Below the pieces are notes generated by a model that saw only the letters and a list, made by a program, of their open reading frames with translations, ran no database searches and was not told where the DNA came from. A program made the translations under genes and the position numbers. Shown one piece after another: positions 1 to 64,000 of a stretch of 64,000 bases of DNA. How positions within the stretch are numbered: position 1 is the first letter of the stretch; every line of letters starts with the position of its first letter. This DNA comes from Polynucleobacter sp. AP-Reno-20A-A9 (GTDB lineage Bacteria; Pseudomonadota; Gammaproteobacteria; Burkholderiales; Burkholderiaceae): contig NZ_JACVPB010000004.1 in NCBI RefSeq assembly GCF_018882085.1, positions 124,001 to 188,000 on the forward strand, given 5' to 3'.

Positions 1-483
1 CTCATCGCAACCAGCGACATCAGCAAAGGTGACTGTGTTGCTGTTCTCGTCAATTAAACGCGCTTTAGACTTACCAAAAGAGAATGCACCACCCTTACCG
101 CCACCTTGCATTTGACGCATCATGAAAAACCAAAAACCAATAATGAGCAAGGTGGGTCCAAGATAGTACAAAGCAGAAACCAACATGTTTGGTTCGTCAT
201 CAGCTTTACCAGTAACCTGGACACCATACTTCATGAGGTCGCCCACCATCCAGATATCACCTGGAGAGATGATGGAGTATTTATTGCCATCAGCAGGTGT
301 TACTTGCAATGTACGACCTTGTACATCTACACGCTTTACTTTGCCGGCTTTGGCGTCATCCATGAATTGGGAATACGTCACCTGAGTTTGGTCCCTAGGC
401 TTATCAAACTGTTTAAAAACAGTGAAAAGCACCAAGCCCACAATGAGCCACACACCGATTTTTTGGAACATATTGCTGTTCAA
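1..483 (-). CDS. ftsH: ATP-dependent zinc metalloprotease FtsH, N-terminal part (cut by window edge)
   Basis: Only the first 161 codons are present; the frame is open to base 1, where it reaches a DVAGCDE motif, the start of the AAA+ domain in FtsH. Visible parts are an N-terminal membrane helix (about residues 10-25), a periplasmic domain (about 30-115), a second helix (about 120-138) and a linker with a glycine-rich QGGGKGG stretch. FtsH is a membrane-anchored hexameric protease that degrades misfolded membrane proteins and regulators. I chose the TTG at 483 because an AAAGGA ribosome binding site lies 8 bases upstream; the next start is the ATG at 471. It follows rlmE on the same strand, as in E. 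coli. The zinc-site and ATPase motifs lie outside the window. Confidence 0.93.
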   Translation of the reverse strand, partial: MNSNMFQKIGVWLIVGLVLFTVFKQFDKPRDQTQVTYSQFMDDAKAGKVKRVDVQGRTLQVTPADGNKYSIISPGDIWMVGDLMKYGVQVTGKADDEPNMLVSALYYLGPTLLIIGFWFFMMRQMQGGGKGGAFSFGKSKARLIDENSNTVTFADVAGCDE

Positions 484-585
484 AATGAGTCCTTTTCTGG
501 ATTGATCCAGGAGTTAAAGCGATTTGCTTCCTAAGTATTTCATTCTACTACCACCCTTTTTCAAGGGCTAATGGCATATTTATTT

Positions 586-615
586 AATAAACCCCCTCTA
601 ATTTGGGGGGTTATT
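586..615 (-). terminator. Hairpin between rlmE and ftsH
   Basis: An AATAA-CCCCC / GGGGG-TTATT inverted repeat with a loop of about 8 bases lies in the 147-base gap between rlmE and ftsH. On the minus strand it is followed by an A/T-rich stretch without a clean U-run, so it may be a weak terminator, a partial attenuator or an mRNA processing hairpin. A 9-base direct repeat (GGCATATTT) brackets it at 573-581 and 617-625. Confidence 0.45.
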
Positions 616-630
616 AGGCATATTTGCTAC

Positions 631-1305
631 TTACTTTGGTTGCTTTAGGTTTCTACCCAATAAGAAGATTTCTGAAGACTTAGCCCTTGATGCCTTTGGT
701 TTGCGGGAAGCAACCGTTTTGAAGATCTTTTTAAAGGATTCCACTATTTGGCTATAGCCACTACCGTTAAAGCACTTAATCAAAAGTGCACCTTCAGGTT
801 TTAGATGGGCGGTAGCAAAGTCTAGCGCTATCTCTGCCAAAAAAGCCATTCTGGCCGCATCAGCTACGCCTACTCCTGAAAGATTTGGCGCCATATCCGA
901 TAGAACCAAATCCACCTTGCCTCCAGCACTCTTTGGCAAGAGCGCCTCTAAAGCAGCAAGCCCCTCATCCTCCCTAAAGTCACCCTGAATAAAGCTCACA
1001 TCAGCAATATCTTCCATTGGCAAAATATCAATAGCGATGATTTGACCATCAGGCTTGCCAGATTCTATTTTGGGATTACTTTTACCAAGCTCGGTGAGGC
1101 GATTGCGAACGTACTGAGACCAACTCCCAGGAGCGCTCCCTAGGTCCACAATGGCCATACCCGCTTTGATGAGGTGATCTTGCTCATCTATTTCACTGAG
1201 CTTATAAACCGCTCTAGCGCGATAACCCTCTTTCTGGGCCATCTTCACATAGGGATCAGTTAAATGATCCTGCAACCAACTTTTATTAAATTTATTCTTT
1301 GCCAC
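631..1305 (-). CDS. rlmE: 23S rRNA (uridine-2'-O)-methyltransferase RlmE (FtsJ/RrmJ)
   Basis: This 224-residue Rossmann-fold enzyme would 2'-O-methylate the universally conserved A-loop uridine of 23S rRNA (U2552 in E. coli). The SAM-binding motif DLGSAPGSW is at residues 54-62. The K-D-K-E catalytic tetrad can be placed at K35, D137 (SDMAPN), K177 and E212. Length and motif order match the family. The start is a GTG at 1305 with only a weak upstream ribosome binding site. The gene precedes ftsH in the same direction, the conserved rlmE-ftsH pairing, and is divergent from yhbY across 126 bases. Confidence 0.95.
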
Positions 1306-1431
1306 AACTTACCCACTTTCGCCGTCTATTTTCCTGGTTTCTGCTCTCTAAAGCAAAAGGAATCGATCAAAATACAGGCAAATTCAAGCTAAATAGGCAT
1401 TTTTGACCCTCAATGCTCTATCATAATCCCC

Positions 1432-2058
1432 ATGACTGCACTTACCATTACCCCTGCACAACGTAAATCCCTCAAAGCTGATGCGCACGACTTAAGTCCT
1501 GTTGTCATGATTGGTGGCGACGGTTTAACACCTGCTGTAATCAAAGAAGCTAAATTAGCTATCAATCACCACGGGTTAATTAAGATCCGAGTTTTTGGTG
1601 ATGAGCGTGAAGCTCGTGTTGCTATTTATGAAGAGCTCTGCGACAAACTTGGTGCCGCTCCAGTTCAGCATATTGGTAAATTGCTCGTGTTGTGGAAACC
1701 AAAAGATGTGGTGGATGAGGCATTTAGCAATCTAGGTAGATCAAGTAAGCAAACTAAAAAATCTTTGCAAGCTCCTCGTACAAAACGCCAGCCAAATCGT
1801 GCTCCAGCAAAAGCTGGTGTTCGTACAAGCACCTCTGAAAGATCTGATCGTCGCTCAGCTTCAAATGCAGCACCATTTGCAAGAGCTGCAGCAGTGAAAT
1901 CGGCAACACCTAAGAAACGGGTATTGCGTTCTGAAGCAGCGGAATCCAAAATTGGTTGGTCATCTCCTGGTTACAGAAAAGCAGTTGCCGCACCGGCACC
2001 AATTAAGAAGCGTAAAGCCAGAATGAGTAGCACTAAGAAAAAATCACTTGGCTCCTAA
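1432..2058 (+). CDS. yhbY: YhbY-family (CRM domain) RNA-binding protein with a long basic tail
   Basis: Residues 1 to about 97 form a CRS1/YhbY (CRM) domain, an RNA-binding fold associated with the pre-50S ribosome, including the family motif IGKLLVLWKP. E. coli YhbY is only about 97 residues; here a further 110 residues follow that are rich in Lys, Arg, Ser and Ala and probably disordered. The tail could add nonspecific RNA affinity (inference). No Shine-Dalgarno sequence precedes the ATG, and a TATCAT box lies 7 bases upstream, so the mRNA may be leaderless. It is followed by a strong terminator and converges on the DUF4149 gene. Confidence 0.88.
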   Translation: MTALTITPAQRKSLKADAHDLSPVVMIGGDGLTPAVIKEAKLAINHHGLIKIRVFGDEREARVAIYEELCDKLGAAPVQHIGKLLVLWKPKDVVDEAFSNLGRSSKQTKKSLQAPRTKRQPNRAPAKAGVRTSTSERSDRRSASNAAPFARAAAVKSATPKKRVLRSEAAESKIGWSSPGYRKAVAAPAPIKKRKARMSSTKKKSLGS

Positions 2059-2079
2059 TCAAAGCAAGTGAAATAGAGA

Positions 2080-2102
2080 AACGCCGCTAGTCGGCGTTTT
2101 TT
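2080..2102 (+). terminator. Intrinsic terminator of yhbY
   Basis: Perfect 7-base stem AACGCCG / CGGCGTT with a 5-base loop followed by TTTTTT. It overlaps the stop codon of the convergent DUF4149 gene; on the opposite strand the T-tract is poor. Confidence 0.9.
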
Positions 2103-2560
2103 GTTGTCCGCCAAACTAAGGCAAGACCGAATACCGCTTGAATCATAAAGATTGTGCTGGAAACGCCATGTAGGCGTGCAAATAATGAGGCATTAGTAGA
2201 CTCGCGAACTGACAGACCTGAATAGAGAGCCTGATCCCTTAGTGAGTTCATCCAAGGAATAATGATAAATGCTGCGCAAACTGCACAAGCAAGCATTCCT
2301 AGTAATATCCAGCGAGTGATGCGGAAACGGTCATTACCCTTCTTTACAAGGCGGCTTGCAATCATCATTAAGAAGGCACTGATGACAACACCAAGATACG
2401 CGGTCACTTTAAATAAACTTGCGGCAACCATACCAGCAACTTGTCTGTCGCCTAGACTTGTAAATAAAACAGGTACAACTAAAAATCCGACAGTAATAAA
2501 GCTACCCACCCAAAGTCCAGCAATAAGACTGAATAATCTTTGAGAGAGGGCTACGGGCAT
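2087..2560 (-). CDS. DUF4149 family membrane protein
   Basis: A 157-residue hydrophobic protein with about four predicted membrane helices (roughly residues 7-33, 50-70, 83-105 and 130-150), matching the uncharacterised DUF4149 family. The helix 1 region contains the G-W-x-G-S-F-x-x-V-G-F-L-V-x-P pattern typical of it. The ATG overlaps the greA stop codon by one base (TAATG), implying translational coupling. No catalytic residues are visible and the function is unknown; the linkage to greA and carAB looks positional. Confidence 0.8.
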   Translation of the reverse strand: MPVALSQRLFSLIAGLWVGSFITVGFLVVPVLFTSLGDRQVAGMVAASLFKVTAYLGVVISAFLMMIASRLVKKGNDRFRITRWILLGMLACAVCAAFIIIPWMNSLRDQALYSGLSVRESTNASLFARLHGVSSTIFMIQAVFGLALVWRTTKNAD

Positions 2561-3036
2561 TAGATGTAGCGTACCGCCAAAATTTCAACTTCACGATTAC
2601 CGCCCGGCGCTTGTACGGCCACCACATCGCCCTCTTCTTTGCCAATTAATGCACGAGCAATCGGCGAACTGATGGAAATTTTCTTAACGGCAATGTCAGC
2701 CTCATCATCCCCAACAATCTGATACGTGAGCTTAGTACCGTCTTCAAGGTCCTCTAAGTCAACGGTAGCACCAAATACTATGCGGCCAGCAATATCTAAT
2801 GTGGCGGGGTCAATAATTTGAGCGGCTGACAGCTTGCCCTCCAACTCTTGAATGCGACCTTCAATGAAGCCCTGTTTTTCTTTAGCAGCATCGTATTCAG
2901 CATTCTCAGAAAGATCGCCTTGAGCGCGCGCTTCTGAGATGGCATTAATAACGGAAGGACGTTCTACGTGTTTAAGACGGTGCAGCTCCTCTTTGAGAAG
3001 TTCTGCACCGCGCTTGGTGATCGGAATTGTGCTCAT
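2560..3036 (-). CDS. greA: Transcription elongation factor GreA
   Basis: At 158 residues this is the normal length for GreA, which inserts its N-terminal coiled coil (about residues 12-75) into the RNA polymerase secondary channel and stimulates cleavage of backtracked transcripts. The conserved Asp and Glu at the coiled-coil tip are in [14 protein letters not shown]. The C-terminal FKBP-like domain ends in the typical GGNREVEIL segment. It lies 58 bases after carB on the same strand and overlaps the DUF4149 start. Confidence 0.96.
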
Positions 3037-3094
3037 GAAACTAACCTAACTTAAATTCTTGCGCAAAATCGCGCCAATAAAAGTTAATTTTAGA

Positions 3095-6000
3095 TTAAAT
3101 GAGCTCCCGATGTAAGCTTTGTAAGGAATAAACCTCGAGCGAATCAAGTCGACCATTTTCAGAGGCCAATAAACCATCCATTACTGCTCGTGCAGCACTA
3201 ATAGTCGTGTAATACGTAACGCCATTGGCTTGAGCACTTGTGCGGATGGATCTAGAGTCAGCAATTGCAGTCCGAGTTTCATCCACAGTAGTAAATACAA
3301 GTGAAATCTCGCCATTCTTGATGAAATCCACGATATGTGGACGCCCATCCTTCACTTTATTGACCACCTTAACTGGTAAGCCCGCAGCTTCAATTGCTGC
3401 TGCAGTACCTTTGGTTGCAACCATCGGAAAGCCCAGTTGATGTAATAACTTAGCAACTTCAATCGCCTTTGGCTTGTCGCTATCTTTGACAGTCAACAGA
3501 ACTGTTCCACTCTTTGGTAGCTTAATGCCAGCACCCAGTTGTGATTTAAATAAAGCCTCGCCAAAAGTCTTGCCAACACCCATTACCTCACCAGTGGAGC
3601 GCATCTCTGGCCCAAGAATTGGATCAATACCTGGGAACTTATTGAATGGGAATACAGCCTCTTTTACTGAGAAGTATGGTGGCTTCACTTCAGTCTTAAT
3701 ACCCTGCTGCTCTAGAGTCTGACCAACCATACAACGGGCTGCAATTTTTGCAAGTTGTAAGCCAGTAGCCTTAGATACAAAGGGCACAGTTCGAGATGCT
3801 CGGGGATTAACCTCGAGAACATAGATCACATCTTTGCCATCGACATTCTGAATTGCAAACTGGACGTTCATCAAACCAACCACATTCAAACCTTTGGCCA
3901 TCGCTGCAGTTTGACGTTTAATCTCCGCAACCGTCGCATCAGATAATGAGTATGGGGGCAATGAGCAGGCTGAGTCTCCAGAGTGAACGCCGGCTTGCTC
4001 GATATGCTCCATGACGCCACCGATAAATACGTCCGTACCATCGCTGATGCAATCCACGTCACACTCGATAGCATCATTTAAGAAGCGGTCAAGCAGTACA
4101 GGAGAATCGTGGGATACCTTCACGGCTTCACGCATGTAGCGCTCAAGGTCACGACCGTCATGAACGATTTCCATTGCACGACCACCCAAGACATAGGAAG
4201 GACGAACCACCAATGGGTAACCAATTTCCTCTGCTAGCTTAAGAGCCTCTTCTTCAGTACGTGCCGTACGATTAGGCGGTTGACGTAAACCGAGATCCTG
4301 AAGCAGCTTTTGGAAGCGCTCGCGGTCTTCTGCAGCGTCAATCATGTCTGGTGAAGTGCCAATGATTGGCACGCCATTACGCTCAAGATCTAGAGCCAAT
4401 TTTAAAGGTGTTTGGCCACCGTACTGAACGATAACGCCCTTTGGCTTCTCTTTAGCAACAATCTCCAATACATCTTCAAGAGTCAGCGGCTCAAAGTACA
4501 AGCGATCTGATGTGTCGTAGTCGGTAGAAACGGTTTCAGGGTTGCAGTTCACCATGATGGTTTCGTAGCCATCCTCGCGCATTGCTAAGGCAGCATGTAC
4601 ACAGCAATAGTCAAACTCAATACCTTGACCAATACGGTTTGGGCCACCGCCTAAGACCATAATCTTTTCTTTATTGGTCGGCTGTGATTCGCACTCACCA
4701 TGCTCTGCTTCATAGGTTGAATACAGGTAAGCAGTATTGGTTGAGAATTCAGCTGCACAGGTATCAACACGCTTATAGACAGGAACTACCTTTAATCGAT
4801 GGCGCGCTGCACGAACAGATGCAGCATCAACCTTTAATAGTTTCGCTAAGCGGCGATCAGAGAACCCTTTTTGCTTTATAAAGCGCAACTCTGGTGCTGT
4901 AAGACTGTCGATCTTGCGCTGCTTAAGCTCAGCTTCAATGGTGATGAGCTCTTCAATTTGCTCCAAGAACCAAGGATCAACCTTCGTTTCAGAGTAAATC
5001 TCATCAAGACCCATTCCCATGCGGAATGCGTCTGCCAAATACCAAATACGATCCGGTCCCGGCTCATTAATCTCATTGATGATGTCATCAAGATCCGTGG
5101 ATATTTCATCCAAACCATCGACGCCAACCTCTAAACCGCGAAGCGCTTTCTGGAATGATTCTTGAAAAGTGCGGCCAATAGCCATCACTTCACCAACTGA
5201 CTTCATCTGCGTTGTTAAGCGGGAATCAGCCTGTGGGAATTTCTCAAATGCAAAGCGTGGAATCTTGGTAACAACGTAGTCAATTGAAGGCTCAAATGAT
5301 GCTGGTGTAGCGCCACCAGTAATGTCATTCTTGAGTTCATCCAAGATGTAACCAACCGCCAATTTAGCCGCAATCTTTGCAATGGGGAAACCCGTAGCCT
5401 TTGATGCCAATGCTGATGAGCGTGAAACCCTTGGATTCATTTCAATAACGATCATGCGACCATCAATTGGATTAATCGAGAACTGCACGTTAGATCCACC
5501 AGTATCAACACCAACTTCCCTCAGAACAGCAATCGATGCATTACGCATGATTTGATACTCTTTATCCGTCAAAGTTTGCGCAGGCGCTACGGTAATTGAG
5601 TCACCGGTATGAACACCCATTGGATCTAAATTTTCAATCGAGCAAACAATGATGCAGTTGTCATTGCGATCGCGTACGACTTCCATCTCAAATTCTTTCC
5701 AACCCAAGAGAGACTCTTCGATTAAGAGCTCACGCGTTGGGGATAAATCGAGACCACGTTTACAAATTTCTTCAAATTCTTCACGGTTATAAGCAATACC
5801 GCCGCCCGATCCACCCATGGTGAATGAAGGACGAATCACTACTGGGAAACCTAAGCTGCCAGTTTCCCTCTGAATTTGCTGCTGAACTTCATGCGCCTCA
5901 TCCATGGAGTGCGCAATGCCAGACTTCGCAGAGCCCAGACCAATTTTGGTCATCGCCTCTTTAAATTTCTGACGATCTTCTGCCTTATCAATTGCTTCTG

Positions 6001-6358
6001 GTGAGGCGCCAATTAGCTCACAACCATATTTCTCTAGGACACCATGACGGTGAAGATCTAATGCACAGTTCAGTGCAGTCTGGCCACCCATGGTTGGCAA
6101 AATTGCATCTGGCTTTTCAGTGGCAATAATGCGCTCAACAACTTCCCAGGTAATCGGCTCGATATAAGTTACATCGGCCATCTCTGGGTCAGTCATGATG
6201 GTTGCAGGATTGCTGTTGACCAAAATAACCTTGTAGCCTTCGTCACGCAGTGCCTTACAGGCTTGCGCTCCAGAGTAGTCAAACTCACAGGCCTGGCCAA
6301 TCACAATTGGACCAGCACCAATAATTAGGATGCTCTTAATATCGCTACGCTTAGGCAT
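3095..6358 (-). CDS. carB: Carbamoyl-phosphate synthase large subunit
   Basis: The 1087-residue protein catalyses the ATP-dependent steps that make carbamoyl phosphate from bicarbonate and ammonia for arginine and pyrimidine synthesis. The two homologous synthetase halves are visible, each opening with a GxGP(I/N)xIGQ loop (near residues 14-22 and 571-579) and containing an ATP-grasp core with [20 protein letters not shown] or [20 protein letters not shown]. An oligomerisation region and a C-terminal MGS-like regulatory domain (about 940-1087) complete it. The start overlaps the carA stop (TAATG). All expected domains are present without frameshift. Confidence 0.98.
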
Positions 6359-7551
6359 TATTTGCCCTCCTTCTTGGTAGCATTCATTAGCTCCACAAAA
6401 CGATCAAATAAATAAGCAATGTCATGAGGGCCTGGTGAGGCCTCAGGATGCCCTTGGAAACAAAGTGCTGGCTTGTCATTCCATGCCAAACCCTGCAAGG
6501 ATCCATCAAATAAAGACACGTGGGTTACGCGAATATTGCTTGGTAATGTATTGGCATCAACTGCAAAACCATGGTTCTGAGAGGTAATGGCAACGCGGCC
6601 TGTATCTAAATCTTTCACAGGATGATTGGCGCCATGGTGACCGAACTTCATCTTCAATGTCTTGGCACCAGCCGCAAGGCCCATGATTTGTTGGCCTAAA
6701 CAGATACCAAAGGTTGGAACACCTTTTTCAATAATTTCTTTAGCGGCAGCGATAGCGTAGTCACATGGACCAGGATCGCCAGGACCATTTGAGAAGAACA
6801 CGCCATCAGGGTTCATAGCCAGAACTTCTGCTGCGCTAGTTTGTGCCGGCACCACGGTTAATTGACAGCCACGCTCAGTCAGCATACGCAAAATATTGCG
6901 TTTCACACCGAGGTCATAAGCAACTACTTTTTTAACCGGCTTGCTGGTGTCTAGTGATCTGTAAGCAGGCTTACCGTTTGGTCCATGGAGATCCCACTCA
7001 GCTTCACGCCACTCATATGCTTTCTTAGTGGTAACCACCTTAGCAAGATCTAAGCCTGACATGCCAGGGAAAGCTTTAGCAAGTTCAAGCGCCTTCGTGC
7101 CTAAAGCTTCATAGCTATCGCCAACTTTGCCAGCAACAATTGCACCCGATTGGGCACCCTTGTCACGCAGAATTCTGGTGAGCTTGCGTGTATCTATACC
7201 AGCAATCCCCAAGATACCGGCTTTAGTGAGGTAGTCATCTAAAGAACCTTCTGAGCGAAAATTAGATACACGCTTTGGCAGGTCTTTGATAACCAGGCCA
7301 GCAGCATGAATTTGATCCGATTCCGCATCTTGGGCATTAACACCCACATTACCGATATGAGGATAGGTCAATGTAACAATTTGACGGGAGTAACTGGGAT
7401 CAGTAATGATCTCTTGATATCCAGTTAATGCAGTATTAAATACGACTTCGCCAGTAGTTTCGCCAGGGGCGCCAATGCTAAAACCGGGAAATATTGTGCC
7501 GTCGGCTAAGGCCAACACGGCTGGGGGAAAAGAAGGAAGCAAGGGTGACAA
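6358..7551 (-). CDS. carA: Carbamoyl-phosphate synthase small (glutaminase) subunit
   Basis: CarA hydrolyses glutamine and channels ammonia to CarB. The N-terminal domain (1 to about 150) is followed by a class I glutamine amidotransferase domain with nucleophile C284 in GICLGQQ and the H368/E370 partners in FQGHPEAS. The 397-residue length is slightly long because I start at the TTG at 7551, which has GGAG about 5 bases upstream; an in-frame TTG at 7542 lacks a well-placed ribosome binding site. It is the first gene of the carA-carB(-greA-DUF4149) run. Confidence 0.97.
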
Positions 7552-7592
7552 ACCATCTCCAGTCCCTGCTCCATCCGACGCTCAAAACCCCC

Positions 7593-7680
7593 AAAAAAGA
7601 CTAGCCCGGGGATGTTTTTGCGGGTGGTGAGTGTCTTTAAGCGCTAGGGTATTTATTAAGTTTCGAACCCTGTAATCATA
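7593..7680 (-). promoter_or_regulatory. Candidate carA promoter and leader structure
   Basis: The 5' region of carA has a good -10 hexamer TATGAT (minus strand, 7675-7680) but no convincing -35. Downstream, CTAGC (7643-7647) can pair with GCTAG (7601-7605), and the second arm is followed by TCTTTTTT. That geometry would fit a weak attenuator, but the stem is only 5 bases with a long loop, so this is tentative. Confidence 0.2.
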
Positions 7681-7733
7681 ACATTTTTGCTCGTAAACCC
7701 TTGGATTTGCGGCCGAATAGGGGCTGGAGGGTA

Positions 7734-7789
7734 AAAAACTCCCCTAGCCTAATGGCTTGAGGAGCAATTTATCCAAAATTGGGAGTTTT
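7734..7789 (-). terminator. Intrinsic terminator of prpE
   Basis: On the minus strand AAAACTCC pairs with GGAGTTTT, enclosing a second small hairpin (AGCC-ATTA-GGCT), and the structure ends in a run of T. It begins at the prpE stop codon and separates prpE from carA. Confidence 0.75.
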
Positions 7790-9672
7790 CATGCCTTAGC
7801 ACTCTGCTCAATGATGGTCTTGATTTGAGCTAAAACAGACTGGTCATCCATCGTGCTGATATCACCGGGGTCCCGACCTTCAGCAACAGCCTGGAGTGCG
7901 CGACGAACAATTTTGCCTGAACGCGTCTTCGGTAGAGCTGTAACGATATAAACACGTCCAGGGCGAGCAATAGCGCCCAGAGTTGTATCTACCGTCTTCA
8001 TACACTCGGCCTCCAAAGTGACAGTATTGGAGGCATCCTTTGGAATCACAAATGCAATGGCGGCCTGACCCTTCAGTTTGTCCTCAATGCCAACCACAGC
8101 AACTTCTGAAACGTTCGGATGACTGGAAATGCTTTCTTCAATCTCACGAGTACCGAGGCGATGTCCAGCAACGTTGATTACATCATCCGTACGGCCTAAG
8201 ATGAAGAAGTAACCATCTTTGTCTTTGATGCCCCAGTCAAAAGTGGAGTAAATCGTTTTACCCGGAATCGTTTCCCAGTAAGTGCTGACAAAGCGCTTGT
8301 CATCCCCCCAAATAGTTTGCATGCAACCTGGGGGCAATGGGCCTTCAATAGCAATGACACCCTTCTGATCTGGACCCAGCTCTTCAGAGGTGGCATCGTC
8401 TAGCAATTTCATGTTGTAACCAAATGAAGGCACGCCAGGGGATCCAAATTTATGCGGCATAACCTCTACGCCACGCTGAATTGCAAGCATTGGCCAACCC
8501 GTTTCCGTTTGCCAGTAGTTATCCACAATTGGCTTATTAATTGCGCCATGAATCCAACTTGCTGTTGGCTCATCCAACGGCTCACCCGCCAAAAACAAGG
8601 CGCGTAATTTTGAGAGATCATATTTCGTTAAAAATGCAGGATCTTGCTTCTTAAGAACACGAACAGCAGTTGGCGCAGAAAACATGACTGATACTTTGTA
8701 CTTATCTACTAGCTCCCACCAAATGCCTGCGTCAGGACGCAAGGGAGTGCCCTCGTACATGATCGTAGCCATACCAGATAGCAATGGCGCATAAATAATG
8801 TAGCTATGTCCAACAACCCAACCAATGTCAGAGGTACAGAACATCGTTTCACCCGCATTGCCGGTAAAGATATGTTTCATAGAAGCAGCGAGGGCCACTG
8901 CGTAACCACCTGTGTCACGCTGAACACCTTTGGGCTTTCCAGTTGTGCCGGAGGTGTACAAAATATAAGAAGGATGGGTTGCATCAACCCACTCAATAGG
9001 CACAACATCTTTCAAATGTTTTTCACGTTCGCCGGCGTAATCTAAATCGCGACCAGCTACGGTGGTGAATTCAGTTAAACCACGATTCACAATTAAGACT
9101 TTTTCTGGCTTGTATTCGGCCAAAGTAATAGCTTCATCTAGCAAGGGCTTATATGGGACCGCTTTACCGCCACGAGCACCTGCTTCTGCAGTAACAATGA
9201 GTTTTGGTTTGGCATCATCAATACGAGATGCCAAGCTGTGTGATGCAAAGCCGCCAAACACTACAGAATGAATCGCACCAATCCGAGCGCAGGCAAGCAT
9301 TGCGAAACAAGCTTCGGCAATCATTGGCATATAGATGAGAACGCGATCACCCTTTTTAACGCCATTTGCTTTATAAATTGCAGCTATACGATTGACTTCT
9401 TCGTAAAGCTCTTTAAATGTATACGCCTTCTCTTGATTGGTTTCCGTGGAAACAGCAACGAGGGCGATTTGATCTGGGCGATCTTTTAGATGACGATCAA
9501 CAGCGTTGTAGCAAAGATTCGTTAAGCCACCCTCGAACCATTTAGCAAATGGAGGGTTGTTGTAATTCAGAACTTTGTCGAAAGGTTTTTCCCAATGAAT
9601 TAGTTGCGCTTGCTCACCCCAAAATCCATCTGGGTCTTTAATTGAGCGTTCGTGATGTGCTTTGTAGGACAT
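7789..9672 (-). CDS. prpE: Propionate--CoA ligase (propionyl-CoA synthetase), acetyl-CoA synthetase family
   Basis: An AMP-forming acyl-CoA synthetase that activates propionate, or acetate less specifically, to the CoA thioester through an acyl-adenylate. The adenylate loop YTSGTTGKPKG is near residue 240 and the catalytic lysine is in TRSGK near residue 587. Segments such as NPPFAKWFEGG, SDIGWVVGHSYI and the roughly 627-residue length match PrpE better than Acs (recalled similarity). I use the ATG at 9672, which has CAGG at suitable spacing, over the TTG at 9678. No prp methylcitrate genes are adjacent. A terminator follows directly. Confidence 0.85.
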   Translation of the reverse strand: MSYKAHHERSIKDPDGFWGEQAQLIHWEKPFDKVLNYNNPPFAKWFEGGLTNLCYNAVDRHLKDRPDQIALVAVSTETNQEKAYTFKELYEEVNRIAAIYKANGVKKGDRVLIYMPMIAEACFAMLACARIGAIHSVVFGGFASHSLASRIDDAKPKLIVTAEAGARGGKAVPYKPLLDEAITLAEYKPEKVLIVNRGLTEFTTVAGRDLDYAGEREKHLKDVVPIEWVDATHPSYILYTSGTTGKPKGVQRDTGGYAVALAASMKHIFTGNAGETMFCTSDIGWVVGHSYIIYAPLLSGMATIMYEGTPLRPDAGIWWELVDKYKVSVMFSAPTAVRVLKKQDPAFLTKYDLSKLRALFLAGEPLDEPTASWIHGAINKPIVDNYWQTETGWPMLAIQRGVEVMPHKFGSPGVPSFGYNMKLLDDATSEELGPDQKGVIAIEGPLPPGCMQTIWGDDKRFVSTYWETIPGKTIYSTFDWGIKDKDGYFFILGRTDDVINVAGHRLGTREIEESISSHPNVSEVAVVGIEDKLKGQAAIAFVIPKDASNTVTLEAECMKTVDTTLGAIARPGRVYIVTALPKTRSGKIVRRALQAVAEGRDPGDISTMDDQSVLAQIKTIIEQSAKA

Positions 9673-9705
9673 GGTCAACCTGATCTCTTAAAAAAGTTAC
9701 TCAAA

Positions 9706-11142
9706 TTACTGGCTTTTATTCACCCCCTTGCTAGTGTTGCTGCTGGCCAAGGTAGGCGAACTACCATTTTTCGCAGATTTTGCAAGCCCTGTCGATGCGG
9801 ATTTATGCTGAGATGCAGCATTTTTTCCAGAAGAATTACCCTTAGATGTACCTTTATCCGCCGTCTTGGAATTGGTAGGCGCAACACATTTTGTTGATTT
9901 AGCGCTTTTTGCTCCCTTAGCAGGTTTGGGGCACTTAGGCGCAGGCGGAGCTGGCTTTTCTAAGCTGAGACTGGCATTTTCTGCCATGGCAGTTGAAACA
10001 TCCCCTGGCCTACGACTAGTTTTGGGGATTAATACGGTTGAGCCTGCCCGGATGCGCATTCCCTTTGGTATGCCATTAACCTCGCGAAGCGTATCCACAT
10101 CTACGCCTAAAGTTTTAGCTGCCTGATCAACGCTTTCTGTCTTAGACACCTGAACGGCAGTCCATGAAGAAAGGGATTTAGTGTATTGCTTCAGGTTATC
10201 CTGAAAGATCTCCGCATGCGCAAATGGCAGCAGAATTTGTTGGTTAGCATTACTCAAAATAACCGGCTTATTAAAAGATGGATTCAAACTATGAAATTCA
10301 TCTGTTGGTATTTCAGCCAACTTAATGACGAGAGCAACGTCAATATCACTACCCACCTCAACCGCAACAAAGTATGGGTGATTTTCTAACTCGGGTAGAA
10401 CAATTCCATATGCCTGTGGATCCAACACAATTTGTCGATATGCCATCAACTTGGGGACGTAATTGCGTGTTTCACGCGGCAGAGTCAAACTTTCGTAATC
10501 CGTTGGCAATCCAGCGGCTGCATTGCGTTTCTGTGCCTTAGAAATATTACCCGCACCCCAGTTATAGGCTGCCAGCGCTAATTCCCAACTACCAAATTGA
10601 TTATTTAAACGTTGCAAGTAATCTAAAGCTGCGTCAGTAGACTGGACAACATCTCGTCGCTCATCTCTAAATACGTTTTGCGTAAGCCGAAAGTCTTTGC
10701 CTGTGGCGGGCATAAATTGCCATAAACCTACCGCCTTTGCGCTCGACTTTGCATTGGTTACAAAAGCACTCTCAACAAATGGCAGCAGTGCAATTTCGGT
10801 AGGCATATTACGCGCATTCACTTCCTGCACGATATAAAACAAATAGCGTGAAGAACGCGTCATTGAGCGATTCACGTAGTCCGGTCTTGCAGCCAACCAA
10901 CGAACCTGCTCAATCTCCAGAGGAGTATTCATAGGCTCCATCTGATAGCCATCACGAATACGTAGCCATAAATTGTCAGAAGGTGCATAAACCTTGCTAA
11001 CGGATTGATTTTTGAGGTTTACTCGAGCAGCTTTAGATGCTTTTGAGTTCGCTTTGGTTGGCGTGTCGGAAGACCAATCGCCCGTGCTAGCGCAACCACT
11101 CAACAAAGCAGTAATCACTACTACTGCGTACATCATCCGCAT
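9706..11142 (-). CDS. mltD: Membrane-bound lytic murein transglycosylase D (lipoprotein)
   Basis: A 478-residue protein that would cleave peptidoglycan glycan strands to 1,6-anhydromuropeptides in the periplasm. A lipoprotein signal ends in LLSGC with lipidated C17. The SLT goose-lysozyme-like domain (about 95-250) shows the catalytic glutamate E124 in PFVESAF, GLWQFMP at 139-145 and AAYNWG at 191-196. A LysM-type domain spans about 328-376. The last 80 residues are a Lys/Ser/Ala-rich low-complexity tail, probably disordered. Its ATG overlaps the gloB stop (TAATG). Confidence 0.93.
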   Translation of the reverse strand: MRMMYAVVVITALLSGCASTGDWSSDTPTKANSKASKAARVNLKNQSVSKVYAPSDNLWLRIRDGYQMEPMNTPLEIEQVRWLAARPDYVNRSMTRSSRYLFYIVQEVNARNMPTEIALLPFVESAFVTNAKSSAKAVGLWQFMPATGKDFRLTQNVFRDERRDVVQSTDAALDYLQRLNNQFGSWELALAAYNWGAGNISKAQKRNAAAGLPTDYESLTLPRETRNYVPKLMAYRQIVLDPQAYGIVLPELENHPYFVAVEVGSDIDVALVIKLAEIPTDEFHSLNPSFNKPVILSNANQQILLPFAHAEIFQDNLKQYTKSLSSWTAVQVSKTESVDQAAKTLGVDVDTLREVNGIPKGMRIRAGSTVLIPKTSRRPGDVSTAMAENASLSLEKPAPPAPKCPKPAKGAKSAKSTKCVAPTNSKTADKGTSKGNSSGKNAASQHKSASTGLAKSAKNGSSPTLASSNTSKGVNKSQ

Positions 11143-11951
11143 TAAAAGTGATCTTTCCAGCCGCGAATGACTGCCAAGACATGCGCAGATGTTGGCAGTG
11201 ATGTCTGCCCTGATACCTCTTTGGCCATCGCAATTACTTCCGCTTGATCACAGCGCATGAATGGATTCACTTGTAGCTCTTGTCCAATAGTCGTTGGAAG
11301 AGTTGGCAAACCCTGCTCTCGAAGAGATTTAGCCTGCTCTGCCCATGAGAGCAGATTGAGATTGTTGGGCTCTACGGCTAAAGCAAAGCGAATATTCGAT
11401 AAGGTGTACTCATGAGTGCAATACACCAAAGTATTTTTTGGCAATGAAGCGAACTTACCAAGCGACTCAGTCATTTGAGTTGGCGTACCTTCGAACAATC
11501 TTCCGCAGCCAGAGGCAAATAAAGTATCCCCACAGAACAGCATTGGCTCAACAACGTTTGCTTGCATGTTTGCAAAATAGGCAATGTGACTTAATGTGTG
11601 ACCGGGCACCTCTAGCACTTTAAGGCTAATGCGGGGAGCGGCAATTTCAAACTTATCATCCTGCATGACGACATTAGTACGACCTGGGATGTTATCCCCT
11701 ACAGGGCCATAAACAGGCAAATCTGCACCTAAGCTTTGCAATAAGTTCAGAATGCCGCCTGTGTGGTCTGCATGGTGGTGGGTAATGAGAATGCCTTTGA
11801 GGGTCAAATGATTTAACCTCAGATACTCCAAAACTGGCGCTGAGTCACCTGGATCCACCACTAAAGCAGAGCTGCCATTGTGGATGCACCAGATATAGTT
11901 ATCATCAAAAGCCGGAATGGGCCAAACCTGCAATAAAGTATTCTTATCCAT
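11142..11951 (-). CDS. gloB: Hydroxyacylglutathione hydrolase (glyoxalase II)
   Basis: GloB hydrolyses S-D-lactoylglutathione to D-lactate and glutathione, the second step of methylglyoxal detoxification. The 269-residue protein has the metallo-beta-lactamase metal motif THHHADH with H58, H60, D62 and H63, later ligands in LEVPGHT and FCGDTLF, and a C-terminal substrate-binding domain with the typical NPFMRC segment. Its ATG lies only 6 bases from the divergent methyltransferase ATG. No Shine-Dalgarno sequence is visible, while TATCAT sits 6 bases upstream, so a leaderless mRNA is possible. Confidence 0.95.
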   Translation of the reverse strand: MDKNTLLQVWPIPAFDDNYIWCIHNGSSALVVDPGDSAPVLEYLRLNHLTLKGILITHHHADHTGGILNLLQSLGADLPVYGPVGDNIPGRTNVVMQDDKFEIAAPRISLKVLEVPGHTLSHIAYFANMQANVVEPMLFCGDTLFASGCGRLFEGTPTQMTESLGKFASLPKNTLVYCTHEYTLSNIRFALAVEPNNLNLLSWAEQAKSLREQGLPTLPTTIGQELQVNPFMRCDQAEVIAMAKEVSGQTSLPTSAHVLAVIRGWKDHF

Positions 11952-11957
11952 AGACCG

Positions 11958-12776
11958 ATGATACCAACCCCACCCATCCCCTCTCAGACACTTGCACCTC
12001 CCTGGAGCTCATGGGAAAAATGGCTCCAATCCCCACCTGGACGTTACGTACTAGCATGGGAGCAGAGGTGTTTTGACCAAATTGTTGCTGATGTCTTTGG
12101 CTTTCATGCGGTGCAAATAGGCCTACCTCAAATAAACACGCTAAGTGAGAATCGGATGCCTTTACATGCCATCCTGATTCACTCTAACGATAGTCGCATT
12201 CATGCTGCAAATTTCAACTGGCATTTAATTGAAGGTGACTCGACAGAACTCCCTTTTGCCAGCGAAAGTCTAGATCTCATAGTTCTGCCGCATGTTTTGG
12301 AGTTTGCTACAGACCCCCATCAAATATTGCGAGAAGTCGATCGAGTACTTAGGCCCGAAGGTCGTTTAATTATTTCCGGCTTTAACCCTGCAAGCCTGTG
12401 GGGAGCTAGACAATATCTAAGCAGACTGATTGGAACCCCCTACCTACCTAGAGACGGTCAATTTATTAGCCTCATCCGCATAAAAGATTGGTTGGAGTTG
12501 CTTAACTTTTCTTTAGATCGCGGTCACTTTGGTTGCTATAAATTCCCTTTGCAAGGCGAATCCGTGATGGGCAAGATGAATTTTCTGGAGAAAATGGGGA
12601 ACCGTTGGTGGCCAATATTTGGGGCAGTATTTTTAGTTTCCGCTATTAAACGCCAGCAAGGAGTGCGACTCATTGGCCCGGCATCACTTGTCCGCATACC
12701 CGCCATAAAGCAGTTGAGTCCTGCCGCCGAGAGAAGCAATATTCAAAAAAACCTCAAATGCGGCAATAACAAGTAA
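11958..12776 (+). CDS. Class I SAM-dependent methyltransferase (Methyltransf_11 type)
   Basis: A 272-residue protein with an N-terminal segment typical of its family (PPGRYVLAWEQ then DVFGFHAVQIGLP) followed by a methyltransferase core. EGDSTELPFASESLDLIVLP carries the acidic SAM/substrate motif, and the strand after it reads LRPEGRLIISGFNP. The usual glycine-rich motif I is weak or absent, a feature of this group. The substrate is unknown. It is divergent from gloB and lies 9 bases before rnhA. No ribosome binding site precedes the ATG, but no better in-frame start exists. Confidence 0.82.
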   Translation: MIPTPPIPSQTLAPPWSSWEKWLQSPPGRYVLAWEQRCFDQIVADVFGFHAVQIGLPQINTLSENRMPLHAILIHSNDSRIHAANFNWHLIEGDSTELPFASESLDLIVLPHVLEFATDPHQILREVDRVLRPEGRLIISGFNPASLWGARQYLSRLIGTPYLPRDGQFISLIRIKDWLELLNFSLDRGHFGCYKFPLQGESVMGKMNFLEKMGNRWWPIFGAVFLVSAIKRQQGVRLIGPASLVRIPAIKQLSPAAERSNIQKNLKCGNNK

Positions 12777-12785
12777 ATTATTGCC

Positions 12786-13250
12786 ATGCCGCATTCCAAA
12801 CCCCATCCCCACCACCCTCATATCGTGATCTACACCGATGGCGCTTGCAAAGGCAATCCTGGACCCGGGGGTTGGGGGGCTGTTTTGCGGTCTGGAGGCC
12901 ACGAAAAGCATATTCATGGGGGCGAAAAGCTCACAACCAACAACCGCATGGAAATTTGTGCGGTTATTTTTGCCTTAAAAGCCCTCAAACAACGCAGTAC
13001 TGTTGAGTTATGGACAGATTCCCAATATGTCCAAAAGGGGGTTACCGAATGGCTTGAAGGCTGGAAAAAACGCGGCTGGAAGACGGCTAGCAAGGATCCG
13101 GTGAAAAATGCGGATCTCTGGCAGGAGCTCGATACCCTACTCCCTGGCCATGAGATCTCCTGGCACTGGGTTAGAGGACATAATGGACACCCCGGAAATG
13201 AGCTAGCAGATCAGCTCGCCAATAAGGGTGTTGAGGACTTTTTGCCATAG
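12786..13250 (+). CDS. rnhA: Ribonuclease HI
   Basis: RNase HI degrades the RNA strand of RNA-DNA hybrids. The DEDD active site is complete: D18 in [13 protein letters not shown]56 in NNRMEI, D78 in LWTDSQYV and D142 in NELADQLA. The basic protrusion ([10 protein letters not shown]) and total length of 154 residues match the bacterial type I enzyme. It follows the methyltransferase closely and is separated from dnaQ by the inserted efflux pair. Confidence 0.97.
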
Positions 13251-13361
13251 GGCAAATACATCTCAACAGCCTCCTTTTCAACCATCTTATGAGAGAATGA
13301 TCCTGCTCTAGATAGCTTAGAAACAGCATAAAACCCACATAAAACCTAGAAAAACGAGACT

Positions 13362-14687
13362 GTGTCAAAAATAGAATCTTCACTCGACAAGGCTGTTGCC
13401 AAACTCGTGCAATATAAGAACAGTGGCAAAGCCCGCTTATGCGCACTTTGGCAACAACACTCCCCCCGATTAAATCAGCTTAAGCAGCTGGACTTCGCAA
13501 CAGTTAAATCATTTGTAGTGAAATTTAAGTGGCGCATTTTATTGGCGCTGATTATTCTTTATGCGGGATCTAAGGCTTACGATTATTTCTTCCCTGCTTC
13601 CGAAAAATCGGGTGGTCCAGTAACGATTACCTCAGTTGTAGTTGAGAAGAAAGATGTACCACTCATTATTGAGGCTACCGGCACAATAGTTTCCAGCAGC
13701 ATTGTTGATATTCGTCCAATGGTTACCAATACTGTTGCTAAGATCGAAGTTAAAGACGGGCAAGAGGTCAAAGCCGGTGATTTACTCTTTACTTTAGACG
13801 ACCGCAACGACAAGGCGAACTACGAAAAACTCAAAGCCCTTGCCGATGATGCGCAAAAGCAATACCTCAGAGCAAAAGAGCTTGTTGCTAAGAACTTTAT
13901 TTCTAAAGCCGCTTTAGAAACAACTTTAGCCAATGCCAAGTCCGCCCAAGCTGCAGCGCGTTCCGCTGAAGTGCAATTGTCCTTTGATTACATTAAGTCT
14001 CCGATTGATGGTCGCGCAGGAATCGTGAACGTGTTTCCGGGATCGCTTGTTCAGGCCAGCAACATCGTTTCAACTGCGACCAGTTCTACTGCCACTTCAA
14101 GCGTAGGTTCTATGGTCACTATTACGCAATTGAATCCAATCAATGTGCAATTTGTTATTCCCGAAAAAGATATTCCAATCATGCTAGAGAATCAGCTTGA
14201 TGGAGAAGCCATGACTGTCAAAGTAGCTGTTGGTGATAGCGGCAAAAAGACATATGAAGGAAAAGTCTTGGTGATTGATAACCAAGTGGATCCATCGATC
14301 GCGGCAGTCCGTGTCAAAGCACAGATTCCCAATGACGACAAAACCTTGTTGCCCGGCCAGTTTGCCCGCGTATCTTTGGTAGCGAATACCCTGAAGGATG
14401 CTTTGGCGATTCCTTCGCAAGCAGTAGTTATTAACGCCCGCGGGAAAATGGTTTATGTCGTTGATAAGGATGGCAAGGCTTCATCTAAACCGATTAAAGT
14501 GGTTTACGAGTACTTAGGCTCAACAGTAGTAACCGGCATTGAGTCTGGCGATAGAGTGGTGGTTGAAGGCAAGCAAAACCTACGCCCTGGCAGCAAAGTG
14601 CGTGAAGCCAAGAATTTAACGCCTGCAGCTCCAGCAAACGCCAGTGCAGCTGCCCCTGCAACTCCTTCGGCCCCAGATAAGAAATGA
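13362..14687 (+). CDS. RND efflux periplasmic adaptor (membrane fusion protein)
   Basis: A 441-residue adaptor of the HlyD/AcrA class that would link the inner-membrane pump to an outer-membrane channel. An unusually long cytoplasmic N-terminus (about 55 residues) precedes a single membrane helix (about 56-73). The barrel-sandwich lipoyl half motifs (DIRPMVTNTVAKIEVKDGQ and SFDYIKSPIDGRAG) flank a short alpha-hairpin, followed by a beta-barrel and a membrane-proximal domain. The C-terminus is Ala/Pro-rich. It starts with GTG at 13362. Its stop overlaps the pump ATG (ATGA), indicating translational coupling. No outer-membrane channel gene is nearby. Confidence 0.92.
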   Translation: MSKIESSLDKAVAKLVQYKNSGKARLCALWQQHSPRLNQLKQLDFATVKSFVVKFKWRILLALIILYAGSKAYDYFFPASEKSGGPVTITSVVVEKKDVPLIIEATGTIVSSSIVDIRPMVTNTVAKIEVKDGQEVKAGDLLFTLDDRNDKANYEKLKALADDAQKQYLRAKELVAKNFISKAALETTLANAKSAQAAARSAEVQLSFDYIKSPIDGRAGIVNVFPGSLVQASNIVSTATSSTATSSVGSMVTITQLNPINVQFVIPEKDIPIMLENQLDGEAMTVKVAVGDSGKKTYEGKVLVIDNQVDPSIAAVRVKAQIPNDDKTLLPGQFARVSLVANTLKDALAIPSQAVVINARGKMVYVVDKDGKASSKPIKVVYEYLGSTVVTGIESGDRVVVEGKQNLRPGSKVREAKNLTPAAPANASAAAPATPSAPDKK

Positions 14688-17600
14688 CACTTTCCGAATT
14701 ATGTATTCGGCGTCCGGTAATGACGGTATTGCTCTCTGTAGCCACCGTCATAGCTGGTGCAGTTGCTTACGTCAAAATTCCCGTAGCCGCACTTCCAAGC
14801 TTCAACACTCCGGTTATCTCTGTAAGCGCTTCCCTGCCAGGCGCTTCTCCGGAAAACATGGCATCCGCAGTTGCGCTACCCCTCGAAAAAGAGTTCTCGA
14901 CGATTGATGGCATTAATGTCATCAGCTCTACAAACTCATTAGGCAGCACCAGTATTACCCTTGAATTTAATAACGACAGAGATATTGATAAGGCAGCCGT
15001 CGATGTACAAGCCGCATTACTGCGAGCCCAAAAGCGTCTTCCGATAGAGATGACGGTGCCCCCTTCTTATCGCAAGATTAATCCGGCAGATACACCGGTA
15101 CTGGTTGTGCGTATGAGCTCACCCTCAATCAGCCTTTCAGATATCAATCAGTACGCAGAAAATCTTGTTTCACCAAATCTATCCACAATTAGTGGCGTTG
15201 CCCAGGTATTGGTATACGGCGCTAAACGCTACGCCGTTCGAATCCGCGTTCATCCAGATGCGCTTGCCAATCGAAACCTGACTGTAGATGACATTGCCCT
15301 GGCGGTGAATAAAGCAAACTCTAATAGCCCAGTTGGAGTATTGGATGGACCACGTCAAGCAATCACCATCTATGCCAATCCTCAGCTAGTCAGACCGGAA
15401 GAATTTGCCAACTTGATTGTGAGTCAAAAAAATGGCTTACCAATCTACCTAAAAGATGTAGCAGATGTAATTGAAAGCTATGAGGACGTCAAAACACTTG
15501 CTAGCTCTAATGGCGAACGCTCTATTGCAGTTGCAGTTCTAAGGCAGCCAAGCGCTAATACGGTTGAAGTAGTGAAGTCGGTTAAAGATTTATTGCCTCA
15601 ATTGCAAAAGCAAATGCCTGAGTCAATCAAACTGCAACTTTTGAATGATCGCTCCCTTTCGATCATTGAAGCAATTCATGATGTTAATTTCACACTGGCA
15701 TTAACAGTCTTGCTGGTGATCCTAGTGATCTTCCTTTTCTTAAAACATATATCCGCAACTGTAATCCCATCTATCAGTCTTCCAATCTCACTCATTGGTG
15801 CATTTTTTCTGCTGTATTTTATGGGTTACAGCCTGGACAACATTTCTCTTTTAGGTATTACATTGGCGGTGGGACTGGTTGTGGACGACGCCATCGTTGT
15901 GCTTGAAAATATCATGCGCTATGTCGAGCAAGGCATGGATCCGCTCAAGGCCTCACTCAAGGGAAGTAAGGAGGTTGGTTTCACCATCATCTCCATCTCC
16001 ATCTCCTTGGTAGCAGTATTTATTCCTCTCTTCTTTATGGCAGGTCCGATCGGACTTCTCTTCAGAGAATTTGCCGTAGTGGTCTCTTTGTCTATTTTGG
16101 TATCTGCCGTTGTATCGCTCACTGTGGTGCCAATGCTCTGTAGTCGATTCTTACCAAAACCAGGGCAGCATGCCAAAGAGTATGCGATCAATAAAAAATT
16201 CGATCGCCTCTTTGATTGGATGCTTAGGACTTATATTCACTACCTAGATCTAGCCCTGAAGAACCGTAAAGTGATTTTGTGGGGCGCCCTTTCTACCTTT
16301 GTCATTACGGTGGCTCTCTTCATCAGCAGCCCTAAAGGTTTTTTTCCAGAAGAAGATATTGGTCAAATTTTGGCTACTACAGAAGCTTCTGAAGATATCT
16401 CTTTTAGAGCCATGCTTGCTTTGCAGGATCAAGCTGCTGAGCTCGTTAACACCGACCCCAATGTGGCCAGTTCTATTTCTGTGATCGGCGGCGGCGCAAG
16501 CTCCGGTTATAACACTGGCAGGATTTTTATTATTCTCAAACCCAAAAGTGATCGCGCCAAAATGGCGAAGATTATGGAGGGCTTGCGAACTAAGTTCAAA
16601 GAAATTCCAGGCCTTCAAGTCTATATGCGCCCAGTACAGAACTTACAGCTTGGCGGCAAGAGTAGTAAAAGTCGTTATCAATTTACCTTGCAAAGCGTTG
16701 GCTTTGAAGGTGTAAATGAGTGGGCCGATAAGCTTATGCAGAAAATGCGTGCCGATCCGATGTTCAGGGACGTAACAAGCGACTCTCAAATGAAGGGTCT
16801 GAACGTTAAAATTAATATTGATAGAGAAAAGGCCGCAAGTGCTGGCGTCAGCGTTGCGGATATCCGTTCAGCACTTTACTCTACGTATGGAGAAAAGCAG
16901 GTCTCAACCATTTATACCCCGGTAAATACTTATTACGTCATTCTTGAAGGCGCCGTTGAAGATCGTCAATATGAGTCTGATTTGAATAAAATCTTTGTAC
17001 GCGGTCGTGCAACTGACAAACTAATTCCGCTATCAAGCCTTGCGAGTTATACGCGCACGGTTGGCCCAACAGCAGTCAACCATCAAGGTCAAATTCCGGC
17101 AGTAACACTTTCGTTTAACTTGGCTCCAGATGTTTTCTTGGGTGATGCAACTAAACAAATTGAATCCTTTACCAAAGCCATAGATTTGCCATCTTCGATC
17201 ATTACCAGCTACGGCGGTGATGCTGCGGTATTTAAAAGTAATCAATCTGGACAGCTGATCTTGATTCTATCGGCGCTAGGAGTTATTTACATTCTTCTTG
17301 GAGTTCTTTATGAGAGCTACATCCATCCACTCACCATTTTGGCGGGCTTACCTTCTGCTGCGATTGGTGCGATTTTAGCCTTGCGTATTTTTGGTTTTGA
17401 ACTGACTATTGTTGCTTCCATTGGTATTTTGCTATTGATTGGTATTGTCAAGAAGAATGCGATTCTAATGATCGACTTTGCCTTGGATGCGCAACGCAAT
17501 CAAGGCATGAGTCCAGAAAAGGCTATTCGTGAAGCCTGCATCTTGCGTTTCCGTCCCATCATGATGACTACCTTTGCAGCGCTCATGGGCGCCCTACCCA

Positions 17601-17782
17601 TTGCTTTCGGTTTAGGCGCCGGAGCAGAACTCCGGCAACCTTTAGGCATCAGCGTTGCTGGTGGTCTCATTTTTTCTCAGTTTGTAACGCTGATCATTAC
17701 GCCTGTGATTTATCTCTATCTTGATAAGTACGCAGGCACTGGTCCTATGGATATTCCACCCGCCGTCCTAGAAGGTACCTAA
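14684..17782 (+). CDS. RND family efflux transporter permease (HAE-1/AcrB-like)
   Basis: A 1032-residue proton-driven inner-membrane pump with two repeats, each of a periplasmic porter/docking region and six membrane helices. The proton-relay aspartates are D401 and D402 in GLVVDDAIVV of helix 4. The start LCIRRPVMTVLLS and the PSFNTPVISVSASLPGASPE segment are typical of the MdtB/MdtC-like branch of the HAE-1 family. The substrate cannot be told from sequence. It overlaps the adaptor by 4 bases upstream, and its TAA overlaps the dnaQ ATG downstream (TAATG). Confidence 0.93.
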   Translation: MTLSELCIRRPVMTVLLSVATVIAGAVAYVKIPVAALPSFNTPVISVSASLPGASPENMASAVALPLEKEFSTIDGINVISSTNSLGSTSITLEFNNDRDIDKAAVDVQAALLRAQKRLPIEMTVPPSYRKINPADTPVLVVRMSSPSISLSDINQYAENLVSPNLSTISGVAQVLVYGAKRYAVRIRVHPDALANRNLTVDDIALAVNKANSNSPVGVLDGPRQAITIYANPQLVRPEEFANLIVSQKNGLPIYLKDVADVIESYEDVKTLASSNGERSIAVAVLRQPSANTVEVVKSVKDLLPQLQKQMPESIKLQLLNDRSLSIIEAIHDVNFTLALTVLLVILVIFLFLKHISATVIPSISLPISLIGAFFLLYFMGYSLDNISLLGITLAVGLVVDDAIVVLENIMRYVEQGMDPLKASLKGSKEVGFTIISISISLVAVFIPLFFMAGPIGLLFREFAVVVSLSILVSAVVSLTVVPMLCSRFLPKPGQHAKEYAINKKFDRLFDWMLRTYIHYLDLALKNRKVILWGALSTFVITVALFISSPKGFFPEEDIGQILATTEASEDISFRAMLALQDQAAELVNTDPNVASSISVIGGGASSGYNTGRIFIILKPKSDRAKMAKIMEGLRTKFKEIPGLQVYMRPVQNLQLGGKSSKSRYQFTLQSVGFEGVNEWADKLMQKMRADPMFRDVTSDSQMKGLNVKINIDREKAASAGVSVADIRSALYSTYGEKQVSTIYTPVNTYYVILEGAVEDRQYESDLNKIFVRGRATDKLIPLSSLASYTRTVGPTAVNHQGQIPAVTLSFNLAPDVFLGDATKQIESFTKAIDLPSSIITSYGGDAAVFKSNQSGQLILILSALGVIYILLGVLYESYIHPLTILAGLPSAAIGAILALRIFGFELTIVASIGILLLIGIVKKNAILMIDFALDAQRNQGMSPEKAIREACILRFRPIMMTTFAALMGALPIAFGLGAGAELRQPLGISVAGGLIFSQFVTLIITPVIYLYLDKYAGTGPMDIPPAVLEGT

Positions 17783-18492
17783 TGCGTAAAGTTATTCTCG
17801 ATACTGAAACGACAGGCTTAAATCCAGCAACTGGCGATCGCATTATAGAAATTGGCTGTGTTGAGATGGTTGGTCGTCGCCTAACCGATAGAACATTCCA
17901 CTACTACATTAATCCTGAACGTGATATTGATGCAGGGGCATTTGCAGTCCATGGACTTTCTAGAGAGTTTTTATCGGATAAGCCGATCTTTGCAAATATT
18001 GTTGAACAGTTAATTGAGTTTGTCGATGGTGCTGAAATTGTGATTCACAACGCAGCCTTTGACTTAGGATTTTTAGATAATGAGTTTGCTCTACTAAAGC
18101 GCCCGCCCTTCCGAAATCTGGCATCCAAGGTTACCGATACTCTGCTCGACGCACGCCAGATGTTTCCAGGAAAGCGCAACTCCTTAGATGCGCTATGTGA
18201 GCGTTTTTCAATCAGCAACAAACATCGTACTTTGCACGGCGCGTTATTAGATGCCCAGTTGCTTGCTGAAGTCTACGTAGCGATGACCAGGGGTCAAGAA
18301 GACCTCTCGATTGATTTGATTGATTACACGGTCGACTCAGACTCTACTGGTCATACCAAAGCTTTACCAACTAATCTCATGGTGCTCTCGGCATCAAACG
18401 ATGACCTCGAATGCCATGAAAAAATCTTGGCTGAAATTGCAAAGGCAAGTAAAAAGGACCCCGTCTGGAGCCCTTTAAACGCTACTAGTTAA
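17782..18492 (+). CDS. dnaQ: DNA polymerase III epsilon subunit (3'-5' proofreading exonuclease)
   Basis: The 236-residue protein has a complete DEDDh exonuclease site: D7 and E9 in DTETTG, D94 in NAAFDLGFLD, H152 and D157 in LHGALLDAQ. The C-terminal tail would bind the polymerase alpha subunit. Its ATG overlaps the stop of the efflux pump gene, with AAGG 6 bases upstream lying inside that gene, so translation of a replication protein appears coupled to a drug-efflux operon here. It converges on the tartrate dehydrogenase-like gene. Confidence 0.96.
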   Translation: MRKVILDTETTGLNPATGDRIIEIGCVEMVGRRLTDRTFHYYINPERDIDAGAFAVHGLSREFLSDKPIFANIVEQLIEFVDGAEIVIHNAAFDLGFLDNEFALLKRPPFRNLASKVTDTLLDARQMFPGKRNSLDALCERFSISNKHRTLHGALLDAQLLAEVYVAMTRGQEDLSIDLIDYTVDSDSTGHTKALPTNLMVLSASNDDLECHEKILAEIAKASKKDPVWSPLNATS

Positions 18493-18507
18493 TTGCTGGA
18501 TTAGTAA

Positions 18508-19599
18508 TTAGATTGCTGCAGCAATCGCCTTGCCTAAATCATCCGTCTTCGCAGTGCCACCAAGATCAGGTGTAAGCGGTGCATTTCCTGGGCCAGATGC
18601 CAATACTTTTTCAATAGCAGTGAATATCGCTTTGCCAGCTTCAGGGTAGCCAAGGTGATCTAACATCATTGCCCCACTCCAAATCTGACCAATAGGATTG
18701 GCGATCATTTTTCCAAAGATATCCGGGGCTGATCCGTGCACAGGCTCAAACAAGGACGGGAATTTACCTTCAGGATTGATGCTGCCAGATGGCGCTACAG
18801 CAATGGTGCCGGTGCACGCAGGACCCAAGTCAGAGAGAATATCTCCAAATAAATTGCTCGCCACCACAACGTCAAAGCGATCTGGATTCATAACAAAGTG
18901 AGCCGCCAAAATATCGATATGGTATTTATCAGCCCTTACATCGGCAAATTTTTTGGACATCGCTTCAACACGCTCATCCCAATAAGGCATGGTGATGGCA
19001 ATACCATTTGATTTGGTTGCTGAGGTTAAATGCTTCTTAGGGCGGCTTTGCGCCAAGTCAAATGCATATTGCAAAATTCTATCAACGCCCTGTCTTGTGA
19101 AAACAGATTCTTGAATTACGATCTCACGATCCGTATCAGGGAACATCTTCCCACCAACGCTAGAGTACTCTCCCTCGGTGTTTTCACGCACTACAAAGAA
19201 ATCAATGTCACCCGGCTTGCGATTAGCCAGTGGGCAAGGCACGCCTGGTAATAAACGTACTGGACGTAAATTGACGTACTGATCAAAGCCGCGGCGGAAT
19301 TGAATTAAGCTTCCCCACAGTGAAACGTGATCGGGCAGAATGTCGGGCATACCGACTGCACCAAAGAAGATCGCGTCGTATTTCATGAGAATATCGAACC
19401 AATCATCCGGCATCATCTTGCCATGCTTGAGGTAGTAATCACAGCTTGCAAAATCAAAATGATCGAATTGCATACCGAGATTAAACTTGCGATTGGCTGC
19501 TTCTAGCGCGCGTACGCCTTCTGGCATGACTTCTTTGCCAATGCCATCTCCAGGAATAACAGCAATCTTAGGGTTCTTAAATATTTTCTTAGCGTTCAT
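18508..19599 (-). CDS. Tartrate/D-malate dehydrogenase-like beta-decarboxylating dehydrogenase
   Basis: A 363-residue member of the isocitrate/isopropylmalate dehydrogenase family. VIPGDGIGKEV is near residue 14, the substrate segment NTEGEYSSVG at 140-149, K196 is present, and the metal ligands D253 and D257 lie in NLFGDILSDLGP; NAD binding follows in FEPVHGSAPDIFGK. The segment SLWGSLIQFRRGFDQYVNLR and the overall pattern resemble TtuC/DmlA (tartrate dehydrogenase/decarboxylase, D-malate dehydrogenase) rather than LeuB. The exact substrate is inferred from recalled similarity. It stands alone between convergent dnaQ and the SprT-like gene. Confidence 0.85.
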   Translation of the reverse strand: MNAKKIFKNPKIAVIPGDGIGKEVMPEGVRALEAANRKFNLGMQFDHFDFASCDYYLKHGKMMPDDWFDILMKYDAIFFGAVGMPDILPDHVSLWGSLIQFRRGFDQYVNLRPVRLLPGVPCPLANRKPGDIDFFVVRENTEGEYSSVGGKMFPDTDREIVIQESVFTRQGVDRILQYAFDLAQSRPKKHLTSATKSNGIAITMPYWDERVEAMSKKFADVRADKYHIDILAAHFVMNPDRFDVVVASNLFGDILSDLGPACTGTIAVAPSGSINPEGKFPSLFEPVHGSAPDIFGKMIANPIGQIWSGAMMLDHLGYPEAGKAIFTAIEKVLASGPGNAPLTPDLGGTAKTDDLGKAIAAAI

Positions 19600-19648
19600 A
19601 AATAATGTGTCTCGTTTTATTTTTGGTGAAGATTGATTTTACAAATAA

Positions 19649-20311
19649 CTAGCTTATAGCGCGACGGATTTCATCTGGCGCCTTCTTACTACCTTTTTCA
19701 ACTGATTCGCTATCGTAATCAGTAGTATTTTCGATTGTCTCTGGCTCGGCCTCTAACATCCGAATATTGTCCTTGGGGCAAATTGGAGCTCCATAACTGG
19801 CCCATTTCTTGAGCAGAGTCACCTCATAGCCACATTGACCGCATTTAGCCTTGCTTCGACTGGCATTACTAGGTCTTGGGGGCGGGAAAACAATCGCTTG
19901 GTGTGGATATGGACCTAGCTCCTGGCTGATCATCATTAGCTTTACAGTGAGCTCTTCAGTGGCATGCGCCATTCTGGCCGGACCTTCAAGCCCCACAGTT
20001 TGAGCAATGCCCTTGAAGTCTTCGCCATGGCCGCTAAAACAATCATCCACCGCATGGCAGAGTTCATGAACCAGGGTATCTAAGAGTTGGACGGGCTCAT
20101 CCAATTTGGGAGATATGAATATCTCATTCACACCGCCACCCGAGCGCTCACGCGGCCAGCATTGACCTAGAGTGGTTCTTGGGCTGCTGGAGGCTGGGAA
20201 TCCGCATGAAACCCTCACAGGAGGGATGGCATAACCTGCTTTTGAAAAGACCGGCTCAAGATGCCTTACAGCATCCTCTAACCAGGCCTCACGGACTGTA
20301 TGTTGCTTCAT
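19649..20311 (-). CDS. SprT-like zinc metalloprotease domain protein
   Basis: A 220-residue protein with the gluzincin motif HELCH at residues 82-86 (two His ligands and catalytic Glu), followed by a downstream HGEDF segment likely to give the third ligand. A C-terminal zinc-ribbon-like part has C157, C160 and C178. This arrangement fits the SprT-like family, related to eukaryotic Spartan DNA-protein crosslink proteases; bacterial function is poorly defined. The tail after residue 185 is acidic and low in complexity. It is divergent from the amidase gene. Confidence 0.83.
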   Translation of the reverse strand: MKQHTVREAWLEDAVRHLEPVFSKAGYAIPPVRVSCGFPASSSPRTTLGQCWPRERSGGGVNEIFISPKLDEPVQLLDTLVHELCHAVDDCFSGHGEDFKGIAQTVGLEGPARMAHATEELTVKLMMISQELGPYPHQAIVFPPPRPSNASRSKAKCGQCGYEVTLLKKWASYGAPICPKDNIRMLEAEPETIENTTDYDSESVEKGSKKAPDEIRRAIS

Positions 20312-20353
20312 TTAACTTGTCTTCTATTGAAATTCTGGAACAAAAATCATCAA

Positions 20354-20382
20354 TTGCGATCATACGCCACCGTAAGTAGAAT
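20354..20382 (+). promoter_or_regulatory. Sigma-70-type promoter for the amidase gene
   Basis: TTGCGA at 20354-20359 and TAGAAT at 20377-20382 are separated by exactly 17 bases. The predicted transcription start falls on or next to the A of the ATG at 20389, so the amidase mRNA is likely leaderless. The GGGG before the ATG could instead act as a very short ribosome binding site. Confidence 0.6.
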
Positions 20383-20388
20383 GGGGCT

Positions 20389-21699
20389 ATGAAAGATCTA
20401 GAAAGCCTTAGCGCTACCCAAGCCATCAAAGCCCTCTCCAGGAGAGAAATTAAAGCAACTGATTTACTCCTTTCCTGCCTAGACCGCATAGGGCAAAAAG
20501 AGAGCATTGTTAAGGCCTGGGCAAGTCTCGGCAAGGAAGATGCCTTATCCCGGGCCAAACAGCTTGATAAGGGTGCCTTTCAGGGATTATTGCATGGCCT
20601 TCCAGTCGGGGTTAAGGATCTATTTGATACTTACGACCTCCCGACATCCTATGGCTCACCTATTTACGCCAATCACTATCCAGCTGCCGATGCTGTGGCG
20701 GTCGCCCTCATGCGTCAATCAGGTGCCATTATTTTAGGCAAAACCGTCACAACAGAATTTGCAACATTTAAGAGCGGATTAACGACGAATCCTCATAACC
20801 CAAAGCACACCCCGGGCGGCTCTTCCAGTGGTTCCGCTGCAGCAGTTGCAGATTTTATGGTTCCACTGGCAACTGGCAGCCAAACCGCTGGCTCAATCAT
20901 TCGCCCCGCCTCTTTTTGTGGTCTTGTTGGCTTTAAACCAAGCCATGGCAAAGTGAGCATCGCGGGGATTAAAAGTCTTTCCATCACTCTCGACACCATG
21001 GGTTGTTTTGGTAGAACAGTAGAAGATGTGGGGCTTGGTGTTGCAGCCATGAGCGGTGATCATCGCCTTGCAAAGATAGAAGCTTTGCAAAACAAACCCC
21101 GCATTGCCATTTGCAAGACATCAAGCTGGCCTTTTGCTCAAAAGGAAACTGCTACAGCTCTTGCAACCGCACGGCATGCTGCTGAGGCAATTTCTAAGGG
21201 TGCGGTCAGCGATCAAAAGCTACCCAAGGCATGCGATGGCCTCACCCAAGCTCAGACTCGCATCATGATTTCTGAAATGTCACGCAGCTTTACTTTTGAA
21301 CGAGTGCATTATGCAAAAAAACTTAGCCCACAACTTTTGAAGCAACTTAGTGAAGGAGCTGAAATTAGCTATGAGCAATATGCAAGAGATTTAATGCTTG
21401 CCGATAAATCAAGAGCGGCTATTGAAGACTTATTCAATAATGAGATTGACATCATGATTGCTCCAAGCGCAAATGGCGAGGCTCCCAACATTAAAGATGG
21501 CACAGGAGACCCTGTTTTTTCTAGGGCCTGGACCCTTCTGGGCTTGCCCTGCATCAACATCAATGTAGGCACTGGCCCCAATGGCTTGCCAGTAGGAGTA
21601 CAGCTCATTGCAGGCCCAGGTAAAGATCATTTCTTATTGAGCGCTGCCAGAGCATTTACATTGGCGTTGCCTGATCCCACCTTACGAGACCAGGCATAA
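20389..21699 (+). CDS. Amidase signature family hydrolase
   Basis: A 436-residue enzyme with the Ser-cisSer-Lys triad of the amidase signature family: K76 in PVGVKDLFD, cis-Ser near 145-146 in GGSSSGSAAAVA, and the nucleophile S169 in GSQTAGSIIRPA. It resembles GatA, but no gatB or gatC is adjacent, so it is more likely a catabolic amidase acting on an unknown small amide. A good promoter sits immediately upstream. It ends 8 bases from the convergent Bug protein gene. Confidence 0.88.
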   Translation: MKDLESLSATQAIKALSRREIKATDLLLSCLDRIGQKESIVKAWASLGKEDALSRAKQLDKGAFQGLLHGLPVGVKDLFDTYDLPTSYGSPIYANHYPAADAVAVALMRQSGAIILGKTVTTEFATFKSGLTTNPHNPKHTPGGSSSGSAAAVADFMVPLATGSQTAGSIIRPASFCGLVGFKPSHGKVSIAGIKSLSITLDTMGCFGRTVEDVGLGVAAMSGDHRLAKIEALQNKPRIAICKTSSWPFAQKETATALATARHAAEAISKGAVSDQKLPKACDGLTQAQTRIMISEMSRSFTFERVHYAKKLSPQLLKQLSEGAEISYEQYARDLMLADKSRAAIEDLFNNEIDIMIAPSANGEAPNIKDGTGDPVFSRAWTLLGLPCININVGTGPNGLPVGVQLIAGPGKDHFLLSAARAFTLALPDPTLRDQA

Positions 21700-21707
21700 C
21701 CAAACTC

Positions 21708-22682
21708 TTAATCCAGAGTAATGTTTGACGCTTTAATTGCCTTGGCCCAGAAAGGAAGTTCTTTCTTAACTAGTGCATCAGTTTGGTTTGGCCCCAAGTA
21801 ACGAAGCTCAACGCCGGCTGCATCTGCACGCTCTTTAATTTCAGGCAAAGCCAAACCCTGCTTTACAGAATTGGTGAGCTTTGTAACCACTGGCGCAGGT
21901 GTTCCAGCTGGCGCATAGAGAGCCACCCATGATTCCAATTGAAACGACGGTAAACCAGCCTCGGCGGTAGTTGGTACGTTTGGCATACCAGGGTGGCGAT
22001 TTTTACCGGTGACAGCAAGCCCCTTGAGTTTTCCACTCTGAACGTGCTGCATGACTGAAGGCGGTGTGCTAATAAATACCTGCACCTGCCCCGCCAAGAC
22101 ATCCTGAATCGCTGGGCCAGATCCTTTGTATGGAACATGCACCATATCTACACCCGTAGTTTGCTTAAAGATCTCCGTACCAATATGTGACACGGAGCCA
22201 TTGCCTTGTGAGGCGTAATTTAATTTACCTGGATTCGCCTTTGCGTACGCAATGAATTCTTTCAAATTATTTACTGGCACTGATGGATGTACTGCAATGA
22301 CATTGGTAGACACAGTAAGCAAGGCTATTGGAGAGAAATCTTTAATTGGATCCCAGGGAAGCTTATCGAATAAGGCAGGGTTACCAACGTGGTATCCGGA
22401 ATAGGAAATCAATAATGTATAGCCATCTGGTTTGGCTTTAGCAACATATTGATAGGCTGTATTACCGCTTGCTCCTGGCTTGTTATCAACAATCACTGGT
22501 TGGCCAATCACGCGCGTCAATGGTTCGCTCAATAGACGTGCTGAGGTATCAACCAGTCCACCAGGAGGATTGGGTACAACTAATGTAATTGGGCGATCTG
22601 GAAAGGATTGAGCCAGAGCTAAACATGAAATCCCAAAACCTAAAATGACAAACGTACTACGAATCACTGAATATTTTTTCAT
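21708..22682 (-). CDS. Bug family (TctC-like) tripartite tricarboxylate transporter substrate-binding protein
   Basis: A secreted periplasmic binding protein of about 324 residues with an N-terminal signal peptide ending near ALAQS. The Bug core begins FPDRPITLVVPNPPGG and includes GKLNYASQGNGSVSHIGTE and VHVPYKGSGPAIQD. I use the ATG at 22682, because GGAG lies 7 bases upstream and overlaps the longer frame. No TctA/TctB membrane components are adjacent, so it is an orphan, as is common in Burkholderiales. It lies 25 bases after the Old Yellow Enzyme gene on the same strand; the ligand is unknown. Confidence 0.9.
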   Translation of the reverse strand: MKKYSVIRSTFVILGFGISCLALAQSFPDRPITLVVPNPPGGLVDTSARLLSEPLTRVIGQPVIVDNKPGASGNTAYQYVAKAKPDGYTLLISYSGYHVGNPALFDKLPWDPIKDFSPIALLTVSTNVIAVHPSVPVNNLKEFIAYAKANPGKLNYASQGNGSVSHIGTEIFKQTTGVDMVHVPYKGSGPAIQDVLAGQVQVFISTPPSVMQHVQSGKLKGLAVTGKNRHPGMPNVPTTAEAGLPSFQLESWVALYAPAGTPAPVVTKLTNSVKQGLALPEIKERADAAGVELRYLGPNQTDALVKKELPFWAKAIKASNITLD

Positions 22683-22707
22683 TAATTTCTCCAACTAATT
22701 TGAATGG

Positions 22708-23829
22708 TTATCGCTGCCCTACTTTGACATCGCCAAAGACAGCTTGTGCTTCACGAGGCAAACAACGCCAATAGCGCTCATTTGCTGTAACAGTGCCACC
22801 CAAAGCAGCAGCGGCTTCCCATCCCCAGCGAGGCTTATATAAAAAAGCTCTTGCTAGAGCTATCAGATCTGCATCACCCGCCTGCAAAATATCTTCAGCT
22901 TGCTGGGGTTCCGTGATCAAGCCCACCGTCATGGTTGGCAAACCAGATTGCTCTTTAACGATTTTGGCAAATGACACCTGATAATTTGGACCAATCGCAA
23001 TCTTTTGTTTTGGAGAAATGCCACCAGAAGAAATATGAACAAAATCACAGCCCATGGGTTTTAGCTGTTTAGCAAAGTTCGCAGTCTCTTCCGGGGTCCA
23101 GCCACCCTCTATCCAGTCACAAGCTGAAATACGGATGCCGAGTACACCTTGGTATGCCGCTCTAACAGCTGCGAATAGCTCCAATGGAAAACGTATGCGG
23201 TTTTCAAATGAGCCACCGTATTCATCAGTGCGTTGATTGGCGATAGGAGATAAAAATTGGTGCAACAAGTAGCCGTGAGCTCCATGTAACTCGATACCAT
23301 CAATTCCACTGCGCGCAGCACGCTTTGCTGATGACACAAAATCATCGATCAGTTTTTTTAATTCAGTTTTACTTAACTCATGAGGTAAACGCTCTCCATC
23401 TAACTGAGGGATCGCTGAAGGCGCTAGAGTTTCCCATCCACCTTGATCAATTGATAGAAGCTGCCCACCATCCCAGGGGGTTGCGCTAGAAGCTTTGCGC
23501 CCTGCATGGGCTAGCTGAATAAAAACAGGTACCGCTGGAGCCAGTTCACGCGCACGGCCCAATTTGTCCTTCAAGGCTGATTCAGTACGATCATCCCAAA
23601 GCCCTAGACAAGCAGGCGTAATGCGGGCCTCTGGGCTCACCCCGGTGGCCTCAATAATGAAAAGTGCTGCTCCGCTATTGAGTAAATTTCCCCAGTGCAT
23701 GAGGTGCCAGTCAGTTGCCTCGCCGTTATTGGCCGAATACTGACACATAGGGGCAACCACAATGCGGTTTGCCAGCTCTAGAGGCCCCTTTGGGGAATTG
23801 AGGGTGTAGCTTGAAAATAAAAGACTCAT
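22708..23829 (-). CDS. NADH:flavin oxidoreductase, Old Yellow Enzyme family (YqjM/XenA-like)
   Basis: A TIM-barrel FMN ene-reductase of about 373 residues. Typical segments are NRIVVAPMCQYSA near the N-terminus, the HAGRKAS substrate motif, and the substrate/FMN region GIDGIELHGAHGYLLHQFLSP. The MCQYS cysteine places it in the thermophilic-like YqjM/XenA class. I start at the ATG at 23829 with AAGG 7 bases upstream; an upstream extension of about 45 residues is hydrophobic, lacks family similarity and is probably not translated. The physiological substrate is unknown. Confidence 0.9.
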   Translation of the reverse strand: MSLLFSSYTLNSPKGPLELANRIVVAPMCQYSANNGEATDWHLMHWGNLLNSGAALFIIEATGVSPEARITPACLGLWDDRTESALKDKLGRARELAPAVPVFIQLAHAGRKASSATPWDGGQLLSIDQGGWETLAPSAIPQLDGERLPHELSKTELKKLIDDFVSSAKRAARSGIDGIELHGAHGYLLHQFLSPIANQRTDEYGGSFENRIRFPLELFAAVRAAYQGVLGIRISACDWIEGGWTPEETANFAKQLKPMGCDFVHISSGGISPKQKIAIGPNYQVSFAKIVKEQSGLPTMTVGLITEPQQAEDILQAGDADLIALARAFLYKPRWGWEAAAALGGTVTANERYWRCLPREAQAVFGDVKVGQR

Positions 23830-23932
23830 AAAATGCCTTGAAAAGCCCAAAAATAGGTCAAAAAAATACGAAAATTGCCGTAAAGCGATAGAATACTTAA
23901 AAAGCAGAATAAACGAGACAGAGAAGTCGTGC

Positions 23933-23957
23933 AGGCTAATTAGCCAAGCGGCCTTTT
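23933..23957 (+). promoter_or_regulatory. Palindrome plus T-run upstream of mmsA
   Basis: The perfect 12-base palindrome GGCTAATTAGCC (23934-23945) is followed by AAGCGG and CCTTTTTT. AGGC and GCCT arms could form a short terminator-like hairpin in the mmsA leader, or the palindrome could be an operator. It lies about 40 bases before the mmsA ATG. Confidence 0.3.
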
Positions 23958-23994
23958 TTACCAAAAACCTTAAGAATACTCACTACAAGAGATT

Positions 23995-25515
23995 ATGAAC
24001 GCACCTCAAGCCTTTGAATCAAAAGAAGATATTGGCCACTTTGTTGGCGGCAATGTAATTAACCCTAAAGACGGTCGCTTTGCCGATGTTTACAACCCAA
24101 CCAAAGGGATCGTAGCTCGTCGCGTTGCACTTGCTAGCCGCAAAGAGGTTGATGAAGTTGTAGCTAATGCCCAGGCTGCCTTTGTGTCATGGAGTCAAAC
24201 CTCCCCACTGCGCCGTGCACGCATCATGTTCAAATATCTTGAATTGTTAAACGCTCATCGCGATGAGTTAGCTGCCATTATTACAGCTGAACACGGCAAG
24301 GTATTTACCGATGCTCAAGGCGAAGTGACACGCGGGATTGAGATTGTGGAATTTGCTACCGGCATTCCTGAGCTGCTCAAGGGTGACTATACAGAGCAAG
24401 TATCGACTGGCATTGATAACTGGGTTATGCGTCAGCCTTTGGGCGTAGTCGCCGGTATTACGCCATTTAACTTCCCAGTCATGGTGCCAATGTGGATGTT
24501 CCCCGTTGCAATTGCTTGCGGCAATACGTTCATCCTCAAACCTAGCCCTACAGACCCTTCTGCTTCATTGTTTATGGCTAAACTCCTCAAGGAAGCTGGC
24601 CTGCCTGACGGTGTATTCAACGTTGTTCAAGGCGACAAAGAAGCGGTTGATGCCTTAATTGAAAATCCAGATGTCAAAGCTGTGAGTTTTGTAGGCTCCA
24701 CTCCAATCGCTAATTACATCTATGAGCGTTGCTCTCACTTTGGTAAGCGCTCCCAAGCTTTAGGCGGGGCCAAGAACCACATGGTGATCATGCCTGATGC
24801 CGATATTGACAAAGCAATTGATGCTCTGGTTGGCGCCGCGTACGGCTCTGCTGGCGAACGCTGTATGGCGATTTCAGTAGCGGTATTGGTTGGTGATGTG
24901 GCTGAGAAGATCATGCCAAAGCTGATCGAGCGCACCAAGACGCTAAAAGTTAAAAACGGCATGGAGCTCGATGCTGAGATGGGTCCTATTGTTACTAAAG
25001 CTGCCTTAGAGCGCATCACCGGCTATATTGAGGCTGGCGTAGCTTCTGGCGCAAAACTTCTTGTTGATGGCCGCGGACTCAAAGTTCCCGGCAACGAGAA
25101 TGGATTCTTTATCGGCGGCACATTGTTTGACAATGTCACTCCAGATATGAAGATTTACCTAGAAGAAATCTTTGGACCAGTTCTATCCTGCTTGCGTGTT
25201 GCTAACTTTACAGATGCCCTGAACTTAGTGAACTCTTGCGAATTTGGTAATGGTGTAGCCTGCTTCACAAGCGATGGCAATATTGCACGTGAGTTTGCCC
25301 GTCGCGTACAAGTAGGCATGGTCGGTATTAACGTACCTATTCCAGTTCCGATGGCATGGCACGGCTTCGGTGGTTGGAAAAAATCCATCTTTGGCGATAT
25401 GCATGCGTACGGCAAAGAAGGTGTGCGTTTCTATACTAAGCAAAAGAGCGTAATGCAGCGCTGGCCTGAGAGTATTGCTAAAGGGGCAGAGTTTGTAATG
25501 CCTACCTCTAAGTGA
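23995..25515 (+). CDS. mmsA: CoA-acylating methylmalonate-semialdehyde dehydrogenase
   Basis: A 506-residue NAD-dependent aldehyde dehydrogenase that would convert (methyl)malonate semialdehyde to propionyl- or acetyl-CoA with CO2 release in valine, beta-alanine and related catabolism. The nucleophile C290 is in [11 protein letters not shown], the MmsA-type context, and the cofactor loop reads [12 protein letters not shown]. The position usually holding the general-base Glu is substituted ([17 protein letters not shown]), as is typical of CoA-acylating members. An AAGAGA ribosome binding site precedes the ATG. A strong terminator follows. Confidence 0.93.
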
Positions 25516-25534
25516 TATTGGGCAGTCATTAGCG

Positions 25535-25561
25535 AAAAAGCGATCTTCGGATCGCTTTTTT
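25535..25561. terminator. Bidirectional intrinsic terminator with UUCG loop
   Basis: An 11-base perfect stem (AAAAAGCGATC / GATCGCTTTTT) encloses a TTCG tetraloop. T-runs result on both strands, so it can end mmsA transcription on the plus strand and the DUF1178 transcript on the minus strand. Confidence 0.95.
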
Positions 25562-25585
25562 ATTTACCAGGTTTACATTGAAAAT

Positions 25586-26071
25586 TTACTGGAGTGTGTT
25601 TTTAAGAGCGGGAATCATTGGCATCGAGAGTACATCAATGCCCTCCTCTCTTAAGGCTTCAGCCTCATCGAAAGTAGTTTGTCCACGAATACTTCTCTCA
25701 GGAGATTCTTTGTAGTGAATTTTTCTGGCCTCATCAGCAAAAGAATTACCAACATCCTCTGAGCGACCCATTAACTCTCTCATGCCCTTCAAAAAGGCGG
25801 CTTGTACTTGAGCTTCAAGGTGAGAATGATCGCTACCGGTTAAGGCAACAACACCACCACTCAAACTTTCAGATTCTGTCTTGGGGATAGCTAGCTCAGT
25901 AGAGGATGATTTACCAATATGTGGGGCTGAGGGCATGCGAGTAATTTCAGTACTGTCGCATACGGGACACGCAAGCATCCCATTGTCTTGCTGAGCAAGA
26001 CAATCTTCTTCTGAGGTAAACCACCCTTCAAAACGATGTTCAAGGGGGCAGGCTAAGTTATAGACTTTCAT
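25586..26071 (-). CDS. DUF1178 family protein
   Basis: A 161-residue protein whose N-terminus has the family's zinc-ribbon-like pattern: C9 in LACPLEHRFEGWF followed by CPVCDS near residues 35-40. The middle is variable and the C-terminal half is probably helical (the RSIRGQTTFDEAEALREEGIDV region). No function is established for the family. It follows the NUDIX gene by 65 bases on the same strand, a pairing common in related bacteria (recalled). Confidence 0.85.
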   Translation of the reverse strand: MKVYNLACPLEHRFEGWFTSEEDCLAQQDNGMLACPVCDSTEITRMPSAPHIGKSSSTELAIPKTESESLSGGVVALTGSDHSHLEAQVQAAFLKGMRELMGRSEDVGNSFADEARKIHYKESPERSIRGQTTFDEAEALREEGIDVLSMPMIPALKNTLQ

Positions 26072-26136
26072 AAAACGTATATAAGGGCAAAAACGATAAA
26101 TTCAATACCCCTATTTTAATCGGGTTTGAATATCCC

Positions 26137-26736
26137 CTATTCGATTGGATGCGGGTTTACTAAACCGCTACGATAACGATCTAACCAGTAGGTAGCTATC
26201 GTGGTTTTGACGTCCGTAATCTCGCCATCCTCAACCCAGCCTATTAATTGCTCCAATGGGGCGGCAAAGACATCCAAAAACTCTTCATCATCAAGATGGC
26301 TTTTACCTGGGATTAGACCTTCAGCCAGATAGATATCGATGAACTCTGTTGAATACGAAATCACTGGATGAATGCGGCGAATGAAGCTCCATTTTTTTGC
26401 CGTATAGCCAGTCTCTTCCTCGAGCTCTCGCCGCGCACAAACCAAGCGGTCTTCATTAGGGTCTAATTTACCCGCAGGAATTTCTATACACGTTTTAGCA
26501 ATGGGGTAACGATATTGGCGCTCCAGAAGAACTCTGCCATCATCCAATATTGCAACAATGGCTACCGCACCCGGATGCGTTAAATATTCTCGTATTGCCT
26601 CTTCTCCGTCAGGCAATGAGACCTTATCACGCTTCATCTTTAAGAAGATTCCACCATAAACATCTTCACCTGAAAGACGCTCCTCACGTAAATGTTTATC
26701 GCCAGTAGGTAGATCTTCGAATGATTTTTCAGTCAT
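26137..26736 (-). CDS. NUDIX hydrolase, ADP-ribose pyrophosphatase type
   Basis: The 199-residue protein contains a complete Nudix box at residues 89-111 (G-x5-E-x7-REL-EEE-TG), which binds Mg2+ and catalyses diphosphate hydrolysis. The Tyr/Arg-rich segment LLERQYRYPIAKTCIEIPAGK just before it is typical of ADP-ribose or nucleoside-diphosphate-sugar pyrophosphatases (NudF-like). Precise substrate specificity is inferred. It lies 121 bases downstream of nuoN, after the nuo terminator. Confidence 0.88.
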   Translation of the reverse strand: MTEKSFEDLPTGDKHLREERLSGEDVYGGIFLKMKRDKVSLPDGEEAIREYLTHPGAVAIVAILDDGRVLLERQYRYPIAKTCIEIPAGKLDPNEDRLVCARRELEEETGYTAKKWSFIRRIHPVISYSTEFIDIYLAEGLIPGKSHLDDEEFLDVFAAPLEQLIGWVEDGEITDVKTTIATYWLDRYRSGLVNPHPIE

Positions 26737-26810
26737 GGGTTTTGGTAAGTTTCCGTCTATAGATAATTAAATCAGCTTAATTAAATTGAATGTCATTTTG
26801 ATGGCAACTA

Positions 26811-26839
26811 AAACAATAAAGGCCCCTTACGGAGCCTTT
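26811..26839 (-). terminator. Intrinsic terminator of the nuo operon
   Basis: On the minus strand AAAGGCTCC pairs with GGGGCCTTT (one G-U pair) around a GTAA loop, followed by the U-rich TTTATTGTTTT. It lies just after the nuoN stop codon. Confidence 0.88.
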
Positions 26840-26857
26840 TGTAGAGTATTGATCGTA

Positions 26858-28357
26858 TTAGGAACCCAGCAAGGTACGGCGCATTGCATCCAAGCAAAGA
26901 CTCATTAGGCCTGCAGGAACAATACCAATAACCAGAACCAAAATGCTATTAAGACTCAAGAGCCCTTTGGCAAAGCCAGAACCAGAAACTGTAATCTCAT
27001 GCTCCGGCTCATCAAAGTACATTACCTTAACAACCCTGAGGTAGTAGAACGCGCCGATCAAAGAAGCGATCACCGCAATTACAGCCAAGAAAGTATGCTG
27101 CGCATCCACCAACGCTTCCAAAACACCTAACTTAGCAGCAAAACCAACGGTTGGTGGAATGCCGGCCAAGGAGAACATCATGACAAGGCCAATAAAAGCG
27201 AACCATGGATGTTTCTTATTAAGACCCTTTAACCCATCTAAAGTTTCGCAGTCATAACCCTTGCGCGACAATGCCATCAATAGACCAAAGGTGCCTAGTG
27301 TGGTCAAAACATAAGTAATGGCGTAGAACATCGCTGCACTAAATGCATGATCATCAAAAACAGACAGCATGCCCAAGAGTACAAAGCCCATTTGAGCAAT
27401 TGCAGAATAAGCCAACATGCGTTTGATATTGGTCTGGGCAATCGCAGTCACGTTACCAACAACCAATGATAGAACTGCGAGCAAGACGAGCATCGGTTGC
27501 CAGTCGCCTAGCAAAGGCAATAATGTGTTTACCAATAAGCGGAATAACAATGCAAATGCAGCCAACTTTGGAGCCGCAGCAATCATCAAAGTCACCGCAG
27601 TTGGTGCGCCTTGATAAACATCAGGTACCCACATGTGAAACGGCACTACACCTAACTTAAAGGCCAAACCAGCAACAATAAACACCAAACCAAAAGCCAT
27701 CACCAAATGATTTAGACGTGGGTCCGCAACCGTTTTGAAGATCTCGATGAGGTCGAGTGATCCGGTGACGCCGTAAAGCATCGACATACCGTAGAGCAAA
27801 AAACCTGATGCTAATGCACCCAAGATAAAGTACTTAATACCAGCTTCAACACTCTTCTCGCTGCTATGGCGCATAGCAACCAAAGCATAAGTAGGCAAAG
27901 CCATTAGCTCCAAACCTAGATATAGAGTCAGTAGATTTGCGCCAGAGATCAATACGAATTGGCCGAGCAAGGCAAGCAAAGCTAATACGATGAAATCAGG
28001 GCGAAATAAAGCGCGATCCATCAAATATTGCTTGGAATAAATCAAACTCACCAAAACGGCAATACATGAACATGCCTTGAGCAAGTTTGATAATGGGTCA
28101 GACTGAAATAATCCATTCATTGCAACTAGTGCTGGATCGCCCATGCGTCCAATAAATGCAAAAATAAGATAGGCCAATAGGATGAGTGAGAAAAAGTACA
28201 CAAAGCCAACTCCGCGCGGAGTGTGGAAGATGTCTTGCTCAACACCAGGTGTTGATGTCACTCTTTCGGGAACAAAAACGCTAGCAACCAACAACAAGCA
28301 GGTTGCTACGAGTAAAACAAGTTCCGGCAGGATAGCGTATAGGTCGAATGCTTGCAT
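26858..28357 (-). CDS. nuoN: NADH-quinone oxidoreductase subunit N
   Basis: The last gene of the complex I operon encodes a 499-residue antiporter-like membrane subunit with about 14 helices, one of the three proton-pumping modules. The proton_antipo_M core shows the conserved glutamate in [12 protein letters not shown], lysines in [21 protein letters not shown], and the broken-helix segment [16 protein letters not shown]. Length is normal. A terminator follows the stop codon. Confidence 0.97.
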
Positions 28358-28367
28358 TTGTACTTAC

Positions 28368-29834
28368 TCAGAGTTTGCTGACAGCGACATGCTGCAACAG
28401 ATTAATTACAGCAGGATGAATGATGTCGGTAAATGGCTTTGGATAGACACCCATACCAATTACACAGATAGATAAAACTGCCATCAAGAAATATTCTCGG
28501 CAATTCAAATCCTTCAACTCTTCAACGTGAGCATTGTTAACGGTGCCGAAAAATACGCGCTTCACCATCCATAAGGAATAAGCGGCACCCAAGATCAATG
28601 CTGTAGCAGCCAGGATGCCAATGACAAAGTCATAATCAACGGCCGCCAAAATCACCATGAATTCACCAACAAAGCCTGAGGTAGCTGGTAAACCGCAGTT
28701 AGCCATCGCCATTAATACGGCAAATGCAGTAAATGCAGGCATGCGATGAACTACGCCACCGTAATCAGCTATCTGACGTGTATGCATGCGGTCGTATAGA
28801 ACGCCAATGGACAAGAACATAGCGCCGGCTACAAAACCGTGTGAAATCATCTGCACAATTCCGCCCTCAATACCCAGTGGGCTAAAGAGGAAGAAGCCTA
28901 AGGTAACAAATCCCATGTGAGCCACAGAAGAATAGGCAACCAACTTTTTCATGTCCTTTTGGACAAGCGCAACTGCACCTACATAAATTACTGCTACCAA
29001 AGACAAGAAGATGACGAATGGACCTAAATATTGGCTTGCATCTGGCGCGATTGGTAAAGAGAAGCGAAGGAATCCGTAGGCACCCAATTTCAACATAATG
29101 GCAGCCAAGACTACTGAGCCACCCGTTGGCGCCTCAACGTGTACATCTGGCAACCAAGTGTGCAATGGCCACATCGGAACCTTTACAGCAAATGCCATAA
29201 AGAATGCCGCAAACAATAGGATCTGCTCAACAATATCTAAGCGAGCATTTTGCCAAGCCAAGATATCAAAAGTATTGGTCACGTTGTACAAGTACAGCAT
29301 GGCAATCAATGTAAGTAAGGAGCCAAGCAAGGTATACAAGAAGAATTTGAATGCCGCATAAATACGGTTATGGCCGCCCCATACGCCAATGATGATGTAC
29401 ATCGGTATTAACGTCGCCTCAAAGAAGACGTAGAACAGCAATGCATCAAGAGCACAAAATACGCCGATCATCAATCCAGAAAGGATCATGAATGAGGCCA
29501 TATATTGCGATACCTTAGTTTGAATCACCTCCCAAGCTGCAATCACCACAATGATGTTGATGAACGCTGTTAGAACAATGAACCAAACGGAAATGCCGTC
29601 AATACCCAGGTGGTAGTTAATGTCGTAACGTGGAATCCAGCTGATCTTTTCGACAAACTGCATTCCAGAGTTAGCGATATCAAAGTTAACTAACAATGGA
29701 AGAGTTGCTATAAAGCTGAGAACAGCTCCAATTAGAGTCAACCAGCGTACGCCAGCAGTTGATCTTTCAGACCCATAAAACAAAATAATGAGTCCAAAGA
29801 CAATCGGGGTCCAAATGGCGTAAGAAAGAATCAT
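28368..29834 (-). CDS. nuoM: NADH-quinone oxidoreductase subunit M
   Basis: A 488-residue antiporter-like subunit of the complex I membrane arm. Conserved features are the glutamate in FFEATLIPMYIIIGVWGG, the lysine-containing VKVPMWPLHTWLPDVHVEAPTGG loop (split here as VKVPMWPLHT then WLPDVHVEAP), and KKLVAYSSVAHMGFV. It lies 10 bases before nuoN and 24 bases after nuoL on the same strand. Confidence 0.97.
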   Translation of the reverse strand: MILSYAIWTPIVFGLIILFYGSERSTAGVRWLTLIGAVLSFIATLPLLVNFDIANSGMQFVEKISWIPRYDINYHLGIDGISVWFIVLTAFINIIVVIAAWEVIQTKVSQYMASFMILSGLMIGVFCALDALLFYVFFEATLIPMYIIIGVWGGHNRIYAAFKFFLYTLLGSLLTLIAMLYLYNVTNTFDILAWQNARLDIVEQILLFAAFFMAFAVKVPMWPLHTWLPDVHVEAPTGGSVVLAAIMLKLGAYGFLRFSLPIAPDASQYLGPFVIFLSLVAVIYVGAVALVQKDMKKLVAYSSVAHMGFVTLGFFLFSPLGIEGGIVQMISHGFVAGAMFLSIGVLYDRMHTRQIADYGGVVHRMPAFTAFAVLMAMANCGLPATSGFVGEFMVILAAVDYDFVIGILAATALILGAAYSLWMVKRVFFGTVNNAHVEELKDLNCREYFLMAVLSICVIGMGVYPKPFTDIIHPAVINLLQHVAVSKL

Positions 29835-29858
29835 AGTGGCTACTTAAGTAACAAAGGC

Positions 29859-31919
29859 CTAGCGAACAAAAGGCAGGTAAGCATATAAAACCCAAGCTAA
29901 CAATACCGCCAAGCCCGCAATCATTGCGAAGGCATAGTGGTATAGATAACCGGATTGCAAATGACGAATTACTCCGGCAAAGCGCCCAACTGCATGCGCA
30001 CTGCCATTAACGAAGAAACCATCGATAATCTTTTGATCACCGCGATGCCATAAGAATCTGCCAATCCAAATAAGACCTTTAGCAAACACTGCTTGGTTAA
30101 TTTCATCGAGGTAATACTTGTTATCAAATAATTTCTTGATTGGCGCAAATGTTTGAGCAACTTTTGCCGGCAATTTAGGTGCCCAGAGGTAACCAATCGC
30201 AGCAGTTAACACACCAAGAACTACCAGCAATAGTACTGGCGATGTGAATGCATGAATGGCCATCGCAACTGGACCATGGAACTCATCTTCCAACTCTTTC
30301 ATTACCGGATGGCGGGCTAAGTCAATAAAGATGGAATCGCCAAAGTAAGTTCCGAATAACAAGGGTGAGATTGTGTAGAAACCAATGATGACAGAAGGGA
30401 TCGCCAAAAGAATCAATGGCAATGTCACTACGAATGGTGATTCATGAGGCTTTTGACCTGGAGCTAAACCATGGCGTGCGTGATCATCGCCCTGCTCCGC
30501 ATGATCATGATGATGATCGTGGGTATGTGAATCCCCGTGACCCCAGCGTGCTTTACCGTGGAATACGTAGAAATACAAGCGGAATGAATACAGAGCCGTG
30601 ACGAATACACTAGCCATGACTGCAAAGTAGGCAAAGCCTGAACCAGGGATATGACTCGCGGCCACCGCTTCAATAATGGAGTCTTTTGAGTAAAAGCCCG
30701 AAAAGAATGGGGTTCCAACCAGAGCCAGATTACCCAACAACATCATCAAGCAAGTAATTGGCATGTATTTCCACAGGCCACCCATCTTGCGCATATCTTG
30801 TTCGTGATGCATGCCAAGAATCACGCTACCTGCAGCAAGGAATAGCAACGCCTTAAAGAAGGCGTGAGTCATCAAATGGAAGATGGCTACTGGATAAGCT
30901 GAAACACCTAATGCAACAGTCATATAACCCAACTGAGATAGGGTTGAATAAGCCACCACACGCTTGATATCGTTTTGCACGATGCCAAGGAAGCCCATAA
31001 AGAGCGCTGTGATTGAGCCAATCACCAAGATAAAGCTCAAAGCTACATCTGAAAGCTCAAACAGCGGTGACATACGAGACACCATGAAAATACCAGCAGT
31101 AACCATGGTTGCAGCATGAATCAATGCAGAGATTGGTGTTGGGCCTTCCATTGAGTCTGGCAACCAGACATGCAATGGGAATTGAGCAGACTTACCCATT
31201 GCACCGATGAATAAACAGATGCAAGCAACTGTCATCAAATTCCAGCTTGTCCCAGGCAATGTCTGGGCTGCTAAAGCAGAATTTTGAGAAAAGATCACGT
31301 CATATTGCATCGAGCCAGTACTAGCCAACAGAATACCGATGCCCAAGATGAAGCCAAAGTCACCGACGCGGTTAACTAAGAAAGCCTTCATGTTGGCAAA
31401 CACTGCAGACTGGCGCTCAAAATAAAAGCCAATCAATAAATAAGAAACCACACCCACTGCTTCCCAGCCAAAGAAAAGTTGCAATAGGTTATTACTCATC
31501 ACCAACATCAACATAGCGAAGGTGAATAAAGAAATATAGGAGAAGAAGCGGTTATAGCCCTCCTCGCCATGCATGTAGCCGATGGTGTAGATATGAACCA
31601 TCAATGACACAAATGTCACCACACACATCATCGTTGCCGTTAAGGGGTCGATTAAGAAGCCGATATCTAAATTGAGTTCGCCTAATTGCATCCAATGGTA
31701 AACGGTACCATTGAAATAAAAGCCATCCATCACCTGAACTAGTACATTGCAAGAAAGCACGAAAGCAATGGTTACACCCAAAATAGTCACAAACTGACTG
31801 GCACCATGGCCAATTCGGTTGCCGCCTAATTTGGTACCAAAGAAACCGGCAATGATGGAGCCGACTAGTGGCGCCAAAGGAATAGCGCAGAGTACAGGAA
31901 TGTTTAAGGTCAATTGCAT
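29859..31919 (-). CDS. nuoL: NADH-quinone oxidoreductase subunit L
   Basis: The 686-residue distal proton-pumping subunit, with the N-terminal Proton_antipo_N segment, the core (GWEAVGVVSYLLIGFYF; AQFPLHVWLPDSMEGPTP) and the long C-terminal lateral helix region. A His/Asp-rich hydrophilic loop at about residues 458-481 contains the string DSHTHDHHHDHAEQGDDHA. It lies 2 bases after nuoK. Confidence 0.97.
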   Translation of the reverse strand: MQLTLNIPVLCAIPLAPLVGSIIAGFFGTKLGGNRIGHGASQFVTILGVTIAFVLSCNVLVQVMDGFYFNGTVYHWMQLGELNLDIGFLIDPLTATMMCVVTFVSLMVHIYTIGYMHGEEGYNRFFSYISLFTFAMLMLVMSNNLLQLFFGWEAVGVVSYLLIGFYFERQSAVFANMKAFLVNRVGDFGFILGIGILLASTGSMQYDVIFSQNSALAAQTLPGTSWNLMTVACICLFIGAMGKSAQFPLHVWLPDSMEGPTPISALIHAATMVTAGIFMVSRMSPLFELSDVALSFILVIGSITALFMGFLGIVQNDIKRVVAYSTLSQLGYMTVALGVSAYPVAIFHLMTHAFFKALLFLAAGSVILGMHHEQDMRKMGGLWKYMPITCLMMLLGNLALVGTPFFSGFYSKDSIIEAVAASHIPGSGFAYFAVMASVFVTALYSFRLYFYVFHGKARWGHGDSHTHDHHHDHAEQGDDHARHGLAPGQKPHESPFVVTLPLILLAIPSVIIGFYTISPLLFGTYFGDSIFIDLARHPVMKELEDEFHGPVAMAIHAFTSPVLLLVVLGVLTAAIGYLWAPKLPAKVAQTFAPIKKLFDNKYYLDEINQAVFAKGLIWIGRFLWHRGDQKIIDGFFVNGSAHAVGRFAGVIRHLQSGYLYHYAFAMIAGLAVLLAWVLYAYLPFVR

Positions 31920-31921
31920 GA

Positions 31922-32230
31922 CTAGCCTTTTAGGTGGTCAAGATCATCGGCGTTAATGGTGTCTACCTTACGGAAGAGCACAACTAAAATTGCCAAGCCG
32001 ATAGCCGCTTCAGCAGCTGCCACAGTCAAAATAAAGAATACGAATACTTGACCAGCCATATCACCCAAATAATGGGAGAAAGCCACAAAGTTCATGTTCA
32101 CCGAGAGAAGCATCAATTCGATTGCCATCAGCAACACGATGACATTCTTTCGATTTAGGAAAATCCCAATGACACTGGTTGCGAATAAGATTGCACCCAG
32201 CACCAAATAATGAGCGAGAGTGATATTCAT
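31922..32230 (-). CDS. nuoK: NADH-quinone oxidoreductase subunit K
   Basis: A 102-residue three-helix membrane subunit homologous to MrpC. The two membrane glutamates important for proton translocation are visible in [10 protein letters not shown] and [11 protein letters not shown]. The start overlaps the nuoJ stop by 4 bases (ATGA), indicating coupled translation. Confidence 0.97.
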
Positions 32231-32874
32231 TTCTTCTCCCCTCTTACGTCTTGCTTTGCAGCCATATCTGAATCCATTTTCACGATGCGCATGCGATCTG
32301 CAGCAACCACATTCACTTGCTCGTGAATATTTTGTGTTTTAGAGTCTTTGCGATTACGCAATGTCAACGCTACAGCGGCAATAATCGCTACTAATAAGAT
32401 CACACCAGCCACTTCAAAGGCGTAAACATAATCCACAAAGATCAACATCCCCAAAGCTTGGGTATTGTTTGCCATCATCTCTTCTGGCATGGGTTGCACC
32501 GGCGCATTAGTTCCAATAAAGCTACGAATGATCACAATCGATAACTCAAGAACAATGACGGCACCCATCAAGAAGGCAACAGGTAGAAACTTTTTGAAAT
32601 CGCGACGTAAATGTTCAATATCTAAATCCAACATCATCACCACGAAGAGGAACAAGACCATTACTGCGCCAACATAGACCAAAATCAGGGCCAAGCTCAA
32701 AAATTCGGCCTTGAGCAACATCCAAAGACCAGATGCACAAAAGAATGCCAGCACCAAGAATAGTGCTGCATGAACTGGATTGCGGGCGGTAATTACACGC
32801 AGTGCAGAAATTACCAATAAGCCTGCAAAGCCATAAAAAAACATGGCAAATAAAGTAGATGGATCGAATGTCAT
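32227..32874 (-). CDS. nuoJ: NADH-quinone oxidoreductase subunit J
   Basis: A 215-residue membrane subunit with about five helices. The conserved helix 3 segment [21 protein letters not shown] is visible in part as [11 protein letters not shown]. The C-terminal roughly 40 residues form a charged cytoplasmic tail, somewhat longer than in E. coli. It overlaps nuoK downstream and follows nuoI by 20 bases. Confidence 0.96.
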
Positions 32875-32894
32875 ATTAGTTAAGCTCGATTCGA

Positions 32895-33386
32895 TTAACG
32901 GTAAGGTGCATCAGCTGCACGGTTAGCGGCGATATCTTTTTCATATTTATCACCAACAGCTAAAAGCATGTCTTTAGTGAAATACAAATCGCCGCGCTTA
33001 TCGCCGAAATATTCAAAAATATTTGTTTCAACAATAGCGTCGACTGGACAGGCCTCTTCACAGAAGCCGCAGAAAATACATTTTGTAAGGTCAATATCAT
33101 AACGACTAGTGCGACGAGTACCATCATCACGCTCAGCAGTTTCAATGGTGATCGCATAAGCTGGGCATACTGCCTCACATAACTTGCAACCGATACAACG
33201 CTCTTCACCATTTTCATAGCGACGAAGTGCATGCAATCCGCGAAAGCGACTAGATAACGGTGTCTTTTCTTCTGGATATTGAACAGTAATTTTTGGCTTG
33301 AAGAGGTAGCGTCCAGTAATGGACATGCCGACCAAGATGTCTCTCAGCATCAAGCTATCGAGGAATTGGGAAATTTTCTTAAACAT
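32895..33386 (-). CDS. nuoI: NADH-quinone oxidoreductase subunit I (two 4Fe-4S clusters)
   Basis: The 163-residue ferredoxin-like subunit carries clusters N6a and N6b, ligated by [12 protein letters not shown] and [12 protein letters not shown]. It passes electrons from the NADH module towards NuoB. Length and spacing of both motifs are canonical. It lies between nuoH (11 bases upstream) and nuoJ. Confidence 0.98.
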
Positions 33387-33397
33387 GATTTATCAAC

Positions 33398-34471
33398 TTA
33401 TTTCCAAATATTCCATGGGGAGACAACCCACGCGCCGATAACAACCACCCAGAATACGGAGATGGGAATAAAGATTTTCCAGCCTAAGCGCATGATTTGG
33501 TCATAGCGATAGCGCGGTAATGTTGCACGCAACCAAATAACGCAGGACAAGAGGAAGAATGTTTTGCCAAACAACCAGAAGAACCCTGGAATATCGCGCA
33601 AGATTGGCAAATCAACGATAGGCAACCAGCCACCCAAGAACATAATTGATGCAACAGCTGCAATCAAAATCATGTTGGCATACTCAGCCAAGAAGAACAT
33701 AGCAAAAGACATGCCTGAATACTCAACCATGTGGCCAGCAACAATCTCAGATTCGCCCTCAACTACGTCAAATGGATGGCGATTTGTTTCAGCAACACCA
33801 GAGATAAAGTAAATCAAGAACATGGGCAATAAAGGCAACCAATTCCACGAAAGGAAATTGAGGCCCATATTGGCGAAGTAACCCTGCTCTTGTGAGGTAA
33901 CGATGGCACTTAAGTTTAATGAACCAGAAGTAAGCAAGACCGTTACCAATGCAAAGCCCATTGCTATCTCATAAGAGATCATTTGCGCAGATGCGCGCAT
34001 TGCGCCAAGGAATGGGTATTTAGAGTTAGAAGACCAACCGGCCAAGATAACGCCATAAACACCAATAGAGGAAATAGCCATGATGTATAACAAGCCTGCG
34101 TTTACATCAGCCAGAATCATCTTAGCCTGAAATGGAATAACAGCCCAAGCAGCAAAAGCGGGCATGATCACCATGATTGGTGCTATGAAGTACAAAACTT
34201 TACTTGCTTGAGCAGGAGCAATAATCTCCTTCATCAGGAGCTTTAAAGCATCAGCAATTGGCTGCAATAAACCTAAGGGGCCAACACGATTTGGGCCAAG
34301 TCGAATATGCATCCAGCCAATGAGCTTTCTTTCCCAGAGAGTTAGGTAAGCCACACAACCAAACATTGGTAATACGATGATCACGATGCGCACTAATGCC
34401 CAAACTAAGGGCCACAGTGAGCCAAAAATAGCCTCACCCTGAGTGGTAATGAGGTTCAAGAAATTATCCAT
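33398..34471 (-). CDS. nuoH: NADH-quinone oxidoreductase subunit H
   Basis: A 357-residue membrane subunit with about eight helices that forms the quinone-access chamber with NuoB and NuoD. The conserved loops [19 protein letters not shown] and [20 protein letters not shown] are present, including the acidic residues implicated in coupling. It starts 8 bases after nuoG. Confidence 0.97.
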
Positions 34472-34479
34472 CTCGTCCC

Positions 34480-36801
34480 TTATGCCTTACTAATAGTTAC
34501 TGGACCAAACATCGATCCCAATTTTGCGCTAGCCATGGTACCCGCAGAAATTCGAACGGCACCCAGTGCTAAATTTGCTTCTAATATTGCTGGCATATCA
34601 ACTGATTGGTTTCCCTGAGTAACGCGCACTGCATCACCTTCTTTTAGACCTAATTCAGCGAAAGTATTTTTATTTAATCCAACCTGATTGCCGCGCTTAG
34701 CATCACGCGTTAATTGCAAAGCTGAAGAACGACGTACGATTTGGTCGCCAGCATAAATATTGACATCAGCCAAACGCTCAAGACCATTAAATGGCGCTAA
34801 ATTTCCATTGGCAACAGAAGAGCTTAAAGCTTTGTTATTTAGGCGATTGCAATATCCATCATCCAACGCCTCTCCCAGCACTTCCTCGGGAGCATTAAAC
34901 AAGAAACCATCCAAACCTAAGAGCCCACCTAGTACGCGCAATACTCTCCAGGCCGGACGTGAATCACCTAAAGGCTTCACTGAAGGCTGAACTGTTTGAA
35001 CCCTTCCTTCTAAATTCACAAAGCTTGAAACAGTTTCTGAGAACGCAGAGATAGGCAGAATGACATCGGCCACTTCTAACAAGTCTGAGCTCTTATATGC
35101 ACTTAATGCGATAACGGTGTTTGCTTTAGCCAATGCAGCACGAGCTGTCGTTGGATTAGGTAGATCAGAGTCAGGCTCGATATTCATCAAAATGACAGCA
35201 CGACGTTCGCCAGATAATACTGACTCAACACCAACGCCGTTTGCATTCACTAAAGATGCCCCTACTGCATTGCCACCAAGAGGCAAGAAGCCTAAAGTAG
35301 CACCAGTCTGCTCGGCGATAAATTGCGAAATGACGTGTAAGTCAGAAGCATGGTGATGGGCAATAGCAGCAGAGCCAAGCAATACAGCGGTCGACTCACC
35401 AGAGAGCAAGCTATCGGCAATTTTCTGCGCCGCAGGGGAAACTGCTAAGTTGGCGGTGCCTGCTGGCGCGCTTACTGATTTTGCTTTTGCAACAGCAAGT
35501 GCAACTTCACTCAATGCATTCAACCATGCGCTTGGAGCCGCAGAAATACCGCTGCTTGGTATCAACCAGTCATCGCCGCCTGCATCAATACGTAATACTT
35601 GCAAGGCACGCTTGCTGGCAGTACGAATACGAGCAGCCAATATAGGTTGGTCTTTGCGCAAGAAGCTACCTACAACCAATACACGATCTAATTCATTGAT
35701 CTTCGTAATTGGCATACCCAACCATGGAGCAGCTGCAGCCGCTTTCACATCAGTTTGGCGCAAACGAGTTTCAACTTGCTTGGAACCTAAGCCTCGAACC
35801 ATCTTTTGCAAGAGGTGCAATTCCTCAGTACTGGATATTGGATGAGCTAAAGCGCCAATGGACTCAGGACCACTTTCTGCTGAAATTGTTTTCAGAGAGT
35901 GAGTCACGTAGTCCAAGGCTGACTGCCAATCTGTTTCTAACCACTGGCCGCCCTGCTTCACCATTGGCGTAGTGACACGATCAGAGCTATTTAAACCTTC
36001 ATAAGAGAAGCGATCACGATCGCTAATCCAGCATTCATTAATCGCCTCATTTTCCAAGGCAACTACACGCATGACTTTGTTGGCTTTAGTCTGGACAGTA
36101 GTATTCGCACCCAAGCTATCGTGAGGGCTAACTGAACGCTTGCGACCTAATTCCCAAGTACGCGCCGCATAACGGAATGGCTTGCTTGTTAAAGCGCCTA
36201 CTGGACACAAATCAATCATGTTTCCAGACAACTCTGAATCAACAGTCTGACCAACAAAGGTGGTGATCTCTGAATGCTCGCCCCGGTTAACCATACCCAA
36301 TTCCATCACGCCGGCAACTTCTTGCCCAAAACGTACGCAACGAGTGCAGTGTATGCAACGAGTCATCTCTTGCATAGAGATCAATGGACCAACATTCTTG
36401 TGGAAAACAACACGCTTCTCTTCGTCATAGCGTGAATTGGATTTTCCATAGCCTACCGCCAAGTCTTGTAACTGGCACTCGCCACCTTGGTCACAAATTG
36501 GACAATCCAATGGGTGGTTAATTAGGAGGAACTCCATCACAGAACGTTGAGCTTCTACAGCTTTAGCAGAATGCGTAAACACCTTCATACCTTGAGTCAC
36601 TGGAGTCGCACACGCAGGCAATGGCTTAGGAGCCTTCTCCACCTCAACTAAACACATACGGCAGTTAGCCGCAATCGATAACTTCTTGTGATAGCAGAAG
36701 TGAGGAACGTAGGTGCCGAGCTTGTTCGCGGCGTGCATCACCATCGAACCTTGCGGAACTTCTACAGCCTTACCATCTAATTCGATTTCTACCATGCTCA
36801 C
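34480..36801 (-). CDS. nuoG: NADH-quinone oxidoreductase subunit G
   Basis: A 773-residue peripheral-arm subunit. The N-terminal 2Fe-2S ferredoxin domain has Cys in [18 protein letters not shown], then the His/Cys cluster region [14 protein letters not shown] and the 4Fe-4S site [13 protein letters not shown], followed by a molybdopterin-oxidoreductase-like domain without cofactor function. It is shorter than the roughly 900-residue E. coli protein, as usual for betaproteobacteria. It lies 26 bases after nuoF. Confidence 0.97.
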
Positions 36802-36827
36802 TTTTAGATATCCCGTGCTCTAAATCT

Positions 36828-38126
36828 TTATAAAGGTTTTGCAGAATCTAAGCAGCGCTTATGTTCTACGTGATACGCAAATTCATCCATGTAATGTTTC
36901 AACATGCCACGTACCGGCATTGCTGCTGCATCACCTAAAGCGCAAATCGTACGACCTTGAATATTGGCAGCTACGTCATTCAGCAAATCCAAATCCTCTG
37001 GACGCCCTTCACCATGTTCAATGCGATGAACAATGCGCCATAACCAACCAGTACCTTCACGACATGGTGTGCACTGACCACATGATTCTTCGTGGTAGAA
37101 GTAAGACAAACGTTCCAAGGCGCGAACCATACAACGTGTTTCATTCATCACAATCACAGCACCAGAACCCAGCATGGATCCTGCTTTTGCAATGCTGTCG
37201 TAATCCATGGTTAGATCCATCATCTGAGCACCAGGAATTACTGGTGCAGAAGACCCGCCAGGAATCACGGCCTTCAAAGCCTTGCCATCACGCATACCAC
37301 CAGCAAGCTTCAGAAGCTCTGCAAATGGAGTACCCAATGGAATTTCATAATTACCTGGATGTACAACATCACCAGAGACAGAGTAAATCTTCGTTCCACC
37401 GTTATTAGGTTTGCCAAGCTCTAAATACGCCTGACCACCAATTGCCAAAATAAAAGGCACGGCGGCAAATGTTTCGGTGTTGTTAATCGTAGTTGGTTTG
37501 CCATACAAACCAAAACTTGCAGGGAATGGCGGCTTAAAGCGTGGCTGACCTTTTTTGCCTTCTAAAGATTCGAGCAAAGCTGTTTCTTCACCGCAAATGT
37601 AAGCACCCCAACCTGGGGATGCATGCAATTGAAAGGAGAAGTCGCTTCCTAAAATTTTGTCACCCAGATATCCAGCAGCGCGAGCCTCTTCAAGCGCTTC
37701 TTCAAACCGTGAATACACTTCCCAGATTTCACCATGAATGTAGTTGTAACCAACTGTAATACCCATGGTGTAAGCGCCAATGATCATGCCTTCGATCAAA
37801 GCGTGTGGGTTATAGCGCATGATGTCACGGTCTTTAAAAGTACCCGGTTCACCCTCGTCACTATTACAAACTAAATATTTTTGCCCCGGGAATTGACGTG
37901 GCATGAAGCTCCACTTCAAACCTGTTGGGAAGCCTGCGCCTCCGCGACCACGCAACGAAGATGCTTTTAATTCAGCAATGATGGCATCAGGAGAAACTTT
38001 GTCATTAATTAATCGACGTAATTGTTGATAGCCACCACGACTTTCGTAATCCTTTAAACGCCAGTTATCCCCATTTAACCCAGCGAGGATTAAAGGCTTG
38101 ATATGGCGATCGTGCAAGCTGGTCAT
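36828..38126 (-). CDS. nuoF: NADH-quinone oxidoreductase subunit F (NADH- and FMN-binding)
   Basis: The 432-residue flavoprotein oxidises NADH and passes electrons through FMN to cluster N3. [15 protein letters not shown] carries the NADH/FMN glycine-rich loop, [17 protein letters not shown] the second binding element, and [10 protein letters not shown] with a later Cys the 4Fe-4S ligands. The start overlaps the nuoE stop by 4 bases (ATGA). Confidence 0.98.
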
Positions 38127-38641
38127 GCTGCTTTCCCTTCTGCACGTAATTCATTTAGCAAAGCATCAATCTTCTCTTTGCTCATAAAGCTGCACATACG
38201 CTTGTCATTCACCAACATCACCGGTGAATCACCACAAGCACCCATGCACTCACCTTCTTTCAAGGTGAAGGTTCCACAAGACGTAGTTTCGTTGTAGCTA
38301 ATACCTAGAGTTTCTTTTAGGTACGAAGCAGCTGTTTCACCATGGGTTAATTGACAAGGCAAGTTAGTACAGATCACTAATTTGTATTTACCAATCTTCT
38401 TGGTGTTGTACATATTGTAAAAAGTAGCCACTTCATCAACAGCGATGCTTGGCATTTCTAAAATCTGGGCAACCGTTTCAATTACTTCAGGGGAAACCCA
38501 ACCCACCTCAGTTTGGGCAGCAATTAAACAGGCCATCACGGCAGACTGCTTGTGCTCAGCGGGATACTTAGCGATATTGCGATGAATATCGGCTAGTGTT
38601 TTATCAGAAAGTTGAAGAGTGGTAGTCATTAAATATTCCAT
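38123..38641 (-). CDS. nuoE: NADH-quinone oxidoreductase subunit E (2Fe-2S)
   Basis: A thioredoxin-fold subunit holding cluster N1a; ligands are in [12 protein letters not shown] and [12 protein letters not shown]. Two starts are possible: ATG at 38641 (AGG 6 bases upstream, 172 residues) and ATG at 38629 (GGA 7 bases upstream, 168 residues); I keep the longer. It lies 11 bases after nuoD and overlaps nuoF. Confidence 0.96.
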
Positions 38642-38652
38642 GGCACGCCTAA

Positions 38653-39906
38653 TTAGCGGTCAATCTCCCCGAACACAATATCTTGGGTACCAATAATGGT
38701 TACTGCATCGGCCAACATGTGACCGCGTGACATTTCATCCATTGCAGATAAATGCACAAAGCCTGGCGCACGAATCTTCAAGCGATATGGCTTGTTGGCG
38801 CCATCAGAAATCAAGTAAATACCAAATTCGCCCTTAGGGTGCTCAACAGCGGAGTAAGCCTCACCATCAGGAACGTGAATTCCTTCGGTGAATAGTTTGA
38901 AATGGTGAATCAACTCTTCCATATTGGTTTTCATATCCACACGCTTTGGAGGAGAAACCTTGTGGTTATCGCTCATCACAGGACCTGGATTTGCTTTTAA
39001 CCAAGCTACGCACTGCTTGATAATGCGATTAGATTGACGCATCTCTTCCATGCGCACCAAATAACGATCATATGAATCGCCATTGACGCCTACTGGAATA
39101 TCAAAATCTAAGCGATCATAGACTTCATACGGCTGCTTCTTTCGCAAATCCCACTCAATTCCAGAGCCACGCAACATTGGGCCAGTGAAGCCAAGCTGCA
39201 ATGCACGCTCTGGAGTCACGATACCGATATTGACTAAACGCTGCTTCCAAATACGGTTATCAGTTAAGAGATTGCAATACTCGTCAACATTGGCATCAAA
39301 GCCATTGGTAAATTGCTCGATGAAGTCCAGTAATGTACCGCTACGGTTTTCATTCAAACGCTTGATAGCAGATGTACTGCGAATCTTGTTCTTGGTGTAC
39401 TGAGCCATCTGATCAGGCAAATCGCGATAAACGCCACCTGGACGATAGTAAGCAGCGTGCATACGCGCACCAGATACCGCCTCGTACATATCAAATATAT
39501 CTTCGCGATCACGGAATGCGTACAAGAAGACTGCCATCGCACCAACGTCTAAGCCATGGCAACCAATCCAAAGCAAGTGATTTAGCAGTCGAGTCAGTTC
39601 GTCGTAAATCACCCGAATGTATTGAGCGCGCAATGGAACATCGACTTGCAGCAATTTTTCAATGGCCATGACATAAGCATGCTCATTGGACATCATAGAA
39701 ACGTAATCTAAACGATCCATATATGGAACGTTTTGAATCCAAGTACGTGTTTCAGCCAATTTCTCAGTAGCGCGATGCAATAAACCGATATGCGGATCGG
39801 CACGCTGAATTACCTCGCCATCGAGCTCAAGTACTAAGCGTAATACGCCGTGAGCCGCAGGATGCTGGGGGCCAAAATTGAGGGTGTAGTTCTTAATTTG
39901 TGCCAT
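38653..39906 (-). CDS. nuoD: NADH-quinone oxidoreductase subunit D
   Basis: A 417-residue subunit related to the [NiFe]-hydrogenase large subunit that forms the quinone site with NuoB. Conserved features are [19 protein letters not shown] near the N-terminus, with the quinone-site His, [11 protein letters not shown], and the C-terminal [21 protein letters not shown] ending (from residue 397). It is separate from nuoC by 3 bases, not fused as in E. coli. Confidence 0.98.
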
Positions 39907-39909
39907 GAC

Positions 39910-40509
39910 TTAAACCGGACCTCCATACTGCTCTTCACGAACAATACGTGGAGTAATTTCGCGAGCCTCAATCGTAACCGGCTGATAGACAACGCGCTTT
40001 AACTCTGGGTCGTAACGCATTTCCACATTGCCGCTGATTGGGAAATCTTTTCTAAAAGGATGGCCAATAAAGCCATAGTCAGTAAGAATGCGACGCAAGT
40101 CATCATGACCGTCAAACAGAATGCCGTAAAGATCGAAAGCTTCACGCTCAAACCAATTGGCAGCAGCCCAAACTGGCGTTAGTGAAGCAACAACTGGGTA
40201 GGAATCGTCTGGAGCAAATACTCGAACACGTAAACGCCAGTTATGTTGTAAAGACAATAGATGACTTACAACGCCAAAGCGCAGACCGCTCCATGCTCCA
40301 TCACGAAAATCTTGGTAATCGACACCGCATAAATCAATCAATTGCTCAAAAGCAAGCGAAGGATCATCACGTAACAACATTGCAGATTCAAAATAAGTAT
40401 TCGCATTAACAACAACGGTGACTTCGCCCAATGCAACCTGAATGGATTTAGCGCGCTTACCTAAAACTTTTTCTAAGTTAGCTGCTAACTGAATTAAACG
40501 ATCTGACAT
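39910..40509 (-). CDS. nuoC: NADH-quinone oxidoreductase subunit C
   Basis: A 199-residue hydrophilic subunit of the connecting module, with the 30-kDa family signature ERE(A)[18 protein letters not shown] and the following [12 protein letters not shown]. Length is normal for an unfused betaproteobacterial NuoC. It lies 3 bases from both nuoB and nuoD. Confidence 0.97.
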
Positions 40510-40512
40510 AAC

Positions 40513-40995
40513 TTAAGCCTTCCTCGCAATCGTGCTCGTGCGAGCAATCTTAGATTGCAGCTGAATAATTCCGTAGATCAGCGCCTCTGCAGTTGGAGGG
40601 CAGCCAGGAACATAAATGTCCACTGGAACAATGCGGTCACAACCGCGAACCACTGAATATGAATTATGGTAATAGCCGCCACCATTGGCACAAGAACCCA
40701 TGGAAATTACCCAGCGTGGTTCTGGCATTTGGTCGTAAACCTTGCGCAATGCAGGAGCCATCTTGTTGCATAGCGTGCCTGCAACAATCATCAAATCGGA
40801 TTGACGTGGAGAAGGACGAAATACGACGCCAAATCGATCCAAGTCATAACGGGAGGCGCCTGCATGCATCATCTCAACAGCACAACAAGCCAGACCAAAG
40901 GTCATGGGCCATAAGGAGCCATTACGTGTCCAGTTAATTAGCTGATCAGCAGTGGTGGTTACAAAACCTTCTTTAAGTACGCCTTCTAATGCCAT
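40513..40995 (-). CDS. nuoB: NADH-quinone oxidoreductase subunit B (cluster N2)
   Basis: A 160-residue subunit holding cluster N2, the electron donor to quinone. The ligands are the tandem cysteines in [11 protein letters not shown] in [15 protein letters not shown] and C in [13 protein letters not shown] start at the ATG at 40995 (MALEGVL...), 5 bases after the nuoA stop; a longer open frame runs back into nuoA but has no family similarity. Confidence 0.97.
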
Positions 40996-41000
40996 ATCTA

Positions 41001-41360
41001 TCACTCCCAGTCGAGAGCGCCCTTTTTCCAGATATATACAAATCCCACAATGAATTCCAAAAGGAAGATCACCATAGAGGCGTAGCCAAGCCATCCAATG
41101 TCGCGTAGTGCTACACCCCATGGAAATAGGAATGCAGTTTCTAAGTCAAACAAGATGAAGAGAATGGCGATTAAGTAGTAACGCACGTCAAACTTCATAC
41201 GCGCATCTTCGAACGCTTCAAAACCACACTCATATGGAGAGAGTTTTTCAGCGTCAGGCTTTGAGGGAGCCAATATTTTTCCGAGGAACATGGGGACTAA
41301 TCCCACCCCAATACCTACGAGGATAAAAAGCAGAACAGGAAAGTAATTAGCGAGATTCAA
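41001..41360 (-). CDS. nuoA: NADH-quinone oxidoreductase subunit A
   Basis: The first gene of the 14-gene operon encodes a 119-residue three-helix membrane subunit. The family loop [20 protein letters not shown] contains the conserved Cys of the mobile TM1-2 loop. The start codon is TTG at 41360, supported by AGGG 6 bases upstream. Its promoter is not obvious; tRNA-Leu lies 110 bases upstream on the same strand. Confidence 0.97.
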
Positions 41361-41470
41361 AATAGCCCTGATTCGTTTGTCTGGTAAATCCTAAAAACAA
41401 CAAATTATTACTTATTCCACTACATAGGACATTGATTTAGAGCAAAAAAATGCATATCAATACCCATTAT

Positions 41471-41555
41471 TGGTGCCGACGGCGAGACTCGAACTCGCAC
41501 AGCCTAAGCCACTACCCCCTCAAGATAGCGTGTCTACCAATTTCACCACGTCGGC
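41471..41555 (-). tRNA. tRNA-Leu (GAG anticodon)
   Basis: An 85-base cloverleaf on the minus strand from GCCGACG to CGTCGGC plus discriminator A and encoded CCA. The D-arm contains GTGAAATTGGTAGAC, the anticodon loop reads TTGAGGG (GAG), there is a class II long variable arm, and the T-loop is GTTCGAGTC. It decodes CUC/CUU leucine codons. It sits between secG and nuoA in the same orientation. Confidence 0.96.
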
Positions 41556-41641
41556 ATCTTGCAAAACCCGTCAATTCTACTGCATTGCACAAGTGCACTA
41601 CCCCAAAATCTGGACTAGAAAATCTGTAAAGCCCTACTTTT

Positions 41642-41986
41642 TTACTTAGGAACTGCTGGTTTGCTTGGGTCCTGTGCTGGGGCTACTGGAGCAGCTGACG
41701 TTGCTGCCGGCGCTACAGTTCCCGAGAGAACTCCAGGACTCACTTCCTTTTTGTTGCCAATCCAAGTAATACCTAATGTACAAATAAAGAAAACAGCTGC
41801 AAAAATGGCGGTTGCGTGAGACAGGAAATTAGCGGAACCGCTAGCGCCAAAGAGGCTGCCAGAAGAGCCGGAGCCAAAGGCTGCGCCCATATCAGCGCCT
41901 TTACCTTGCTGCAATAGCACCAATAGAATGACAGCCAAAGCTGAAATTACCTGCAATACGATCAATAAAGTCTTAAAAAATTCCAC
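41642..41986 (-). CDS. secG: Preprotein translocase subunit SecG
   Basis: A 114-residue accessory subunit of the SecYEG translocon with two membrane helices (about residues 5-27 and 54-73), joined by the conserved cytoplasmic loop LLQQGKGADMGAAFGSGSSG. The C-terminal 35 residues are Ala/Pro-rich. It lies 22 bases after tpiA and upstream of tRNA-Leu and nuo, the arrangement common in Burkholderiales. Confidence 0.95.
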   Translation of the reverse strand: MEFFKTLLIVLQVISALAVILLVLLQQGKGADMGAAFGSGSSGSLFGASGSANFLSHATAIFAAVFFICTLGITWIGNKKEVSPGVLSGTVAPAATSAAPVAPAQDPSKPAVPK

Positions 41987-42008
41987 AACTTATCTCCAAA
42001 TAAAAAAT

Positions 42009-42767
42009 CTATGCCTGACAAATGGCTAAAAAGTCACGGGGATTCAACGATGCTCCCCCAACCAACCCACCATCAATATCTGGCATGGCAAACAATTCAA
42101 CAGCATTGTCAGGCTTGACACTGCCGCCGTACAAAATTCCAACATGAGATGCAACATCTTCATTAAATTCCGCCAATTGCAAGCGAATAGCGTGATGCAT
42201 ATCTTGTGCAACCTGGGCGCTAGCAACTTTGCCTGTGCCGATTGCCCATACTGGCTCATAAGCAATTAAGCAGTCAGCGAGACGATCTTGCAAAACACCT
42301 ACTTGCTTGGCAACCTGAGCACAAACAATCTCTTCAGCCCTACCTGAATTTCTTTCATCAGCAGTCTCACCCACACAAATTACCGGAGTCATGCCATTGT
42401 CTAATACCTCAAGGGCTTTAGCGGCTACAGACTCATCTACCTCTTGATGCATTTGACGACGCTCAGAGTGCCCAACAATGACATAAGTGCAGCCAAGCTC
42501 TTTGAGCATGGATGCTGCAACTTCACCGGTATAAGCGCCTGAACTATGGGCTGATGCATCTTGTGCACCCAGATTCAAAAAAGCTAATGAATGCTCTTTA
42601 ATTAACTGTGCACATTGGGATAAATACGGAAATGGCGGACAGACCGCGAATTTACGTCCTGATGGCATACCACTCTCCATGCCACGAGCAACGGTCATGA
42701 TCCAGTCTTGATTACTTGCAAGACTGCCATTCATTTTCCAGTTGCCGATAACGATGAGTGGTCGCAT
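42009..42767 (-). CDS. tpiA: Triosephosphate isomerase
   Basis: A 252-residue TIM-barrel enzyme interconverting glyceraldehyde-3-phosphate and dihydroxyacetone phosphate. The catalytic residues are K11 in GNWKMNG, H100 in VGHSERR and E171 in AYEPVWAIGTGK, and the phosphate-binding LYGGSVKPDN is present. It lies 17 bases after the quinone oxidoreductase gene and 22 before secG. Confidence 0.98.
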   Translation of the reverse strand: MRPLIVIGNWKMNGSLASNQDWIMTVARGMESGMPSGRKFAVCPPFPYLSQCAQLIKEHSLAFLNLGAQDASAHSSGAYTGEVAASMLKELGCTYVIVGHSERRQMHQEVDESVAAKALEVLDNGMTPVICVGETADERNSGRAEEIVCAQVAKQVGVLQDRLADCLIAYEPVWAIGTGKVASAQVAQDMHHAIRLQLAEFNEDVASHVGILYGGSVKPDNAVELFAMPDIDGGLVGGASLNPRDFLAICQA

Positions 42768-42784
42768 AGGGGTAATGAATATTT

Positions 42785-43783
42785 CTAAACAGTTAAAACA
42801 ATTTTGCCAACGTGCTCAGATGACTCCATCAATGCATGAGCATCTGCTGCCTGATCTAGCGAAAACGTTTTATAGATGACTGGCTTTAGTTTGCCAGCGT
42901 TGAGCAAAGGCCAAACATTATCAAAAAGCTGTTTGGTAATTTGCTTCTTAAAAGAAACTGGGCGTGGACGTAGTGTTGAACCTGTAATCGTTAAGCGACG
43001 GCGCAGAATCTGATTGGTACTCACCTCTGCCTTTGATCCACCTTGGATTGCAATAATTACAATGCGACCATCATCGGCGAGACAGTCAATTTCTTTTTGC
43101 ACGTAAGCACCAGTAACCATATCGAGAATGACATTGACGCCTTTGCCATCAGTGGCCTTCTTCACTTCCTCTACAAAGTCTTGCGTCTTGTAATTGATAG
43201 CGAGATCAGCACCCAGTGCTACACATGCAGCACATTTCTCATCCGTACCAGCAGTTACAAATACTTTATGACCTAAGGCTTTAGCGATCAGAATTGCAGT
43301 CACGCCGATGCCACTGGAGCCACCTTGAACTAATAATGTTTCGCCTTCGGCCAATTGACCGCGCATGAACACATTGCTCCATACGGTATAAAACGTTTCA
43401 GGCAAGGCTGCTGCTTCTTGATCAGTAAACCCCTTGGGGTAAGGCAAGCACTGCGCTACAGGCGCAGTACATAAGTCAGCGTAACCGCCACCTTGAACGA
43501 GTGCACAGACCTTATCGCCCACCTTTAAGCCAAACACGTTATCAGCATGAGCCAAATCACCGCCAACGATTTCACCGGCAACTTCAAGACCAGGAATATC
43601 AGATGCGCCAGCTGGAACTGGGTAATGCCCCTTGCGCTGCAAAACGTCAGGTCGATTAATTCCAGCTGCCAGAACTTTGATCAAAATTTCGCCAGTCCCA
43701 GCGGCGGGAGCCGCTGGATCAGGACGAGTAGTTGGCACCAGCATTTCTGGGGCACCAAATTCCTTAATTTCAATAACGCGCAT
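42785..43783 (-). CDS. NAD(P)H quinone oxidoreductase (zinc-free MDR family)
   Basis: A medium-chain dehydrogenase/reductase of about 332 residues. It has the PIG3/QOR-like N-terminal catalytic domain (IKVLAAGINRPDVLQRKGHYP) and the NADPH-binding glycine motif VQGGSSGIGVTAI. The zinc ligands of alcohol dehydrogenases are absent. I start at the ATG at 43783 with AGGAG 7 bases upstream; a longer frame has no support. It follows pnp by 22 bases and precedes tpiA. The actual substrate is unknown. Confidence 0.9.
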   Translation of the reverse strand: MRVIEIKEFGAPEMLVPTTRPDPAAPAAGTGEILIKVLAAGINRPDVLQRKGHYPVPAGASDIPGLEVAGEIVGGDLAHADNVFGLKVGDKVCALVQGGGYADLCTAPVAQCLPYPKGFTDQEAAALPETFYTVWSNVFMRGQLAEGETLLVQGGSSGIGVTAILIAKALGHKVFVTAGTDEKCAACVALGADLAINYKTQDFVEEVKKATDGKGVNVILDMVTGAYVQKEIDCLADDGRIVIIAIQGGSKAEVSTNQILRRRLTITGSTLRPRPVSFKKQITKQLFDNVWPLLNAGKLKPVIYKTFSLDQAADAHALMESSEHVGKIVLTV

Positions 43784-43805
43784 AAATACTCCTGCCGATA
43801 ATTGC

Positions 43806-45974
43806 TTAAGCTGTTTCGCCAGATGCGGGAGTTGCCTCAACAGCAACTTCAGCAGCGCCAGCTAAAGGGGCAATCGTGCCACCTTCATCAGCCATTGCAG
43901 CCTTCAATGACAAACGTAAACGACCACGCTCGTCAGCAGCCAACAATTTCACGCGAACCACTTGGCCTTCTGCCAAATAATCTTTTACCTCTTTTACACG
44001 CTCATTAGAAATCTCAGAGATGTGCAAGAGACCATCTTTACCAGGAAGAATATTGACCAAAGCGCCAAACTCGAGCAACTTCACAACTGGGCCTTCGTAG
44101 ATCTTGCCTACTTCAGCTTCAGCAGTGATGCCTTCGATACGTGCTTTTGCTTCAGCCATACCTTCAGCAGAAGTAGAAGCAATCGTTACGGTACCGTCAT
44201 CCTTAATGTCGATGCTGCAACCAGTTTCTTTGGTCAAGGCCTGGATAGTTGCACCACCCTTGCCAATAACTTCACGAATCTTGTCTGGATGAATCTTGAA
44301 AGAAACCATACGTGGAGCATGAGCTGACAATTCTGTACGAACTGAACCCATTGCTTCTTGCATTTTGCTCAAGATATGCAAACGACCTTCTTTAGCTTGC
44401 GCTAAAGCAACTTGCATAATTTCTTTAGTAATACCTTGAACTTTAATATCCATCTGGAGCGCAGTAATACCGTTAGCTGTACCTGCTACCTTGAAGTCCA
44501 TATCGCCCAGGTGATCTTCGTCACCCAAGATGTCAGTCAAGACAGCAAAACGATTACCGTCGAGGATCAAGCCCATTGCAACACCAGCAACGTGTGCCTT
44601 AACTGGAACACCAGCGTCCATCATTGCCAAACAGCCACCGCAAACAGAAGCCATTGAAGATGAGCCGTTGGACTCAGTAATTTCTGAAACCACACGGATG
44701 CTGTATGCAAAATCTTCTGCACTTGGCAATACTGGAATCAACGCGCGCTTGGCCAAACGACCATGACCGATTTCACGACGCTTTGGGCTACCTACACGAC
44801 CTGTTTCGCCAGTAGCGAAAGGAGGCATGTTGTAGTGGAACATAAAACGATCGCGGTATTCACCTTCAAGCGCATCAATAATTTGCTCATCACGTGCAGT
44901 ACCTAAAGTAGCAACAACAAGAGCCTGCGTCTCACCACGGGTAAACAATGCTGAACCGTGTGTACGTGGCAATACGCCATTACGAATCTCGATTGGGCGA
45001 ACAGTGCGTGTATCACGACCATCAATACGTGGCTCGCCATTCAAAATCTGACTACGAACAATCTTCGCTTCGATTTCAAACAAGATGTCGTTAACAGCAA
45101 CCGCATCAACATCACCCTCTTCTTGCAACTTAGCAACTACTGTTTTTGTAATCTCTTTCAGCTTGTCTGAACGAGCGCCTTTTTGACGAATCTGATAAGC
45201 CTCACGCAATGGCGCTTCAGCCAAAGCAGTAACCTTAGCAATAAATGGCTCATCTTTAGGAGCAGCAGTCCAATCCCACTCTGGCTTGCCAGCCTCAGAA
45301 ACCAATTCATTAATTGCATTGATTGCTGTTTGCATTTGGTCATGACCGTATACAACTGCTCCCAACATGATTTCTTCAGAAAGTTGATTCGCTTCAGACT
45401 CAACCATCAATACAGCAGCTTGCGTACCGGCAACAATCAAATCCATTTCGCTAGTAGCTTGCTCCGTACGAGTTGGGTTTAATAAATATTGACCATTAGC
45501 GTAACCAACACGTGCTGCGCCAACTGGACCAGCAAATGGGATGCCTGAAATAGCCAATGCTGCAGATGCAGCGATCAAAGCAGGAATATCAGAAGGAACA
45601 TCAGGGTTGATGGACAACACATGTACCACTACTTGAACTTCGTTCAAGAAGCCTTCTGGGAACAGTGGGCGTAATGGGCGATCGATCAAACGGGAGATCA
45701 ATGTCTCGCCTTCTGATGGACGGCCTTCACGACGGAAGAAACCACCAGGAATCTTACCTGCGGCGTATGTTTTTTCTAGGTAATCAACAGTCAGCGGGAA
45801 AAAAGACTGACCTGGCTTTGCAGACTTAGACGCAACCACTGTACCCATGACCACTGTGTCATCTACGTTAATAATAACGGCACCACCTGATTGACGAGCG
45901 ATCTCGCCTGTTTCCATTGTTACCTGATGATTGCCCCATTGAAAACTTTTTACTGCTTTTTTAAACATTGTCAT
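43806..45974 (-). CDS. pnp: Polyribonucleotide nucleotidyltransferase (PNPase)
   Basis: A phosphorolytic 3'-5' exoribonuclease of about 722 residues, a core RNA degradosome enzyme. Domain order is RNase PH 1, alpha-helical linker, RNase PH 2 (with [18 protein letters not shown]), KH domain ([15 protein letters not shown]) and S1 domain ([23 protein letters not shown]). I choose the ATG at 45974 with GGAGAAG about 9 bases upstream; an upstream extension of 8 codons is unsupported. It follows rpsO after a 268-base leader with a terminator and two hairpins. Confidence 0.97.
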
Positions 45975-46022
45975 TCTGATCTTCTCCAAATTGTTCACGT
46001 AAGGCTCACATGAGCATTACGC

Positions 46023-46052
46023 TTGTCGTGGGATAAAGCAGTGTCACGACAA
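46023..46052 (-). promoter_or_regulatory. Hairpin in the pnp leader (proximal)
   Basis: A perfect 8-base inverted repeat TTGTCGTG / CACGACAA with a 14-base loop, about 50 bases upstream of the pnp start. In E. coli the pnp leader hairpin is cut by RNase III and lets PNPase repress itself; position and form here are compatible with the same mechanism (inference). Confidence 0.55.
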
Positions 46053-46083
46053 CACTGGAGCGATTTAAGATCACAAGGGATGC

Positions 46084-46129
46084 CATTCCAGGGAGACTCT
46101 GAATCAACTTTCAGAAGCTCATTGGAATG
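46084..46129 (-). promoter_or_regulatory. Long imperfect hairpin in the rpsO-pnp gap
   Basis: Outer stem CATTCCA (46084-46090) / TGGAATG (46123-46129), a GAG/CTC segment, and inner stem TCTGAA / TTCAGA with a 6-base loop. There is no U-run, so it is more likely a processing or regulatory structure than a terminator. Confidence 0.5.
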
Positions 46130-46164
46130 ACACAATCCCCTACACAAATAATCTTGAAGCGCCC

Positions 46165-46226
46165 AAAAAACATGCCATCTGCTTAAGACTGATTCCGCGA
46201 AGAAACAGCCCTAAGAAAGATGGCAT
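46165..46226 (-). terminator. Intrinsic terminator downstream of rpsO
   Basis: On the minus strand ATGCCATCT pairs with AGATGGCAT (9 bases), enclosing further partial pairing (CTTA/TAAG). The structure is followed by GTTTTTT. It lies just after the rpsO stop; as in E. coli, partial read-through could supply pnp. Confidence 0.85.
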
Positions 46227-46242
46227 TGCATACCAATAAGAA

Positions 46243-46512
46243 TTACTTACGGAGACCTAATTTCTCAATCAATGCGCGATAGCGATCCAAATCTTTGCCT
46301 TTGAGGTAATCCAAGAGGCGACGGCGACGTGAAACCATCTTCAACAAACCACGACGGCTGTGATGATCTTTAGCGTTAGCCTTGAAATGGGGGGTTAATT
46401 CATTGATGCGGGCTGTGAGCAATGAAACTTGAACTTCAGGGCTACCCGTATCGTTTGCGCTGCGCGCGTTTTCTTTGACGATTTCCGCCGTTTTAATATC
46501 AGCAACTGCCAT
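46243..46512 (-). CDS. rpsO: 30S ribosomal protein S15
   Basis: At 89 residues this is the standard length of S15, a helical primary binding protein of the 16S rRNA central domain. The signature region [20 protein letters not shown] and the C-terminal [12 protein letters not shown] are intact. A strong AAGGAG ribosome binding site precedes the ATG. It is divergent from the SYLF gene and upstream of pnp. Confidence 0.98.
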
Positions 46513-46730
46513 TTTTAATACTCCTTACTTGCGAACACTTGAGCTTTCACCCAATCCGTGTCGTGCATGTTTAACAAAATAAAACCAAAAAAGCTTTACA
46601 AATCAAAGCCCTCGAATTGTATCAGAGCCGGCTGCTATTTACCGGATCACCCCATAGATGTTGTTATGCTGTAGGATAATATTTAGCTAAATAAATACTT
46701 TTCCCAATATAAATCAATAACTTACAGAAT

Positions 46731-47327
46731 ATGTCCTCACTATATCGCCCACTGATTACTTTTCTCTGCCTCGGATTTGGACTTTTCCAACCGGCCTATG
46801 CCCAATTTGGATCCTTTTTTGGGCAAGATAAAACGATTGCTGAGCAACGCCAAGACGTTTTGATTAAAAGCCAGGCAATTCTGAAACAACTTTATGAGGC
46901 GCAGCCAAAAGCGAAGGAGCTCATTGAAAAGTCAGTTGGCTATGCGACCTTCAGCAACTTCGGCATGAAAATTCTGATTGCAGGAGGTGGTAGTGGTAGT
47001 GGCGTTGTGATCAATAAAGCAAACAAAAAACCCATCTACATGAATATGGCTGAGGTTCAGGCTGGCCTGGGTCTTGGAATTAAGTCATTTCAGAACATTT
47101 TTGTCTTTGAAACTGAAGCAGCCATGAATGACTTTATTAATTCAGGCTGGACTTTTGGCGGCCAAGTCACTGCCGCTGCAAAATATGAAAAAGATGGCGG
47201 CGCGTACCAAGATGCAACCGTGGTTGCTCCTGGAGTTTTAATGTATCAACTGACAGACTCCGGCCTAGCCGCTGAAATCACCGGCAAAGGCACCAAGTAC
47301 TATAAAAATACTGACTTGAATAAGTAA
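46731..47327 (+). CDS. SYLF/YSC84-domain protein, predicted secreted
   Basis: A 198-residue protein with an N-terminal signal peptide (cleavage near AYAQ). The SYLF (YSC84/DUF500) domain covers most of the rest, with the typical KSVGYATFSNFGMKILIAGGGSGSG opening (from about residue 67), YMNMAEVQAGLGLG and FGGQVTAAAKY. Eukaryotic SYLF domains bind phosphoinositides; the bacterial role is unknown, with a periplasmic or outer-membrane site inferred from the signal. No Shine-Dalgarno sequence is evident. It converges on leuA. Confidence 0.88.
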   Translation: MSSLYRPLITFLCLGFGLFQPAYAQFGSFFGQDKTIAEQRQDVLIKSQAILKQLYEAQPKAKELIEKSVGYATFSNFGMKILIAGGGSGSGVVINKANKKPIYMNMAEVQAGLGLGIKSFQNIFVFETEAAMNDFINSGWTFGGQVTAAAKYEKDGGAYQDATVVAPGVLMYQLTDSGLAAEITGKGTKYYKNTDLNK

Positions 47328-47336
47328 ATCTCTTTG

Positions 47337-47366
47337 CAGATGACCCAATAATTAAGGAGTCATCTG
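47337..47366. terminator. Hairpin between convergent SYLF gene and leuA
   Basis: An 8-base inverted repeat CAGATGAC / GTCATCTG with a 14-base loop spans the leuA stop codon. No T-run follows on either strand, so it may protect 3' ends or act as a weak bidirectional terminator. Confidence 0.35.
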
Positions 47367-48899
47367 TGCATTGAGCTTAGCCTGGCTCGGATCATGCAAC
47401 TTATTTAAAGCAGATAAATAAGCTTTTGCTGAAGCGGCAATGATGTCTGGGTCAGTACCCACGCCATTCACAATACGACCGCCTTTTGCCAAGCGTACAG
47501 TAACCTCACCTTGAGATTGCGTTCCCGAGGTAATGGCATTGACTGAGTAGAGCAACTGCTCCGCCCCACTCTTGGCAATTTCTTCAATCGCATTCAAGCT
47601 CGCATCTACCGGGCCATTACCCTCCGCCTCTGAACTCATCTCCTTATCGCCCATGCGGAATGTCACGCGAGATTTGGGACGCTCACCAGTTTCAGAATGC
47701 TGACTTAAAGAAATAAATTTATAGTGCTCACCCTCTTCTGCTGCAGCAGAATCAGACATGATGGCAATAATATCTTCATCAAAAATCTCAGACTTTTGGT
47801 CAGCTAACGCTTTAAATCTAGTGAAGGCTTCGTTTAAATCAGCCTCAGCTTCAACAGTGATGCCTAATTCTTGCAAGCGCTGTTTAAAGGCATTGCGGCC
47901 AGATAATTTACCCAAAACAATCTTATTGGCAGACCAGCCCACATCTTCAGCCCGCATGATTTCATAGGTGTCGCGGTTCTTCAAAATACCATCTTGATGA
48001 ATGCCTGAGGTATGTGCAAAGGCATTAGCGCCAACAACCGCTTTGTTAGGCTGAACTACAAAGCCTGTGATCTGAGAGACTAATTTGGAAGCGGGAACAA
48101 TTTGCGTTGCATCAATGCCGCACACCAAATCGAAATAGTCTTTGCGAGTGCGCAAAGCCATCACAATCTCTTCCAAAGCGGTATTGCCTGCACGCTCGCC
48201 TAAGCCATTAATGGTGCATTCAATTTGACGTGCTCCACCAATCTTCACACCTGCCAAGGAATTGGCAACAGCCATACCTAAGTCGTTATGACAATGCACT
48301 GACCATACCGCTTTATCAGAGTTGGGAACACGAGTTCGCAAGGTTTTAATGAACTCGCCATACAACTCAGGGGTTGCATAACCAACGGTATCGGGGATAT
48401 TAATAGTAGAGGCACCTTCATTAATAACCGCCTCAACTACTCTGCATAAGAAATCCATTTCTGAGCGATAACCATCTTCAGCGGAAAACTCAATATCTTC
48501 AGCTAAGTTACGCGCAAAACGGATGGAGCGTTTAGCCTGCTCCAAAACTTCTTCTGGAGACATGCGTAATTTCACGGCCATATGCAATGGACTTGTCGCC
48601 AAGAATGCATGAATACGTTTGGCGTTTGCCGCTTGTAAAGCATCGGCCGCTCGCGTGATGTCTTTGTCATTCGCCCTGGCTAATGAGCAAATAATAGAAT
48701 CCTTAACGGCAGCAGCAACTGCAGATATTGCTTGGAAGTCGCCTTCAGAGCTGGCGGCAAAACCCGCCTCGATAACATCCACCTTAAGACGCTCTAACTG
48801 ACGCGCAATGCGTACTTTTTCGTCTTTAGTCATGGATGCACCAGGCGATTGTTCGCCATCACGCAAGGTGGTGTCAAAAATGATTACTTTGTCGCTCAT
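47352..48899 (-). CDS. leuA: 2-isopropylmalate synthase
   Basis: LeuA condenses acetyl-CoA with 2-oxoisovalerate in the first committed step of leucine synthesis. The 515-residue protein has the HMGL-like barrel with [15 protein letters not shown] at the N-terminus, metal-binding HCHND near residue 203, and a C-terminal LeuA dimer/regulatory domain that binds leucine as feedback inhibitor. I use the ATG at 48899 (GGAG 7 bases upstream) rather than a GTG one codon earlier. It is preceded by a leader peptide and terminator, described separately, and is last in the ilvB-H-C-psd-pssA-leuA series. Confidence 0.97.
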
Positions 48900-48955
48900 C
48901 ACTACTCTCCGGTTTTAAATACTTCTGAACTGCTTCAGACAACTCAATCTTATAT

Positions 48956-48983
48956 AAACAAAAACCCCAGCAATTAGCTGGGG
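48956..48983 (-). terminator. Attenuator terminator upstream of leuA
   Basis: On the minus strand CCCCAGC pairs perfectly with GCTGGGG around a TAATT loop, followed directly by TTTTTGTTT. It ends 56 bases before the leuA ATG, so it must be bypassed for leuA expression. Confidence 0.9.
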
Positions 48984-49046
48984 CTGGTATGTGGTGGCTA
49001 ATGAATCTTCTTTATCTCATTAACTCAGGCCTTACCCGCCCCAAGC
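48977..49046 (-). promoter_or_regulatory. Leucine attenuator: alternative antiterminator pairing
   Basis: GCTTGGGGC (minus strand, 49046-49038, inside codons 19-22 of the leader ORF) can pair with GCCCCAGC (48984-48977), the 5' arm of the terminator, leaving one bulged base. This would block the terminator. An earlier segment containing GGCCT in leader codons 10-11 can pair with AGGCC near the leader stop, sequestering the antiterminator strand. This gives the 1:2, 2:3 and 3:4 alternatives of classic ribosome-mediated attenuation. Stability was judged by eye only. Confidence 0.75.
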
Positions 49047-49102
49047 TTTAGGCTTAGTGCTAGCAGAAGGAGGCCAGTTAAAGGTGAGAAATTCATCAAC
49101 AT
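49025..49102 (-). CDS. leuL: Leucine-rich leader peptide of leuA
   Basis: A 25-codon ORF (ATG at 49102, TGA at 49025) beginning MLMNFSP. Nine of the 25 codons are leucine (positions 2, 8, 11-14, 16, 18 and 20). Codons 11-14 are four consecutive, all-different leucine codons CTC CTT CTG CTA. It lies between pssA and leuA on their strand, 41 bases before the attenuator terminator. Ribosome stalling here under leucine limitation would favour the antiterminator. No Shine-Dalgarno sequence is well placed (GGAG is 12 bases away); TATATT lies 6 bases upstream, allowing a leaderless start. The gene symbol follows the function, not homology. Confidence 0.8.
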   Translation of the reverse strand: MLMNFSPLTGLLLLALSLKLGAGKA

Positions 49103-49130
49103 AGAATTAATATACTCCAAAAATGGCAGA

Positions 49131-49994
49131 TTAGCTAAAACGCTTGCCGCTCAGTCTTTCCCAAGCCCAGATTACATAGCCAGAGATGGAGTACACCACG
49201 AATAAACCAAATAGGGTTAAGGGCGGGTTAGAGGAGATTAAGACAAAGGTCAAGATCATTAAAACCATCACGCCAAACGGCACTCGATAACGGACATCCA
49301 AAGCCTTCCCACTGTAAAAGCGGGCATTTGAGACCATGGTGAGTCCAGCATAGACGGCAATAAAGAAGGTGACCCAAGGGATAGCTGTATCGCGAACCGG
49401 AATCTTATTGTCATCTGCCAACCAAATAAAGCCAGCCATTAAAGCACCTGCAGCAGGACTCGGAAGGCCTTGAAAAAACTTCTTGTCTACTATCCCAGTA
49501 TTTACGTTAAAGCGGGCCAAACGCAAGGCAGCACCAGCACAATAAGTAAAGGCTGCTAGCCAGCCCCACTTACCCAAATCTTTTAAAGCCCACTCATAAG
49601 CTACCAATGCAGGCGCAACCCCAAATGAGACCATATCAGCAAGAGAATCGTATTGCTCGCCAAACGCGCTCTGAGTATTGGTCATACGCGCCACACGGCC
49701 GTCCATACCGTCAAGAACCATTGAGGCAAAAATCGCAATTGCTGCAATCTCGAACTGATGGTTCATTGCGTTAACAATGGCATAGAAGCCGCAAAATAAA
49801 GCGGCTGTTGTAAAAGCGTTTGGAAGAAGGTAAATACCCTTGCTACGCAAGCGGGGCTTTTCTGGATGCAGCTCTTCTACTTCGTAATCAATACCATCAC
49901 CCAAGTCTTCAGCCCACTGATTTTCTGAAGAGATTGTCCGTCTGCTCGAGAGACGGCTTCGGTCGATACGACCGCGACGGCGAAATGTAGTCAA
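49131..49994 (-). CDS. pssA: CDP-diacylglycerol--serine O-phosphatidyltransferase
   Basis: Makes phosphatidylserine from CDP-diacylglycerol and serine in the membrane. The CDP-alcohol phosphotransferase motif DG-x2-AR-x8-G-x3-D-x3-D reads as DGMDGRVAR...GEQYDSLAD at about residues 95-120, and about six to eight hydrophobic helices follow. I choose the TTG at 49994 (AGGA 6 bases upstream), giving 287 residues and placing the gene 28 bases after psd; the longer frame overlapping psd by 59 bases is unlikely. The first 40 residues are Arg-rich. Confidence 0.92.
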   Translation of the reverse strand: MTTFRRRGRIDRSRLSSRRTISSENQWAEDLGDGIDYEVEELHPEKPRLRSKGIYLLPNAFTTAALFCGFYAIVNAMNHQFEIAAIAIFASMVLDGMDGRVARMTNTQSAFGEQYDSLADMVSFGVAPALVAYEWALKDLGKWGWLAAFTYCAGAALRLARFNVNTGIVDKKFFQGLPSPAAGALMAGFIWLADDNKIPVRDTAIPWVTFFIAVYAGLTMVSNARFYSGKALDVRYRVPFGVMVLMILTFVLISSNPPLTLFGLFVVYSISGYVIWAWERLSGKRFS

Positions 49995-50022
49995 AAAATA
50001 TCCTAGTGAATAAAATTTCGAA

Positions 50023-50670
50023 TCAATCCAAACCAGGCAAACGCGCCAAGGCTGTATTTGTTGCAAATACTTTATCGCCAACGCTCACCAGAGGTTCTGC
50101 GGTCAATGGTAAATAGACATCCACCCTCGAACCAAAACGAATAAATCCATAGCGCTCTCCCGCTTTAAGGCGATCACCAACATGGATGTAGCAAAGAATA
50201 CGGCGGGCAATTAAACCGGCGACCTGCACCAAAGTAACCACCTGACCATTCGCATCAATTACAACGGCATTACGCTCGTTCTCGGTAGATGCCTTATCTA
50301 AATCTGCATTCACAAACTTACCAGGGAAGTATTGAATCTCCTTCACCAAGCCATTTACAGCACTACGGTTAGAGTGCACATTAAATACATTCATGAATAC
50401 GCTGATTTTGAGTGCTTCACGACCAGCATACGGATCATTAGCTTTTTCTACAACAACGATGCGACCATCTGCCGGGGATAAAACCAAATCGCGCCCCATA
50501 GCAGGAATGCGCTGTGGGTCACGAAAGAACTGCAGAACAAAGAAAAAAATGATCCAAAGAGGCCATGACCAGGCTATGCCGCCTAGATAGTGAACCAGCA
50601 AAGTCACCGCCCCCACTAACGCTAAATACGGCCAACCTTCTTTCGCAATAATGGGGTGTGGATACATCAT
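50023..50670 (-). CDS. psd: Phosphatidylserine decarboxylase proenzyme
   Basis: A 215-residue short-type PSD that decarboxylates phosphatidylserine to phosphatidylethanolamine. The self-cleavage site generating the pyruvoyl cofactor is G180-S181 in [11 protein letters not shown]. Two hydrophobic segments near residues 16-48 anchor it in the membrane. HSNRSAVNG, with its His, and the SPADGRIVV segment are conserved. It directly precedes pssA, placing consecutive steps of PE synthesis together, and follows ilvC by 53 bases. Confidence 0.95.
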
Positions 50671-50723
50671 CTTTGTTCTGAGCCTTTTAATGAACTGCTA
50701 TTGGTAAATGCTTAGCTTTTAGC

Positions 50724-51782
<1,059 letters not shown>

Positions 51783-51792
51783 TTAAAAAAAA

Positions 51793-52284
51793 TTAAACCT
51801 TGAGGATGCGTTCACCGCGACCAATTCCAGAGCCACCCGAACGGACGGTTTCCAAAATCGATGCACGATCGATCGAATCAATAAAGGCATCCAACTTGGC
51901 ACCATCGCCTGTTAACTCGATGGTGTAACTCTTGTCAGTCACATCAATAATGCGACCACGGAAGATATCGGTAGTACGTTTGAGTTCTTCACGTTCTTTG
52001 CCTACCGCACGCACCTTAATCATCATGAGCTCGCGCTCAATATGCGGACCTTCACTTAAATCAAATACCTTAACCACCTCAACCAAACGGTTTAAGTGCT
52101 TGGTAATTTGCTCAATGACATCATCAGAACCAAAAGTGACGATCGTCATGCGAGATAAAGAGGGGTCTTCAGTAGGCGCAACACTCAAAGTATCAATGTT
52201 GTAACCACGCGCAGAAAATAAACCCACTACACGCGATAAGGCGCCCGGCTCGTTCTCAATAAGTACAGAAATAATGTGTCGCAT
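51793..52284 (-). CDS. ilvH: Acetolactate synthase small (regulatory) subunit
   Basis: A 163-residue regulatory subunit with an N-terminal ACT domain (HIISVLIENEPGALSRVVGLF and onward) that mediates valine feedback inhibition, plus the C-terminal ALS_ss_C domain. Length is that of IlvH/IlvN type III subunits. Its start overlaps the ilvB stop by one base, implying coupled synthesis. Confidence 0.97.
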   Translation of the reverse strand: MRHIISVLIENEPGALSRVVGLFSARGYNIDTLSVAPTEDPSLSRMTIVTFGSDDVIEQITKHLNRLVEVVKVFDLSEGPHIERELMMIKVRAVGKEREELKRTTDIFRGRIIDVTDKSYTIELTGDGAKLDAFIDSIDRASILETVRSGGSGIGRGERILKV

Positions 52285-54071
52285 TAGAGATCCTCGCTAC
52301 CCAAAAGCATTTCAGTAATACCCTTGCCTGCTTGGACCATAGGCCAAACGTTTTCCTCTGGGTCAGTCTGGAAATCCATAAACACCGTACGATCTTTTAA
52401 GCGAATTGCTTCTTTTAGCGCGCCCTCAACATCGGATTTTTTCTCAATACGCATACCAACGTGACCGTATGCCTCTGCTAACTTCACAAAGTCAGGCAAA
52501 GAATCCATGTATGAGCTGGAATAACGTTTGTTATAGGTAAGCTCTTGCCACTGGCGAACCATACCTAGATAACGGTTATTCAAAGACACAATCTTCACAG
52601 GAGTGTTGTATTGCTTACAGGTAGAAAGCTCCTGAATACACATCTGAATTGAGCCTTCGCCAGTAATAGCAAATACATCCTTCTCAGGAAACGCTTTCTT
52701 GATACCCATGGCATAAGGTAAACCTACGCCCATAGTACCCAGGCCACCTGAGTTAATCCAACGACGTGGCTGATCAAACTTGTAGAACTGAGCAGCCCAC
52801 ATTTGATGCTGACCAACGTCAGATGTGATGAATGCATCACCACCAGTGAGCTCCCACAACTTTTGAACCACGTACTGTGGCTTCACAATTTGAGAGGCTT
52901 CGTCGTATTTCAAGCAATCTTTTTTGCGCCACTCATTAATCTGATCCCACCAAGCAGCAACTTTGTCGCCATTCTTACGTGGACCAGCGGCTTTCAATTG
53001 CGCAGTCATCTCTACCAATACTTCTTTGAGATTGCCAACAATCGGAACATCCACCTTCACACGCTTAGAGATAACTGAAGGATCGATATCAATATGGATG
53101 ATCTTGCGTGGGTGACTTGCAAAGTGTTGCGTGTTGCCAATGACGCGGTCATCAAAACGCGCACCAATAGCAATCAACACGTCACTGTGCTGCATTGCCA
53201 TATTGGCTTCGTAGGTTCCGTGCATACCAAGCATGCCCAAGAACTGAGGACTTGTTCCGGGGAAACCGCCCAAGCCCATCAAGGTATTGGTAACGGGATA
53301 GCCCAGTAGGTCAGCAAACTCCTTAAGCTCAGGAGCGGCATCCGACAGAATCACGCCACCACCGGTATAGATGTATGGACGCTCTGCCTCTTGCAATAAC
53401 GCTACAGCTTTACGAATCTGACCGCTATGCCCCTTTACAACAGGGTTGTAAGAGCGCATTTCCAAAGTCTCTGGATAAACAAATGGCCCTTTAGCAGCAG
53501 ATACGTCTTTAGGAATATCAATCAACACAGGACCAGGACGTCCTGTCTGCGCAATATGGAAAGCCTTCTTCAATACCAACGGAAGATCTTTCACATCTTT
53601 TACTAAGAAGTTGTGCTTCACCACCGGACGCGTGATGCCAACGGTATCTGCCTCCTGGAAAGCATCTTCACCAATCGCGTAAGTTGGAACATTACCGCTG
53701 ATGATCACCAACGGGATGGAGTCGGTATAAGCAGTTGCGATACCGGTCACCGCATTGGTAACGCCAGGACCAGAGGTAACTAACGCAACACCAACCTTAC
53801 CGGTTGCGCGCGCGTAACCATCAGCAGCATGAACTGCTGCTTGCTCATGGCGAACCAGAATATGTTCAAACTTATCTTGTTTAAAAATTTCATCGTAGAT
53901 AAAGAGCACGGATCCGCCTGGGTAACCCCAGACAAATTCAACGCCCTCTTTGTGCAGTGCATGCACGAGCATTTCAGCACCAATCATTTCTGGAGGGGCT
54001 TCTACGAGATTTGTATTTGTTGAGTCTTTGTTAGCTTTAGTAGCTAAAAATTCGGCGCTGCTTGTATTCAT
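52284..54071 (-). CDS. ilvB: Acetolactate synthase large (catalytic) subunit, biosynthetic
   Basis: The 595-residue ThDP- and FAD-dependent enzyme makes acetolactate or acetohydroxybutyrate. The ThDP-activating glutamate is E76 in LVRHEQAAVHAADGYAR. The Mg/ThDP motif begins GEGSIQMCIQELSTC near residue 472 and ends in NN. A roughly 25-residue N-terminal extension precedes the domain. AGGA precedes the ATG at suitable spacing. First gene of the ilv-psd-pssA-leuA series, divergent from the sigma factor operon. Confidence 0.97.
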   Translation of the reverse strand: MNTSSAEFLATKANKDSTNTNLVEAPPEMIGAEMLVHALHKEGVEFVWGYPGGSVLFIYDEIFKQDKFEHILVRHEQAAVHAADGYARATGKVGVALVTSGPGVTNAVTGIATAYTDSIPLVIISGNVPTYAIGEDAFQEADTVGITRPVVKHNFLVKDVKDLPLVLKKAFHIAQTGRPGPVLIDIPKDVSAAKGPFVYPETLEMRSYNPVVKGHSGQIRKAVALLQEAERPYIYTGGGVILSDAAPELKEFADLLGYPVTNTLMGLGGFPGTSPQFLGMLGMHGTYEANMAMQHSDVLIAIGARFDDRVIGNTQHFASHPRKIIHIDIDPSVISKRVKVDVPIVGNLKEVLVEMTAQLKAAGPRKNGDKVAAWWDQINEWRKKDCLKYDEASQIVKPQYVVQKLWELTGGDAFITSDVGQHQMWAAQFYKFDQPRRWINSGGLGTMGVGLPYAMGIKKAFPEKDVFAITGEGSIQMCIQELSTCKQYNTPVKIVSLNNRYLGMVRQWQELTYNKRYSSSYMDSLPDFVKLAEAYGHVGMRIEKKSDVEGALKEAIRLKDRTVFMDFQTDPEENVWPMVQAGKGITEMLLGSEDL

Positions 54072-54207
54072 TTTCTTTCGTCCTTTGCAATTTTCGGCAA
54101 AAAATTGTTTGGTCTGTTCTATCCCTTGCTTTTGGCCTGAGTTCGAACGGCGCTGCTACCGGAAAAAACCACTTCTTGAATGAGATTCTAGGTAGTAAGC
54201 CCTACAT

Positions 54208-54235
54208 TCTATAACAATCCCCTAAAATGGCTGAA
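54208..54235 (-). promoter_or_regulatory. Candidate ilvB promoter
   Basis: On the minus strand TTCAGC (54235-54230) and TATAGA (54213-54208, extended as TATAGAAT) are 16 bases apart. This predicts a leader of about 130 bases before ilvB. No leucine/valine/isoleucine-rich leader ORF was found in that leader; only a weak CTACC/GGTAG pairing is visible. Confidence 0.4.
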
Positions 54236-54264
54236 TTCTTACAGATTCAGGTCTAATCCATTGC

Positions 54265-54834
54265 ATGGCATCAGCCCAAGAACTATCTGACTTTCTGAGT
54301 AGCGTCGAGCAGCGTGCTTTCAAGCAAGCGGTTTATGCCGTGCGTGATGACGATGCTGCGATGGATATTGTGCAAGATGCCATGATTAAATTAGCCGAAA
54401 AATATGGTGATAGGCCTGCCGGTGAACTACCCCTGGTATTCACCAGAATTCTGCAAAACCGCATTCATGATTGGTTTAGACGCCAAAAGGTCAGAAATAC
54501 CTGGGTCACCCTGTTTTCCAATATGGGCAAAAAGACCGATGAAGGCGATGATTTTGACCCTTTGGAGTCACTTTCAGCCCCCGATGACAGTGAAATTCAC
54601 CAGGATGGGGCTCAGAAGCTAGAAAAAAGTCAGCTTTTACAGGCTTTGGAGTCAGAAATATCTAAATTACCTGTACGTCAACGAGAAGCCTTCCTGATGC
54701 GTTATTGGGATGAGCTAAGCATTACCGAGACGGCCAAGGCTATGAGTTGTAGTGAAGGTAGCGTCAAAACCCACTGCTCTAGAGCCACCCAATCTTTAGC
54801 TAAAGCATTGAAATTAAAAGGAATTACGCTGTGA
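54265..54834 (+). CDS. RNA polymerase sigma factor, ECF (sigma-24) type
   Basis: A 189-residue sigma-70-family protein with region 2 (about 15-75, including DIVQDAMIKL and RILQNRIHDWFRRQ) and region 4 (about 125-182) with the helix-turn-helix LSITETAKAMSCSEGSVKTHCSRA. An acidic linker of about 45 residues separates them. It leads a four-gene plus-strand operon with DUF3619, DUF3106 and RDD proteins. Its promoter targets are unknown. No Shine-Dalgarno sequence precedes the ATG; TCTAAT lies 7 bases upstream. Confidence 0.9.
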   Translation: MASAQELSDFLSSVEQRAFKQAVYAVRDDDAAMDIVQDAMIKLAEKYGDRPAGELPLVFTRILQNRIHDWFRRQKVRNTWVTLFSNMGKKTDEGDDFDPLESLSAPDDSEIHQDGAQKLEKSQLLQALESEISKLPVRQREAFLMRYWDELSITETAKAMSCSEGSVKTHCSRATQSLAKALKLKGITL

Positions 54835-55289
54835 AACACTTTGATGACCAATTTACCCAGTCTCAAGTCGACCAATTTGGCCAGGCTAGCGCTGCCCTGC
54901 TCCGTCAAAGCACTCAAACCATTCCTCAAAATATTAAGGATCGGCTTTATGCAGCTCGTATGAAAGCCCTTTCTGTCAGAAAACCTGAAAAAGTACGTCT
55001 TCAGAAACATGTTTTGGCTGGCCCATCACGTAATTGGACCTCTGGATCCAATGGTCTCTGGGATACCATTGGTTGGATTGCACCCTTAGTGGTTCTCGTT
55101 TTTGGTCTCATAGGTATTGCTCAGTGGCAAGATGACTCTCGGATCAATGACATCGCCGAAGTGGATGCCGCCCTCTTGTCCGATGATGTACCTCCTGATG
55201 CATATGCAGATAGCGGATTCATGGCCTTCCTTAAAAATGGCCCTCTCTCCGAATCTGATAGCGCATCTGATTCTGTTCAAAGTAAATAA
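54831..55289 (+). CDS. DUF3619 membrane protein, possible anti-sigma partner
   Basis: A 152-residue protein with a hydrophilic N-terminal half (about 1-75), one membrane helix (about 79-100) and an acidic C-terminal part, matching the DUF3619 family. It starts with GTG overlapping the sigma factor stop codon (GTGA). A single-pass protein translationally coupled to an ECF sigma factor is the layout of many anti-sigma factors, but no ZAS motif is present, so that role is only inferred. Confidence 0.8.
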   Translation: MKHFDDQFTQSQVDQFGQASAALLRQSTQTIPQNIKDRLYAARMKALSVRKPEKVRLQKHVLAGPSRNWTSGSNGLWDTIGWIAPLVVLVFGLIGIAQWQDDSRINDIAEVDAALLSDDVPPDAYADSGFMAFLKNGPLSESDSASDSVQSK

Positions 55290-55303
55290 TCTCGACCCAC
55301 TTG

Positions 55304-55918
55304 ATGTCACTAACAACTAGATCGCAAAAAACTTGCAGCCTAGTGCTCGTGGCATTTTTCTGTGCGACTCAAGCCGGTACATCACTAGCGCAAGGTACGC
55401 CCAGCGCCCCCCATGGAAAAGCCGCTGCCATTCCTGAAAAAAAACCAGACGGCACTTGGGAAGGCTTAAAGCCAACACAACAAAAGATTCTCGCGCCGCT
55501 AGAAAGCGACTGGGATTACATGCTGCCTGATAGTCGCAAAAAATGGATTCAGGTTGCCAACATCTACCCCAAGATGAGCGCACAAGATCAAGAGCGCCTT
55601 CAGTCTCGCATGACAAGCTGGTCCAATCTTTCGCAAAAGGATCGTCGCATTGCTAGAGAAAATTACCTCACCAGCCTGAAATTCCCTGCTGAGAAAAAGG
55701 CAGAGGCATGGTATGCCTACCAAAAGCTGAGCGATGATCAAAAGAAGAAACTAGCTGAATCAGAGGCGAAGAAAAAACCTACTGCCGCTAATGCCCCAAC
55801 ACTTCAGCAGCACCCTATTTCACCTAAAGCCGCTCTCCCCGCCGCCATCATCGCTCCGAGCGCTCCTGCGCCAGCAGAGGGCGCTGGATCCAATGCGGAA
55901 GCAAGCTCCCCTTATTAA
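55304..55918 (+). CDS. DUF3106 secreted protein
   Basis: A protein of about 204 residues with a signal peptide (cleavage near SLAQG). A DUF3106 region rich in W, K and Q follows (PTQQKILAPLESDWDYMLPDSRKKWIQVA; repeated helical MSAQDQERLQSRMTSWSNLSQKDR units), ending in an Ala/Pro-rich tail. The heptad-like repeats recall periplasmic CpxP/RseP-sensing type proteins, though this is a loose resemblance. I use the ATG at 55304 over a TTG at 55301; neither has a clear ribosome binding site. Confidence 0.8.
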   Translation: MSLTTRSQKTCSLVLVAFFCATQAGTSLAQGTPSAPHGKAAAIPEKKPDGTWEGLKPTQQKILAPLESDWDYMLPDSRKKWIQVANIYPKMSAQDQERLQSRMTSWSNLSQKDRRIARENYLTSLKFPAEKKAEAWYAYQKLSDDQKKKLAESEAKKKPTAANAPTLQQHPISPKAALPAAIIAPSAPAPAEGAGSNAEASSPY

Positions 55919-55926
55919 GCGGTCTC

Positions 55927-56463
55927 ATGACACCTGCTGAATTAAACGCATTACCATCACCCCAATTTTGGCGCCGCGTCTCTTGCTGCCTCTATGAGCA
56001 ACTCGTATTACTTGGTGTCACCGCATTTACTTTTTTAGTTCCCAATCTTGGATTGGGAATACTATTTGGCATCTCATTACCTAGCTGGCTAACATTTTTA
56101 TATCTCTACGCTGTGCTGGGGATTTATTTTGTTTGGTACTGGACAAAAGCTGGTCAAACACTGGCTATGCAAACCTGGCGCGTCCGCATTATTGGAGGCG
56201 GCGGTTTCAATCTCACTAAACAACAGGCTTTTTGGCGCTATGTCTACGGCTCCCTCTGGCTGATTCCTTGCGTTATATTGCAGTGGGCTTTTCATTTGGA
56301 GAAATGGCAAATCATTGAAATGCTATTTACCGTAGCACTGCTCATTTGGCCACTGAGCATTTACGTTGATCGTAGAAATTTACACTATCGACAAAGTCTT
56401 CCAGACCGATTGGCTGGTACACGGTTGGTTGAGTTACCCAAAAACCTCATTACACTAACTTAA
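55927..56463 (+). CDS. RDD family membrane protein
   Basis: A 178-residue protein with three to four membrane helices. It shows the RDD-type elements: RR near the start of helix 1, KAGQTLAMQTWRVRI between helices, and the C-terminal PDRLAGTRLV. The usual Asp of helix 1 is replaced by Glu (LYEQLVL). Function is unknown; some members affect ion or compatible-solute transport. It is the last gene of the sigma factor operon and converges on the FtsX-like gene. Confidence 0.85.
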   Translation: MTPAELNALPSPQFWRRVSCCLYEQLVLLGVTAFTFLVPNLGLGILFGISLPSWLTFLYLYAVLGIYFVWYWTKAGQTLAMQTWRVRIIGGGGFNLTKQQAFWRYVYGSLWLIPCVILQWAFHLEKWQIIEMLFTVALLIWPLSIYVDRRNLHYRQSLPDRLAGTRLVELPKNLITLT

Positions 56464-56473
56464 GAACTGCGTC

Positions 56474-58960
56474 TTAAGCCTCTCGCAGGCATTCCACTGC
56501 AGTAGCCTTCTGAATTCTCCTCTGGAAGCGATATCCAGACGCAAGGCAAGCACTGACCCCAAATGCAATACCCATTAATAAGGCCTCTCCAAAGGCGTTA
56601 AATGGAATTTCCATCACGAAATAGCCCAAAGCCCAAGCTGCGGCACCAGAGGCTAGCCCCGCTAACAGCCCAGCCAACATGCCAACCATCACTAATTCAA
56701 TATTTGCAATATTGGCCAGGGTAGCTCGAGAGGCACCTAAGGCTTTTAATAAAGCTGCATTTTTATAGCGCTCATCTTGAGTAGCCGCTATTGCTGACAT
56801 TAAAACCAAGAACGCTGCAGCAATCGTAAATGCTAAGAGCAATCCCAATACGGAGGAAAGCTTATTCAATACCTCCTGAATTTGTTGCAGCGATGCTGAA
56901 ACATCCACAATAGTTAAATTCGGATAGGCTTGGCTCAACTCAAAATCCAAGGATTCTTGTTTGGGTGATTGGTAATAAGAAGTAATCCAGGATTGCGGTA
57001 ATGATTGCAACTGCGCAGGCGGCATGATGACAAAAAAGTTCACGCGCATCGAACCCCAGTCAAGCTTTCGCATGGAGGTAATTGGGGCAACAACTTTTTC
57101 TCCGGCAACTTCAAAGACTAACTGATCGCCCAATTTCAGCTTCAAGGTTTTAGCGATGCCAGTTTCCATGGAGATCTGGGGTGTATCGCCTTCAATCCAT
57201 TTGCCCGCAAGGATTTGATTGCCTGGTGGCAATTGATTGGCATAAGATAAATTGAACTCTCGATCAATTAAACGCTTAGCATTTTCTTCTGAGTAATCAT
57301 TGGGCGTAATGTCTCTGCCATTAATTTCAATCAAGCGACCACGCACCATTGGATAAAACTGCGGAGCTGAAACACCTGCATTTTCCAGTGACTGCGTAAG
57401 CCCCTGCTTTTGATCGGCTTGAACATTAATCATGAAGCGATTAGGTGCATCACTGGGTATATTGCCTTGCCAGGCGCTTAAAAAATCCGCCCGTAAGAGC
57501 AAAACCAATAACAGCGCCATCAAAGCAATACCTAGCGCTGTAATTTGCACCACCGCAAGACCAGTCCTCCGCCCCTGGGCAAGAATGACAAAGCCCAGTG
57601 CAAAGCGTTGAGTGCGCACCCTGGAAAGCAGTCGCAAAATACCCCAAGATACGGAGGCAAAAAGGAGGATGGCAACCCCGAAACTAAGGCTAGTCCATAA
57701 GGCTAGTTTCCAATCGCGTGCCGCAAGCATGATCAATATCACTGCTGCAGCTAATCCACATACGGCAGTCCAAATAGTCGAAATGCCAATACCTTCAAAT
57801 TCTTTTCTGATCAATCGAATAGGGGCAACCTTTACTAAGCTGAAGATTGCCGGACCTGCAAAACCAAACAACAAGAACCAAGCCACCAATACACTCCAGA
57901 GCACGGGCCAAAAAGAGACGGCTGGTAATTCAGTTAACACCAAATTTCCCAAGAGAACAGTTAATACATACTGTCCAAGGTATCCCAAAATGGAGCCCAT
58001 CAATGCAGCAATGAGTCCAAGCCCTAAAAGAGTCTGCCCTTGTCGCCTGAGAATCATGCTCGAACTCGCCCCAAGACACTTCAGGACGGCGCAGGCATCT
58101 GCCTGTTTGCGGGTATAGCGATGAGCTGATAAAGCAATAGCAACCGCAGCGACCATCGCTGTTAATAAAGCAATCAAGGAGAGAAAGCGATCTGCACGCT
58201 CCAGCGTTTTACGCATCAGAGGTTGGGCATTTTCGAGGGTTTCAATCCGAACGCCCTTGATACCTTCGGATTCAATATATCGACTTGCCCACTCCCCATA
58301 CGAATGGATTTGCTCATCAGAGCCCGCCAATAACAATCGATAAGTTACCCTGCTGCCAAGTCCGATGAGTCCAGTGTCACTGAGATCAGACATGGGCATC
58401 ATCACCCGGGGTGCAAAGTTCATGAACCCTGCGCCACGATCTAATTCTCGCTCCAGAACTCCCCCAATCACAAAGGCTTTTTGACCAAGCTGAATTGAAT
58501 CGCCTTCTTTCGCATGCAAACTCGCCAACATCGCAGGATCAACCCAAACAGATCCCTGGACAGGTCCAGCACTGAATGTCTTGTCTTGGGCAGTCGATTG
58601 AACACGCAAAGCACCCCGCAATGGATATTGAGGGCTTACAGCCTTAAGCGAGGCAAGCTTGCTGTGCGAACCCACGGTTGCCATGCTCGGAAATACAATT
58701 GTCTGAGCTAGCTGTAGCCTCCTACTCTTTGCCTCATCTAAAAATAGATTGGACAAAGGCTGGTCGGAGACGATCAGCAAGTCCGAGGCCAGAAGTTGGC
58801 GAGCATCGAATGCAAACGCTCTTTGCATTCGATCTGCCAAAAAACTAACGCTAGAGAGCGCTGTTACCGAAAGTGTTAACGCAACAAACAGCCAAGCTAA
58901 TTCAGTTGAGCGTAGATCGCGTCTCAAACCACCCAAGAAGTGAAAAAATGATTTAATCAA
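56474..58960 (-). CDS. ABC transporter permease, FtsX/MacB-like (YbbP type)
   Basis: An 828-residue permease with an N-terminal helix, a periplasmic domain, a central block of helices, a second periplasmic domain, and three C-terminal helices with the FtsX signature (about 700-815, LLKALGASRATLANIANIE). A duplicate copy ending KCLGASSSMILRRQGQTLL is in the middle. This layout matches YbbP, usually paired with the ATPase YbbA; no such ATPase is adjacent. It begins with TTG overlapping the SDR stop codon (TTGA), with AGG 6 bases upstream. Substrate unknown. Confidence 0.87.
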   Translation of the reverse strand: MIKSFFHFLGGLRRDLRSTELAWLFVALTLSVTALSSVSFLADRMQRAFAFDARQLLASDLLIVSDQPLSNLFLDEAKSRRLQLAQTIVFPSMATVGSHSKLASLKAVSPQYPLRGALRVQSTAQDKTFSAGPVQGSVWVDPAMLASLHAKEGDSIQLGQKAFVIGGVLERELDRGAGFMNFAPRVMMPMSDLSDTGLIGLGSRVTYRLLLAGSDEQIHSYGEWASRYIESEGIKGVRIETLENAQPLMRKTLERADRFLSLIALLTAMVAAVAIALSAHRYTRKQADACAVLKCLGASSSMILRRQGQTLLGLGLIAALMGSILGYLGQYVLTVLLGNLVLTELPAVSFWPVLWSVLVAWFLLFGFAGPAIFSLVKVAPIRLIRKEFEGIGISTIWTAVCGLAAAVILIMLAARDWKLALWTSLSFGVAILLFASVSWGILRLLSRVRTQRFALGFVILAQGRRTGLAVVQITALGIALMALLLVLLLRADFLSAWQGNIPSDAPNRFMINVQADQKQGLTQSLENAGVSAPQFYPMVRGRLIEINGRDITPNDYSEENAKRLIDREFNLSYANQLPPGNQILAGKWIEGDTPQISMETGIAKTLKLKLGDQLVFEVAGEKVVAPITSMRKLDWGSMRVNFFVIMPPAQLQSLPQSWITSYYQSPKQESLDFELSQAYPNLTIVDVSASLQQIQEVLNKLSSVLGLLLAFTIAAAFLVLMSAIAATQDERYKNAALLKALGASRATLANIANIELVMVGMLAGLLAGLASGAAAWALGYFVMEIPFNAFGEALLMGIAFGVSACLASGYRFQRRIQKATAVECLREA

Positions 58961-59742
58961 ATTGCCTGAATTTGTCCACCATCAATACGCATGACGGTTC
59001 CAGTAATGAACGAGGCGTTTTGGCTAGCCAAAAATGCCGCTGCATCACCATACTCCTTAGGATCACCATATCTACCCATCGGAATCTGTCTTAGGCTAGC
59101 CTTTACTACATCCTCATAGCTGGCGCCCTCTCGCTTTGCGCGCGCTTCATCTAACTGACGCAGACGATCGGTTGCAATCCTTCCAGGCATGATGATGTTG
59201 ACTGTAATACCTTCTGCAGCAACTTCTGCCGCCAATGTTTTAGACCACCCAAGTAGTGCGGCACGCAAGGTATTGGAAATAGCTAAATTTTTGATAGGGG
59301 CAATGGCGCCTGAAGTGGTGCTGGTAATAATGCGGCCCCACTGACGCTGGCGCATTCCAGGCAATACGCGATCGGTAATTGCAATGAGCGATAGCACCAT
59401 ATCATTAAAGCTCTTTTGCCAGAGCGCTGGGTCTTGTCCAGCGGCCGGGGTTGGAGGTGGCCCACCCGTGTTGTTAATCAGAATATCAATCGGACCAAGC
59501 TCTTTCTCAATTCTAGAGACCAAGCCGTCAATCACGGAAGAATCCGATAGATCCCAATTGAGCGCCAATGCCTGTCCACCTGCAGCCTCTATCAATCTTA
59601 CGGACTCACTCAAGCCTTCCGCATTTCTACCGGTAACAGCGACCTTTACACCCTCTTTAGCCAATGACACCGCCATTGCCTGCCCCAAGCCACGACTCGA
59701 AGCCATGACCAATGCAACCTTACCTTTTAATCCTAAGTCCAT
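58957..59742 (-). CDS. Short-chain dehydrogenase/reductase family protein lacking the usual Tyr
   Basis: A 261-residue Rossmann-fold protein with a dinucleotide loop ASSRGLGQ (14-21) and the structural NNTGG motif (90-94), so it is an SDR. Where the YxxxK catalytic pair is expected, residues 155-160 read ISNTLR: no Tyr, and Arg instead of Lys nearby. The C-terminal cofactor/substrate loop PGRIATDR is intact. This divergent form occurs as an SDR subfamily (recalled); the reaction is unknown. The stop codon overlaps the start of the permease gene. Confidence 0.88.
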   Translation of the reverse strand: MDLGLKGKVALVMASSRGLGQAMAVSLAKEGVKVAVTGRNAEGLSESVRLIEAAGGQALALNWDLSDSSVIDGLVSRIEKELGPIDILINNTGGPPPTPAAGQDPALWQKSFNDMVLSLIAITDRVLPGMRQRQWGRIITSTTSGAIAPIKNLAISNTLRAALLGWSKTLAAEVAAEGITVNIIMPGRIATDRLRQLDEARAKREGASYEDVVKASLRQIPMGRYGDPKEYGDAAAFLASQNASFITGTVMRIDGGQIQAI

Positions 59743-59771
59743 CTCATCTCCAAAAACTGAATTTTATATAT

Positions 59772-60758
59772 TTAATCTAACTGTAATTTCTGCTTCGCAA
59801 CAACCTCTTTGTAGACGGCGTATTCGGCTTTAATTTCTTTTGTAAACGCTTCAGAACCATTGACATTGATGATAGAGCCCGTATCTTCAATACGCTTCTT
59901 CACCGCAGGATCGGTCACCACCTTTTGTAGTGCAGCCGTATATTTATCAACGATATCTTTTGGCATTCCTGCAGGACCCAAAAGACCGTAATAAGCCATC
60001 CGATTAACTGGCGCTAAACCCACTTCAGCAAAAGTAGGCACATTTGGCAATTGAGCCAAGCGTTTAGGTGCAGCGATAACAATCGGCACAAGCTTGCCGT
60101 CTTTAATAAAAGGAAAGGACGATGGCAAGTTATCAAAGATCATAGAGACTTGACCACCCACAGTATCAGCCAAGGCGGGGCCAGCTCCACGATAAGGAAT
60201 GTGCACAATAAATACCCCAGTCAAACTTTTAAAGAGTTCGGTTTGCAGATGACCAATACCACCAGTACCCGAGCTCGAATAAGAATACTTACCGGGATTC
60301 GCTTTCAAAACCTGCATAAAAGTTTTGAAATCCTTAGCGGGAAATGATGGATTTACTGCAATGATGTTCGGTGTCGCAGCAATATTGCTGATTGCCGTGA
60401 AATCAGTCACAGGGTCGTAGCCAATCTTTGGGTTAATCGCAGGATTGGCTGCAGTAGTAGAAACGGTAGCCATACCAATGGTGTAGCCATCCTTCGGTGA
60501 TCGCATGACTTCCAATGCGCCTATGGATCCGCCTCCACCCGCTTTATTCTCAACAATCACCGGTTGCCCCAACTGACGTCCCAAGGCATCACCAACGGCA
60601 CGCGCAATGATGTCTGTGCTTCCGCCAGGTGCAAATGGAACAATTAGGCGAATGGGTTTGTTGGGGAAAGTATCTGCGTGCAGCGGGGCAAGAGAGCTTG
60701 CGGCAATCAGTAATGTTGCGCCAACGATTTTGATCATGCTTACTGGAGTGGATTTCAT
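59772..60758 (-). CDS. Bug family (TctC-like) substrate-binding protein
   Basis: A 328-residue secreted binding protein with a signal peptide ending near PLHADT and the Bug core starting FPNKPIRLIVPFAPGGSTDIIARAVG (from residue 32). It also has GKYSYSSSGTGGIGHLQTE and VHIPYRGAGPALADTVGGQ. It starts 4 bases after the stop of the MCE transporter lipoprotein gene and is 29 bases before the SDR gene, so it may share their transcript. No TctAB membrane subunits are in the window; ligand unknown. Confidence 0.9.
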   Translation of the reverse strand: MKSTPVSMIKIVGATLLIAASSLAPLHADTFPNKPIRLIVPFAPGGSTDIIARAVGDALGRQLGQPVIVENKAGGGGSIGALEVMRSPKDGYTIGMATVSTTAANPAINPKIGYDPVTDFTAISNIAATPNIIAVNPSFPAKDFKTFMQVLKANPGKYSYSSSGTGGIGHLQTELFKSLTGVFIVHIPYRGAGPALADTVGGQVSMIFDNLPSSFPFIKDGKLVPIVIAAPKRLAQLPNVPTFAEVGLAPVNRMAYYGLLGPAGMPKDIVDKYTAALQKVVTDPAVKKRIEDTGSIINVNGSEAFTKEIKAEYAVYKEVVAKQKLQLD

Positions 60759-60762
60759 AAAA

Positions 60763-61389
60763 TTACTGCCCTAAAGGTTTTGGTAAATTGCCTGCATATT
60801 TATAGAGTTGGCTCTCGTATTCACTCAAGATCTGAGCGAGTGCTTCTTGGAGACCCAAGACTAGAGCCTCAGGAGTATTGTCTTTGAGGGCAACGCGCTT
60901 GGTGTAGCGATTTGCACCAATCAAGGGATTCGCCTTGCCGGCATTGGTGGCACTCAAGAAAAACTCTACACTCACTACCGCCTCAGGTTGCTTGCGGTAA
61001 TCGCCATAAAACTCTTCTACTGTTGCCTGCAAATAATAGTAAGGAAAGAGGCTATTACTTTGACCGACTGTTGAGGAAAATATATTCGCCTTATTCATCC
61101 ATTGGCGTTCAGCATTGCCAATCATTTCGGCGGGAATAGTCGCGTAGACGTTATAAAAGTCCTTTTCATAGCGTTGATCGCCTGTGCGATAGACCAAAGA
61201 TCTTCCATCAAAAGGCGGGGTAACCGATACAGAACCCATCTTTAACCAAATATCTGTGCGCGCTTGACGCGGAGCAGCGGTTCTATCTGGGGATACCATC
61301 CAGGTAGTTGGCCCTACGGGTGGTCTAGTAGGCAAGGTGCAAGAGACCAATCCCATAATGGCAAAGCTTAATAAAATTCGCCTCATCAT
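60763..61389 (-). CDS. ABC-type transport auxiliary lipoprotein (PqiC/YmbA-like)
   Basis: A 208-residue protein with a lipoprotein signal; lipobox LVSC places the lipidated Cys at about residue 17. The rest fits the auxiliary lipoprotein family of MCE transporters (a PqiC-like fold with VSVTPPFDGRSLVYR and VEFFLSA). Such lipoproteins sit in the outer membrane or periplasm and help intermembrane lipid movement. Its start overlaps the MCE protein stop by 4 bases. Confidence 0.85.
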   Translation of the reverse strand: MMRRILLSFAIMGLVSCTLPTRPPVGPTTWMVSPDRTAAPRQARTDIWLKMGSVSVTPPFDGRSLVYRTGDQRYEKDFYNVYATIPAEMIGNAERQWMNKANIFSSTVGQSNSLFPYYYLQATVEEFYGDYRKQPEAVVSVEFFLSATNAGKANPLIGANRYTKRVALKDNTPEALVLGLQEALAQILSEYESQLYKYAGNLPKPLGQ

Positions 61390-62312
61390 TTCTGGGCTCC
61401 AGACTGACCGGCACTGCTATTGGGTGTAATTTTCTTTGGTGGGTCACTCCAAATCAAGCTTGATGGGGATTGGCTTGCGATACGGCTAAATTCATTTAAA
61501 TTCTCGCTTGCCTGCTTAATATTTTCCATAGTCAATACGGTGTCTCCTTGCACACTCGTAATAGTCTGACGCAAAGAAGTCGTTGCCGCCGCCAATTCAC
61601 GCATCAAAACGCCAAGCTCCTCTTTGTCAGTTGCCTTAGCAATACGAGCCATGATGACGTTTAGCTGCTTAACAGATTCGATAACGCCTTCATTGCCTTT
61701 GCCATCACCCGCCATCAGCACATTTAAATTGCCCAGCAAGGCATCCAATTTTTTCTGTGTGCCATCAAGATTCATATTGTTTAAGGCGCCAATTAAGTTC
61801 TGAATGCCAGAAATAATTTCATCGGCCTGATTTGGTAGGGATGGGATTACCGGATACTCGGGCTTCCAAGAAAAAGGAAGTGGCGGAGTGGATGATGCAT
61901 TAGCAACAAAATCAAATTCAACATAGTTCACCCCGGTAATGCCCATCGACTTTATGCGAGCGCGTAAATTGTTTTTTACAAACTCGCCGATTTGATCTGG
62001 ATTCACCTTGTCACCAAAAATTTGCATTCTGACGACCACATACTGGCGACGATCATGAAAAGGTAAATCCCTTTCGTAGATATCGCCGGATAAGCCAATC
62101 GAGGTTACTTGACCAATCTTAACTCCGCGGAACCGTACAGCCGCTCCTGCATCTAAGCCTGTTACAGACTGCTTGATATAAGTCTCAACCATAAATGATT
62201 TTTGGAAGAATTTGCCTCCACCAAAAATGAGAATCACAGTAATCAGTACGCCAATTGCAGCAAGCACAAAAGCGCCTAAGCGAAAATAATTGGGGTTTGA
62301 ATTATTACTCAT
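61386..62312 (-). CDS. MCE-domain (MlaD-like) lipid transport protein
   Basis: A 308-residue inner-membrane-anchored protein with one N-terminal helix (about 11-33). A single MCE domain (about 40-118) shows GAAVRFRGVKIGQVTSIGL, and a long helical region follows (about 165-290) with an unstructured Pro/Ser-rich end. MCE proteins form hexameric channels that carry lipids across the periplasm. The order permease-ATPase-MCE-lipoprotein, with overlaps at each junction, marks a complete transporter, closer to the lipoprotein-containing MCE operons than to mlaFEDCB. Confidence 0.9.
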   Translation of the reverse strand: MSNNSNPNYFRLGAFVLAAIGVLITVILIFGGGKFFQKSFMVETYIKQSVTGLDAGAAVRFRGVKIGQVTSIGLSGDIYERDLPFHDRRQYVVVRMQIFGDKVNPDQIGEFVKNNLRARIKSMGITGVNYVEFDFVANASSTPPLPFSWKPEYPVIPSLPNQADEIISGIQNLIGALNNMNLDGTQKKLDALLGNLNVLMAGDGKGNEGVIESVKQLNVIMARIAKATDKEELGVLMRELAAATTSLRQTITSVQGDTVLTMENIKQASENLNEFSRIASQSPSSLIWSDPPKKITPNSSAGQSGAQK

Positions 62313-63085
62313 GCTGCGTCCTTGCTCATAATACGATTGAAGAATTGATGCACTCGTGGATCTTTGCTTGTATCACGCAATACTTTGGGATCGCCCTCTG
62401 CGATGATTCCTTTGGCGCCTTTGTCTAACATGATCACCTTGTCAGCAATCGCATAGATGCTGGCAAGTTCATGGGATACGATGACAAAGGTGATTCCTAA
62501 GTTTTTTGATAGATCCTGAATCGTGCTATCCAGATCAGCGGAAGTAATGGGATCCAAGCCAGCCGATGGTTCATCTAGGAATAATATTTTGGGGTCAAGT
62601 GCCATGGCACGAGCAATCGCCGCCCTCTTTTGCATGCCGCCACTAATTTCACTGGGCATATAGGATTCATACGGCAATAGACCGACTAGATCGAGCTTGC
62701 AGCGCGCTAATAAGTCCATTTGTGTTTGTGTTAGCTGGGTATATTCCTGCATAAACAAAGTCACGTTATCAAGTAAGTTCATCGAACCAAATAAGGCGCC
62801 TTGTTGATACATCACGCCAAAACTTGTCATGATCTTCTGGCGCTCTGCTCCAACTGCGGTGGTGATATTTTGCCCTTCAATCAGAACATCGCCAGACAGG
62901 GGCTGATAAAGACCGAATAGGTTTTTTAACAAACTGGATTTGCCGCAACCTGAACCACCTAGAATGACAAAAATTTCACCGTAATTCACTGTGAAATTCA
63001 GATTCTGCATCAGGACATTAGTGCCATAACCCACAGTGAGGTTTTGAACATCAATTGCGCATTGAGATTTGTTTGGCGTATCCAT
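62309..63085 (-). CDS. ABC transporter ATP-binding protein of the MCE (MlaF-like) system
   Basis: A 258-residue ATPase with Walker A GGSGCGKS (43-50), signature ISGGMQKR (147-154) and Walker B ILFLDEPSAGLD (167-178), the switch His following in IVSHE. The signature with GGMQKR is typical of MlaF-type ATPases. It overlaps the MCE gene by 4 bases and the permease by one. Confidence 0.94.
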   Translation of the reverse strand: MDTPNKSQCAIDVQNLTVGYGTNVLMQNLNFTVNYGEIFVILGGSGCGKSSLLKNLFGLYQPLSGDVLIEGQNITTAVGAERQKIMTSFGVMYQQGALFGSMNLLDNVTLFMQEYTQLTQTQMDLLARCKLDLVGLLPYESYMPSEISGGMQKRAAIARAMALDPKILFLDEPSAGLDPITSADLDSTIQDLSKNLGITFVIVSHELASIYAIADKVIMLDKGAKGIIAEGDPKVLRDTSKDPRVHQFFNRIMSKDAA

Positions 63086-64000
63086 CAGAAACCGGTCTTA
63101 TAGGAAATGAAGGCAAAAATACCATCGACCAACACAATCAAAACAATGCTACTGACTACTGCGCGTGTTGCTGAAATACCAACTGCAGCCGCACCATTTC
63201 CGGTTTGCATACCGCGTAGACAACCTACTGCTGAAACAACAACACCAAAAAGTGTCGCCTTAATTAAACCTGATCCAATATCTTCGACATCCACAGCAGA
63301 AAGCATGCCGTTATAGAAGTTCACAAAAGGAATGCCGTAGATCAACATCGTCAACATTGAGGAAAAAATGCTGACAATATCAGCAAACAAAGTCAAAATC
63401 GGCGCAACTAAAATACCCGCTAGGACGCGTGGTACGACTAAAAAACGAATGGGGCTTAGACCACCAGAAACAAGTGCATCTACCTCGCTATTCACGGTCA
63501 TCGTGCCAATCTCGGCGGCAAAAGCAGCTGAGGAACGTCCCGCTAACAAAATAGCGGTAATCAGTGGGCCCATTTCTCGTACAATGCCCAATGCCGCCAA
63601 TGGGCCTACAAAAGATACTGCGCCAAACTGCTGCATGCCGATAGCTGCTTGGAATGAGAGAATGACGCCAATTAAAAAAGCGACTAATCCAACGATAGGC
63701 AATGCCGCTATACCCGCCTGCACTGCAGCGTTAACAAAATCACCCCAGCGGACTTGATTGGGGTAACGAATAGACCAAGCTAAATCAGCTGCAAGATGGC
63801 CAGTAAATGAAATTAATCCAGCAGCATCATCAATTAAATTTTGCGTTGCCATTCCAGTACTGACCACAAAACTTCTTTTGGGTTTTACAGCGGAAACAGG
63901 AAATAAATTACTGATCGGATTGAATTCGCCTAATAACGGCTCATAGCGAGGATCTAAGCCAACGACATCGAACTTTGCACCCGCTGTTGTTTGCGCTTCT
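63085..64000 (-). CDS. MlaE-type ABC transporter permease, N-terminus beyond window
   Basis: An MlaE family permease with five helices and the conserved REMGPLITAILLAGRSSAAFAAEIGTM segment, which would contact the ATPase and MCE protein. A GTG at 63867 would give 260 residues, but the same frame stays open to the window end (304 codons visible). The extra residues, including FDVVGLDPRYEPLLGEF, read like coding sequence and could be the end of a fused STAS-like domain known from many proteobacterial members. I therefore treat the gene as truncated by the window edge. Confidence 0.87.
   Translation of the reverse strand, partial: EAQTTAGAKFDVVGLDPRYEPLLGEFNPISNLFPVSAVKPKRSFVVSTGMATQNLIDDAAGLISFTGHLAADLAWSIRYPNQVRWGDFVNAAVQAGIAALPIVGLVAFLIGVILSFQAAIGMQQFGAVSFVGPLAALGIVREMGPLITAILLAGRSSAAFAAEIGTMTVNSEVDALVSGGLSPIRFLVVPRVLAGILVAPILTLFADIVSIFSSMLTMLIYGIPFVNFYNGMLSAVDVEDIGSGLIKATLFGVVVSAVGCLRGMQTGNGAAAVGISATRAVVSSIVLIVLVDGIFAFISYKTGF

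Follow-up and report, generated by a model that had tools for sequence, protein, structure and literature searches.

The window analysed here is a stretch of 64,000 nucleotides from Polynucleobacter sp. AP-Reno-20A-A9, and all coordinates refer to it. On its reverse strand lies leuA (47352-48902; NF002087 and TIGR00973 above cut-off), encoding 2-isopropylmalate synthase, which is listed from a GTG at 48902 followed directly by an ATG codon (48899). The upstream neighbour on the same strand is pssA (49131-50081; TIGR00473 above cut-off), with its stop codon at 49133-49131. The identities of leuA, pssA, psd, ilvC and the genes for the small and large subunits of acetolactate synthase were checked against NCBIfam. 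The gene beyond leuA (46731-47327, forward strand) is convergent to it, so an element placed before leuA should control this gene only, which fits the proposal of an earlier note on this DNA that leuA alone is regulated here. By eye, no branched-chain-rich leader ORF was seen at 54072-54260 (reverse strand), before the acetolactate synthase gene, unlike before leuA of the same cluster. Elsewhere in the window, a carA motif RNA (RF04192, 194.5 bits) occupies 7543-7743 on the reverse strand; this motif was first found in Polynucleobacter necessarius, as described in PMC8632094.

Between pssA and leuA, we found a leader ORF of 25 sense codons (MLMNFSPLTGLLLLALSLKLGAGKA; 49025-49102, reverse strand) that runs from an ATG at 49102-49100, 28 nt after the pssA stop codon, to a TGA at 49027-49025, the ORF list starting it from an upstream TTG. 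It contains nine leucine codons (TTG2, TTA8, CTC11, CTT12, CTG13, CTA14, CTA16, CTA18 and CTT20), of which CTC CTT CTG CTA are consecutive (49072-49061), in agreement with the earlier reading of the sequence. This tetrapeptide stretch, LLLL, would provide the control codons, and ribosome-mediated amino-acid attenuators likewise have a short ORF enriched in codons for the pathway's end product.

The 7-base perfect hairpin with a T-run claimed for the region just before leuA is also present at 48983-48957, in the form CCCCAGC-TAATT-GCTGGGG-T5, with 48983-48977 pairing with 48971-48965 around the TAATT loop, followed by TTTTTGTTT. In the RNA, this predicted intrinsic terminator (48956-48985, reverse strand) has the stem CCCCAGC/GCUGGGG, the loop UAAUU and then UUUUUGUUU, and it stands ahead of the structural gene, as in known attenuators. 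Three terminator-like sites were detected in 48700-49400, compared to 0.8 expected in shuffles; the leader site is the richest in pairs (9, the other two having 5), and the scan alone is only suggestive. Folding of the leader region, which the earlier note had proposed as a check, gave z = -3.94 for 48950-49120, better than all 200 dinucleotide shuffles. The long hairpin of the single-sequence minimum-energy fold, joining the 5' part of the ORF with the post-stop region, was not adopted, as the partner looks absent, by eye, from some divergent members.

A DNA search matched 162 of the 186 genomes of the genus. We assembled 151 genus loci, i.e. the window's own, 29 returned by the DNA search, 21 with a LeuA identity of at least 80% (some of them titled only Burkholderiaceae or beta MAGs) and 100 that were fetched; the closest LeuA proteins among the named loci were from Polynucleobacter, with 98-97% identity. 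After removal of 18 duplicate upstream regions, 133 distinct loci were left, and every one of them carries a leucine-rich ORF (6-11 Leu) and the terminator. As most of these loci had been chosen by a DNA match, 20 of the 24 unmatched genomes were searched as well. Ten of them contain leuA (protein search, E 1e-100) and no leuA was found at this threshold in the other ten, nine of which are less than 90% complete. With L349 left out for lack of upstream DNA, the nine readable loci of these genomes all exhibit the box described below, an ATG, a leucine-rich ORF and then a hairpin with a T-run.

The four LLLL positions are leucine in 115, 129, 128 and 128 of the 133 genus loci, while their third bases vary. 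At seven leucine positions (-15, -14, -13, -12, -10, -8 and -6, counted back from the stop), 321 codons are other than the majority one, and leucine is retained in 270 of them, compared to about 40% expected of random single changes. The rare codon CTA makes up 382 of 1183 leucine codons in the leaders (32%) and 8.1% of 1285 in window ORFs of at least 900 nt, and is thus 4-fold commoner in the leaders; rare CTA codons are used in the enteric leu leader. This constraint at the codon level suggests that the leader is translated. The N-terminal half of the peptide drifts among the genus loci and the C-terminal LGAGKA is highly conserved. Within the latter, the codons GGG (129/133) and GGT (125/133) are nearly invariant in every base, and the codon between them is GCG in 97 and GCA in 27 loci, its variable third base (49037) being the sole unpaired position there, as expected of an antiterminator arm. 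In 11 of the 133 leaders, which otherwise differ (L017, L025, L036, L037, L111, L133, L139, L159, L176, L178 and L184), P/A-S-G/R-K, mostly PSGK, precedes the last three leucines of the run, perhaps through a shared origin with exchange or through repeated insertion.

We then consider the pairings that would compete with the terminator. RNAalifold, applied to 27 representative sequences, gave the terminator together with a helix 1:2, but without 2:3, whose arms are common to both. The terminator stem is paired in 189 of 189 cells. Helix 1:2 joins the putative protector arm, segment 1 (CUAGCACUAAG, 49053-49063, reverse strand), with CUUGGGGCGGG of segment 2 and is paired in 96.3% of cells, compared to at most 59.3% for slid versions; four of its pairs present two-sided changes and its covariation score is 0.202 against 0.133 in shuffles, none of 500 reaching it. 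Segment 2 (AGCUUGGGGCGGGUA, 49033-49047) lies within the leader ORF and would form the 5' arm of the antiterminator, and segment 3 (UACCAGCCCCAGCU, 48976-48989) both its 3' arm and the 5' arm of the terminator. Enclosed by the antiterminator and past the stop codon, a small inner hairpin, GUUAAUGA...UCAUUAGC (48997-49024), is paired in 85.2% of cells, with two-sided changes in two pairs.

The alternative pairing proposed in the earlier note, GCTTGGGGC with GCCCCAGC, exists and is extendable to AGC(U)UGGGGC-G-GGUA with UACC-A-GCCCCAGCU. Written out by script and then counted, the antiterminator, 2:3 together with the inner hairpin, has 85.6% of its cells paired, compared to at most 47.3% in slid versions. 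Its two-sided changes are few (5 pairs, a number reached by 45 of 500 shuffles and exceeded by slid versions, which reach 6), the alignment being poor around it in divergent members. By eye, both arms are changed together in L049-L051, which have CUGGGGU with ACCCCAG instead. The relatives thus bear out the expected conservation of leucine codons and alternative stems, but compensatory changes within this pairing are few. An antiterminator that uses the 5' arm of the terminator, so that the two exclude each other, is therefore conserved and predicted to form, with weak two-sided covariation.

A -10-like box, TATATT (49109-49114, reverse strand), ends 6 nt before the leader ATG and occupies the place of a Shine-Dalgarno sequence. 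Taking by script the hexamer most like TATAAT among those 4-10 nt before the ATG, we found TATATT in 108, TATAGT in 24 and TATGAT in 1 of the 133 genus loci. The spacing is 6 nt in 129 loci, whereas three loci have 7 nt and one has 9 nt. TATA[TG]T-N6-ATG occurs a single time in the window, both strands considered, and none of the 54 ATG-first window ORFs of at least 150 codons has TATA[TG]T 5-8 nt upstream. Shine-Dalgarno-like 4-mers precede 10 of 133 leaders versus 18 of the 54 long window ORFs. A strict rule, which demands TAnAnT 5-9 nt before an ATG that opens an ORF with at least 4 Leu and 15% Leu, is passed by 132 of 133 genus regions, by no antisense strand and by a mean of 2.65 (maximum 6) in shuffles. 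By eye, the -35 region is weak, and a consensus promoter scan of 48700-49400 gave no site before the leader, the sole sigma-70-like match lying inside leuA (48877-48848). Given the usual spacing, 6 nt between a -10 box and a start codon makes the A of the ATG the first transcribed base. The start is accordingly predicted at the A of the leader ATG (49102) or its neighbour, and the leader is probably leaderless, with the -10 box placed for such a start and no Shine-Dalgarno sequence, as in known leaderless leader peptides.

Using a folding model in which the RNA is masked as far as 10 nt past the A-site codon before the remainder is folded, we determined the mean probability of the complete terminator hairpin over the 133 loci. 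Without a ribosome it is 0.95. When the A site is one of the last nine positions, stop included, it is 1.00; codons -16 to -25 give 0.90-0.95, and the minimum, 0.63-0.78, falls at codons -11 to -15, i.e. the conserved LLLL and the next Ala. For the window's own leader, the probability is 0.62, 0.69, 0.93 and 0.38 at Leu11, Leu12, Leu13 and Leu14, 0.50 at Ala15, and 0.94-1.00 at all other codons; Leu16, Leu18 and Leu20 are past the switching point, and a stall there is modelled to terminate. A stall at the control codons and not at the stop thus favours the antiterminator in the model, by an equilibrium shift that is rightly placed but partial. As the terminator stays at 0.63-0.78 at the control codons (0.93 at Leu13), real switching would have to lean on co-transcriptional kinetics.

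When the modelled transcript was cut before the 3' arm of the terminator, the probability that segment 3 is held upstream was 0.97 for an A site at -11 to -13, where codon-order shuffles gave 0.44-0.47, and about 0.2 between -5 and the stop. Segment 3 is also held at A sites upstream of the Leu run (0.93-0.96) and without a ribosome (0.83), so that, taken by itself, this model distinguishes the Leu run from the stop but not from codons further upstream. At this stage of the modelled transcript the protector is not dominant, and the 0.83 without a ribosome is not predicted by a simple protector model.

Taken together, these data support the hypothesis of a transcription attenuator that senses charged leucyl-tRNA through the ribosome and controls leuA only, to which we assign a probability of roughly 0.84. 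The RNA polymerase would start at the first base of the leader ATG or beside it, and with such a start the ribosome would load on the bare 5' end. When leucyl-tRNA is plentiful, the ribosome would pass LLLL to the stop codon and cover segment 2, leaving segment 3 free for the terminator, and transcription would end near 48960. When leucyl-tRNA is short, the ribosome would stall on CTC CTT CTG CTA and cover the protector segment 1, so that 2:3 could pair, the terminator would be disfavoured and leuA would be transcribed. In the absence of translation, the completed hairpin should prevail, with termination as the predicted outcome. The mechanism would be classical ribosome-mediated attenuation, and the leucine attenuation reading of the earlier note is strengthened by the conserved leucine codons and stems in relatives and by the similar logic in other groups described below. 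The leaderless appearance, the protector hairpin 1:2 and an arrangement not restricted to this lineage are new beyond that first reading.

The same attenuator could instead be carried by a longer transcript, arising from its own promoter further upstream or by read-through from pssA, with ordinary or reinitiating translation of the leader. The 28-nt gap after the pssA stop codon, in which the scan found no terminator, makes co-transcription of pssA and leader plausible, and the weak -35 region and the promoter scan point the same way. Against this stand the nearly fixed 6-nt spacing of the -10-like box in the Shine-Dalgarno place, the spacings in 108 of the 115 non-genus regions passing the strict rule, which fall within 6-8 nt, and the scarcity of Shine-Dalgarno-like sequences, and we regard a longer transcript as unlikely. 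The claim that leuA is regulated separately from the ilv-psd-pssA genes therefore holds in part: the conserved box directly before the leader ATG favours it, but read-through from pssA could still occur. A strong terminator standing shortly after pssA could also simply close the ilv-psd-pssA operon, the leuA promoter lying after it and the leader ORF being incidental. This is highly improbable, considering that the leucine codons are kept as codons, that the ORF holds a conserved arm competing with the terminator, and that the sole sigma-70-like match lies inside leuA.

The peptide or the terminated leader RNA might act in trans, besides or instead of in cis. Termination would release a short leaderless RNA of about 145 nt, conservation is high in the C-terminal LGAGKA, and peTrpL/rnTrpL of Sinorhizobium meliloti offers a precedent (PMC7298713); the N-terminal half of the peptide, however, drifts, and RNA pairing accounts for the conservation of LGAG, since the third bases of GGG and GGT are conserved as well, which makes action in trans quite improbable. 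A structured 5' region with a terminator would equally suit a metabolite riboswitch or a tRNA-binding element (T-box) in place of a translated leader. This is scarcely credible, as leucine is conserved at the codon level and Rfam gave no match to a known family at the gathering score in the leader region, T-boxes and riboswitches included, the four matches seen there having E values of 2.2-7.4 and scores far below the gathering scores. Neither was the Rfam family Leu_leader, which we take to be that of the enteric leu attenuator (leader leuL), matched at the gathering score or up to E = 10 in 48800-49250. The attenuator that senses charged leucyl-tRNA is thus the reading that we retain.

Judged by titles and the start of abstracts, we recognised no description of a leuA leader in Betaproteobacteria in the literature; an earlier description is possible, and Vitreschak et al. 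2004 reportedly treated attenuation in proteobacteria. The main text of PMC8632094, which reports RNA motifs found in Polynucleobacter, contains neither 'leuA' nor 'leucine', and that of a premature-terminator survey (PMC2965389) does not contain 'leucine' and names Burkholderia once, for a transposon family. The leader of Escherichia coli leuABCD is described as having 28 amino acids and 4 Leu (PMC6123439). Like the leu attenuator of E. coli and Salmonella, the element presented here combines a leucine-containing leader peptide, a terminator and a competing antiterminator before leuA; unlike it, a lone leuA would be controlled, instead of leuABCD, and the leader is probably leaderless. The antiterminator arm lies here within the ORF, a possible further difference from the enteric attenuator.

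Leaderless leader peptides before leuA are already known from Streptomyces: in Streptomyces lividans, leaderless LeuL peptides are reported before leuS and leuA (PMC8079986), short and leucine-rich as here, where the leaderless start is predicted. LeuL1, by the wording of that report the leuA one, is described as being without a typical intrinsic terminator, unlike the present leader, and belongs to a different phylum. The actinobacterial LEU element, as described in PMC1262725, has a pseudoknot and a base stem pairing the leucine codons with the leuA Shine-Dalgarno sequence, instead of a terminator and antiterminator. The RNA rnTrpL of S. meliloti is reported to start with the leader ATG, followed by a transcription terminator (PMC7298713), which resembles the start predicted here, but it concerns tryptophan and trpE(G), with trans roles reported. 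In mycobacteria, leaderless polycysteine short ORFs act as attenuators, by the title of Canestrari 2020 (cited in PMC13236596); these are likewise leaderless with a run of the sensed amino acid, cysteine there and leucine here. What a specialist might find unexpected is the breadth of the leaderless pattern.

Of 150 genomes sampled across the order, 148 yielded a LeuA, and the upstream DNA of 107 non-genus genomes was taken. A stricter LeuA motif failed in 22 of these 107 loci, all of which were recovered except L229, which was left out for want of the motif, leaving 106 usable regions. The box, the ATG and a leucine-rich ORF stand before leuA in 59 of the 106, from 26 of 45 families, with terminators that differ or with none recognised; the 47 non-passing regions may be true absences or have other start codons or other boxes. 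Over all 190 non-genus upstream regions, 115 pass the strict rule, compared to 1 antisense strand and a mean of 0.7 in shuffles.

Additionally, 43 of the 59 other named loci have a candidate leader by a looser rule, of which at least L074 and L093 look spurious. Many leaders of this group end in ...HGRRQ or ...NGRSW, and 36 of the 43 candidates are followed by a GGCCCG...CGGGCC-like terminator, including records titled Limnohabitans, Acidovorax, Hydrogenophaga, Rubrivivax and Ideonella. In this group, ACGGGC within the ORF and GCCCGU in the arm of the terminator are paired in 88.4% of cells, compared to at most 47.0% when slid, one pair presenting a two-sided change. In the cut-transcript model, these 36 leaders hold segment 3 with a probability of 0.62-0.83 at -8 to -10, 0.19 at the stop and 0.48 without a ribosome. 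Seven family-mates of the window's organism exhibit a third version, CAGGUCGGG with CCCCGGCCUG. In the same model, its values are 0.84-0.99 when the A site is at the first Leu of the final Leu pair, drop to 0.13-0.34 within a few codons and stand at 0.35-0.54 at the stop; they are identical for L338 and L341. These data support the same switch logic in other groups, built from different hairpin sequences. Covariance model R1, made from 36 Comamonadaceae-like leaders, found a match in one genome out of 100 from the window's family under stricter filters, so the Comamonadaceae-like type is not common in this family; further leaders were located by the position of leuA.

Of the 115 passing non-genus leaders, 51 end like LLLRPAR and 14 like LARLPR. 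The 51, found among L223-L312 from other families, have the endings LLLRPAR, LLLRLAR or LLLRVRAH. The 14 LPR-ending leaders, mostly LARLPR, are from the window's family (L221, L328, L333-L337, L339, L340, L342 and L344-L347), and a GCGTCGCC...GGTGGCG-like hairpin recurs by eye downstream of many of them. A crude finder recognised an intrinsic terminator in 2 of the 51 and in none of the 14, counts that are only indicative because this finder under-calls (13 of 43 in the mixed group of named loci, where the explicit pattern gives 36 of 43). The terminator-less LLLRPAR-like leaders are possible Rho-dependent or translational switches. A C-rich, G-poor stretch past the stop looked like a sign of Rho sites, but the composition does not distinguish these leaders from those with terminators: the C/G fractions over 50 nt are 0.36/0.19 in LLLRPAR-like, 0.36/0.28 in LARLPR-like, 0.39/0.23 in the mixed group, mostly with terminators, and 0.27/0.15 in the window's genus.

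A leaderless leucine-rich ORF before leuA may be an ancestral regulator of the betaproteobacterial order, whose downstream switch would have been swapped by lineage and would perhaps be Rho-dependent or translational in some cases. Swapped terminators would concern at least three groups, i.e. the window's genus, the Comamonadaceae-like leaders and some family-mates, many others (with leaders like LLLRPAR or LARLPR) being without a recognised intrinsic terminator. As the post-stop composition is not distinctive, the odds of this reading are lowered, and we put it forward tentatively, as somewhat less than an even chance.

The attenuator proposed here makes the regulation of leucine synthesis in this freshwater genus directly testable. 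It further draws attention to short leucine-rich ORFs in front of leuA across many betaproteobacterial families. The natural series in which a similar sensor ORF is joined to different terminators could help to address the evolution of attenuators, and also the question of how a ribosome loading on a bare 5' end keeps up with RNA polymerase.
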